Source: a virus
Virus record (IMG/VR): IMGVR_UViG_3300022227_000011
Coordinates: 1-37,882 of that record
Direction: 5' to 3' (one strand)
Length of the DNA: 37,882 nt
The translations under genes were made by a program, and so were the position numbers. The notes beneath the pieces were generated by a model. It searched no databases, was not told where the DNA came from, and worked only from the letters and a program-made list of their open reading frames with translations. Shown here in pieces: positions 1-37,882 of this stretch. Numbering within the stretch: position 1 is the first letter of the stretch; each line of letters starts with the position of its first letter.

Positions 1-136
1 TATATTGCTTTCTGAGATCAAGACTAACTAAAGCCCCATCGTTATCACCTTCATCTTTAGCAACATCCGTCGAGTACTCACTAGGCTCTAATTTGGCAGC
101 CTGTTTGTTTTTTTCTTTTCGCCAAAACCATTTCAT
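1..136 (-). CDS. Portal protein, 5' end (gene continues at 37736)
   Basis: This is the start of the portal gene whose main part lies at the other end of the window. With the four-A version of the overlap, translation begins at an ATG (134-136 on the minus strand) and gives MKWFWRKEKNKQ, which runs in frame into the rest of the portal protein. In the right-hand copy the missing base breaks this start. The left copy therefore probably gives the true N-terminus, two residues longer than the start available at 37866. Confidence 0.75.
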   Translation of the reverse strand, partial: MKWFWRKEKNKQAAKLEPSEYSTDVAKDEGDNDGALVSLDLRKQY

Positions 137-147
137 TTTATTAACCC
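1..147. repeat. Terminal overlap, left copy (circular closure)
   Basis: These bases are repeated at the right end of the window (37737-37882). The two copies are identical except that the left copy has four A's at 124-127 where the right copy has three. The simplest reading is that the window is a circular or circularly permuted genome cut at an arbitrary point, with an assembly overlap at the ends. A true terminal repeat is also possible but would be expected to be exact. Confidence 0.85.
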
Positions 148-165
148 GATTTTAATATTTTTTAT

Positions 166-194
166 ATTATATCACATAAATCATATGCTAAAAA
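166..194 (-). promoter_or_regulatory. Putative extended -10 promoter for the portal operon
   Basis: On the minus strand a perfect TATAAT (166-171) is preceded by TGA, giving the extended -10 form TGnTATAAT. The -35 region (189-194, TTTTTA) is poor, which fits extended -10 promoters. It lies just after a terminator and about 30 bases before the portal ATG, so it would restart transcription for portal and the minor head gene. Confidence 0.5.
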
Positions 195-210
195 AAAGGG
201 CTTTACGCCC
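190..210 (-). terminator. Rho-independent terminator upstream of portal
   Basis: On the minus strand GGGC (207-210) pairs with GCCC (198-201) around a five-base loop, followed by a run of eight T's (190-197). It sits just after the stop codon of the small gene at 220-345 and would end transcripts coming from the terminase genes before they reach portal. Confidence 0.7.
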
Positions 211-219
211 CTTGTTTAG

Positions 220-345
220 TTATGGCGCATCATCAACAAGATCAGTAGATTCAATCTCGTAGTAGTTGGTCGCTGCCAAATAGTTAGTATTCATGTTACC
301 AACTCCAGCCCCTAATGTTATAATTGAATTTTTCGATCTTGGCAT
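220..345 (-). CDS. Small protein of unknown function (41 aa)
   Basis: An ATG with a good ribosome binding site (AAAGGGG about 5 bases upstream) opens a 41-codon frame ending in TAA directly before a terminator. The product starts MPRSKNSIIT and ends in an acidic tail (STDLVDDAP). No family is recognised. The Gly-rich start followed by a Tyr/Asn-rich middle resembles short virion-associated peptides, but this is a weak impression. It lies between the terminase and portal genes, where most related phages have no gene. Confidence 0.55.
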   Translation of the reverse strand: MPRSKNSIITLGAGVGNMNTNYLAATNYYEIESTDLVDDAP

Positions 346-370
346 AAGTACCCCTTTATAATATCACTAC

Positions 371-652
371 TTAATTATTTTCTGAATCCGCTGGAGTAAC
401 AGTTATAGCCGCGGTTCCTCCAATGCAATACGCCCACAAAAATTCGTTGCTTGCTGCGAACATAGAATATGGCTTATTATCTCCTCGTTGTGTTTGGTTG
501 TTTACGGGAATTCCAGCGTTAAAGCCTTTTGGCATAGTTTCCGCTTCAACGTAATAAACATTGTGACTTCCATCTTTGTGATAGAGTTTACCATGTCTTG
601 AGCTTGTAGTTAACTGTACCCACGTCGCTTGTGGGATCTGTTTTAGTGCCAT
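371..652 (-). CDS. Hypothetical protein between terminase and portal (93 aa)
   Basis: The chosen start (MALKQIPQATWVQ) has AGGAGAT 8-9 bases upstream; an in-frame ATG ten codons earlier overlaps the terminase stop but lacks a good site. The protein looks beta-rich, with alternating polar and hydrophobic residues, many Gly/Thr/Asn and a C-terminal run GGTAAITVTPADSE. It has no signal peptide or membrane segment. I do not recognise the family; a virion decoration or fibre-associated role is possible from position and composition but unproven. Confidence 0.6.
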   Translation of the reverse strand: MALKQIPQATWVQLTTSSRHGKLYHKDGSHNVYYVEAETMPKGFNAGIPVNNQTQRGDNKPYSMFAASNEFLWAYCIGGTAAITVTPADSENN

Positions 653-675
653 TTGTATATCTCCTATTTTAGTCA

Positions 676-2292
676 CTACCATTCTACATCAAAAAAGTCT
701 AGTTTTTTAGTTTCTTGTTGTGCATAAACCATCATAACACTATCAGCCCCATTAGGAGAAAGAGAAGAATCTGGCGCTTTATCTATTAAAATCTTACCTC
801 TAGTGTCTTTTTTGTATGTTGGTTGAGACAGCTCAGTAACCACTTTGTTAATGTTGCTGAATTTTGATGATATCGAAATAACTTTGTTGATATCTATTTT
901 TTTACCGCTATGGATCGCTTCGTGCGTATGTTTAAATAGGTCTCTAAGATGCCACCAGCATTGAGCTTTATAGTTAGCAAAAAAAGATTCGTTCGTTCTT
1001 CCTAGTGATCCATTTTCAGGTTTTATAATGTAATCTAATTTGTTTATAACTGATGATGACCCATTAAATGGTATGGCCTCAATCTCTAAAAGATCTGTTT
1101 CAACTCTTATCTCATTGATTACCCTTGCATCACCTCTACACCCAACGCCCAGACCGTCAGAATCAAAACTAAATGATGGGTAGTTTTTTTCTTCACAATT
1201 ATCTATCGCCCGTTGTGTTGTACCAAAGATATCTTCAACGGTTTTACCATGCCAGATATCTACATCCGTAAGAATCATCCCATCCCTGAACGATTGAGCG
1301 TTACTATCAACCCCCCTGTCCGCAACATCAAGAGCTGATAATTTAGCTCCACTTAAATCTAAATCTAATTTTATATGAGCGTCGATAGCAGACTGAACCC
1401 ATGCTGACGGTATCAAAACACCTTCGACTGATGCGTTAAAATCTATATCAATTTCTTGCGCAATAGTAACTTGATCTAAAATACTTTTTTGTTTTGCATA
1501 CCATTCATCATCCTTTCGAGGATCATCTCTCCAATGAAAAACAAATTTATTTATTTTCCCTGCTGCAACCTTTAATGCGAACGGGTTATTTGAGCCGTTT
1601 GGAGTTGATATATCTGATCTACAATTTGTCGTTTGAGACAGTGACGCCTCTACAAGTTTAGGTCGTTCAAGAAAAGCGGCTTCATCTACAAAATATATAG
1701 ATGCTCTATCTCCACGCCCTATCCCATCACCTGATTCACCGATTATAGCCGATCCAGTATGAGGGTATATTATTCTCATGTGCGGCGCTGTTTTTTCTTC
1801 ATTAAACCCCGATCTAAACTCGTTAGGAACCATCTTGGAAAACATTCTAGCTTTGTAAAATAATGACTTAGGCGATCCTATTTTATCTACATATTCCTCT
1901 TTCCTTGATCCAAATCCTATAACCATATCGTTATTAAACATGCATAGAGTAGACGCTAAACCAACAGAAAGCCAACTTAAGCCCATGTCACGACTTTTAA
2001 CTGTCAACATAGGCTCTTGATTTTTCCAGTTTTCTATAGTGTAGTGTATCCATTCCTCTTGTTTTTCAAAAAGCAAAAAAGGAACTATAGCCGGAAGCCC
2101 CCTTTCAACATTTCTCGGATCAAAAGTGCACCCCCAATCTATTATGAATTGAGCTGGATTATTTTTATAGAAAGATTTTAAAAAAGGTATTTTTTCGGGG
2201 TTTTGTCTTATTTTAACAAGTCTTTTTTGTCGATGTATAAAAACTTTTGTGTAGTCAGGTTCTTTGAAATTAAAATCGAATGGAATGGGCAT
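676..2292 (-). CDS. terL: Terminase large subunit
   Basis: DNA-packaging motor protein (538 aa), which pumps phage DNA into proheads at the portal and cuts the concatemer. The N-terminal ATPase has a degenerate Walker A of the T4-like type at about residues 99-106 (KSRDMGLS) and a Walker B at about 198-204 (SIYFVDEA, with D203 E204). The C-terminal RuvC-fold nuclease shows acidic motifs ALDVADRG near 320-327 and FDSDG near 376-380, with a further acid in PNGADS near the end. The stop of the small subunit gene directly abuts the ATG (TAAATG), so the two are translationally linked. This class usually packages by headful, in keeping with a circularly permuted genome. Confidence 0.93.
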   Translation of the reverse strand: MPIPFDFNFKEPDYTKVFIHRQKRLVKIRQNPEKIPFLKSFYKNNPAQFIIDWGCTFDPRNVERGLPAIVPFLLFEKQEEWIHYTIENWKNQEPMLTVKSRDMGLSWLSVGLASTLCMFNNDMVIGFGSRKEEYVDKIGSPKSLFYKARMFSKMVPNEFRSGFNEEKTAPHMRIIYPHTGSAIIGESGDGIGRGDRASIYFVDEAAFLERPKLVEASLSQTTNCRSDISTPNGSNNPFALKVAAGKINKFVFHWRDDPRKDDEWYAKQKSILDQVTIAQEIDIDFNASVEGVLIPSAWVQSAIDAHIKLDLDLSGAKLSALDVADRGVDSNAQSFRDGMILTDVDIWHGKTVEDIFGTTQRAIDNCEEKNYPSFSFDSDGLGVGCRGDARVINEIRVETDLLEIEAIPFNGSSSVINKLDYIIKPENGSLGRTNESFFANYKAQCWWHLRDLFKHTHEAIHSGKKIDINKVISISSKFSNINKVVTELSQPTYKKDTRGKILIDKAPDSSLSPNGADSVMMVYAQQETKKLDFFDVEW

Positions 2293-2802
2293 TTAACTAC
2301 CCATTAATTCATTGTATATCTTAGCCGCTTCTTCTGCTGATGCTTCTTTGCTTATTTCGTAACTAACATCCTTATTTGTATTCTCTCTTTTATCTGCTAG
2401 CCCTAAATCTCTGGCGATTATAGACGCATTTAAAAGGTCTGTTGCTGCTCCCTCAAACTTTTGCGTGTATACAATATCCTCAATTCTCTTAATAATGCGT
2501 GAAAATTCTTTTCCTTCTTCGGTATTTAGGTCTAAACCGTCTCTCATATCTGTCAAATAATTTCGATTTACACCTAAGAATACACATAAAGCGGTTATTG
2601 TGTACGGGCGCATCTTTTCAACTTCTGCCTTAGTTATTTCGCCTTGATACGCAAAAACTTTCTGCTCTAGTAATGGGTTTGTATCAGACCAATCAAAATA
2701 TTCTGTTGCCGCCTTCCATAGTATTTCGGGGCTGTTAAATATTTTAGACCTGCCGCTTGTTGATCTAATTTTCCAAAATTGATTACCTTTTGTTGCTGCC
2801 AT
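2293..2802 (-). CDS. terS: Terminase small subunit (Gp3-like DNA-packaging protein)
   Basis: Predicted DNA-recognition subunit of the packaging machine (169 aa). The start MAATKGNQFWKIRS is preceded by AAAGGG; a longer frame running 25 codons upstream has a hydrophobic, unlikely N-terminus. The middle has a helix-turn-helix-like segment (ITALCVFLGVNRNYLTDM) and the C-terminal part is helical with the charged tail typical of the GP3_package family. It directly precedes the large subunit. Confidence 0.8.
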   Translation of the reverse strand: MAATKGNQFWKIRSTSGRSKIFNSPEILWKAATEYFDWSDTNPLLEQKVFAYQGEITKAEVEKMRPYTITALCVFLGVNRNYLTDMRDGLDLNTEEGKEFSRIIKRIEDIVYTQKFEGAATDLLNASIIARDLGLADKRENTNKDVSYEISKEASAEEAAKIYNELMGS

Positions 2803-2812
2803 ATCCAGCCCT

Positions 2813-3229
2813 TTATAATTTAAAATCTTTAGGATTAACACCAAAAAAATACAACACCAATATAAAAAATATTGCAAGCGTTGTAATGCCTGCCCTACTA
2901 AAAATAGAGTTTACAAACACATCAGTTCTAGATTGAGATCTTTTTAACCTGTCTAAATTTTGCTTATAATTTTCTGTAAAATAATCTATCCGCTTTGTAT
3001 TATCTAACAGTTGTTTTTGAACATAACTGTCTTTTATCTCTTGCTTTTCTTCGTGTGATTCTCTTTTTTCTCTGTCTACTCTAATTTCTAGAGTTAGATT
3101 ATTTACTGACTCTAGTAAAGTGCTATTTGCAACTGATTGGGCATGTATTGCTTCTAGCGTGTCTTTAGTACTCCGCTTTAACAGTTCAATTTCTGTCTTC
3201 ATCTCTACCGCTTCCGCTGGAGTTATCAT
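2813..3229 (-). CDS. Coiled-coil protein with C-terminal membrane anchor
   Basis: 138 aa. Residues 1-110 are highly charged and predicted helical (many Glu/Lys/Arg), followed by one membrane segment near residues 114-130 (GITTLAIFFILVLYFFGV) and a short tail. The topology recalls XhlA-like or holin-associated proteins, yet the main lysis genes lie elsewhere, so a role in membrane attachment, lysis control or superinfection exclusion is open. Its ATG overlaps the stop of the upstream membrane protein (ATGA). Confidence 0.65.
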   Translation of the reverse strand: MITPAEAVEMKTEIELLKRSTKDTLEAIHAQSVANSTLLESVNNLTLEIRVDREKRESHEEKQEIKDSYVQKQLLDNTKRIDYFTENYKQNLDRLKRSQSRTDVFVNSIFSRAGITTLAIFFILVLYFFGVNPKDFKL

Positions 3230-3777
3230 TTTGCAACTTTCCGCTTTTTCGAATCACACTTATAATTATACTCGTAAATCTTATTACCACCAAAGTTATT
3301 GAAGACACACCGAACACTATTAAGCAATCCATCCAAACATCTGATAAAACTTGATTTCTTAATAAATGTAGAAACGATACAACTATGAATAACAATAATG
3401 ATATATTTATAACTATCATGCATAAACGTTGCATTTCCTCCGCTCCACACGCAATCATTAGACATAATCAACTGATAAAATATTAAAACGGTGACAAAGA
3501 ACATTCTTAACTTGTCTCTTAGTTCAATATTGCCTATTTTAGAATAGTAAAATGTTAATGCAAAACTATATATTAACGCCCACGACATGTGCATAAATAC
3601 GCCGTGTTGGTAATACATACCCCACGCGAAAAATGGTGATCTACCGACAAACTCAGATATCACACACGCAAAAAACCACATGGTAGCATCTCTATTATAT
3701 ACAGTTGCTACTACATAGATTATTACGAAGTACAGTAACGTTAAGCTATGCACTGTCTTTTTCTTTTTGTTCAACAA
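3226..3777 (-). CDS. Multi-pass membrane protein of unknown function
   Basis: 183 aa with about five hydrophobic stretches (roughly residues 14-27, 33-46, 63-79, 90-106 and 123-139) and a Lys-rich C-terminus, so likely an inner-membrane protein. The start used is a TTG with GGAAG upstream, inside the end of the 45-aa gene; a later in-frame ATG at residue 33 would lose the first membrane segment. Function unknown; its coupling to the coiled-coil/anchor protein suggests the two work together. Confidence 0.55.
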   Translation of the reverse strand: MLNKKKKTVHSLTLLYFVIIYVVATVYNRDATMWFFACVISEFVGRSPFFAWGMYYQHGVFMHMSWALIYSFALTFYYSKIGNIELRDKLRMFFVTVLIFYQLIMSNDCVWSGGNATFMHDSYKYIIIVIHSCIVSTFIKKSSFIRCLDGLLNSVRCVFNNFGGNKIYEYNYKCDSKKRKVAK

Positions 3778-3883
3778 TATAAGCTTCCGCTTGATCTGCT
3801 GTTAACTCTCCACACTCAACGCTTTTTAGTACGTCAGAAAGTTTCATAGCTTCAATTTTTCTTGGTGGTTGATTACTTGTCAT
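3746..3883 (-). CDS. Small protein (45 aa), first gene of the terminase operon
   Basis: ATG with AGGA at a spacing of about 7 bases opens a 45-codon frame (MTSNQPPRKIEAMKLSD...). The product is soluble and charged, with a predicted helix in LTADQAEAYIVEQKEK. Its end overlaps the next gene by 32 bases. The family is not recognised; motifs of the type 'LSDVLKSVECGELTADQA' occur in many short phage proteins of unknown role. Confidence 0.6.
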   Translation of the reverse strand: MTSNQPPRKIEAMKLSDVLKSVECGELTADQAEAYIVEQKEKDSA

Positions 3884-3901
3884 CTTTAAATCCTGCATTT
3901 A

Positions 3902-3929
3902 ATTAATAAAAGCTCTTTAAATAAGAGCT
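3902..3929 (-). terminator. Terminator after the SSB operon
   Basis: AGCTCT (3911-3916) and AGAGCT (3924-3929) form a perfect six-base-pair stem with a seven-base loop; on the minus strand it is followed by a T-rich stretch (TTTATTAATT). It lies 50 bases past the ssb stop and 28 bases ahead of the next minus-strand gene, separating early and late blocks. Confidence 0.55.
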
Positions 3930-3978
3930 GATCGAGTTTATATGGTATCACTTGTTATATATAAAAATAAAGCCTGCT

Positions 3979-4518
3979 CTAAAAAGGAATGTCTTCATCC
4001 CATTTATCACTAAGATCGTGCCCTATCCCCGTACTAGATTGTTGCTGCTGCCCTTGCGGTCTAACTGGGTGCAAGTTTGCCTGTGGTTTATATTGTTGCT
4101 GTGGTTGTTGCCTTTGCTGCTGTTGTTGTGCCTGCTGCCTTGGCGCTTGTTGTTGTTGTGGTTGCTGCTGCCCCCCTTGCGGCCTGCTATCTAACATTTG
4201 CATTTCATGAGCGTTAATCTCAGTCTTATAGCGATCTTGACCTGTATCTTTATCCTGCCACTTACTGGTCTGCAATTTACCTTCTAAATAAACCTTTGAG
4301 CCTTTTTTCAAGTATTTCCCTGCAATTTCTGCAACTTTTCTATACATAACAATGTTATGCCACTCTGTACGCTCTTGTGGTTGACCTTGTTGGTCTTTCC
4401 ATGTGTCGCTAGTTGCTAACCCAAAGTTAGCCACCGCATTTCCATTTGGCATAAATTTAACTTCTACATCTCGCGTTAAATTTCCAACCAGTATACATTT
4501 ATTTACGCCTCTAGCCAT
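3979..4518 (-). CDS. ssb: Single-stranded DNA-binding protein
   Basis: 179 aa, binds single-stranded DNA in replication and RecT-mediated recombination. Residues 1-108 form the OB fold with typical SSB features: [20 protein letters not shown], a WHNIV motif and [14 protein letters not shown]. Residues about 115-165 are a Gln-rich low-complexity linker, and the C-terminus is the canonical acidic tip WDEDIPF that recruits partners. The start chosen has GAGGG upstream; a frame starting nine codons earlier overlaps more of the previous gene. It overlaps the small membrane gene by eight bases. Confidence 0.95.
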
Positions 4519-4651
4519 TTTCAAACCCTCTTTTATTTTTATCAAACTTACTCTTAACCCAAGGCCAGACTAGACCAACAACTGGCAACCCAACAATAAA
4601 CAACAATATAATATAATATAATATAATATAACCTAGATCGTTTTCGTTCAT
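4511..4651 (-). CDS. Small single-pass membrane protein (46 aa)
   Basis: Starts [13 protein letters not shown] with GGAG about 10 bases upstream and has a single hydrophobic segment at about residues 7-33 followed by a Lys-rich cytoplasmic tail. It directly follows the Cys-rich gene (its ATG lies two bases before that gene's stop region) and overlaps ssb. A 5-bp tandem repeat encodes part of the membrane segment. Function unknown. Confidence 0.5.
4605..4629. repeat. Pentanucleotide tandem repeat (AATAT)x5
   Basis: Five exact copies of AATAT lie inside the small membrane protein gene and encode part of its hydrophobic segment. As the unit is not a multiple of three, gain or loss of one copy would shift the reading frame. 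Confidence 0.9.
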
Positions 4652-4652
4652 A

Positions 4653-4832
4653 CTAAACACACTCCGATAAACATTTTGCGCATACAATACGATTTGTTTT
4701 TTCTGCCTCTTGTTTTGATGTAAGAACAAGATTAGTCATATTTAACTGTCGGCCACATAGGGCTTTTTGTTTATGTTTTGGTAAATCACTTGCATGTGCT
4801 ATGCATTTTATCGGGCTATTTGTTTGTCTCAT
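4653..4832 (-). CDS. Small Cys-rich protein (59 aa), possible zinc binder
   Basis: ATG with AGGTGA upstream. The product begins MRQTNSPIKCIAHA and has Cys/His residues at the N-terminus (C..H), a central CGRQ and a C-terminal CAKCLSEC, an arrangement like short phage zinc-ribbon proteins. The family is not identified. It lies between the Fragile-X-F-like membrane gene and the 46-aa membrane gene in the early recombination operon. Confidence 0.6.
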   Translation of the reverse strand: MRQTNSPIKCIAHASDLPKHKQKALCGRQLNMTNLVLTSKQEAEKTNRIVCAKCLSECV

Positions 4833-4840
4833 ATTTCACC

Positions 4841-4862
4841 TATTGCGGCCTAAGCCGCTGTT
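4841..4862. repeat. Intercistronic hairpin repeat, copy 1
   Basis: The 22-bp sequence centred on GCGGCCTAAGCCGC is a five-base-pair (or longer) GC stem with a short loop, and occurs again at 5086-5107 with no mismatch. Both copies lie just after a stop codon and before the next gene of the same minus-strand operon. A role in mRNA processing or stability, or as a seam from recombination of gene cassettes, is possible. Confidence 0.75.
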
Positions 4863-4877
4863 TTTATTTTAAATTAT

Positions 4878-5063
4878 TTATCTTTTAAAAAATTGATTGT
4901 ATTTGATAATTGCAAACACACAAAAAATTTGTAGCAATGCAACGCCCACGCTGTACACCAAAACCCCCCAAATCGGTAACGTTACAAGCCACCAACTCCA
5001 AGTTATCGCCCCTGTAAGTTTTAGCACTATAAAAACTATAAAAACATAGAAAATAAGAAACAT
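4878..5063 (-). CDS. Transmembrane Fragile-X-F-like protein
   Basis: 61 aa with two membrane segments. The core LKLTGAITWSWWLVTLPIW matches what I know of the small phage proteins annotated as 'transmembrane Fragile-X-F protein' (Tmemb_185A-like), which share the LTG.ITWSWWWV signature. Function is unknown in the family. It is flanked by the two hairpin repeats, which suggests it moves as a unit. Confidence 0.7.
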   Translation of the reverse strand: MFLIFYVFIVFIVLKLTGAITWSWWLVTLPIWGVLVYSVGVALLQIFCVFAIIKYNQFFKR

Positions 5064-5085
5064 AATAAAACCCTCATTTATTTAA

Positions 5086-5107
5086 TATTGCGGCCTAAGC
5101 CGCTGTT
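5086..5107. repeat. Intercistronic hairpin repeat, copy 2
   Basis: Identical to the 22-bp repeat at 4841-4862. It overlaps the first two bases of the stop codon of the Gp157-like gene, so on the minus strand the hairpin forms right at the end of that coding region. Confidence 0.75.
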
Positions 5108-5591
5108 ATTTTATTTGTATAGTGCTAGGGTTGATCTTTATCTCTGCGCCGCTAACTTCAACATTTGCTTTTAAGTCAGCTAGTATTTTTTTCTTATCAA
5201 TTTTATCTATAAATTCAGACGTTATATAATCGTCTGGTATTGCGCTGTCATCAATTATATTTACAACTTGACGACCTTTCATGATTCCTATTGAATGATT
5301 TCCAACTTTTAAAGATTTAATCTCTAGCTTATCCATTTCTAACTTTAAATAGTTAGTCATACCGTTAATTGCACTGTCACATGATTTAGCTTTTTTATTA
5401 AAGGAATCGGCTTCTTCCTTGTAAGCGTTTTTTTCAGCTTTTTTGTTTTTTATTGCCTTTATTATGTTTTCTACCTTTTCTTCAAGCTCCATGTTTAAAG
5501 ATTCTAATGTGTCATTTAATGCCTCGACGGGTATTTCATCACTATCATTTATTAGTCTTTTTATGTCGTTAGATATCTCATAAAGCTTCAT
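5106..5591 (-). CDS. Siphovirus Gp157-like protein
   Basis: 161 aa. The N-terminal two thirds are a long helical, Lys/Glu-rich coiled coil with the internal AYKEEADSFNKKAKSCDSAINGMTNYL pattern, and the C-terminus has the short beta-rich end IPDDYI..., a combination typical of the Gp157 family (PF05565). The family is found beside recT/ssb genes in many phages and has been linked to resistance to host interference; its exact role here is inferred only from context. Start and recT stop overlap (ATGA), showing coupling. Confidence 0.8.
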   Translation of the reverse strand: MKLYEISNDIKRLINDSDEIPVEALNDTLESLNMELEEKVENIIKAIKNKKAEKNAYKEEADSFNKKAKSCDSAINGMTNYLKLEMDKLEIKSLKVGNHSIGIMKGRQVVNIIDDSAIPDDYITSEFIDKIDKKKILADLKANVEVSGAEIKINPSTIQIK

Positions 5592-6511
5592 ATTGATTGC
5601 TCCAATATTCTAGATTCATTCTTACGTTTGCAAGCGCCTATACTATTCAAAATCCCTGTAGCCTCAACCTGTTTTGCCTTTCGGGCTAAAGGGTTAAGAA
5701 TTTGTTTTAGCTCATCCATACTATTGCACGTATCAGCATGTATAAATTCCTCTGCCGCATGTACAGCTAAATCATTCAAAGCATCTGACCGCTCTTGTAT
5801 ATACGTATTCTCGCTTATTTCTGCCAATCCTTCGCCGCTACTATTAAGTTCATCTATTGCAGTGGCTAACCGTTCGCACTTAGGCCAATACTTATAAGCC
5901 CGTTTTACTACCGTTTTTTTAATCATTTCCCCCTCGTCACTTTTCCAAGGCCCATACCCCTTTTTTTTAAACGACTCCGATCTATCTCTAATGTTATAAA
6001 TATCTTTAATAGTCATTGTCTCAGTTAGAAAGTCACCGTCTAAAGTCTTTACAATGCAGTATGCACCTGTGATAGCTCCCCTGTCAGCAAACGGGTTGTA
6101 TTTATGAGTAGGTTCGGTTGCTACTCCATTTAGAGCAAACTCATCATTTTCATGTACAAGCTTTGATTGCGCCCACAAAATCGATCCAGTTGTTACGGCA
6201 AGATGTATTAACCCCATGTATGACACCTCTAAACACACAGCAGCTTTTTTATTAACTTTCCTAGGTACTAGATAAGCATGTTTTAACGCTGGATTAAGGC
6301 TAATACCTATTGCGGCAACATTTACAAGCGCATTTTCCAAGCTTGCCCCATTACCCACAGCCGCGTCATGCAAGTATTCATTATTTTGCAATTGCTGTAT
6401 TGCGAATTGCGACTCTTTAGTCCACTGCATATTATTGTCAGTTAGAGAACCTTTAAAAAGCTCCTCTTTTTGATTTACAAGCTCGTGTGGAGCTAAAACT
6501 AATTTACTCAT
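5588..6511 (-). CDS. recT: RecT-family single-strand annealing protein
   Basis: 307 aa recombinase that anneals complementary single strands. Recognisable RecT features are the N-terminal SLENALVNVAAIGISLNPALKHAYLVPR block, the EVSYMGLIHLAV block and the conserved GPWKSDEGEMIKKTVVKRAYKYWPK block. The start MSKLVLAPHE has AAAGGA upstream and lies 33 bases inside the longest frame. It is the first gene of the leftward early operon, driven by a TATAAT promoter. No exonuclease partner (RecE, YqaJ or lambda Exo type) is next to it. Confidence 0.92.
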   Translation of the reverse strand: MSKLVLAPHELVNQKEELFKGSLTDNNMQWTKESQFAIQQLQNNEYLHDAAVGNGASLENALVNVAAIGISLNPALKHAYLVPRKVNKKAAVCLEVSYMGLIHLAVTTGSILWAQSKLVHENDEFALNGVATEPTHKYNPFADRGAITGAYCIVKTLDGDFLTETMTIKDIYNIRDRSESFKKKGYGPWKSDEGEMIKKTVVKRAYKYWPKCERLATAIDELNSSGEGLAEISENTYIQERSDALNDLAVHAAEEFIHADTCNSMDELKQILNPLARKAKQVEATGILNSIGACKRKNESRILEQSI

Positions 6512-6543
6512 TATTCGTATTCCTTTTCTAAGTTTCGAGTTCA

Positions 6544-6571
6544 ATTATACATATAAAACAATTAAAGGCAA
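6544..6571 (-). promoter_or_regulatory. Leftward early promoter (recT operon)
   Basis: On the minus strand TTGCCT (6566-6571) and a perfect TATAAT (6544-6549) are 16 bases apart, about 33 bases ahead of the recT ATG. Confidence 0.65.
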
Positions 6572-6597
6572 TAGTTGATTTTAATTATTTTAATTGT
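6558..6597. promoter_or_regulatory. Putative operator between divergent early promoters
   Basis: ACAATTAAA (6558-6566) and TTTAATTGT (6589-6597) form a perfect inverted repeat with a 22-base spacer, overlapping the leftward -35 and the rightward -10 spacer. A dyad between divergent promoters is typical of a shared operator; the binding protein is unknown. Confidence 0.4.
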
Positions 6598-6603
6598 TAC
6601 TAT
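6575..6603 (+). promoter_or_regulatory. Rightward early promoter (KilA-N operon)
   Basis: TTGATT (6575-6580) and TACTAT (6598-6603) are separated by 17 bases, about 30 bases ahead of the KilA-N gene start. Confidence 0.6.
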
Positions 6604-6631
6604 GTGATAAATACAAAAGAGGTGTACCTAT

Positions 6632-7159
6632 ATGAACAACATAATTTTAGCTGGTGTAAAAATACGACAAGATAAAAATGGGCTTTACTGCCTAAATGAT
6701 TTATGGAGAGCCAGAGGATCTATAAAGAGAGAGAAAATAAATTCATGGTCACGATTAAACGAAACTAAAAATCTAATCGACGCTGAAAACCTAAATGCGC
6801 AGATATGCGCATTTAAACAATCATCTGGTAGGCATGGCGGAACTTACGCAAATAAAACCCTAGTGTACGACTACGCAATGTGGATAAGCCCAGAATTTAA
6901 ATCGCATGTTATATCTGTCTTTGATGGTCATGTAACTCGCAATATTGAAAAATCTCTTGAGTGTGCAGTTGATAGTATAAAACTTAGCATGGTAAATATT
7001 AGCGAAGCAGTTAATTGTGCATCTATACATTTTGATGACATTAAGGATTGTGGAAAATCATGGGGTAAGGCTGGTTCTGATATCAGAAAAGCAAAAAAGA
7101 AAGCCGTTGAAGAATTAGAAAACTTGAAAAATGAAATTCAATTTAAGTTGGAGTTTTAA
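6632..7159 (+). CDS. KilA-N domain DNA-binding protein
   Basis: 175 aa, predicted DNA-binding protein. The N-terminal part has the KilA-N hallmarks: GLYCLNDLWRA near residues 17-26, a W in the SWSRLNET region, and the YANKTLVYDYAMWISPEFKSHVI block near 72-95. The C-terminus (about 100-175) is a Lys/Glu-rich helical tail. GAGGTG lies upstream of the ATG. As first gene of the rightward early operon it could be a regulator or anti-repressor-like protein; KilA-N proteins have varied and mostly undefined roles in phages. Confidence 0.85.
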   Translation: MNNIILAGVKIRQDKNGLYCLNDLWRARGSIKREKINSWSRLNETKNLIDAENLNAQICAFKQSSGRHGGTYANKTLVYDYAMWISPEFKSHVISVFDGHVTRNIEKSLECAVDSIKLSMVNISEAVNCASIHFDDIKDCGKSWGKAGSDIRKAKKKAVEELENLKNEIQFKLEF

Positions 7160-7160
7160 A

Positions 7161-7367
7161 ATGATTAGACAAACAGTTATAGATATTTGTGGAAAAACTT
7201 GTAATGTTTTTTATGCAGTTGATGACGATAACATAATAACAAAGTTGTACCATTTAGATGCGTCAGCAAGCAAAATAGACTTGTCTGATTTACTCCATCT
7301 CAACAATGTTTACACCGCTCTTTTAGACCATCACGAAAACATTTTAGCAGAGGATAACGCATGTTAA
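7161..7367 (+). CDS. Hypothetical protein (68 aa)
   Basis: Begins MIRQTVIDICGKTCNVFYAVDDDN, with GGAG upstream; a frame starting 10 codons earlier overlaps the KilA-N gene and is less likely. Acidic alpha/beta-like small protein, no recognised motif. Its end overlaps the RuvC-like gene by seven bases, so it is co-translated with it. Confidence 0.6.
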   Translation: MIRQTVIDICGKTCNVFYAVDDDNIITKLYHLDASASKIDLSDLLHLNNVYTALLDHHENILAEDNAC

Positions 7368-7831
7368 TAATTGGTATAGATCCAGATTCTAAAAAAATTG
7401 CAATTTCAGTTTATCAAAACGGTAAATTAGAAGAGTTGTTAATGTTGGATACAATTCAGCTATATAAAACCCTAGATAAATATCAATGCGATAATCACGA
7501 AATAATAGTGTATTTAGAAAATGTTAAAGCTAATTCAAGTTCTAGTTTTCACAATAAGAGTAAAGATTCATTAGCGGTTAAATCAAAAAAATCTGAACAC
7601 ATCGGTATGGTCAAACAATCCCAGTCAGAGATCGAAAGGGTATGCGATCATCTTGGTATTGTTTACCACTTGAAAAAAATTAGCAGTAACTGGAAGAAAG
7701 GCAACGGGGTTGAATCATTTAAATTAGCTACAGGATGGACAAAGAGAAGCAATGAAGACACAAGGTCAGCTGCTTATTTTGGATTCTTGGGCGTAAGAGA
7801 AAATTATAATATTTTGAGGAAAGTAAAATGA
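7361..7831 (+). CDS. RuvC-like Holliday junction resolvase / RNase H-fold nuclease
   Basis: 156 aa. The first beta strand carries IIGIDPDSKKIAISV with catalytic D7, a second acidic strand gives VYLENVKA with E53, and the end has NEDTRSAAYFG with D133, matching the D-E-D layout of the RuvC fold. The usual HxRDA end motif is altered to DTRSA, so the last metal ligand is not certain. Probably resolves branched replication or recombination DNA before packaging. It overlaps both neighbours by a few bases. Confidence 0.75.
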   Translation: MLIIGIDPDSKKIAISVYQNGKLEELLMLDTIQLYKTLDKYQCDNHEIIVYLENVKANSSSSFHNKSKDSLAVKSKKSEHIGMVKQSQSEIERVCDHLGIVYHLKKISSNWKKGNGVESFKLATGWTKRSNEDTRSAAYFGFLGVRENYNILRKVK

Positions 7832-8265
7832 CAACAATAACATTAGATAAAAATGGAAATTTCACTATAGGGGAATTCACTAGGGTAATGGGTGGTAATA
7901 TGAATGATAAATTTTTGATATTAGATCTCTTAGAGGAAAGTTTAGGATTACACAGAAACTCTATTAGTATCAAAGATGTAAAACATATAAGGAAAGAATT
8001 TAGCAAACAAAGCTCAACTGGGAAGCACTTAGATATTTTTATTACTTCTTTTGATGATTATGTAAGAAAACAAAATCAAGCGTACTGCATGTCTGACAAG
8101 TCGGTTAATAAGACTGTTAAGGCAAAGAAAGTTAATAAGAAATCTATAACCTCATTTGTTGGTTTCCTGTTGGGACTACTTGCCAAGGATTCTGTTAGAG
8201 GTCTCCCAATCACAAACACAACAACTCCAATGCCTAAAGTTAAACCGCCAAAACATTCGGACTAA
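7828..8265 (+). CDS. Hypothetical protein (145 aa)
   Basis: ATG overlaps the stop of the RuvC-like gene (ATGA). The N-terminal 90 residues look like a mixed alpha/beta soluble domain (MTTITLDKNGNFTIGEF...), followed by a Lys-rich linker and a hydrophobic stretch ITSFVGFLLGLLA near residues 108-120 that may be a membrane or amphipathic helix, then a Pro/Lys tail. No family recognised. Confidence 0.6.
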   Translation: MTTITLDKNGNFTIGEFTRVMGGNMNDKFLILDLLEESLGLHRNSISIKDVKHIRKEFSKQSSTGKHLDIFITSFDDYVRKQNQAYCMSDKSVNKTVKAKKVNKKSITSFVGFLLGLLAKDSVRGLPITNTTTPMPKVKPPKHSD

Positions 8266-8309
8266 TCAGAAAATAAAGAGAAGAAAAACAATACAAGGAG
8301 CACCAAAAA

Positions 8310-8453
8310 ATGACAAAAGACCAGAAAACAATAAAACATCTTCAAGAAGTTATATCGTCTTTACGAAAAAACCTAGGCGTTGCCTTAAATGAAGTTGATA
8401 AATTAAAGGCCGAAAATGAAGCGCTTAAGAAAAAGATGGAGGGGGATAAATGA
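8310..8453 (+). CDS. Small coiled-coil protein (47 aa)
   Basis: ATG with AAGGAG upstream opens a 47-codon frame whose product is almost fully helical (KTIKHLQEVISSLRKNLG... KLKAENEALKKKMEG), with a heptad pattern. Its TGA overlaps the ATG of the cytosine methyltransferase gene (ATGA), and the GGAGGGGG near its end acts as the methyltransferase ribosome binding site. Confidence 0.6.
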   Translation: MTKDQKTIKHLQEVISSLRKNLGVALNEVDKLKAENEALKKKMEGDK

Positions 8454-9310
8454 ATACTTTAAGCCTCTTTGATGGTATGTCATGCGGAAAAATAGCACTA
8501 GAAAGAGTCGGGATTGAAGGAAATTATTACTCTAGTGAGATTGATAAATATGCAATAAACGTTAGCAAGGATAACTATCCTGATATAATTAGCCTTGGCG
8601 ATATAACAAAATGGCGCGAGTGGGATATTGATTGGTCTAGTATTGATTTATTAATGGGCGGTTCCCCATGTCAAGGGTTTAGTTTTGCAGGTAAGCAATT
8701 AGCGTTTGACGATCCACGCTCTAAATTGTTCTTCGTCTACGTTGATATACTGAATCACATAAAATCATTAAATCCTAACGTTAAATTTTTATTAGAAAAC
8801 GTTAAAATGAAAAAAGAGCACATCAATGTAATATCTGAGATTTTAGGCGTAGAGTCTATTTTTATTAATAGTAATAAGATTTTGCCGATAGACCGACCTA
8901 GGCATTACTGGTGTAATTGGTATGTCAATGAGCCATCTCACAATGGTAAAAAATTAACTGATTATATAGATTTTAAAGATAAATCATTTAGGTCTGATTC
9001 ATTCCACGCATGGCTAAATAAAAAATTAGAGTGGAAGATAAAAAAGAAATACATATCAATTATGAATGACGCGCCTAGTGCTATACCGCAGCTAGCCCGG
9101 CAGGTTGCTAGCTGGAACGGTAATATAGTTAGAGTTAGCAGCGGTAAGTATCGATTTTTAAACATTAAAGAGGCTAGCTCGCTCCACGGCGTACCCGTTA
9201 ATTACTTTGATTCAGTATCTAGCGCCCAGGCCTACAAAATGCTTGGTAATGGTTGGCAAATTGACACTATTGTACACCTACTTCAAGGGCTAAAAAATGA
9301 ACTTAAGTGA
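8450..9310 (+). CDS. C5 cytosine-specific DNA methyltransferase
   Basis: 286 aa; methylates cytosine at C5 in a specific sequence. Motif I LSLFDGMSCGKIAL is at residues 4-17, motif IV GGSPCQGFS at 70-78 with the catalytic C74, motif VI ENV at 116-118, motif VIII RPRHYW at about 149-154, and motif X YKMLGNGWQID near the C-terminus. It is shorter than typical bacterial enzymes, with a small target recognition region. No linked restriction endonuclease is seen, so it most likely protects phage DNA from host restriction or modulates expression. Confidence 0.92.
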   Translation: MNTLSLFDGMSCGKIALERVGIEGNYYSSEIDKYAINVSKDNYPDIISLGDITKWREWDIDWSSIDLLMGGSPCQGFSFAGKQLAFDDPRSKLFFVYVDILNHIKSLNPNVKFLLENVKMKKEHINVISEILGVESIFINSNKILPIDRPRHYWCNWYVNEPSHNGKKLTDYIDFKDKSFRSDSFHAWLNKKLEWKIKKKYISIMNDAPSAIPQLARQVASWNGNIVRVSSGKYRFLNIKEASSLHGVPVNYFDSVSSAQAYKMLGNGWQIDTIVHLLQGLKNELK

Positions 9311-9500
9311 CTCAGATACTAAACACATAACAACACGACTAGATCAGTGTATGTCAATTTTAGAAAAACATTTAGATAAAAGTCTTAGTTTGGATGATAT
9401 GGCTAAACGACCAGAATATATGAATTACACAATTTTATCTATGGTTAAACATCGGATCGAAGAAGGAGAAGAAGAAGAAGAAGAAGAAGAAAAAAAATAA
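9297..9500 (+). CDS. Small acidic protein with Glu-rich tail (67 aa)
   Basis: Overlaps the end of the methyltransferase gene by 14 bases and is the last gene of the rightward early operon. The N-terminal two thirds look helical (HITTRLDQCMSILEKHLDKSLSLDDM), and the C-terminus is a run of Glu encoded by an imperfect GAA trinucleotide repeat. Family not recognised; the acidic tail could mimic DNA or mediate protein contacts. Confidence 0.55.
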   Translation: MNLSDSDTKHITTRLDQCMSILEKHLDKSLSLDDMAKRPEYMNYTILSMVKHRIEEGEEEEEEEEKK

Positions 9501-9538
9501 CCCACTGGGTGATAATGGGTTAAAATTAAATTATGTGA

Positions 9539-9571
9539 GGAATCAGATTATACTATCCGATTCCTTTTTTT
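9539..9571 (+). terminator. Terminator of the rightward early operon
   Basis: GGAATC (9539-9544) pairs with GATTCC (9559-9564) and is followed by seven T's. It is the strongest plus-strand terminator in this part of the genome and lies between convergent operons. A weaker AACCCA/TGGGTT hairpin lies just upstream. Confidence 0.8.
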
Positions 9572-9622
9572 GTGTCAAATATTAGGAGTAAATGTTATTA
9601 AGATCCAACTTTATTATCAAAC

Positions 9623-9660
9623 AACCTTTGCTTAAGTAAATAACCTTTGCTTAAGTAAAT
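9623..9660. repeat. 19-bp tandem duplication at the end of the Gp49-family gene
   Basis: The 19-bp unit AACCTTTGCTTAAGTAAAT occurs twice head to tail (9623-9641 and 9642-9660) with no mismatch. It covers the last codons of the gene at 9632-9925 and changes its C-terminal frame. Confidence 0.9.
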
Positions 9661-9925
9661 AACCTTCCAAAGCCCAGATCTTCTGCCTAGCCATATCAAA
9701 AGATTTCTTTTCGCCTAGTTCCTTATTAAAATTTTCAGGGCTGGCGCAAGCGCTTTCCCCTGTTACAGTAAATCCATTTACCAACGTAACACAGCACACA
9801 GTAAGAGTGGATTCAGTGATGTAGTGCTCAACTCGACTGATTACGCCGCCTATCATTTTAGGCGTTAGGCGTGGAGCGTTAAGGTTTTTTTCTTGGATTT
9901 CTTGCTCTATTTCTTGTTCGTTCAT
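9632..9925 (-). CDS. Gp49 family protein, C-terminus altered
   Basis: 97 aa. The pattern APRLTPKMI, then CVTLVNGFTVTGESACASPENFN, then the near-C-terminal KIWALEGYLLKQRL is diagnostic for the phage Gp49 family (PF13876); its function is unknown. A 19-bp tandem duplication places a stop three codons after the shared KQRL. Read without the second unit, the protein would continue FDNKVGS before its stop. It is the last gene of the leftward four-gene early operon. Confidence 0.85.
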   Translation of the reverse strand: MNEQEIEQEIQEKNLNAPRLTPKMIGGVISRVEHYITESTLTVCCVTLVNGFTVTGESACASPENFNKELGEKKSFDMARQKIWALEGYLLKQRLFT

Positions 9926-9965
9926 TTTAAGTACTCTTGGTTGTTAAAGTTTATTGTTAGCTTAA

Positions 9966-10163
9966 CTAATGCTTTAAGTGTATCATTAGCTGCTTCAAGA
10001 AAAATTTTCTCTCTTTTTTAACTCTGTGCATCTCTCCCTCTATCTGGCGCACCTCGTCTTCACTATCAACTAAATTCTGTAAATTCGCTACTTCAAGATC
10101 TTTTTTAACTCTTTGTCTCTCTTCTTCTAACTGTTTTATCTTGTCTTTAGCAAACAATGGCAT
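9966..10163 (-). CDS. Small coiled-coil protein (65 aa)
   Basis: Starts MPLFAKDKIKQLEEERQRVKK and is almost entirely charged and helical, with a clear heptad pattern over residues 8-55. Its start overlaps the end of the upstream gene by 28 bases. No family recognised. Confidence 0.55.
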   Translation of the reverse strand: MPLFAKDKIKQLEEERQRVKKDLEVANLQNLVDSEDEVRQIEGEMHRVKKERKFFLKQLMIHLKH

Positions 10164-10402
10164 TTAATATGCCCATTACCATTTAATTTTAATGGTAACA
10201 TTTCGTGAGGCTTTGTAACTCTATTAGGTTTTAACCCTCTTCTTTTCTTGAGGTTGAACAAGAAACCATCACCAGCATCTAAAACTTTAATTTTCTTATT
10301 TACAATCTCAACATCACAGCCAAACCTTAACTTGTGCTGTAATTTTCTAGGTGTAACTTTTATTAAACTTCTAGGCACAATCTGACCTTTTCTTTTAATC
10401 AT
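10136..10402 (-). CDS. Basic hypothetical protein (88 aa)
   Basis: ATG with GAGGAAT upstream. The product is strongly basic (MIKRKGQIVPRSLIKVTPRKLQHKL...), beta-rich in the middle and ends with HIKCHCLLKTR. A nucleic-acid-binding role is plausible from charge only. It lies four bases after the stop of the previous gene. Confidence 0.55.
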   Translation of the reverse strand: MIKRKGQIVPRSLIKVTPRKLQHKLRFGCDVEIVNKKIKVLDAGDGFLFNLKKRRGLKPNRVTKPHEMLPLKLNGNGHIKCHCLLKTR

Positions 10403-10405
10403 TAT

Positions 10406-10741
10406 TTATTCCTCGAGCATCGTATCAGCAAAATGATAACGCCAGGCTTTGATTAGTGCCATTTCGCCTTTAGGTAAAGCAACTTGAGTAACGTTTTTTT
10501 TATAAAAATTTGATGGAACACAGGATTCGATGACACGATAGTAATCTTCATTAGTCATGTGTTTTTGTGAAAATTCAATCTTAAACCACTCTGGCACATC
10601 TGGCGCATTCATAGCGAACACTTCTCGCTTAGTTAAACCCGTACAACACCCACCATTAAACTCTATACCAATATTACTACAGTGATAAGGTGCTCCATTC
10701 TCATTTACTATAGGTCTTGCTGGCATGTCTTTATTCTTCAT
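10406..10741 (-). CDS. Phage hypothetical protein with TGLTKREVFA motif (111 aa)
   Basis: Starts MKNKDMPARPIVNENG with GAGGAA upstream; an in-frame ATG 11 codons earlier lies inside the inverted repeat. The CCTGLTKREVFAMNAPD segment and the C-terminal ALIKAWRYHFADTMLEE match a very common type of small phage early protein with 'TGLTKREYFA' and a trailing helix, whose function is unknown to me. First gene of the leftward operon driven by the promoter in the left repeat arm. Confidence 0.65.
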   Translation of the reverse strand: MKNKDMPARPIVNENGAPYHCSNIGIEFNGGCCTGLTKREVFAMNAPDVPEWFKIEFSQKHMTNEDYYRVIESCVPSNFYKKNVTQVALPKGEMALIKAWRYHFADTMLEE

Positions 10742-10772
10742 TGTTTTATTCCTCATTTGTATTTGAATGTTC

Positions 10773-10801
10773 ATAGTATCAAAAGGAACTTGACTTGTCC
10801 A
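10773..10801 (-). promoter_or_regulatory. Leftward promoter in left arm
   Basis: On the minus strand TGGACA (10796-10801), 17-base spacer, TACTAT (10773-10778) with a TGA just ahead of the -10 (extended -10). It drives the 10741-9632 operon. The same sequence in the right arm points rightwards. Confidence 0.7.
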
Positions 10802-10818
10802 GATGTTATATATATATT
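10790..10818 (+). promoter_or_regulatory. Rightward promoter in left arm (replication operon)
   Basis: TTGACT (10790-10795), 17-base spacer, TATATT (10813-10818), about 35 bases before the ribbon-helix-helix gene. Confidence 0.65.
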
Positions 10819-10828
10819 ATATGGACAA
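10795..10828. promoter_or_regulatory. Putative operator dyad TTGTCCA-N20-TGGACAA
   Basis: Perfect seven-base inverted repeat around a 20-base AT-rich core. One half-site covers the leftward -35 and the other lies just past the rightward -10, so a bound protein could control both promoters. The adjacent ribbon-helix-helix gene is the natural candidate for the binding protein. Confidence 0.55.
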
Positions 10829-10852
10829 TCACAAATACATTAAGGCGAAAAA

Positions 10853-11038
10853 ATGAAAGAGTTACATGTACTATTCCCAACAAAACAACACTTGCAAATT
10901 TCTGATCTGGTAGATAATACAAAGATTAAAAAATCTAAAGTTGCTAGAGCAGCGTTACAAATTGGTTTAGAGATAATAAGAAAGTCAGATAAAAGGGAGG
11001 AAGTGATCGCAATCAATGATCTTAAAGCGCAAAACTAA
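10853..11038 (+). CDS. Ribbon-helix-helix (Arc/CopG-like) DNA-binding protein
   Basis: 61 aa. The order fits an RHH fold: a short beta strand (KELHVLFP), helix A (KQHLQISDLVDNTKI), then the turn KKSKVARAALQIGLEIIRK as helix B with the small residues at the turn. It is basic and of the usual length. It is the first gene after the left repeat arm, so autoregulation through the TTGTCCA dyads in both arms is a reasonable inference. Confidence 0.7.
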   Translation: MKELHVLFPTKQHLQISDLVDNTKIKKSKVARAALQIGLEIIRKSDKREEVIAINDLKAQN

Positions 11039-11046
11039 AAGTAAAA

Positions 11047-11062
11047 CCCGACCGCAATCGGG
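11047..11062 (+). other. Small hairpin between RHH gene and DUF1376 gene
   Basis: CCCGA and TCGGG form a five-base-pair stem with a six-base loop in the 56-base gap. No T run follows, so it is not a standard terminator; it may act on mRNA stability or translation. Confidence 0.35.
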
Positions 11063-11094
11063 ATACTATGTAACATTTCGAGGTAATTATACCA

Positions 11095-11856
11095 ATGAAT
11101 TATTATAAACGCCACATAGGTGATTATCACAAAAAGGCTGGAAGGTTAACCATGATACAGCACGGAGCGTATACGCTTTTAATTGACGCGTGTTATGACC
11201 GTGAACGATTTCCGACTAGGGAAGAGGCTATCGAATGGTTATGGGCTGGAACAAAGGAAGAAATAGAATCTATTGATTTTGTTTTAGCTAAATTCTTTGT
11301 AGAAAAAGAAGGTAAGTTTATACAAAAACGGATAGAAGAAGAGGTAAAAAACTATACTAAAAACGCTGAAACAAACAAGAGAATTGCTATTGAACGTGAA
11401 GAAAAACGAAGACTTAAGAGCACGAACCGTGCAACTAGCGTGAACGAACCGTGCACGAACCGCCACCTAACCACTAACCAAGAACCACTAACCACTAACC
11501 AAGAACCTAATAATAAGACTAGTGATAAATCACGTATCAACAATCAGCAGGTAGTAGATGTTTATCACGAAATATTACCTATGGTTCCAAGTGTGAGAGT
11601 TTTAGCGCAGAAACGTAAAAAAAATATAAAGACTTTTTTTAATAAACGAGCTAAAGAATTAAAAAAAGAATTCACGATAGAAAATTTTAGAATGTACCTG
11701 TTGTACATTAAAGAAAATTGTACATGGATGCTAGAAGACAGGTACGGAAACGATGGTAAATTTCATAAAGTTAAAGACTTTGATTATTTCTTGACTGACG
11801 ATTGTTATATCAAAGTAAAAGAAGATAGACACAACGATCACAAGCCGCAGGGTTAA
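11095..11856 (+). CDS. DUF1376 (YdaU-like) replication protein
   Basis: 253 aa. Residues 1-75 are a classic DUF1376 domain: YYKRHIGDYHKKAGRLTMIQHGAYTLLIDACYDRE and the EEAIEWLWAG block. A charged linker contains two exact seven-residue repeats (LTTNQEP), encoded by a 21-bp tandem repeat at 11467-11508. The C-terminal third is helical and basic. DUF1376 proteins sit next to DnaB or DnaC-type genes in many phages and are taken as replication initiators or helicase-loading partners; the four-base gap to the helicase gene fits this. Confidence 0.82.
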   Translation: MNYYKRHIGDYHKKAGRLTMIQHGAYTLLIDACYDRERFPTREEAIEWLWAGTKEEIESIDFVLAKFFVEKEGKFIQKRIEEEVKNYTKNAETNKRIAIEREEKRRLKSTNRATSVNEPCTNRHLTTNQEPLTTNQEPNNKTSDKSRINNQQVVDVYHEILPMVPSVRVLAQKRKKNIKTFFNKRAKELKKEFTIENFRMYLLYIKENCTWMLEDRYGNDGKFHKVKDFDYFLTDDCYIKVKEDRHNDHKPQG

Positions 11857-11860
11857 AAAA

Positions 11861-13270
11861 ATGATTTATGACGAACAACTAGAACAAAATATCCTAGGAT
11901 CGATAATGTATCTCAAGGGTTACGGTGATTCAGTAGATTTAGCCTTAGACACATTAAAACCAGTAGATTTCTATTTTTTTAATAACAGATCTATTTTTAG
12001 CGCAATGTTAGACCTGAAAAAAAAGAACTTAAACCCTGATTTTTCAGCAGTTTCAGGACATAGAGAAATAAACAGAAATCAAGATCCTCTATTTTTTTAT
12101 GTAATGGAGTTATTTAAAAATACATCGAGCGGCCTGAACTTAGTTCACTGGATAGAATCATTAAGTAAAGTATCTGAATTGCGAAGAACTCAAGATATTG
12201 TAAATAACATAAGTCAAATAATAAGCGACAACAAAGACTTAGAAGAAAAACTTTTAGAAATAAATACTTTATTTGATGTTGATATTGGAGTTAACCCTAA
12301 TGCTGACACTGGAGCTAAGCACATATCTAGCCACATAAGCGACTATGTGGACTACCTTGACAAACGATGGAATAAGCCGGACGAGGTCGTTTTTACAACT
12401 GGCATAGATGATCTAGATAAAATCCTAGGCGGTGGCTTTGAGATTGGTCTTCATGCGATAGCGGCTAGGCCTAAAATGGGTAAAACTGAGCTTATGGTTA
12501 AAATGATAAACCATTTTGCAATAGATCGAGAGCTGCCGATTTACATAGGTACACTAGAAATGGCAGGGGAACAGATAGTACACAGAATGACTAGTGCGCT
12601 ATCTAGGGTTGATAAAGACGAGATAAAAAATAATTTTACAGTTGAAGGTGTTTATGACGATTTAAGCAAATCTATTTTTTCTAAAGCTTTAATGGATTTA
12701 CAAAATACTAATACTTACATTGATGATAGACACAACAACACAGTAAAAAAAATAAGAAGAGAACTTTTAAAAGTGCAAAAAAAGCACGGTTATGTTGGAG
12801 GTGTGTTTATTGATTACTTGGGTTTGTTGAGCAGTGATGGAGCGCATGATCGACATGATTTATCAATAGCGGCCATGACTAGAGCTTTAAAAGGCATGTC
12901 AAAAGAGTTTAAATGCCCCGTGGTGCTACTTTTGCAACTAAATCGTAGCTTAGAAGCCAGAAACGAAAAAAAGCCGATACCGAGCGATTCACGAGACTCT
13001 GGGGCAATTGAGCAAGATGTGGATTCATGGACGGCAATTTATAGAGATTCGGTATACAACACAGAAAGCCCGTGGGGTGCAATAACTGAAATCATCGTCA
13101 GGCTTAACAGGCATGGAGACACAGGAACTTGTTACCAATTATTGACTGGACACGGATTTAAGAACGCTGATGAATCGAAGGTAGCCAAGCTGCTACACGA
13201 TGCAGAGGTTAAAGAATCTGAAAAGAATAAAAAATATAAAGGCCATCAAGAAGAAGACAAGGGTTTTTAA
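11861..13270 (+). CDS. dnaB: DnaB-type replicative DNA helicase
   Basis: 469 aa hexameric helicase. The N-terminal domain (about 1-130) is followed by a RecA-like core: TTGIDDLDKILGGGF near 179-193, Walker A ARPKMGKTE near 202-210, the catalytic Glu in TLEM near 231-234, Walker B GVFIDYL near 314-320 with D318, and the LLLQLNR sensor near 356-362, then RDSGAIEQDVD. Length and motifs are normal for phage DnaB. With the DUF1376 protein it forms the replication core of the genome. Confidence 0.94.
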   Translation: MIYDEQLEQNILGSIMYLKGYGDSVDLALDTLKPVDFYFFNNRSIFSAMLDLKKKNLNPDFSAVSGHREINRNQDPLFFYVMELFKNTSSGLNLVHWIESLSKVSELRRTQDIVNNISQIISDNKDLEEKLLEINTLFDVDIGVNPNADTGAKHISSHISDYVDYLDKRWNKPDEVVFTTGIDDLDKILGGGFEIGLHAIAARPKMGKTELMVKMINHFAIDRELPIYIGTLEMAGEQIVHRMTSALSRVDKDEIKNNFTVEGVYDDLSKSIFSKALMDLQNTNTYIDDRHNNTVKKIRRELLKVQKKHGYVGGVFIDYLGLLSSDGAHDRHDLSIAAMTRALKGMSKEFKCPVVLLLQLNRSLEARNEKKPIPSDSRDSGAIEQDVDSWTAIYRDSVYNTESPWGAITEIIVRLNRHGDTGTCYQLLTGHGFKNADESKVAKLLHDAEVKESEKNKKYKGHQEEDKGF

Positions 13271-13300
13271 TGAATAAATATAAAAATATGGGGTTTAATT

Positions 13301-13639
13301 ATGTTTTTTGTTTTCGGTGTGTCTAGATTTGAAGCGGTAAAAAACGCTAATAAATCAACTAGTATTTATCACAAGGGCGGACAGTATAGTGATGAAGAGT
13401 TCAGAAAAATCATAAAAAACAAGTCTGATATTGCATTTGACAAAATGAAAGCAGAAAAAATATCAGGATCATTTTCTACCCCTAGTCTAGCTATGGATTT
13501 TATAAAGATAGCTAGGGAATCACCAGATGATTTTAGAGATTTGAAAATAAAATACAGGAAACCAACGGGTAAGATTAACGCAAAAACCAAAAAAAATGTT
13601 ATGGAGTGGGTGATTTATTGCGGCGAAAAAACTTATTAA
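13301..13639 (+). CDS. Hypothetical protein (112 aa)
   Basis: GGGG upstream of the ATG. Product begins MFFVFGVSRFEAVKNANKSTS and is basic, with a YSDEEFRKIIKNKSDIAFDKMKAEK helix pair and a C-terminal strand VMEWVIYCGEKTY. No family recognised. Lies between helicase and NinB-like genes on the replication operon. Confidence 0.6.
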   Translation: MFFVFGVSRFEAVKNANKSTSIYHKGGQYSDEEFRKIIKNKSDIAFDKMKAEKISGSFSTPSLAMDFIKIARESPDDFRDLKIKYRKPTGKINAKTKKNVMEWVIYCGEKTY

Positions 13640-13657
13640 AAGGGAGGTTAGGATTGT

Positions 13658-14092
13658 ATGAAGCAATACAAATTAACATCGTTAAATACAGAGCAAGTTT
13701 TTAGCGAAGTAAAAAAGCGACTAAAGCCAAATGAAAAATATATTTTATCGATTAAAAAGGACGTTAAAAGATCAATTAAAGCTAATGCTCAAGTTCATGT
13801 TTGGATACCAAAAATAGCCGCATACACTGGCAACGATATAAAAACAACTGAGTTAATTTGTAAGTTAGATCATGGACTGCCAATTTTGTTAAATGATGAT
13901 AATCATGGAGCTAGAACTGAATGGGTACTGAACGAGTTAAATTTTTTTAGTCGTAGTTATAACAATCAAGTGAAAATAATGGCAGGGTTTGCAGTTACGA
14001 GCCTTTTTAATACTGAACAACACAATCAATACAGAGACTCAATACAGCAATTTTGGCTAGAACATGGATTAGAGCTAAATTATCTAAAATAA
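13658..14092 (+). CDS. NinB/Orf-like recombination protein (tentative)
   Basis: 144 aa. The middle has a SIKANAQVHVWIPKIAAYTGNDIKTTEL segment and the end has NTEQHNQYRDSIQQFWLEHGLEL, an overall layout like phage NinB/Orf-type proteins, which bind single-stranded DNA and act as recombination mediators; the similarity is in spacing and local motifs only. GGGAGG is upstream of the ATG. It ends eight bases before the right repeat arm. It could instead be an unrelated replication accessory. Confidence 0.5.
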   Translation: MKQYKLTSLNTEQVFSEVKKRLKPNEKYILSIKKDVKRSIKANAQVHVWIPKIAAYTGNDIKTTELICKLDHGLPILLNDDNHGARTEWVLNELNFFSRSYNNQVKIMAGFAVTSLFNTEQHNQYRDSIQQFWLEHGLELNYLK

Positions 14093-14122
14093 AGCTTGCA
14101 ATGTAATTGTGATTGTCCATAT

Positions 14123-14151
14123 AATATATATATAACATCTGGACAAGTCAA
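14123..14151 (-). promoter_or_regulatory. Leftward promoter in right arm (antisense to NinB-like gene)
   Basis: Minus-strand TTGACT (14146-14151), 17-base spacer, TATATT (14123-14128). It points into the 3' end of the replication module, where no minus-strand gene exists, so it would make antisense RNA in the present orientation. Confidence 0.5.
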
Positions 14152-14168
14152 GTTCCTTTTGATACTAT
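14140..14168 (+). promoter_or_regulatory. Rightward promoter in right arm (accessory/lysis operon)
   Basis: TGGACA (14140-14145), 17-base spacer, TACTAT (14163-14168) with TGA ahead of the -10. It lies 34 bases before the gene at 14202 and is the only clear promoter ahead of the lysis block. Confidence 0.65.
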
Positions 14169-14201
14169 GAACATTCAAATTTAAATTACTTGGTGAATGA
14201 T

Positions 14202-14648
14202 ATGAGTGTAGAGATTTGTAGTGAGACAACTTACAAAGTAGTGATTGATCTTAGCAAATATAGTAAAGAAGAAGTTAATATTTTTTGGTTCAAAATGCTA
14301 GAAAGCGATAATACTATTTTAAAAAAAGCTGCTAAAAAAGGTTTAAATGAAGTTGAACCTTGTCACCCTTCCATTGCTCAATATTATTTACAGCAATATC
14401 TAAATGGTGACCTTGTTTTAAATGGATGGTTTGGTGGAAAATGGGAGATTGGTGAAATATTAGATAAAGAAGCTGCAAACGATATAAAGGCAAAAATAAA
14501 TGAATTTCTAGGAATTACAAATAGACCTACGCTTCACGAGTGCGATTATAGTGAGGATGTATTTGAGGAAAAGATGGAATTATATTGTCTTGAAAAATTA
14601 AAGCTTAAAGAACATGCTCTTTATAAACCACTACCAATATTAAGATGA
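14202..14648 (+). CDS. Hypothetical protein (148 aa)
   Basis: Start MSVEICSETTYKVVIDL has GGTGA upstream; a TTG four codons earlier is less likely. The protein is acidic, with aromatic WFGGKWEIGEILDKEAANDIKAKINEF in the centre. No recognised family or membrane segment. First gene after the right repeat arm. Confidence 0.55.
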   Translation: MSVEICSETTYKVVIDLSKYSKEEVNIFWFKMLESDNTILKKAAKKGLNEVEPCHPSIAQYYLQQYLNGDLVLNGWFGGKWEIGEILDKEAANDIKAKINEFLGITNRPTLHECDYSEDVFEEKMELYCLEKLKLKEHALYKPLPILR

Positions 14649-14675
14649 AATAATTAAATTACTGGGCAAATAACA

Positions 14676-15320
14676 ATGAACAATAATCAAAAAGAGTTAC
14701 TGAATCTTATAGGCGCAGATGAAAATACGCCAGAAGATAAATTAATTAAATTGGGTGAAGATGCCGGGATTGATATATTAAAAACATTAAACCCTACTAA
14801 TCCACTGCTGATTAAAGAAGAAGACAGAATAAGTTTAGATGAAGCTAAGAGGCTTTTAATGGAGTGGGCTTCGGTCAGTGATTCGGTCAGGTATTCGGTC
14901 TGGGATTTGGTCTGGGATTCGGTCAGGTATTCGGTCAGGTATTCGGTCTGGGATTTGGTCTGGGATTCGGTCAGGGCTTCGGTCTGGGATTCGGTCAGGT
15001 ATTCGGTCTGGGATTTGGTCGGGGCTTACGCATCATCAATATTCACAAACGTTAAAAAGTGGGACGGTATCGAGCACGAAGAAGGAGTGAACCCCTTTCA
15101 AAGTGGCATTGATCTAGTAGAGGGTGGCTATATTGCTAGTTTAGACGGCAACAAATGGCGGTTACACACTGGTAAAGATGCTGATGTGGTTTGGGAGGGC
15201 ACGATTGAGGATTTGAACAATAAAGAACAAGATCTAGAAACAGAAAACAAACATCTAAAAGATAAAGTGGAAAACTTTGAATATCAGCTTGAACAAATTA
15301 AAAAAATAATCTGGGGTTAG
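14676..15320 (+). CDS. Protein with 13-unit tetrapeptide repeat and coiled-coil tail
   Basis: 214 aa in three parts. Residues 1-64 are a soluble helical region; residues about 65-116 are 13 tandem copies of a four-residue unit of the form [D/Y/A][S/L]V[R/W]; the C-terminal part has a Trp/Gly-rich segment followed by a coiled coil (about 180-210). The repeat alternates polar, Ser/Leu, Val and Arg/Trp, so the unit could build a regular beta or amphipathic array. The function is unknown. Confidence 0.65.
   Translation: MNNNQKELLNLIGADENTPEDKLIKLGEDAGIDILKTLNPTNPLLIKEEDRISLDEAKRLLMEWASVSDSVRYSVWDLVWDSVRYSVRYSVWDLVWDSVRASVWDSVRYSVWDLVGAYASSIFTNVKKWDGIEHEEGVNPFQSGIDLVEGGYIASLDGNKWRLHTGKDADVVWEGTIEDLNNKEQDLETENKHLKDKVENFEYQLEQIKKIIWG
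14868..15023 (+). repeat. 12-bp coding tandem repeat, 13 units
   Basis: Thirteen consecutive 12-bp units of the form (G/T)ATTCGGTC(A/T)GG with substitutions at a few fixed positions. As the unit is a multiple of three, copy-number changes would keep the frame. The adjacent +1 frame is also free of stops because of the periodicity. Confidence 0.9.
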
Positions 15321-15321
15321 T

Positions 15322-15546
15322 GTGAGAAAAAAGAAAATTAGAATTGATAGGCTTAGAAAGAAACAGGCTATAGATTGGATTAAAGCTAACGATCCAGAAT
15401 GTGAATTTATTTTGTCTAGTGGATTAAGTGATCAGATTTGTTTTATTGCTGACAATCTTAATAACTTCGGTTATTGCTATCAGGATGGACATATACAAGT
15501 CACACCGAACAAAAAGACCAAGCCGCTGAACTGGGGTTTAGTGTGA
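15322..15546 (+). CDS. Hypothetical basic protein (74 aa)
   Basis: Begins at GTG (MRKKKIRIDRLRKKQAIDWIK) with GGGG six bases upstream, immediately after the stop of the repeat protein. Ends in NWGLV with its TGA overlapping the GTG of the next gene. No family recognised. The junction shares the GGGG(T)TTAGTGTGA motif seen at three gene boundaries in this operon. Confidence 0.55.
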   Translation: MRKKKIRIDRLRKKQAIDWIKANDPECEFILSSGLSDQICFIADNLNNFGYCYQDGHIQVTPNKKTKPLNWGLV

Positions 15547-15791
15547 AAATATCAGTTAATGTGTCACAAGAAATAATACAAAAAGATTTTGATATATTTA
15601 GACTTCTAACCATATTAACAATTGCTGGTTTAATTGTTTCCGCTTTAGGTTTAATCGGGATTGATAATATACATAGCCATTATTTAATAATAATAGATAA
15701 ACTTAATCAGGATTGGAAACCTACTAATTTAGACCACTTAATAATTATAGTTTTATTGTGTTTGAATCTACTAAGAAAAGGTAAGAAATAA
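15543..15791 (+). CDS. Two-segment membrane protein (82 aa), holin/antiholin candidate
   Basis: GTG start at the repeated GGGGTTTAGTGTGA junction; an upstream in-frame ATG would overlap the previous gene by over 70 bases. Two hydrophobic segments near residues 20-40 and 63-77, charged loops, and a Lys-rich end. Place directly ahead of the lysozyme suggests a part in lysis, but a second holin-like protein follows the lysozyme, so this may be an antiholin or accessory. Confidence 0.55.
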   Translation: MKISVNVSQEIIQKDFDIFRLLTILTIAGLIVSALGLIGIDNIHSHYLIIIDKLNQDWKPTNLDHLIIIVLLCLNLLRKGKK

Positions 15792-15792
15792 A

Positions 15793-16449
15793 ATGACCGA
15801 ACAGCAAAGTTTTGATGAAGCTTATAAATACTTAATTAAAGAACTACAAACTATAAATTTAGAAGCTGTAGGTATTTATGATAGTACAGTTATATATATA
15901 ATCGCAAAAATTCAAGAAGGAAAGAACTACGCAAAATTAACTGGTTTAAAAGTTCCTCCTTCAATAGCTGATAAATACAAAGTTAAATTAGAGGGGGTTA
16001 GTGTGAGTGACATAAAAATGAATAACTACGAAGAAGCAAAAAAAATAGCGGTTCCTATGTTGAAGCTGCATGAAGGAGTTGAGACTAAACCATACTACTG
16101 CCCTGCTGGTAAGCTCACGATAGGAGTAGGGCGCAACTTAGAGAGTATTGGCATAACAGAAGATGAAGCAGAATATCTACTAGACAACGACATAAACAGA
16201 GTAGTTGAAGAGCTAGATCAAAACGTACCATTACAGGATATTAGCAGCAATCGAATGGCGGCTTTAATCGATATGTGTTTTAACATTGGCCTAACCAGTT
16301 TTTTGAAATTTAAAAAAATGTTAGCTGCTCTTGATAATCAGGATTACGAATTAGCAGCCGAAGAAATGTTAGATTCTGATTGGGCTGAACAAGTCGGCAA
16401 ACGAGCTATAACTTTATCTGAAATATTGAGGACTGATAATGTCACATAA
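15793..16449 (+). CDS. Phage lysozyme (GH24) fused to an upstream small frame
   Basis: The open frame codes for 218 aa. Residues from about 78 are a complete GH24 endolysin with the triad E94, C103 and T109 in the spacing E-8-C-5-T (LHEG... YYCPAGKLTIGVG), plus the NRMAALIDMCFNIG helix, enough to cleave peptidoglycan. No signal-anchor is evident, so it needs a holin. The first ~69 residues (MTEQQSFDEAYKYL...) look like a separate small protein. A GTG at 16003, preceded by GGGGG, is the likely lysozyme start, giving 148 aa, the usual length. With one G fewer in that run the upstream frame would end GLV-stop, as its neighbour does. Confidence 0.85.
   Translation: MTEQQSFDEAYKYLIKELQTINLEAVGIYDSTVIYIIAKIQEGKNYAKLTGLKVPPSIADKYKVKLEGVSVSDIKMNNYEEAKKIAVPMLKLHEGVETKPYYCPAGKLTIGVGRNLESIGITEDEAEYLLDNDINRVVEELDQNVPLQDISSNRMAALIDMCFNIGLTSFLKFKKMLAALDNQDYELAAEEMLDSDWAEQVGKRAITLSEILRTDNVT
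15993..16005 (+). promoter_or_regulatory. Internal ribosome binding site and GTG start of the lysozyme
   Basis: GGGGGTTAGTGTGAG repeats the junction motif that starts the genes at 15322 and 15543. The GGGGG run is well spaced from GTG (16003-16005), which begins the lysozyme-length product. Confidence 0.55.
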
Positions 16450-16627
16450 AAGATGGACTAGTCGTAAGTTTTGGACGGTTAACATTTGGCAGTTAGTAGC
16501 ATCATTCATGTTATGGTTTGACAAAATAGACGGGGGTACATACGCAATGCTAACAGCCGGATTGATCGGTATATATGCGGCTGCTAATTTCGGTGATAAA
16601 AAAATAGAGGTCAAAGAAGATGTTTAA
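16439..16627 (+). CDS. Holin-like small membrane protein
   Basis: 62 aa. WTSRKFWTVNIWQLVASFMLWFDKIDGGTYAMLTAGLIGIYAAANF gives two membrane segments with a short loop and a charged C-terminus, like small phage holins with a 'KIDGGTW..L....LGLY.AAN' motif. It overlaps the lysozyme stop by 11 bases and the Rz gene by eight. Predicted to form lesions in the inner membrane that release the lysozyme. Confidence 0.7.
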   Translation: MSHKRWTSRKFWTVNIWQLVASFMLWFDKIDGGTYAMLTAGLIGIYAAANFGDKKIEVKEDV

Positions 16628-16904
16628 TACTCTAAAACTTTGGGCTGGTGGCGCGATAATGGCTCTAGTCGGTGTGTTTGTTGCTGTATTCAAATATCGC
16701 TCTAACAAAATAGAACGCCTTGAATCTACTAATGAAACTCTTAGAAAAAACAACGGCAAACTTAAAGATGATATCAAAAGTAAACAAAAAGAGATTAAAA
16801 CTCGTGAAACTGTTAACCAGATTATGGCTAATGATGATGCCGCTATCAATGCTAGTGAGTTGCGCATTAGAGCCGCAAAAAGAGATAGTGATAAAAACGG
16901 TTAG
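16620..16904 (+). CDS. Rz: Rz-like inner membrane spanin
   Basis: 94 aa with an N-terminal membrane segment (residues about 8-25, AGGAIMALVGVFVAVF) and a long periplasmic coiled coil (about 28-90), the i-spanin layout. Contains a nested Rz1-like gene in the +1 frame, as in lambda. Spans the periplasm with Rz1 to fuse the membranes at lysis. Confidence 0.8.
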   Translation: MFNTLKLWAGGAIMALVGVFVAVFKYRSNKIERLESTNETLRKNNGKLKDDIKSKQKEIKTRETVNQIMANDDAAINASELRIRAAKRDSDKNG

Positions 16905-17037
16905 CGATTGCAATATAGTACCGTACATCAATATTACAGTAGCTCAAATTGATGAGGTCATGAGATATAAAAAACTGATACCCCTAATTATAGAAATTAA
17001 TCAGCAAACTAAAATAATAGATTTATGTAAGAAATAG
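16768..17037 (+). CDS. Rz1: Rz1-like outer membrane lipoprotein spanin
   Basis: 89 aa. A Lys-rich start and hydrophobic core end in the lipobox LVSC, so Cys32 would be lipidated after signal peptidase II cleavage. Starts inside Rz in the +1 frame and runs past it by 133 bases. Other in-frame starts exist upstream (16732, TTG 16720), so the exact start is not fixed. The mature part is not Pro-rich, unlike lambda Rz1. Confidence 0.65.
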   Translation: MISKVNKKRLKLVKLLTRLWLMMMPLSMLVSCALEPQKEIVIKTVSDCNIVPYINITVAQIDEVMRYKKLIPLIIEINQQTKIIDLCKK

Positions 17038-17057
17038 CCCCAAACGGGGCTTTATTT
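17036..17057. terminator. Terminator between lysis and tail operons
   Basis: AGCCCC (17036-17041) and GGGGCT (17046-17051) form a six-base-pair stem with an AAAC loop, followed by TTTATTT on the plus strand. An AAATAA tract on the other side makes it partly bidirectional. It separates convergent genes. Confidence 0.75.
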
Positions 17058-17211
17058 ACTGATTGAAATTTTCGTAAATATTTCCGCTCGAATCCTTTGG
17101 GCGTCTATCTCCTCCCGTTATGTATTTATATATCCACCCTCCAAGCCTAGACTTTTCTAAAATCTCAATCTTGCCGCCGTCCCATTCTAAAATATCACCT
17201 ACTTTTATCAT
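17056..17211 (-). CDS. Small protein after the tail fibre gene (51 aa)
   Basis: Starts MIKVGDILEWDGGKIEIL with GAGG upstream; a longer frame reaching into the tail fibre gene is unlikely. It is beta-rich with many Gly residues, no membrane segment. As last gene of the tail operon it could be a fibre chaperone or attached subunit, but nothing in the sequence shows this. Confidence 0.55.
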   Translation of the reverse strand: MIKVGDILEWDGGKIEILEKSRLGGWIYKYITGGDRRPKDSSGNIYENFNQ

Positions 17212-17225
17212 AAAAACCTCTAAAA

Positions 17226-19454
17226 TTATATTGGTACCCAAGTGCCGGGAGTTCCGGATACTGTACATCTGTATGCTGATGCAGCAGTAAGACCACGCAC
17301 CCACTGTATTCTGCCCTCAAAATTATAGCCTGTTGTTGGTGGCCCCGTTTTTACTCCAACATAGGATTGTATATAATTGAGATTACTTGTTGTATCAAAT
17401 GTAACAAAGTTAGTTTTATCTAAAATATCAAGTTGATCCGGTATATATCTAGCATCAACATGTTCAGATCCAGAAAAATTATACATTGCTATCAATCTGT
17501 TAGGCCAAGTCGATATGTCGTCTTGTACTTGATTACCTCCAAGAATGCAGTACTTAAAACCTACGCTGGAAGAAAACATGTAACTGGTAGAGCTAGTATC
17601 TGTCATACAGTTAATTATCCGCTGCCCCGTTAAATCCATGGGAGATCTTGCAACAATCTCGAAAGGTGATTTAAAACTCTTTTCTACTCTAAAAACTCCT
17701 GAAAAATCTGATACAGATGTGGTAGTTGAACTTGTTTCTAGATAAATCGGTGGCTCTGTCAGAGTTGCCCCAACTGGTGATATATGCTCTATACTACCGA
17801 AATTTGGATTTATGCACGAATTAAGCACGAATCTAGCTTCTTTGTTTCTTAAAAACTTACCGACCCCAAGTCTAACATTATTTCCGCTATTGATTGTAAC
17901 ATAACCTCCATAAGCGCAATCCATTACCACCCATTTTTTAATAGTAATATCATTGGTCGACTGTATCCATATTGCTGGTTCTAACGTTGCCGATCCATCT
18001 ACTGATAGATTTTCTAGCGTCAGCTCATCAACAGTTACATTGTCAGACGGGAGGTCAACCCCCTGTTTGAAGGATTTAAATCCTGCCGCATTGCCTCTCG
18101 TCCTGCGCACTGTTATTGATTTGAATTTTATATCTTTAGCAAGTGGCCCCTCTAAATTAACACCAGCTACTCCATACGTGTCCTCATGTGTCATATCGCC
18201 AATAATCATATCGTGAGCAGCGACAACCGCTAAACCATTACCGTAAGCGTAGAATCCACTTTGGCTTTGAAGTCCAATTTTTTTAGTGCTACCCGATCCG
18301 ATTGTGCCGTGGGAATTCGGCGTTAAAACTGAACTGCCATCATAAGACTGACCCAACCCAATCCCTGCATTAATGCCTCGCACGACTCGCCACCCGTCAC
18401 TGATATTAAATCGATGAGCGTTATATAGAGCTACTGTGTAAGCGCTGTTAGACGTCCAGTTTTCATAGTTTCCGTCTACGTTTAAGTTTGACCACACCCA
18501 ATCATTGCAGTCTCTAAGCTCCACGTTTGTAGTTTCATTTTTTAGTACTATTTTAGTCTGAGGATGCTGAAATATAAAAAATCCACCACCTCCAAAATCA
18601 GGTTTAGTTTGTAAGTACATATCACCGTCAACATAAACCCAGCGTTTTGCAAATTTTGAATACGAAACGGCTCTAGTTAACGCCGCCCCACCATCTTGTG
18701 ATGAGTTGTCAATAGTCCACAGTGTGTCATCGTCATTACTTTTGCTTGTGTATGCTCCTGCGACCCATCCCCAGCCCTTGGGGGATATTATGCCGCCGTT
18801 GCCGCCTCGTACACTGTAAATATCATAGGTCACAAACTCAAACGTACCGTGGTTAGTAACAACATCATAACCGCTAAAACTATTTGCCGTAATTAATTCA
18901 ACTGTATGTTCTGTATTGCTAAATGATGAACTTTGATCCCATAATTTCAGCGTTCCAAAATCTGTTATTATTGCATTAATTCCGATCTCGTTTATTACCG
19001 TGCCAGTCCTGGCAATTGTTATAAATACGTTGTCGCTTGTGGGACTAAATCGTTTATCCAGCAAGCTTGGTTCGTCTAGCCCTACAACAATTTCCCATTT
19101 GTCAGAGGGAGGTACATCAGTATTGTTATTCTCTGTAGATATATAATCAACATCTAGCAAAGTTACAATTGACCCTTTTTTATACGCAAATGGAGCACCC
19201 CCGTTGTTAGCTGCTGTTATAAATGCAGGGTAAACATGTTCTTGCCATTCTTTTATATTAGATGTTATATCATTGTATAGTTGATTAGCTTTGTCTCGCT
19301 CCACAAATTTGGCCGTTGATGGATTAACAACTGGATCTTGTTGGTATTCTGGCGTGTATCCTGTTTGATAGTTAGAATCTGATCCGCTTGGGGTATCCGG
19401 CATTGCCTCCCGATCCCCTATTTCTGCAAATGGTGTTATAATTCGTTTAGCCAT
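17226..19454 (-). CDS. Tail fibre / tailspike protein with predicted beta-helix
   Basis: 742 aa, the likely receptor-binding protein. Residues 1-130 are an attachment-like N-terminus (MAKRIITPFAEIGDREAMPD..., KGSIVTLLDVDY). The central part (about 330-560) has repeated short strands with Asn, Gly and aliphatic residues (DITIKKW, NNVRLGVGKF, DIKFKSITVRR) typical of a right-handed beta-helix as in pectate-lyase-like spikes. The C-terminus ends FEGRIQWVRGLTAASAYRC... A depolymerase activity is possible but the catalytic residues cannot be placed by eye. It follows DUF2612 in the baseplate order. Confidence 0.75.
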   Translation of the reverse strand: MAKRIITPFAEIGDREAMPDTPSGSDSNYQTGYTPEYQQDPVVNPSTAKFVERDKANQLYNDITSNIKEWQEHVYPAFITAANNGGAPFAYKKGSIVTLLDVDYISTENNNTDVPPSDKWEIVVGLDEPSLLDKRFSPTSDNVFITIARTGTVINEIGINAIITDFGTLKLWDQSSSFSNTEHTVELITANSFSGYDVVTNHGTFEFVTYDIYSVRGGNGGIISPKGWGWVAGAYTSKSNDDDTLWTIDNSSQDGGAALTRAVSYSKFAKRWVYVDGDMYLQTKPDFGGGGFFIFQHPQTKIVLKNETTNVELRDCNDWVWSNLNVDGNYENWTSNSAYTVALYNAHRFNISDGWRVVRGINAGIGLGQSYDGSSVLTPNSHGTIGSGSTKKIGLQSQSGFYAYGNGLAVVAAHDMIIGDMTHEDTYGVAGVNLEGPLAKDIKFKSITVRRTRGNAAGFKSFKQGVDLPSDNVTVDELTLENLSVDGSATLEPAIWIQSTNDITIKKWVVMDCAYGGYVTINSGNNVRLGVGKFLRNKEARFVLNSCINPNFGSIEHISPVGATLTEPPIYLETSSTTTSVSDFSGVFRVEKSFKSPFEIVARSPMDLTGQRIINCMTDTSSTSYMFSSSVGFKYCILGGNQVQDDISTWPNRLIAMYNFSGSEHVDARYIPDQLDILDKTNFVTFDTTSNLNYIQSYVGVKTGPPTTGYNFEGRIQWVRGLTAASAYRCTVSGTPGTWVPI

Positions 19455-19455
19455 T

Positions 19456-20109
19456 TTATTTAATTCCTATGTGAAAGTTTCCGTGACTAAAGTTTTTACG
19501 CTTGTCACCGAAAAGATAAGGGGTTGAATCTGAACCAATTGTATAATTGATGCTAACGCAATTAGGGCGCGGCAATAGGTCATACTTATAAATTATATCT
19601 ATAAATGATATTAAAGTCGGATCGTTTATTATATATGTATAACTCATATTTAAGTTATCTAAAATATAAACTTGACGATATCCGAACAACTGAGACAATC
19701 TATTGTTTATTTCATAAGTTGATGATCTCATACTTAGAATAAAAATCTTTAACTGTAACATTATTCGTTTTTGTTCGGTTGTTAGACTATCCACTGCGCT
19801 TGCATTCTGTCCAAAATTTCCGTGATTAAAGTTTTTCCTACTACTTCCAAAATAAATCGCCGGGTAATCGTCTCTTGATTTCTGCACATTATCAAATAGA
19901 GGCACATCTAAAATTATAGACCAAACCGACAAACCAAACTCGTTAGCCGTCTGTAAATCAAAAACATCTTTTTTCCAATTTGACCAAAACTCACAATAAT
20001 TTGTATTGTACCAATCTTGTTTAAGTTTTAGTAATTTATTTAATTTATCTGCACTTCCTCTTTGCCAGTCAATGGATTTTAATATATCTAGATTGCAATC
20101 ATAGTTCAT
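19456..20109 (-). CDS. DUF2612 baseplate-associated protein
   Basis: 217 aa. The segments WSNWKKDVFDLQTANEFGLSVWSIILDVP, RKNFNHGNFGQ and the C-terminal RKNFSHGNFHIGI match the DUF2612 type (two NF.HGNF motifs). In related phages it lies between the J-like baseplate protein and the tail fibre and probably links the fibre to the baseplate. Starts four bases inside the J-like gene end. Confidence 0.8.
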   Translation of the reverse strand: MNYDCNLDILKSIDWQRGSADKLNKLLKLKQDWYNTNYCEFWSNWKKDVFDLQTANEFGLSVWSIILDVPLFDNVQKSRDDYPAIYFGSSRKNFNHGNFGQNASAVDSLTTEQKRIMLQLKIFILSMRSSTYEINNRLSQLFGYRQVYILDNLNMSYTYIINDPTLISFIDIIYKYDLLPRPNCVSINYTIGSDSTPYLFGDKRKNFSHGNFHIGIK

Positions 20110-21299
20110 AATGCTATTACCTGAACGTCATTAGTAATAATCGTTGCTTTTTCAAAAATTGCTGTTTCTATTGTGTCAGTTGTGTAAATGGGTGTTATGT
20201 CTTTTTCTGCTATCTCGCTTTTAGTAACAAAAATACCTTGTACTTGATCAATCACAGCACATGCTATCTCTACGGGTGAAACGTTACCACCAACAACAAA
20301 ACCTAAATTGTCACCCACTAAACCGTTGGCATAATCAACAACCGCCTGCTTTATATCGTTAGAAGGATCTATTCCGCTCGATGCTTTAACCGTGATTCTA
20401 GCTAACTTAGGTTTATATGTTGGTCTGTCAAATTTAACATCGATAACCTGCAAAGAATTTTCATCAGTAACTTGTATTGTTGTATTTCCATTAAAATCAC
20501 TGCCGCCAGATCGAGCTCTATAGTAAGCCGTGGCAATCTCTAAATCCACACCACCATCAACACAAATATAATTACTCTTTGGAACTAAAGTAACTCCATC
20601 AATAACCTCTGTGGAGTCCGTTTTGTTTTCATGATATGTTAGACTTGATACATTTTCTAATTTATTTACTGCTGTGATTATTGCATATGTGTTGTTTACT
20701 GCATTGCCTGCTAGATCAAGCTTCATTTGCTTTCGTGCTGAAAAATCCGATTGTTCCAATTTACCAGGTATGGCTTGACTTGAGTTTGTAACTGTTTCCC
20801 ACCCAAGTTCACCGTCTACAATTGTATTAACCTCTCCTATACCTGCGTTTATGATTCCATAATCAACACTTTTAAATGTTACCGTAACGCTTCCACTTGA
20901 CGGTATCACATCGGCATTAGTAGCAAACCATAAATTATTATTTACATCACTAACCCTTGAATTTTCAGGTATTATAGTACCAGCAATTCCAGCACAAACA
21001 CATGATACAGTTGATCGCTCTTTACTGTCTCTCTGGCCGTTGAAAAGTGCATAAATAGCGTCTAAGAAAAATCCTTCGGCCATATCGGGGTTAATCTGAT
21101 TAGCTAGAAACGCACTTTTTCTTACTACTAATGATCTCGAGCTGATTTCTCCGTCTATCTCTCTACCCTGCTCTGTAGAGCTATCTACAATAAAATCATC
21201 ACCGTAAACCTCTTTGTATTCAGCTTCAACATCTGATTTTATGCTAGAGGTGTCAGATACTATAACTCCTCTCGATGTTATGTAATTATATACTGCCAT
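20106..21299 (-). CDS. Baseplate J-like protein
   Basis: 397 aa, wedge component (Mu gp47/P2 J, T4 gp6-like). Recognisable parts: YNYITSRGVIVSD, EYKEVYGDDFIVDSSTEQGREIDGEI near the N-terminus, a GTIIPENSRV-type strand, and the C-terminal VSPVEIACAVIDQVQGI block. The start at ATG 21299 has AGGT at a better spacing than the ATG two codons earlier. Confidence 0.88.
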   Translation of the reverse strand: MAVYNYITSRGVIVSDTSSIKSDVEAEYKEVYGDDFIVDSSTEQGREIDGEISSRSLVVRKSAFLANQINPDMAEGFFLDAIYALFNGQRDSKERSTVSCVCAGIAGTIIPENSRVSDVNNNLWFATNADVIPSSGSVTVTFKSVDYGIINAGIGEVNTIVDGELGWETVTNSSQAIPGKLEQSDFSARKQMKLDLAGNAVNNTYAIITAVNKLENVSSLTYHENKTDSTEVIDGVTLVPKSNYICVDGGVDLEIATAYYRARSGGSDFNGNTTIQVTDENSLQVIDVKFDRPTYKPKLARITVKASSGIDPSNDIKQAVVDYANGLVGDNLGFVVGGNVSPVEIACAVIDQVQGIFVTKSEIAEKDITPIYTTDTIETAIFEKATIITNDVQVIAL

Positions 21300-21633
21300 T
21301 TGCATTACCTGTGCCGTAGATTGTTTTTATAGTTGCAGTATAGTTAAGATTATCCTTGTCTAAATCATAAATAAATGAATCTATACCCGTCACACCGTCA
21401 ACATTTAAAATCTGATTTCTTGCCTCAGATTCGAACCGTTGAAAGTTTGGCTCGCCCATGAACACATTATCAAAATATTCAATCCCTTTTGTTTGGTCAT
21501 ATTGCAACTCTTTCAACTGTTGCTTTACAGCTTGTTCACATGTTTGTATAACTGCATCTATATCATTCAGATACACAAACATACCGTTTTTTGTAACTCT
21601 ATCACCATTATCATTAATAAGTATAGTTTTCAT
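21286..21633 (-). CDS. gp25-like baseplate wedge protein
   Basis: 115 aa starting MKTILINDNGDRVTKNG with AGGT upstream. The QLKELQYDQTKGIEYFDNVFMGEPNFQRFESEARNQILNVDGV part is the pattern of the small baseplate wedge proteins (T4 gp25/Mu gp46 type) and lies directly ahead of the J-like gene as usual. Confidence 0.72.
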   Translation of the reverse strand: MKTILINDNGDRVTKNGMFVYLNDIDAVIQTCEQAVKQQLKELQYDQTKGIEYFDNVFMGEPNFQRFESEARNQILNVDGVTGIDSFIYDLDKDNLNYTATIKTIYGTGNANGSI

Positions 21634-21637
21634 TTGT

Positions 21638-22291
21638 TTAACCTGTTGGTGTCGGTGGTTCTGTCGGCTGCTCTGTATTGCCTCCACTATCATTATTTTG
21701 GTTGTGGGGGTGATTATCTAGGCTCACTCCACTTGCTGTAACAACATCACCACTTGGGGTTATTTTTGCCCCGTTTATCTCTACTGACTCAGGGGATTGT
21801 ATTTTAATTCTAGATTCATTTAATGATATTTTAACCGTTCCATCTCTGTTCTGTATTACAAGTGCGCCATTATCCTCATTTGCTATATTAAAGTTTGTCA
21901 TAATGTCAGGTATAAATCTTGAATCAGAAAAATTGTGCATCCGTCGAGTGTTAGGTTTTGATTGCGAGTACGATTGTTTAAATAAACATATATCTCTATC
22001 GCTAGCCTCTATCCACCCTAGATCACCAACTCCAATATTAAACGATATCAAAAAGCCACCTGCTCCGCTTGTCGCAACTGGTATGCCTTTTATTTCGCTT
22101 CTTTCGTGAGTTCGTTCTTTTGAGTCAACTATTAATATTTGTGGTTGCACATCTACAAATTTACGATCCTCAGAAACTTTAGTAACTTTTACGGGCAAGC
22201 ATTTTTGCATTTTTTTATTAATGTAATCAGCAAAAACATTTAGCGCACCGCCTAAAGAATCTTCATTGTTTGGATTTGTTGAGCTAGTCAT
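21638..22291 (-). CDS. Baseplate spike (Gp138-like) protein
   Basis: 217 aa cell-puncturing spike. An N-terminal OB-like domain (about 25-130; CLPVKVTKVS..FVDVQPQ, GVGDLGWIEASDRD) is followed by a beta-helical stem (ALVIQNRDGTVKISL) and an apex with HPH at about 194-196, a pattern known to hold a metal ion at spike tips. The tail is Pro/Thr-rich. Confidence 0.75.
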   Translation of the reverse strand: MTSSTNPNNEDSLGGALNVFADYINKKMQKCLPVKVTKVSEDRKFVDVQPQILIVDSKERTHERSEIKGIPVATSGAGGFLISFNIGVGDLGWIEASDRDICLFKQSYSQSKPNTRRMHNFSDSRFIPDIMTNFNIANEDNGALVIQNRDGTVKISLNESRIKIQSPESVEINGAKITPSGDVVTASGVSLDNHPHNQNNDSGGNTEQPTEPPTPTG

Positions 22292-23109
22292 CGTATCCTG
22301 TTAGCCTCTGCATGTAGATAAAAAGGTGTGCCGTCATTAGTTATATCAAATTCTAACTTGTAGATAGTATAATCGCCATTCAAGACAGGATTAACTTCAC
22401 TTGTCAACGATATTCTAGATCCTATTTGTGACACATGATCGTATAGCATGGTAACTTTTATTCCGTTTTCTGTTCCTTTGGGCACACCTATCATTCCTGT
22501 ATTTTTATTTAACTCTCTAACCGTTGCGCCGCTTTTAGGTTCACCCTTTGGCTTGATGTACAGTATTGAATTATCTACAAAAACGTCAGAGTCTGAAAGC
22601 TCAGACAGTGTTTTTATTTGAGCATTGGCCGATCCAGTAAATGAGTAATTAGCAATATTTCGATCTGGCACTTCAAAAGACAATCCCAGATCGTTATCAA
22701 TAGCCACACCTTTGGCTATACTAGATAATTTTGATATCTCCGATCCGCTCCTTGATACCATTATCCCCTTATTGTAATTACCTGTAATGCAATGGAGTTC
22801 AAGCCCTAAATCTGGCTTGTTAGTTGGATAAACTCTAAATATATCACCAATATACAAAATACTTGTACCTATCGATTCTCTGCCAACTTCTAAAATAACA
22901 CTTTTTTTAACGTTGCTAGTATTAAATGGGTTGGCTACTCTCATTAAGTAATCTCTAGTTTCCCTGTTGAGATTTAGAATCGTAATAGTACATTGTCCAT
23001 TCATCGGCGAGGAAAATTTAATCCCTTTGGCAGCAATAGGTACATCTTGGTAATACTTAATGTTATCACCAACTTGTACGCCAAGTTTTACAACTCTGTT
23101 ATCAATCAT
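22288..23109 (-). CDS. Baseplate hub protein
   Basis: 273 aa. Features fit a gp27/gpD-like hub: N-terminal VVKLGVQVGDNIKYYQDVPIAAKGIKFSSPMNGQCTITILNL, the middle ILYIGDIFRVYPTNK and a C-terminal LEFDITNDGTPFYLHAEANRI. Start overlaps the spike and plug genes by four bases on each side, showing one translational unit. Confidence 0.72.
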   Translation of the reverse strand: MIDNRVVKLGVQVGDNIKYYQDVPIAAKGIKFSSPMNGQCTITILNLNRETRDYLMRVANPFNTSNVKKSVILEVGRESIGTSILYIGDIFRVYPTNKPDLGLELHCITGNYNKGIMVSRSGSEISKLSSIAKGVAIDNDLGLSFEVPDRNIANYSFTGSANAQIKTLSELSDSDVFVDNSILYIKPKGEPKSGATVRELNKNTGMIGVPKGTENGIKVTMLYDHVSQIGSRISLTSEVNPVLNGDYTIYKLEFDITNDGTPFYLHAEANRIR

Positions 23110-23417
23110 TCCACTATCTCTAATTCAGCATTAGATACATAAATTAAAAACTGTGTAGCATCAAACTTAGTGTAATCAGGGGTTTCAATTTCGGGCATGT
23201 CTAAAATAAAATTCCCTTTTTCTGACATATAACTGTAAGGTAAAAGTGGAACCCCATTAACCAATCTACAACCATTCTCTATAAGCACAACTCCATCAAT
23301 ATCAATACCGTAGGTCATAAAACCACCAGCATCTTTTATTTGTATTTTATATCGATAATCTTCAATAGTAACTATTATTTGCTGAGATGGTACTTTTTGT
23401 AATGATATTGATTTCAC
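23106..23417 (-). CDS. Baseplate plug-like protein
   Basis: 103 aa, beta-rich with TIEDYRYKIQIKDAGGFMTYGIDIDGVVLIENGCRLVNGVPLLPY, closely like the small 'baseplate plug' family (Pam3 gp18 type) that lies between hub and Dit-like proteins. Likely seals or centres the tail tube at the baseplate. Confidence 0.72.
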   Translation of the reverse strand: MKSISLQKVPSQQIIVTIEDYRYKIQIKDAGGFMTYGIDIDGVVLIENGCRLVNGVPLLPYSYMSEKGNFILDMPEIETPDYTKFDATQFLIYVSNAELEIVE

Positions 23418-23920
23418 TTAAAATACTCCGCTATCTTTTGCAGTGCTGTTTTACTTTCAGATTCCTTTGGTAACTGCTCCCCCCTCTCTTCTGTGTCAGT
23501 ATCAGCTTGGTTAGCTACGTCCGATTTATCAAGTTTTTTAGTTTTTATTCTGCCTGTAATCTGCTCTATAAGATTTATAGCTAACGATACTGTGTCAAAC
23601 ATATTAGCATCTTCTTTGCTGGGGTAGCTCTCTATATACATTTTGTCAAATGTGGACACCTTGGTCTGTATTCTAAGTTGCGTCTTATTTCTGCTAGCAT
23701 CTTGTATTGATTTGTAAACCTCTTGATAATCATTAGAATCTAGTATTATTGTTAAAGATATCCTGACTTGATTTATTATAGCGTTGTCAGTAACAACCGT
23801 CCCATCTTCGATTATATGCTTTGCAAAAGTGTTGGAGGGAGCAATATCGACTTTCAATACTCCAGCCGTTGGGAATAGCTCATTCCCTTGGTCGTCAAAA
23901 ATAGCTGTGATTGAATCCAT
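23414..23920 (-). CDS. Dit-like baseplate/tail protein
   Basis: 168 aa. The N-terminal KVDIAPSNTFAKHIIEDGTVVTDNAIINQVRISLTIIL has the look of the Dit-like domain (PF21821) that starts 'H.ve.gv.vtDH'. The C-terminal third is a charged, probably flexible tail ending in ALQKIAEYFK. Follows the tape measure in order. Confidence 0.65.
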   Translation of the reverse strand: MDSITAIFDDQGNELFPTAGVLKVDIAPSNTFAKHIIEDGTVVTDNAIINQVRISLTIILDSNDYQEVYKSIQDASRNKTQLRIQTKVSTFDKMYIESYPSKEDANMFDTVSLAINLIEQITGRIKTKKLDKSDVANQADTDTEERGEQLPKESESKTALQKIAEYFK

Positions 23921-25383
23921 TAGTAAGCCTCGGCATCATCAAATTGCGAAATGGCATTAGTGACCTGATTATTTAGATTACTACCTACTGCGCTAGCTAT
24001 ACCCTCCGCGTCAGTTGACTGTGTATTAATAGTTGTTCCGCCAACATTAACATTATTAACTCTGCTACTCGATTGTTGGCTGTTAATAATAGACGCGCTC
24101 GTCTGTCCATTCAGCGGATTGTTTGTTATTTCTCCAGTAATCGATACGGATTTATCCATGTTCGCTCTCAACTCATCATCACCAAAACCGAAAAAATCCT
24201 TTACGCTGCCTAAAGAATTTTTTAATGAATTTGCAATGTCAGGTATCGATGACATAACCCTGTCAAATATTTCTGTTAATGAATTAAATCCTAACTTAAT
24301 TCCATCAACAACACCCTCCACAATATCACCAAACCATGTGTATTTTTTTGCTAAATCTCCTATAAAAGATCCTTGACCGCCAAGGTATGCCACAACGTCC
24401 TCGTAAAGCACAGCAAAAGCCACACCTACAGCCGCTATAGCACCCCCAATAATTATAAATGGTGACATAGTAGCCAGCGTTGCAGCACCAGCCGAAATTA
24501 TAGCCGGAAGGTACATGTAAGTTATAGCACCAGCAACACCAATAAAAAAACCTGTTACTAAGCTTTGATGCTCTGATATCCAACTAGATACGGATTCAAA
24601 CCCCCTAATCATTGAGGTTATCATTGGTAATATAGTTGTACCTACGGTTGTAAATAGATGCATAGAAGCTTGCTGGGTATCCGCTAAAGCATCGTTAAAA
24701 TCTGCCGCCGCTTTTGCGTCTTCTTTATTTGCAACGCCCAAAGCTTTTTGACGGTTGACTAAATCTTCTACAGCAACCCTGCCTTGTTGAAGTAATAATA
24801 TCGTCCCTTGATCCAAACCTATCATTTTTCCATATGCAGCAGATTCAGATTTACTCAAATTCAAATTTTTAAATGCGTCCGATACATCTTTCAACACCTC
24901 AACAGCGTTTTTTCCTACTACATTAATACCAAGACGTGCTAAAGTTTCTGATATCTGTCCCCCTCCATTAATTCTAATATTGGTTAACTGATCATTAAGC
25001 CCGGCAAGAGTTGATCTAAATCCCGATACGCTACCGCCTGACCGTTTTACAGCCTCACCCCATGCGCCCACGTCTTCAATTGAAAGTCCTAAAGTCTCAG
25101 AAAACTTGCCTATTTCGTCTGTGCTTGCAGCTTGAGCAACTAGGCCAGCAAACAACCCTGTTATAACCGTTAACGCTGCTGCGGTGGTAACGAGTCTATC
25201 AGATAAGCCTACGAAACTTTTAGAACTATCATCAACCGAAGTGCTTAAATCATCAACTGAACCAGCGGTATCATTAGCCTGTTTTTCAGTGTTATCTAAA
25301 CTTTTTTCTACATCGTCGATATCTTTTTTAGCTTTCTTCGACTGTACATCAAAAAGAATGCCAAAAGTTGTAAGTAAACTCAT
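23920..25383 (-). CDS. Tail tape measure protein
   Basis: 487 aa. N-terminal coiled coil (KKAKKDIDDVEKSLDNTEKQANDTAG), hydrophobic segments near 63-86 and 275-325, and a C-terminal region with Ser/Thr/Asn-rich stretches. It follows the frameshifted chaperone genes. Its ATG overlaps the stop of the -1 frame of the chaperone (ATGA), a common link. The short length for a tape measure implies a fairly short tail. Confidence 0.85.
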   Translation of the reverse strand: MSLLTTFGILFDVQSKKAKKDIDDVEKSLDNTEKQANDTAGSVDDLSTSVDDSSKSFVGLSDRLVTTAAALTVITGLFAGLVAQAASTDEIGKFSETLGLSIEDVGAWGEAVKRSGGSVSGFRSTLAGLNDQLTNIRINGGGQISETLARLGINVVGKNAVEVLKDVSDAFKNLNLSKSESAAYGKMIGLDQGTILLLQQGRVAVEDLVNRQKALGVANKEDAKAAADFNDALADTQQASMHLFTTVGTTILPMITSMIRGFESVSSWISEHQSLVTGFFIGVAGAITYMYLPAIISAGAATLATMSPFIIIGGAIAAVGVAFAVLYEDVVAYLGGQGSFIGDLAKKYTWFGDIVEGVVDGIKLGFNSLTEIFDRVMSSIPDIANSLKNSLGSVKDFFGFGDDELRANMDKSVSITGEITNNPLNGQTSASIINSQQSSSRVNNVNVGGTTINTQSTDAEGIASAVGSNLNNQVTNAISQFDDAEAY

Positions 25384-25616
25384 GTTCTAGCCTGCTTTTT
25401 TTGATATTCAATTGATAGATGCTCATTGATTTTAGGAATCATAATACATTCATACATGTCTAGCGCATCCTCGTAGTCGTAAATAGTTCTAAGCTCGATT
25501 AGCGTTGCTTGTTTTTCGCTGATAATTGCCCCGATAAGCGATTCCACATTGACATAATTTTGTCGGGGAGCGTCTGATTGAATTTGCTTAAGACGCTTGA
25601 TAGCTTCTCGGGACTG
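25380..25616 (-). CDS. Tail assembly chaperone, -1 frame extension (T-like)
   Basis: Downstream part of a predicted frameshift product. In the -1 frame relative to the chaperone gene, the sequence after a TTTTTTC heptamer is open for 78 codons (beginning QSREAIKRLKQIQSD, then a helical LIELRTIYDYEDALDMYECIMI and a QKKQART end) and stops in an overlap with the tape measure ATG. There is no good independent start. The fusion product would be 188 aa, made in the lambda gpGT manner. Confidence 0.7.
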   Translation of the reverse strand, partial: QSREAIKRLKQIQSDAPRQNYVNVESLIGAIISEKQATLIELRTIYDYEDALDMYECIMIPKINEHLSIEYQKKQART

Positions 25617-25945
25617 AAAAAATTTGTGTTGTACTTGACCATTTCTAATTCTAATTTAACTAACATCTCCCAGTCTGTTATATGCGAGTTAACCAGAACT
25701 GAGTTACTTAATCTAATCCATGATCCGTCTGTTGTTTTGACATCTACATAAGAGATCATCTTGTACATTAATTTTTCATTTGATTTGTAATCACCGATTT
25801 TAGGCATAGCGGTAGGCATGTACTGAGTGAAAACTTCTCGCCCCTCAGTAGCCGGAACCCGTGATATTCTAAATGTTTGTTTATCGCCGTCTATAGAGTC
25901 TATTGCAATCTCTAATGGTTTTATTTGCGGTATAGATTGAGACAT
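25499..25945 (-). CDS. Tail assembly chaperone (G-like)
   Basis: 148 aa, MSQSIPQIKPLEIAIDSIDGDKQTFRISRVPATEGREVF, soluble alpha/beta. Its position between tail tube and tape measure and the frameshift site within it identify it as the short chaperone form. It helps assemble the tape measure and tube but is not in the virion. Confidence 0.78.
   Translation of the reverse strand: MSQSIPQIKPLEIAIDSIDGDKQTFRISRVPATEGREVFTQYMPTAMPKIGDYKSNEKLMYKMISYVDVKTTDGSWIRLSNSVLVNSHITDWEMLVKLELEMVKYNTNFFSPEKLSSVLSKFNQTLPDKIMSMWNRLSGQLSAKNKQR
25616..25622 (-). promoter_or_regulatory. Programmed -1 ribosomal frameshift site TTTTTTC
   Basis: On the minus strand T TTT TTC in the reading frame AAT TTT TTC is the canonical X XXY YYZ heptamer. 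It sits 39 codons before the zero-frame stop and at the start of a long open -1 frame. Confidence 0.75.
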
Positions 25946-25978
25946 AAATCACCTTTGTATGTCAGCACCTAGAATAAC

Positions 25979-26028
25979 CGCTAGCAAAGGGGGTGCGCCC
26001 TCGTTCGCCTCATGTAGACTAGCTAGCG
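25979..26028 (-). other. GC-rich structured gap between tail tube and chaperone
   Basis: CGCTAGC (25979-25985) and GCTAGCG (26022-26028) are seven-base perfect inverted arms that enclose a GC-rich 36-base core (with a possible GGG/CCC inner hairpin). On the minus strand it would form in the mRNA between an abundant virion protein and a chaperone. It may be an attenuator or RNase-processing site that sets their ratio. Confidence 0.5.
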
Positions 26029-26037
26029 ATTAACTTT

Positions 26038-26508
26038 TTAAATGTTTAAAACTGCATCAGGGGACGGAGTATAAAGCATTTTATCAAACTTTAATTTATA
26101 AGACGCTGTTTTTAATCTTCCAGACGATCCCATAGAAGTTGCTGGGGTTCCTGTCACAATATTACCGCCTGTTAACGTAACCGTTGATAAATCTGGAGCA
26201 ACCCTAACTACAGTGATAACATCTCTAGCAGGTCTTTTTCCTTTTTCTGCCCTATTAGCCTCATAAATAGTATTCATAGTTAAATGGCTAATGGTGTTGG
26301 GTATTAAATTTATGGTTACGTCAATGGGTGCGGCTATGCTCCAACTTAAACCATCTCCATTCGTCCCCATAACCTTATCAGCTATAGTTATTTCGGGTAG
26401 ATCCATTCCATCAGCATCATCAGCAAAATGGGTGATCGGAGCTGGAACGGGTAATGTATTACTTGCTGCTATTGTCGCTACAGTACCAAAATGCGATAAA
26501 TCAGTCAT
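26038..26508 (-). CDS. Tail tube protein
   Basis: 156 aa, beta-rich with a long loop and the pattern VMGTNGDGLSWSIAAPIDVTINLIPNTISHLTMNTIYEANRAEK, as in small tube proteins of this DUF3277/structural type. It follows the sheath directly (11 bases) and precedes the chaperone pair, the standard order. Forms the inner tube. Confidence 0.75.
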   Translation of the reverse strand: MTDLSHFGTVATIAASNTLPVPAPITHFADDADGMDLPEITIADKVMGTNGDGLSWSIAAPIDVTINLIPNTISHLTMNTIYEANRAEKGKRPARDVITVVRVAPDLSTVTLTGGNIVTGTPATSMGSSGRLKTASYKLKFDKMLYTPSPDAVLNI

Positions 26509-26519
26509 TTAAAAATCCT

Positions 26520-28007
26520 CTAAATTAGTATATGACGGCCAACAACTTTGTCTACTGCGTCACGTTTAGCATAAACAAGCGTATAATCAATGTAATAATC
26601 AGTTACGCCGCTATTTGTTTCTTCTGTTATATCAACCGTATACCAATAACCCTTGCTAGATACATCATAGTGAGCATCTTCACGACCTGTAATCTGATTA
26701 ATAAATTGTATTTGCGTATTTGTAAGTTTTTTACCCTGAGCTATTGAGCCGTTTATTATTGCTTTATCAACAACGGGAGTAATATAAGACATTGCTGTTG
26801 CTCTCCCGGTATCATCTGCCGAAACAATAGGAAGCGCCAAAAACATATTTAAAAATTCCGCTTTTAAATCTGATTTTAGCCATTGCTCGTTAGCATAAAC
26901 ACCCATTTTAACTGGAGCAGTTGAGCCACCCATTAAAACACCTTTTTGATAAAAGCTTATTTGATTACCTGCCTCTTGAGTCTGACCCATATAATTGCAT
27001 CGTTTAGTGTCAAGGATATCAGATTCTGACGTAGTTGTAACAGTTGGAGTTAACCTATCATCACGTAAATACATGTAATTAGATGCAGCGCCAGCCTTTC
27101 CGAAGTCCTGAGTTGCTAACTGTGCGCAAGGTAACATTTCTGGGTATTCATCTGTAAAACTTGGATTTTTTAAAGTTATAGCTGTCCCAGCATAACCCTT
27201 TAGATTATCAAGATAATCGTCTACATCATCACGCAAGACAGGAACATGATATTGAAATTCATTGTTATGTGTAATATTCCAAGCCGCCGATTCTTCGACT
27301 TGCGTGAGCGTCAATGTAGGTATAAATATATACGATCCAAAGTCATTACTTAAATCAGTTGATTTTGTTAGCACATCACTTATAGATTGGGTAGATACTC
27401 CACTGCTAAATATTGCGCTAGACCCCCAACCAATAGTACTAAGCTCTGCTGTTAACCCTGAGATTGCGATATCTCCATCTGCTGCGCCATTTGTATCTAA
27501 ATTAAATTGAGTCTTGAGCGCATTGTATACAACTGTTGTTGTCCCAAAAGAGCCACCAGCCGCTTGTATTTCTGTCTGCAATTCACTTGCTATAGATGCA
27601 TAATCAGCGGCTCCGCTGAAATCAACCGTTATCGATGCGTCAACACCACCCAGAGTCACAGTAATAGCACCAGATGTTATTAATTTTAGCTCTGCTAATG
27701 TGCCAGCTTTTGATCCGAACACTTGAGCCGACGTATCAATGTCAGCCCATCGTGCAAAGCTGATATTTTTAGGAGTCGTAATAACTTTAGAGACGTAACC
27801 AAAATAGTAAGATGCTCTCTTGTATTCCTCAGAATCAGATCCGAAATAATCTAATACCGATGCTAAGTCACTAAACTTTAAAACCGATCCAGTTGGTACT
27901 AGCTCATTTGTTGAGAACAATCTATTTAGTAATTCACGACCGCTAAAAGTAGCAGCGGCCCCAACACCAGAAGTTATTTTTACATATTTATCCGAATTTA
28001 TAGCCAT
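26520..28007 (-). CDS. Tail sheath protein (DUF3383)
   Basis: 495 aa. VKITSGVGAAATFSGRELLNRLFSTNELVPTGSVLKFSDLASVLDYFGSDSEEYKRASYYFGY is the typical DUF3383 start, and the end has a sheath-like VDKAIINGSIAQGKKLTNTQIQFINQITG...WYTVDITEE. Its presence assigns the phage to the contractile group. Confidence 0.9.
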   Translation of the reverse strand: MAINSDKYVKITSGVGAAATFSGRELLNRLFSTNELVPTGSVLKFSDLASVLDYFGSDSEEYKRASYYFGYVSKVITTPKNISFARWADIDTSAQVFGSKAGTLAELKLITSGAITVTLGGVDASITVDFSGAADYASIASELQTEIQAAGGSFGTTTVVYNALKTQFNLDTNGAADGDIAISGLTAELSTIGWGSSAIFSSGVSTQSISDVLTKSTDLSNDFGSYIFIPTLTLTQVEESAAWNITHNNEFQYHVPVLRDDVDDYLDNLKGYAGTAITLKNPSFTDEYPEMLPCAQLATQDFGKAGAASNYMYLRDDRLTPTVTTTSESDILDTKRCNYMGQTQEAGNQISFYQKGVLMGGSTAPVKMGVYANEQWLKSDLKAEFLNMFLALPIVSADDTGRATAMSYITPVVDKAIINGSIAQGKKLTNTQIQFINQITGREDAHYDVSSKGYWYTVDITEETNSGVTDYYIDYTLVYAKRDAVDKVVGRHILI

Positions 28008-28009
28008 TT

Positions 28010-28528
28010 TTAAACACCATGTAAGTTAGGGCGAGTCCCGATTATTGCCGGGGTTTGCGTTTCGTAATTATGTTCATAGTTTACAGTTAAATCAAATGAC
28101 GGCGAAGATTCATTTCTATCATTATTGTTTATAAAATATGTCTGTCTAACATCAGTTATACGCTCAATGTTAACACCACTTTTACCCAGAACCCTAATAC
28201 CGCCATAACTCTGCAATAAATCTGCCGCTGTTGTTAGTATATCCGATGCGGTTAAGCTATTTATATCACTTGGATCTTGTTGAGCTAATGCGTCGAATTG
28301 ATATGATGCTCGTTTTAAATATTTCTGTATCCTAATGTCACCATTGTAACTAATTCCAGTACCGACTTGAGGGTTTGATATTTTATGTATAAATATACTG
28401 CGATCATTTGATGTTTTTTGCTGAGTAGGTTGATAAGACTGTTTTATTTTTACGTCACTCAACCCATTATCATTTAATAGTATTTTCAACTCTGCTATTA
28501 AAATTTTCATTATATCGTTATCACGCAT
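28010..28528 (-). CDS. Tail terminator / neck protein (gp12-like)
   Basis: 172 aa from ATG 28528 (GAGGG upstream), MRDNDIMKILIAELKILLND. The middle DRSIFIHKISNPQVGTGISYNG and FDALAQQDPSDINSLTASDILTTAADLLQSYGGIRVL match the neck terminator type that precedes the sheath gene. Expected to cap the tail for head joining. Confidence 0.65.
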   Translation of the reverse strand: MRDNDIMKILIAELKILLNDNGLSDVKIKQSYQPTQQKTSNDRSIFIHKISNPQVGTGISYNGDIRIQKYLKRASYQFDALAQQDPSDINSLTASDILTTAADLLQSYGGIRVLGKSGVNIERITDVRQTYFINNNDRNESSPSFDLTVNYEHNYETQTPAIIGTRPNLHGV

Positions 28529-28892
28529 CACCAACCCTCACGCATATAACAGCATTCCAACCACCCTGTACCGACCAATCTAGATCGGGCAACGCTTTGT
28601 ATTTAGCACCATCAAATATTATTTGATCGGCGTTTTCTGTACGGCTCAAAACATCAATTAATTCAGTATCTAAAATCTGAATGTAAAGCTTTGAAAAATC
28701 CAAACCTTTGTTAGCATAGGTACTTCTTGAGACAGGTTGGACACTGCCTGTTCGGATTATAGGTGTGTCGTACACATCAACCTCTAAACCTATTTCGTTT
28801 ACGTCTCTAGATAGCCACTTCAACACCTGATAATTTTGCTTTCCTATGACTGTTTGAGCAGTTGCAAGTAAATTAAATCCAAAATTTCTCAT
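28521..28892 (-). CDS. Collar/neck protein
   Basis: 123 aa: MRNFGFNLLATAQTVIGKQNYQVLKWLSRDVNEIGLEVDVY, with VQPVSRSTYANKGLDFSKLYIQIL. In this conserved block it is the gene between the gp10-like and terminator-like proteins and is assumed to be a head-tail joining component. Confidence 0.6.
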   Translation of the reverse strand: MRNFGFNLLATAQTVIGKQNYQVLKWLSRDVNEIGLEVDVYDTPIIRTGSVQPVSRSTYANKGLDFSKLYIQILDTELIDVLSRTENADQIIFDGAKYKALPDLDWSVQGGWNAVICVRVGDA

Positions 28893-29455
28893 TCTAATAA
28901 CTCATAAGTTAGCGTTGAAATTGCGTATCCCGTCTCTCTGAGCGGATCTTTATTTCCAAATGATTGATCGCCAAGCTGACCAGATCCAGTTTGCCCGTCT
29001 GCTATTGCTGCGGCAACCTTACCCACTAATGCGCCGCCTATTTTGTATGTACCATCATTTCTAATTTTACGCAATGCGATTGTAATTGGTGATAATGGCG
29101 CAAAGTTACCGTTACCAATTGAGTATTTTATATCATTAACCACTTTCAATCCTAGACGGCTAAGAACTTGATTAATACTTAAATTACCATTAATGAATGC
29201 TTTTGATCCTTGCTCAACTATCTTAGCCCATTCCTTGCTCTTGCTGTCAACAGTTGGCCTCATAAATGGCCTAGGAGGAATGCTTCTTTTAGGATTACCA
29301 TATTCGTTTTGTGCCATTATTCCGGCTACTTGGGTGCCGTCATCAGTATATTTAGCAGATTCAAACCAACCAGCTTGAACCTTTTTATTGTCAGCTTTAG
29401 ATAAAGCGTCTTTTAGAGCGTTCAATGCTGTATTGTCTACCATAATTTTAGACAT
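28889..29455 (-). CDS. HK97 gp10-like tail completion / neck protein
   Basis: 188 aa. VQAGWFESAKYTDDGTQVAGIMAQNEYG, then IPPRPFMRPT, the hallmark of gp10-like neck proteins, followed by a helical segment and IKYSIGNGNFAPLSPITIALRK. Overlaps both neighbours by a few bases. Confidence 0.78.
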   Translation of the reverse strand: MSKIMVDNTALNALKDALSKADNKKVQAGWFESAKYTDDGTQVAGIMAQNEYGNPKRSIPPRPFMRPTVDSKSKEWAKIVEQGSKAFINGNLSINQVLSRLGLKVVNDIKYSIGNGNFAPLSPITIALRKIRNDGTYKIGGALVGKVAAAIADGQTGSGQLGDQSFGNKDPLRETGYAISTLTYELLE

Positions 29456-29883
29456 TAAAAACCCCCGTAAATCTTCCTAAAACCTCTACGCTCAGGGCTA
29501 CCGCCAACATAAAAACCGCCAACACTTGCCGCACTTAGCATTGCTAAAAGCTGTCTACCGTATGGCGTAGAGCCTAACCAACAATCCCAAGTGCTAGAGC
29601 TAGGTGGTTCAGAAAGAGATACAGAAACACCTCGCTCACTTGCAGAGGTAACAACTTGATCCGGCAATCCCTGATCGATTAAATCTTGAATACGCAACAA
29701 ATGGGCTAACATCAATTGCAATGCGTAGACTCTGCAATCATGTTCTAGTGTGCAATCATCATCAGCAATATAACACTTACCTATTAAGTATTTAGCATTT
29801 AGCAAAGCATCTGGGTAATCAGTTTCGCTAGCATAAGCTTTAAAGTTTATTCTGAATGCTGCGATATCAAGATTTATAATCAT
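29455..29883 (-). CDS. DUF4054 head-tail connector protein
   Basis: 142 aa, IAAFRINFKAYASETDYPDALLNAKYLIGKCYI, the VYALQLMLAHLLRI helix and a C-terminal GSTPYGRQLLAMLSAASVGGFYVGG block are characteristic of DUF4054. Likely a gp6/gp15-like adaptor that binds the portal. Confidence 0.83.
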   Translation of the reverse strand: MIINLDIAAFRINFKAYASETDYPDALLNAKYLIGKCYIADDDCTLEHDCRVYALQLMLAHLLRIQDLIDQGLPDQVVTSASERGVSVSLSEPPSSSTWDCWLGSTPYGRQLLAMLSAASVGGFYVGGSPERRGFRKIYGGF

Positions 29884-29885
29884 TT

Positions 29886-30248
29886 TTATAACTCGTCAGT
29901 TTTTATATTAATCTCAACCTTTGCTTTAGAGTTTTTGTTTTTTACATCTTTTTCTGTTATTGGAGCGCATTTATCTTTTTTTGTTCCAACAGGTTTTTTA
30001 AATGTTATAAAGCCTCGTTCAACCATTCTACAAAAAACATCTGACGATTCCAACATCTTGAAATCCTCTGCTGTAACTTGAGTTTCTATATATTTTTTAG
30101 TTTGATAATGCTTATCTGCAACATTAGCACCACCCTTGATTAGGATTGAGTTTTTTGATTTTGTTACCGATACTTTTTCTCCTCCTTTTTTTATATAAGA
30201 CGGAAATATTTGATCATTAGATAAATAAGAGTAAATAGTTTTATTCAT
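29886..30248 (-). CDS. Hypothetical structural-cluster protein (120 aa)
   Basis: Basic protein MNKTIYSYLSNDQIFPSYIKKGGEKVSVTKSKNSILIKGG with a Lys-rich C-terminal tail. Lies between major capsid and DUF4054 genes, where such small proteins are often seen, but I know no function. Confidence 0.6.
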   Translation of the reverse strand: MNKTIYSYLSNDQIFPSYIKKGGEKVSVTKSKNSILIKGGANVADKHYQTKKYIETQVTAEDFKMLESSDVFCRMVERGFITFKKPVGTKKDKCAPITEKDVKNKNSKAKVEINIKTDEL

Positions 30249-30260
30249 TTCATTGCACCT

Positions 30261-30294
30261 TTTTTAAATAAAAAGAAGGGGGTAAATCACCCCC
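30261..30294 (-). terminator. Terminator after the major capsid gene
   Basis: On the minus strand GGGGGT and ACCCCC form a six-base-pair stem with a five-base loop (30278-30294) followed by TTCTTTTTATTT. It probably gives partial termination so that capsid mRNA exceeds that of the connectors. Confidence 0.75.
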
Positions 30295-30302
30295 AATATA
30301 AT

Positions 30303-31424
30303 TTATATACCCGACAGGCGCACTACAGCCCATCCACGCTTAACAAGACAACCTGCAAGAGCGTTTGTGTAACCCTCTTTAATACCTTTTGTGGTTACAG
30401 TTGTATTTAGCGATTGCATTTTTGCGGGCACTAACTGCATCATTGTTTGATCGCCATCAGATCCAGTGCCGGACACTACGGGGGCGTACATATAGGCTAC
30501 ATTTTCGCCCCCAAATGCCTCGTTAAATTCTGGTATTGATTCAACAGTAATATTAGGATAATTGTCCTTGATCCATTTATTAACTGTCATACCGTTCGTA
30601 AATGATGCGTCAGTTTTGTTAAGTTGATCTTTAACATCGGATGCAAGCGCTAATTTAATCGGCATACTTTCAGGATCAACATGAGATCCTGATTGCTTAC
30701 GCAAACGAGATATATTAGTTACAAGATCAGTAATAATTTCAGCAACGGTTTTATCAGGCCAAGGAGTAGTACCACTACCGCCAACATCTACAGTCACAAA
30801 TGCAGGTAGATTAGGATCGTTAAGCACTCCATAAGTTCTGTTTACGCCTGCATTGAATCCATTAAAGAAAATCTCATTCCGTAATATTTCGAGAGCCATA
30901 GCTACAGCTTTTCTTTTTTCTGCTCTATCATTTATCTGTGCTGCGCTCGCTCGTTCGATCGCTAATTTGTTAGATTCCAACGCGATTTCAAACCTAACAA
31001 TACTGCGGATCTCATATGTATTAACCCACGATGTAATAGGAACATCACCGTGGTCTTTGTACATTTCGGGGGAGCCTATAAACTCCAATGTTGGCTGTGC
31101 AATTTCCTCGTCTCGCCAATTACCAACGGTAGCAACTGGAGCGATTAGATCTCCCCGTCTCGCTTGAGTGAGTATGTAAACAACGCCAGGTAAAAACTCT
31201 CGTAAAAACTGTACAGGGGTACCCATGCCAGCGGTGACAGGCTGCACTAAACCAGCATCCATAGACACACAGTTTTGAGCTAAAGAATTTGAGATCCCAA
31301 TCCCTTTTTTACGCATACCAAGCGAGTCTTGAGCGAAAGATTCTACCTCTGACGCATTAAGCATTATGCCGCTCATATCGTTAGATGATCGTAACTTTTC
31401 AATATGTAAAATTTCAGTAGTCAT
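30303..31424 (-). CDS. Major capsid protein (DUF2184)
   Basis: 373 aa. DAGLVQPVTAGMGTPVQFLREFLPGVVYILTQARRGDLIAPVATVGNWRDEEIAQPTLEFIGSPEMYKDHGDVPITSW is the typical DUF2184 capsid core, and the end YTNALAGCLVKRGWAVVRLSGI closes the P-domain strand. Directly after the cement protein and before a strong terminator. Confidence 0.9.
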   Translation of the reverse strand: MTTEILHIEKLRSSNDMSGIMLNASEVESFAQDSLGMRKKGIGISNSLAQNCVSMDAGLVQPVTAGMGTPVQFLREFLPGVVYILTQARRGDLIAPVATVGNWRDEEIAQPTLEFIGSPEMYKDHGDVPITSWVNTYEIRSIVRFEIALESNKLAIERASAAQINDRAEKRKAVAMALEILRNEIFFNGFNAGVNRTYGVLNDPNLPAFVTVDVGGSGTTPWPDKTVAEIITDLVTNISRLRKQSGSHVDPESMPIKLALASDVKDQLNKTDASFTNGMTVNKWIKDNYPNITVESIPEFNEAFGGENVAYMYAPVVSGTGSDGDQTMMQLVPAKMQSLNTTVTTKGIKEGYTNALAGCLVKRGWAVVRLSGI

Positions 31425-31434
31425 TTGTCAGCTC

Positions 31435-31941
31435 CTAAGCTGGTTGAGTTTGATCGCCAGCATCATCAAGATAAATAATAGCAATGCCAGAACTGAGCAC
31501 GTTTTTAATTCTTACAGTTCCACCTGGTACTCTAGTTGTCCCAGTCGGTGCTGGATTAACTGGAGATGATGAACTCAAAGTTCCGTCAGCATTATTATAA
31601 TAAACATAATCACCGATTGCTGCTGATGCTGGTAGATCAACAAACATATAACCCTGTAAATAGCATTCAACCTGCACGCCATTTTTAATTGTTGTGACAT
31701 TATCTAAACCTTGACGTACTAGAGATTTAGGGGATCCGATTATACCAGCAAAAACCCTTGACGCGCCAACTCCGACTTGATCGTCTTCGTTCTCGACCTG
31801 AGTTACAACAACCCCTATTTTATTAAGCGCTGGTTTATCTGATTCTAACAATTTTGCTCTGGTGCGTTGAGGTTCGGTAGAATAAAATTCACCGACTACG
31901 CCCGATCCTAACTCTTTATTTACAATGCTAGTTTGTCCCAT
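31435..31941 (-). CDS. Capsid cement / decoration protein
   Basis: 168 aa, beta-rich: VVVTQVENEDDQVGVGASRVFAGIIGSPKSLVRQGL and a second domain YVYYNNADGTLSSSSPVNPAPTGTTRVPGGTVRIKNV, matching the structural cement family that sits between protease and capsid. Stabilises the capsid outside. Confidence 0.78.
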   Translation of the reverse strand: MGQTSIVNKELGSGVVGEFYSTEPQRTRAKLLESDKPALNKIGVVVTQVENEDDQVGVGASRVFAGIIGSPKSLVRQGLDNVTTIKNGVQVECYLQGYMFVDLPASAAIGDYVYYNNADGTLSSSSPVNPAPTGTTRVPGGTVRIKNVLSSGIAIIYLDDAGDQTQPA

Positions 31942-31942
31942 T

Positions 31943-32482
31943 TTATAACCCCAATTTTTCAGAATGTTTGTCTTCTATAGCAGAATCTTGGCCGTGATCA
32001 ATAGAGTAACTGGGCTTGTTTTGAGCGGCTAAATATCCTTGCAATGTAGCAGCTTCTAGACCTGAATCACAAGCTAAGCCCAGCTTATCAATAGCATATT
32101 TAGCAACTGCGTTCTTATCCATTTCACTATGATCGAATTTGCCGACCAAAGAAAAAGATCTTTCTGCAAGATCGTTTTTCTCAGAAATAGATTTAACGAT
32201 TGTGTTTGCGTCTAATGCCGACGATTGCATTGTTTTTATTTGTGCTGACTGAGTGTCAACAGTTTTGTATAGATCTGAAACTTTATCAGATATGGCGTCA
32301 ATGCTAGCGCTAATGTCAGATAGGATACTTTCATCCATACCAGACTTATCACTATCTGCCTTTTTTTCGTCTGCCTTTTTTTCGTCTGCCTTTTTTTCGT
32401 CTTCATCTTTAGCGGACTTGTTAACGTCTGCTAACTGTTTTTTTAGCTTCTCAATTTCAGCCAAAGCTTCTTTAAGATCCAT
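31943..32482 (-). CDS. Nested scaffold protein (internal start in protease gene)
   Basis: In-frame ATG at 32482 (MDLKEALAEIEKLKKQL) preceded by GGTGA. It would give a 179-aa scaffold that shares the C-terminus of the protease, the same layout as lambda C/Nu3. This is inferred from the ribosome binding site and coiled-coil content. Confidence 0.5.
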   Translation of the reverse strand: MDLKEALAEIEKLKKQLADVNKSAKDEDEKKADEKKADEKKADSDKSGMDESILSDISASIDAISDKVSDLYKTVDTQSAQIKTMQSSALDANTIVKSISEKNDLAERSFSLVGKFDHSEMDKNAVAKYAIDKLGLACDSGLEAATLQGYLAAQNKPSYSIDHGQDSAIEDKHSEKLGL

Positions 32483-33049
32483 ATTTTCACCATTTTGTTG
32501 ATTGTTTATATTTAAATTATCAAGAGCAATAGATGCTCTATCCATTGCCACAGCTACCTCGGAACCCATACGGCCATTTTGTACAGATGCGAGATGATTA
32601 CCTCTGATTCTGGTTTGTATTACATCGTAAGATTCGCCGTTTGGGGATATACCGCTAGCTATTTTCCACAAGCAACCGAACCCACAGGAAAGCTCTTTAA
32701 GACCATTTTTTATGGACTCTTTTAAATTATCCCCGAAAAGTTTCAGGTCAGAAAATAGGGTTCCGTCACGAAAATAAACGTCTGAACCAATCACGCCCTG
32801 AACCCCTACTTCTTCCGCACTTGTGCCCCTATCGCCTAGCATTTCATGAACAGGTATCCACGGTATAAGCTCAAAAGATTTAATAGTTTCAGGGTTGTTA
32901 AGTTCCTCGTCCGGCCTCCACACGTTGTAAATTTTGTCGGGGAGCAACTCGGTTGATATCTGACTTCCAAGGTACTGGAATACTCCGCTTTTTGATATCG
33001 GATTATCTTTAATATATACAAAGCCGTTTTCGTCGACTGTATGAGCCAT
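31943..33049 (-). CDS. DUF2213 prohead protease-scaffold fusion
   Basis: 368 aa. The first ~165 residues form a DUF2213 capsid protease domain, with SGVFQYLGSQISTELLPDKIYNVWRP at the start and RGNHLASVQNGRMG near 149-162 holding the likely His and Ser of the active site. The rest (from about 190) is a Lys/Glu/Ala/Asp-rich coiled coil with a 15-bp tandem repeat (KADEK x3), typical of scaffolds. An internal ATG with a good ribosome binding site suggests a separate scaffold product. Confidence 0.85.
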   Translation of the reverse strand: MAHTVDENGFVYIKDNPISKSGVFQYLGSQISTELLPDKIYNVWRPDEELNNPETIKSFELIPWIPVHEMLGDRGTSAEEVGVQGVIGSDVYFRDGTLFSDLKLFGDNLKESIKNGLKELSCGFGCLWKIASGISPNGESYDVIQTRIRGNHLASVQNGRMGSEVAVAMDRASIALDNLNINNQQNGENMDLKEALAEIEKLKKQLADVNKSAKDEDEKKADEKKADEKKADSDKSGMDESILSDISASIDAISDKVSDLYKTVDTQSAQIKTMQSSALDANTIVKSISEKNDLAERSFSLVGKFDHSEMDKNAVAKYAIDKLGLACDSGLEAATLQGYLAAQNKPSYSIDHGQDSAIEDKHSEKLGL

Positions 33050-33096
33050 TTATTTATTATTTCCGTTACAAAAAAAATATTGTTGCAATTTATGTA

Positions 33097-33125
33097 AGTA
33101 TATGCAATTTAAAGGTCGAATGCAA
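33097..33125 (-). promoter_or_regulatory. Late leftward promoter ahead of the protease
   Basis: Minus-strand TTGCAT (33120-33125), 17-base spacer, TATACT (33097-33102). It stands at the head of the long protease-to-tail operon. Repeats of the form TGCAATTTA in the spacer and beside it (33084-, 33103-) may be binding sites. Confidence 0.6.
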
Positions 33126-33162
33126 AATATACAATAAATAGTAAATTATCCCCGAATAATGG

Positions 33163-33190
33163 TTGCAATCAAAACTCGGATTGGTAATAT
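33163..33190 (+). promoter_or_regulatory. Rightward promoter ahead of the methyltransferase cassette
   Basis: TTGCAA (33163-33168), 16-base spacer, TAATAT (33185-33190), about 40 bases ahead of the ATG of the MT-A70-like gene. Confidence 0.5.
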
Positions 33191-33228
33191 GGCTCTATCG
33201 AAACGAAACATTGAAAGAGAAAATTATT

Positions 33229-33792
33229 ATGAAAAAATACAGCGTGATATATGCAGATCCACCTTGGTCATTTAATTCGAAAAAAACAGGCGGATCAATG
33301 AAGAGTGGAGCGGCTAGTCAATACCCAACCATGAGCAGTGAAGACTTAAAGAATTTAGATGTTGAATCAATATCTAATGATAGCTCATTGCTTGTAATGT
33401 GGTATGTAGGGAGTCAGTCGCAAGAAGCCTTAGACTTATGCAGAGCTTGGGGGTTTAGGTGTGTAAATATCAACGGGTTTGTGTGGCGTAAACTTACAAA
33501 GCATGGAAAGGATCATTTCGGAATGGGATCTATAACTAGGGCAGGTAGCGAATCCGCCTTGGTTGGAATCAAAGGCAGGACTGGGGGAATTATAAAAGAT
33601 CGAGGAGTTAGATCTGTAATAAGCGCTAAGACTGGTAAGCACAGCCAAAAGCCCCACGATTTTCGGCAAGCAATAGAAAAACTTTGCGGCGAAACTTCTA
33701 GATTAGAAATGTTCGCAAGAGAAAAATTCGACGGTTGGGATGTATTCGGTAATGAGGTTGAAGGCTCTATAAAAATAGGTAATAAAAAATGA
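33229..33792 (+). CDS. MT-A70-like adenine DNA methyltransferase
   Basis: 187 aa from an ATG with GAGA upstream; a longer frame has no good start. Starts KKYSVIYADPPWSF with the DPPW catalytic motif at residues 10-13, the MT-A70 signature, then SSLLVMWYVGSQSQEALDL, a VNINGFVWRKLTK strand and an end HSQKPHDFRQAIEKLCG...LEMFARE. This type methylates N6 of adenine in DNA. It opens the plus-strand cassette inside the head genes. Confidence 0.9.
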   Translation: MKKYSVIYADPPWSFNSKKTGGSMKSGAASQYPTMSSEDLKNLDVESISNDSSLLVMWYVGSQSQEALDLCRAWGFRCVNINGFVWRKLTKHGKDHFGMGSITRAGSESALVGIKGRTGGIIKDRGVRSVISAKTGKHSQKPHDFRQAIEKLCGETSRLEMFAREKFDGWDVFGNEVEGSIKIGNKK

Positions 33793-33867
33793 TATACACA
33801 ATTAAAGAAATGGCTGAGATTGCTGGTATTGCTGAAAGTTCAATGCGCTCTAGAGTTAAACGAATAT
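33770..33867 (+). repeat. Direct repeat of the HTH gene start, copy 1
   Basis: About 98 bases covering the last codons of the methyltransferase gene and the truncated HTH frame, repeated at 34273-34370 with about a dozen mismatches (offset 503). The intervening gene (33979-34275) lies between the copies. Confidence 0.8.
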
Positions 33868-33869
33868 AA
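33789..33869 (+). pseudogene. Truncated HTH gene copy (26 codons)
   Basis: MIYTIKEMAEIAGIAESSM is nearly the same as the start of the gene at 34292 (MIYTIKEMAKIAGITESNM) but stops after 26 codons. The region up to 33953 shows the further remnant EYKEDDEHRILYVSIVNTIK in another frame. Probably a decayed or partial duplicate. Confidence 0.65.
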
Positions 33870-33978
33870 AGAAGACGATGAGCACAGAATACTATATGTG
33901 AGTATCGTTAATACAATTAAAAACATAGAGATGATCGCTAAGAGAAGTAGCTAACTAAATTAATTTAAAGAGAAAATT

Positions 33979-34275
33979 ATGGCAATAGTAAAGATAGATG
34001 CAAAACACAAAAACGCTAAACGAAACACCATAGATTATCAAGCAAGGAATCAGTTAATTAAGATGTTTGAGGATGCAGGTTGTACAGTCCAGGTTATGAA
34101 TAATAAAAATCATCACTTAAAAGTAACTGGAAATGCTCGTGTTGTAGAATTCTATCCGACTACAGGTACTATTAACGCTAATAGAACATGCGATAGTAAA
34201 CCATACACAGCGCGAGGCATGAGTTTAGCTAGAGCTGTAAATCGTGTTGTTGGATTAGCGACACATGGTTATTAA
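33979..34275 (+). CDS. Small basic protein, possible HicA-like fold (98 aa)
   Basis: MAIVKIDAKHKNAKRNTIDYQARNQLIKMFEDAGCTVQVMNNKNHHLKVTG. A helix, three strands and a helix with NHHLKV and RVVEFYPTTGTINA loosely recall HicA mRNA-interferase-like or dsRNA-binding folds, in which a His in a G/N-H-H segment is catalytic. This likeness is weak; the protein may be a simple nucleic-acid-binding accessory. AAAGAG is upstream. Confidence 0.5.
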   Translation: MAIVKIDAKHKNAKRNTIDYQARNQLIKMFEDAGCTVQVMNNKNHHLKVTGNARVVEFYPTTGTINANRTCDSKPYTARGMSLARAVNRVVGLATHGY

Positions 34276-34370
34276 AAATAGGTAATAAAAAATGATATAC
34301 ACGATTAAAGAAATGGCCAAGATTGCTGGGATTACTGAAAGTAATATGCGCATTAGAGTTAAACAGATGG
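34273..34370 (+). repeat. Direct repeat of the HTH gene start, copy 2
   Basis: Full-length partner of the repeat at 33770-33867. It begins in the last codon of the small basic gene and runs to about codon 26 of the HTH gene. Confidence 0.8.
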
Positions 34371-34774
34371 AGTCGTTAGGAATGAAGGTGGAAAGAAACG
34401 GCCTAACAACTGTTAAAGCTACCGATTGGGCTATAGCAGAAGAAAAAAGATCATTAAAAAGAAAAAAAGAGGTTGAGAAATTGGAAATTAAAATATTAAC
34501 TGAAAAAATTAGAAATGAAAAATTATTTGATAATCGGGAATCAGAAATAAAAAAAATTGATTTTTTAATAGATAAGGTTAAACGTGAAAACAAATACACA
34601 AGATTCACAATGTCAAGAATACTCGCTATAAAAGATGTTTTTATTAATAGATATAAAGTGCCTGCTGCATCTGAAAAGTACAGTGTACCGAAAACCACTA
34701 TTGAACAAGATAAAAAAAGAATATTAGCACAGCTAGCTAAATATCAGGATAGCCAGGAGTATAAAGAATTATGA
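34292..34774 (+). CDS. Helix-turn-helix DNA-binding protein with coiled-coil
   Basis: 160 aa. Residues 1-28 (YTIKEMAKIAGITESNMRIRVKQM) look like an HTH, of the MerR/Xis-like kind, then a basic coiled coil (55-120) and a C-terminal QDKKRILAQLAKYQ helix. The function may be regulation of the cassette or a packaging/terminase-small-subunit-like role (compare phage-borne Nu1-like proteins); not settled. Confidence 0.6.
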   Translation: MIYTIKEMAKIAGITESNMRIRVKQMESLGMKVERNGLTTVKATDWAIAEEKRSLKRKKEVEKLEIKILTEKIRNEKLFDNRESEIKKIDFLIDKVKRENKYTRFTMSRILAIKDVFINRYKVPAASEKYSVPKTTIEQDKKRILAQLAKYQDSQEYKEL

Positions 34775-34818
34775 ATAATAAAGATTTATAAGATCTGATC
34801 GAGCTATGGAAAGTAACA

Positions 34819-35106
34819 TTGTTAAGAAGGAAAACTGATTTACACAGGCTTAAGAATGAGCAAAAAACTGAATTAATGCCAGATACAGCGATCCAAATGG
34901 CCTACTGGTTGTGCCAAGGTGATATAAATAGATTAACTGAATGCATAGAGGATGCTGAAAGTGTATTAGGTTTTGCTCATCCTGCAAAACAGTTTCTACA
35001 GGATTTTTTACCATCCGCCGTTAATTGCATTAAAGCAGACAAAATAAGTATAGACAAAATAATTAGAGATAAAAAAAGACAATCTATTTTTAAGATTAAA
35101 AAATAA
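34819..35106 (+). CDS. Hypothetical protein (95 aa), likely disrupted start
   Basis: From a TTG the frame gives MLRRKTDLHRLKNEQKTELMPDTA... helical, basic at both ends. An ATG at 34771 overlaps the HTH gene stop in the usual ATGA manner and is in the same frame, but a TAA at 34789-34791 interrupts it after six codons. So the natural gene is probably MNNKDL-x-DLIELWK..., now broken, or it starts at TTG or is read through. Family not recognised. Confidence 0.5.
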   Translation: MLRRKTDLHRLKNEQKTELMPDTAIQMAYWLCQGDINRLTECIEDAESVLGFAHPAKQFLQDFLPSAVNCIKADKISIDKIIRDKKRQSIFKIKK

Positions 35107-35136
35107 TTTAGAATGTATAAAGGATGCTGAAAGCAT

Positions 35137-35364
35137 ATGAAAATTATATCAATACAAAAAAAGGGATTTAACACTATCAATGTAGTAAATGAAGATGTTA
35201 AATCATATATAGGTAAGAAATGTTCAGCTTTATTTAATGACGGTACAATTAGAGAGGGCGTTGTGCTGCATGAAGCATATTGGCTGACTGGTTATTATAT
35301 TTTTGAATGTGGAAAAGGACATCATTTTGGTGTTGGTGTTGATTGTGAGATTATTTACAAATAA
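35137..35364 (+). CDS. Hypothetical small protein (75 aa)
   Basis: MKIISIQKKGFNTINVVNEDVKSYIGKKCSALFNDGTIREGVVLH, beta-rich, no membrane segment. Its upstream region repeats a short stretch (GGATGCTGAAAG) from inside the previous gene (34950s), suggesting local duplication that supplied its ribosome binding site. Function unknown. Confidence 0.55.
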   Translation: MKIISIQKKGFNTINVVNEDVKSYIGKKCSALFNDGTIREGVVLHEAYWLTGYYIFECGKGHHFGVGVDCEIIYK

Positions 35365-35373
35365 GGGTCGATA

Positions 35374-35472
35374 ATGTATAAATTTATTGAGAAAAACCAA
35401 GAGCTTTTGTTGGTAATTGTTTTTTTAATGTTTGTTGGATATTCGTCGTTGGTCGGTTGGGGGGTTATTTAG
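35374..35472 (+). CDS. Very small membrane protein (32 aa)
   Basis: ATG with AAGGG upstream, MYKFIEKNQELLLVIVFLMFVGYSSLVGWGVI, a single hydrophobic segment from residue 10 on. Last gene of the cassette. Such peptides may target the host membrane, but this is speculation. Confidence 0.45.
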   Translation: MYKFIEKNQELLLVIVFLMFVGYSSLVGWGVI

Positions 35473-35478
35473 CCCCCT
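35459..35478. terminator. GC hairpin between convergent genes (weak terminator)
   Basis: GGGGG(G) (35459-35464) and CCCCC (35473-35477) form a strong stem with an eight-base loop containing the stop of the 32-aa gene. No T run follows on either strand, so it would be a weak or factor-aided terminator. Confidence 0.4.
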
Positions 35479-36391
35479 ACTCAAACGTGATAACAGGCTC
35501 CATATAGCAGCCGCAACCATACCAATCGCCCGGCTTGCCTCTGGTTCCTGTTTTTTTGTCTATAATCGGGGGGTCGCTTAACTTATATTTATTACCATTA
35601 AGATCGTGAACATGAAATTGATTAGGTTTTTGCGCCCCCCCTCTGTGCCTCCATATGTATTCATCAAGTCCAACATCTCTCATTCTAGAGGCTGCTAAGT
35701 TATTGTAGACCTTACGGGTTTGGTCTAAAGCTACATTTTTTGCTTTGTTCTTATACACTCTATACCTGCCCACTAACGCCTCATTAATACTATCCTTTAG
35801 AGTAGTAAACGATCCTTCATTTGTAGATATAGAGCGAAATACAGCCTCTTTTACTGACGTTGTATAATCAGTTGCAATGGTTTTAATTAATGAAGAACTT
35901 TCGTCACTGCTAGACAAAATAATATCTTTAGTGCGCTGACTCATAGAATCAGTTTTAATATTTAGTCCTCCGCTTAATTTGTCAGTGGATTTTTTTAGGT
36001 TTTTTGAAGTTTGGCTATCAACATTAGTTATCATTTTTTTAGCGAAGATCATGCCGTAATCATTAAATCTTTTTTGCCATTTTAGCATTAAAGCATTCAT
36101 CAATATGCGAGCCTGAACAGAGATTGACGCATCCATAGCTACATTACTTAATGTTATTTTTTTAGGGTTATTACCTATTGATTTTTTTGCGGTAGATGAT
36201 TTAAATAGATTATTAACGTTTTTTGATACGTCAAGGTGCATCTTTCTTACCATCATTTGCGCTTCATTAGATAAACGATCCGCGAAAGCATCGTTAACTT
36301 TCATAGGCTCGCCTCTTAGCGTGGTATCCCTACCTTTTAGCCAGTCTGCACGTTTGCGAGTAATTGTAAATTTTTTATAGACTTTACCCAT
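35477..36391 (-). CDS. Minor head / morphogenesis protein (Mu gpF/SPP1 gp7-like)
   Basis: 304 aa. The C-terminal part has the conserved NVALDQTRKVYNNLAASRMRDVGLDEYIWRHR segment, the FHVHDLNGNKYKL block and the GDWYGCGCYMEPVI end, the signature of this family (Phage_Mu_F). It follows portal and is a minor capsid component near the portal. Confidence 0.88.
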   Translation of the reverse strand: MGKVYKKFTITRKRADWLKGRDTTLRGEPMKVNDAFADRLSNEAQMMVRKMHLDVSKNVNNLFKSSTAKKSIGNNPKKITLSNVAMDASISVQARILMNALMLKWQKRFNDYGMIFAKKMITNVDSQTSKNLKKSTDKLSGGLNIKTDSMSQRTKDIILSSSDESSSLIKTIATDYTTSVKEAVFRSISTNEGSFTTLKDSINEALVGRYRVYKNKAKNVALDQTRKVYNNLAASRMRDVGLDEYIWRHRGGAQKPNQFHVHDLNGNKYKLSDPPIIDKKTGTRGKPGDWYGCGCYMEPVITFE

Positions 36392-36393
36392 AT

Positions 36394-37866
36394 TTAAGAC
36401 TCGTCATCAGGGTCCATTCTCAAATCAATACCGGTGTAACCGCTATTCTTGTCCTTTATTAACTTCTCTCTTATGTCGATATTATCTATAGCTGACGCAT
36501 TATAAAGCATTGTATCAGCATTAGCGTTATTAACTCTAACTGTAGATTTATCTATATCTGACATTATTTTTAAGGACCTCCAGTTCAACTCTATTTCTAG
36601 ATTCTTAATCCCTAAATCTCCAGATAACTCGGACGGTATTAATCTAGCGTAATGAGCCTCGTATATTTCAGTCATTTCATTTCCTTGCAATGCCTCGACG
36701 TCCTCTAAATACATATCGTTTTCCTCGCTTCCACCACTAAAACCAGTCGAAGAAAATCCAAACTTTACCGCTGGGATTCCTAACTCTGCTCTAACTAATT
36801 GGTATTGAGTCGTTATCACGTTATCTAGATCTGTTAAGTTAGTATCTATTTGATTTATTTCTTCTTCCTTGCCTGCTATTGTTACGCCGTAATTATCTCT
36901 AAACTCGTTAGCTAGTTCCAAGTTTTGTCTCACTTTTCTTTTATTTGCTTGAACTTTATCTAGATCCATCTTTCTTATAAGTAATCTTTTTGTCATTGTT
37001 AGCTGTGGTGCTTCGTTAGCCGTCCGCTCTGCTGCGTAAACTCGTTCATAAATTTTTTGAGTGAGCGGCACTCCTCCATATCGATAAGTCGGTTTTAAAT
37101 AATCGGCCACTTCATCACCTTTCAATATGACAAAATGCGAACGATGGTATCTTTTGCCGTTTAGATTCCAATATGTAGGGTTGTAAAAATTTATAGATGT
37201 AGGATCTATTAAATCCGTATCATCTAACTCTGGTGTTAGATGGTACGGATCTATTTGTGACATTCCTTCATATTTACCATTAGAAAAAGCATCAGGATTA
37301 AACGGTTGGGAATAATCGAAATTTGGATCGGTGTTTTTAAACAGAATATGACGAACACCAAAAACATTCCTAAAGGTTACACCCTCTACCATATTTTCCT
37401 TAAGTTTATATTTTTTATCTAATTTTGTTACTATTTTAATTTGTTCAAGGCTGAGATTGTCACCGCTGCTTAACTCTATATCCCAACCTTTCTTAACAGC
37501 ATCTTTAGGTTTCATTGCGCAACCTTTGGCAACTAGCGGTTGCTGACCGATCACAGCACACGGATAATAACCAATAAAAGAAGAGCTAGCTATGTAGTAG
37601 CTTAAGACATACGGATTAACATTTTCATAATTTGCGCTATACTGTGCAGACTCACCTATGCAAGAATCCATCGCCCCATTTTTAACAGTTTTGTTTTGCG
37701 GTTTAGGCGCTGTCCTCTGTATTGCATGATCTCTTATATATTGCTTTCTGAGATCAAGACTAACTAAAGCCCCATCGTTATCACCTTCATCTTTAGCAAC
37801 ATCCGTCGAGTACTCACTAGGCTCTAATTTGGCAGCCTGTTTGTTTTTTTCTTTTCGCCAAACCAT
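36394..37866 (-). CDS. Portal protein (DUF1073 family)
   Basis: 490 aa here. It forms the ring at one capsid vertex for DNA entry. Typical parts are NVNPYVLSYYIASSSFIGYYPCAVIGQQPLVAKGCAMKPKDAVKKGWDIEL, HRSHFVILKGDEVADYLKPTYRYGGVPLTQKIYERVYAAERTANEAPQL and the C-terminal LNWRSLKIMSD. The database name of this domain now mentions Acb1; that enzyme's HxT motifs are not seen here and the position shows a portal. The true start is probably the ATG restored in the left overlap copy (MKWFWRK), so the protein would be 492 aa and span the closure. Confidence 0.88.
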   Translation of the reverse strand: MVWRKEKNKQAAKLEPSEYSTDVAKDEGDNDGALVSLDLRKQYIRDHAIQRTAPKPQNKTVKNGAMDSCIGESAQYSANYENVNPYVLSYYIASSSFIGYYPCAVIGQQPLVAKGCAMKPKDAVKKGWDIELSSGDNLSLEQIKIVTKLDKKYKLKENMVEGVTFRNVFGVRHILFKNTDPNFDYSQPFNPDAFSNGKYEGMSQIDPYHLTPELDDTDLIDPTSINFYNPTYWNLNGKRYHRSHFVILKGDEVADYLKPTYRYGGVPLTQKIYERVYAAERTANEAPQLTMTKRLLIRKMDLDKVQANKRKVRQNLELANEFRDNYGVTIAGKEEEINQIDTNLTDLDNVITTQYQLVRAELGIPAVKFGFSSTGFSGGSEENDMYLEDVEALQGNEMTEIYEAHYARLIPSELSGDLGIKNLEIELNWRSLKIMSDIDKSTVRVNNANADTMLYNASAIDNIDIREKLIKDKNSGYTGIDLRMDPDDES

Positions 37867-37882
37867 TTCATTTTATTAACCC
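37737..37882. repeat. Terminal overlap, right copy
   Basis: Same as 1-147 with one A missing from the run at 37860-37862. This copy breaks the portal start codon frame. Confidence 0.85.

Follow-up and report, generated by a model that had tools for sequence, protein, structure and literature searches.

A mirrored copy of a predicted promoter region at the far end of a phage replication operon

Gene organization and inverted repeat at the locus

The window, by which we mean the whole stretch of DNA that was analysed, is an IMG/VR virus record 37,882 bases long, with PHROG matches that include a tail sheath, a portal, a head protease and other structural genes. The ends of the contig match each other (positions 1–126 and 37737–37862), and therefore the genome is circular or terminally redundant, with a possible assembly slip at the ends. 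The complete end stretches, 1–147 and 37737–37882, match over 126 nt and then go on with small length differences.

Five genes on the plus strand form a replication operon that is bracketed by the two arms of an inverted repeat. The first gene (10853–11038) encodes a 61-residue ribbon-helix-helix (RHH)-like protein, a candidate repressor that was recognized from its homologues and their alignments. It is followed by genes for a DUF1376/O-like replication initiator (11095–11856) and a DnaB-like helicase (11861–13270), both assigned by profile matches, a small gene matching phrog_20424 with an E-value of 7e-5 (13301–13639), and the gene of a NinB/Orf-like recombination mediator (13658–14092), which is the last before the right arm. 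The initiator, helicase and NinB/Orf-like protein between the arms justify the name "replication module" that the initial annotation had given to this block.

To the left of the replication operon, four small genes on the minus strand (10406–10741, 10136–10402, 9966–10163 and 9632–9925) constitute a leftward operon spanning 9632–10741. The gene that starts at position 10741 has the ribosome-binding site GAGG, and its full-length homologues with approximately 44% identity in Vibrio phages show that it is real. On the other side of the replication operon, an accessory and lysis operon (14202–17051, plus strand) contains two accessory genes for which no homologues were found (14202–14648, with a likely start at 14202, and 14676–15320), an endolysin gene (15793–16449) and an Rz-like gene (16620–16904). 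Both outward operons finish at terminator-like sites, located at 9498–9522 past the leftward operon and at 17036–17051 at the end of the rightward one. The second accessory gene contains a 12-bp tandem repeat (14865–15035), which is translated into a four-residue repeat (SVRY/SVWD); the library scans returned no homologues of the encoded protein. Elsewhere in the window, two 92-nt stretches that are 89% alike (33770–33861 and 34273–34364) lie at the starts of adjoining small genes, and a weaker third match to them is located at 16838–16872.

A repeat search of the window identified the arms at 10755–10841 and 14100–14186, each 87 nt long, 97% complementary (84 of 87 positions matching) and separated by a spacer of 3258 nt. 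The 81-bp inverted repeat described in the initial annotation (10761–10841 and 14100–14180) is upheld by direct alignment, in which 80 of the 81 positions match. In register, the alignment consists of 74 identical bases (10761–10834), a mismatch between positions 10835 and 14106, and six further identical bases. The complete arms thus differ by this single internal mismatch and two mismatches at the edges, and the similarity stops sharply at either edge. The runner-up among the inverted pairs of the window spans 29 nt and is 79% alike. Of the 154 sequences compared (1.79 Mb), only two contained exact inverted repeats with arms of 30 nt or longer placed more than 300 nt apart, namely the window and one unrelated locus (L043), in which a 74-nt exact repeat (12066–12139 and 12759–12832) has its arms approximately 620 nt apart. 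The identity of 80 of 81 positions indicates that the copy is recent or that the two arms have been kept alike, which would fit either the recent duplication or the gene conversion suggested in the initial annotation.

The arms fit between ribosome-binding sites or gene ends. The left arm occupies the intergenic space between the divergent genes 10406–10741 and 10853–11038, whereas the right arm begins 7 nt past the stop codon of the NinB-like gene and ends ahead of the ribosome-binding site of the gene starting at 14202.

Predicted promoters and operators in the arms

Each arm contains two promoter-like sites arranged back to back, with their −35 elements adjacent. The pairs TTGACT-17-TATATT and TGGACA-17-(TGA)TACTAT were found as the initial annotation had claimed. 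In the left arm, the former is directed inward, to the replication operon (10790–10818, plus strand), and the latter, with its TGn extension, is directed outward and would serve the leftward operon (10773–10801, minus strand). In the right arm, the copy of the outward site is directed rightward (14140–14168, plus strand), towards the accessory and lysis operon, and the copy of the replication promoter (14123–14151, minus strand) runs antisense to the NinB-like gene. The dyad TTGTCCA-N20-TGGACAA, a candidate operator, was confirmed in both arms, at 10795–10828, where it overlaps the −10 element of the inward site and the −35 element of the outward site, and as a copy at 14113–14146. The two arm dyads are the only TGTCC-N18..26-GGACA pairs in the window.

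The initial annotation did not consider that neither the dyad nor the promoter matches exceed chance on their own. The region contains 42 promoter-like matches, and shuffled sequences contained 45.2 ± 6.8, which means that there is no excess. A dyad of equal quality arises in approximately 39% of shuffles. Therefore, the evidence for function has to come from the position of the elements and from comparison with related genomes.

The position of the left arm is informative. It fills the gap between the gene starts at 10741 on the minus strand and 10853 on the plus strand, and since both genes have homologues, the arm must hold divergent promoters. The start at 10741 leaves no other room upstream, and therefore a promoter directed leftward is required by position. 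The left arm is thus predicted to be a complete divergent promoter region, and the right arm is a near-identical inverted copy of the same region. The activity of the outward promoters in both arms is predicted from their sequence, position and conservation.

The right arm complicates this layout. Its inward site has the sequence of the replication promoter, and it should give rise to antisense RNA unless it is repressed or blocked. The initial annotation overlooked this fourth promoter, which runs into the replication operon from its 3′ end, and proposed that one switch governs the leftward, replication and accessory/lysis operons at once. Coordinate control of the three operons through identical operators is plausible, but because of the fourth promoter the arrangement cannot be simply "three operons at once".

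Candidate repressor and related replication operons

The candidate repressor, also not noticed in the initial annotation, is the 61-residue product of the first replication-operon gene. Its homologues, with sequence identities of 34–57%, are encoded in five phage records (PS_L5, SL25, Vibrio 1.029.O, Vibrio 1.054.O and XCL1123) and in the IMG/VR loci L139, L140 and L143–L147. Gene neighbours were read in the five phage records, L139 and L140, and in all seven the homologue directly precedes the replication operon, so that they share the RHH-like first gene with the window. The alignment of the family displays a strand-helix-helix sequence pattern, with a short strand followed by the segments LQISDL and SKVARAALQIGL. 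The Pfam RHH_1 and Arc profiles did not match the family in 11 records at E-values up to 10, whereas they did match in control genomes, and a single relative, L147, reaches the PHROG family of Arc-like repressors, weakly, with an E-value of 0.03. The predicted structure of the 61-residue protein is a poor model (pLDDT of 71), with which a fold search returned no match. We infer that the protein is a putative repressor that would bind the dyads of the arms. Searches of viral contigs with the helicase or the 61-residue protein alone identified no relatives, and neither did profile scans of the contigs with the alignments.

The promoter of the replication operon is conserved in position ahead of the first gene. 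Of the 12 upstream regions compared, 11 have the sequence TTGAC 53–63 nt ahead of the start codon of the first gene; XCL1123 is the exception, and the regions of SL25 and L143 are near-identical. The background frequency of TTGAC in the compared sequences is approximately 0.1 per 100 nt. The comparison thus supports the prediction of the inward promoter of the replication operon. Repeats of the type TGTN0-3ACA are present in eight of 11 upstream regions, with nine sites against 0.5 expected, for a motif that was picked after inspection. Such TGT/ACA-type repeats are often private to the promoter: GTACGTAC occurs only twice in the 34 kb of SL25, both times at the promoter; the promoter repeat TGTATACA occurs once in Vibrio 1.054.O; GTG[TG]ACAC of L144 is present at the promoter and nowhere else in its compared sequence; and TTGTAACA-N20-TGTTACAA occurs once in XCL1123, its 20-nt spacer being equal in length to that of the window's dyad. 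Separately, dispersed 16-bp palindromes GTTATA-N4-TATAAC are found in PS_L5 (19021, 29293 and 32207) and SL25 (8662, 13327, 19846, 22581 and 30019), which suggests a second, genome-wide regulator in these phages.

The replication operons of the relatives share the position of TTGAC (except for XCL1123) and, in most cases, the TGT/ACA-type repeats, but they have a single copy of the control region, whereas the window has two. The paired arms for which the initial annotation proposed to search related genomes were absent from all the relatives examined. The basic arrangement can do without a second arm, since a single copy serves in relatives that share both the first gene and the replication operon. 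In PS_L5, SL25, Vibrio 1.029.O and Vibrio 1.054.O, the neighbouring gene upstream is co-directional, so that these phages lack the divergent operon of the window, and in XCL1123 an upstream gene is leftward, but more than 500 nt away. Both the tight divergent layout and the second arm look particular to this phage.

The 23-nt core of the arm had no match in other viral contigs, and the structural relatives Shewanella 1/41, Vibrio PGA, V039C and BT-1011 lack exact inverted repeats with arms of 30 nt or longer more than 300 nt apart. A search of viral contigs for the dyad combined with the −35 element returned a single match, in the 86.7-kb contig L148, which was set aside as chance or unrelated; the stretch examined contained no long inverted repeat. 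In this otherwise unrelated contig, a similar dyad with a −35 element (TTGACTTGTCCAGA..TCTGGACAA, 3515–3551) lies directly before an ATG. When the dyad pattern was relaxed, the matches included too many unrelated contigs. Our search of the literature identified no phage whose replication operon is surrounded by a mirrored promoter region, which is weak evidence of novelty, since subscription journals were thinly covered.

Possible functions of the mirrored arms

Based on the gene layout and the comparison with relatives, a mechanism can be proposed. We consider it moderately probable that the promoter/operator region of an autoregulated replication operon has been copied in mirror image, that its outward promoter also drives the accessory and lysis operon, and that one repressor controls three operons. 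Each arm would correspond to the whole divergent promoter/operator region. Host RNA polymerase would fire the promoters early in infection, the outward promoter of the left arm starting the leftward operon and that of the inverted region at the 3′ end of the replication operon starting the accessory and lysis operon. The first gene of the replication operon would yield the small RHH-like DNA-binding protein, which upon accumulation may bind the identical dyads and lower the transcription of the replication, leftward and rightward operons together. It would perhaps also hold the two arms in a loop, in the way that the CI repressor of phage lambda links OL and OR. Unless repressed, the right arm's inward promoter would produce antisense RNA into the replication operon. 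The edges of the arms, which coincide with ribosome-binding sites and with the stop codon of the NinB-like gene, speak for this mechanism, whereas the convergent duplicate of the replication promoter speaks against it, as it should interfere with the operon.

The main rival explanation, which we regard as rather unlikely although it has to be taken seriously, is that recombination or template switching has recently produced the right arm as a by-product, that this copy has little if any function as yet, and that only the left arm works. The near identity of the arms fits a recent origin, the second copy is absent from the relatives examined, the phage encodes RecT, NinB-like and Holliday-junction proteins, and the additional inward promoter looks costly. 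However, the copy begins just past the NinB stop codon and ends just short of the ribosome-binding site of a co-directional operon, which is a useful place for a promoter, and its outward half is intact.

The recombination proteins also bear on the possibility that the arms are sites of homologous inversion of the replication module, which would then exist in two orientations with the same promoters but with read-through to the other neighbour. The symmetry of the arms and their 74 bp of perfect inverted identity at a distance of 3.3 kb would permit such an exchange. However, no flipped form turned up among the assembled sequences, there is no invertase among the proteins scanned, and the assembled orientation, with replication and lysis genes co-directional, resembles that of Vibrio 1.029.O and Vibrio 1.054.O; we consider the explanation improbable. 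We speculate, with slightly less confidence still, that the arms make the module orientation-neutral, so that flips would retain the promoter, and one self-limiting repressor, acting on identical operators, would balance sense against antisense transcription in the replication genes and the flanking operons.

It is very improbable that the arms are replication elements, an origin or a terminus, instead of control regions. They do bracket the replication genes, but the relatives keep just the single copy linked to the promoter, and a better candidate for the origin is a cluster of short direct repeats (ACGAACCGTGCA.. and CTAACCACTAACCAAGAACC twice) at 11422–11507 inside the initiator gene, a likely origin like that within lambda O. 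We attach even less weight to an assembly artefact or chimaera, which might be suspected in a metagenomic contig from a virus record of unverified assembly: the edges of the arms are at gene boundaries, the arms differ by one internal and two edge mismatches, and the gene order fits that of the relatives. The terminal inverted repeats of a transposon-like element, suggested by a compact gene block between inverted repeats, can be dismissed, as there is no transposase between the arms, no target duplication flanks them, and the relatives conserve this block as their replication operon.

If the mirrored, autoregulated promoter/operator region is functional, the phage has brought further operons under an early switch that was already there, through duplication of the entire control region in mirror image, and the locus offers a compact natural system in which to study identical promoters that converge on a replication operon. 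It would also point to a family of small candidate repressors, encoded first in phage replication operons, which the library models do not name.

The components of the locus are familiar in kind, whereas the mirrored copy was not found in the relatives examined. In the immunity region of phage lambda, the outward early promoters with their operators, pL-OL and pR-OR, are located at the ends of the block with the repressor gene, the operators are alike and inverted, and looping between them is possible. The window has a similar predicted anatomy, with like, inverted candidate operators and putative outward promoters around a block that contains the candidate repressor gene. However, the block in lambda is the immunity region, whereas in the window it is the replication operon; the lambda operators are related but not near-identical, whereas each arm of the window corresponds to a full divergent promoter region; and the lambda repressor is a helix-turn-helix protein that maintains lysogeny, whereas the candidate of the window is RHH-like.

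RelB of Escherichia coli is a small, autoregulated RHH repressor encoded in the operon it represses (PMC2812701), and the candidate of the window, which is RHH-like only, resembles it as a small putative repressor in its own operon; its abstract describes no inverted second copy at the end of the operon, such as the window has. The conjugation switch of plasmid pLS20 combines overlapping divergent promoters, one regulator, two operators and looping (PMC4207663), but it controls plasmid conjugation genes and its second operator is near the first, whereas in the window an inverted copy of the whole region is 3.3 kb away. In plasmid RA3, the replication module is enclosed by the long repeats DR1 and DR2, with a promoter directed back at the module (PMC9455977); DR1 and DR2 are arrays of short direct repeats of differing make-up, whereas the arms of the window are inverted copies of one predicted promoter region.
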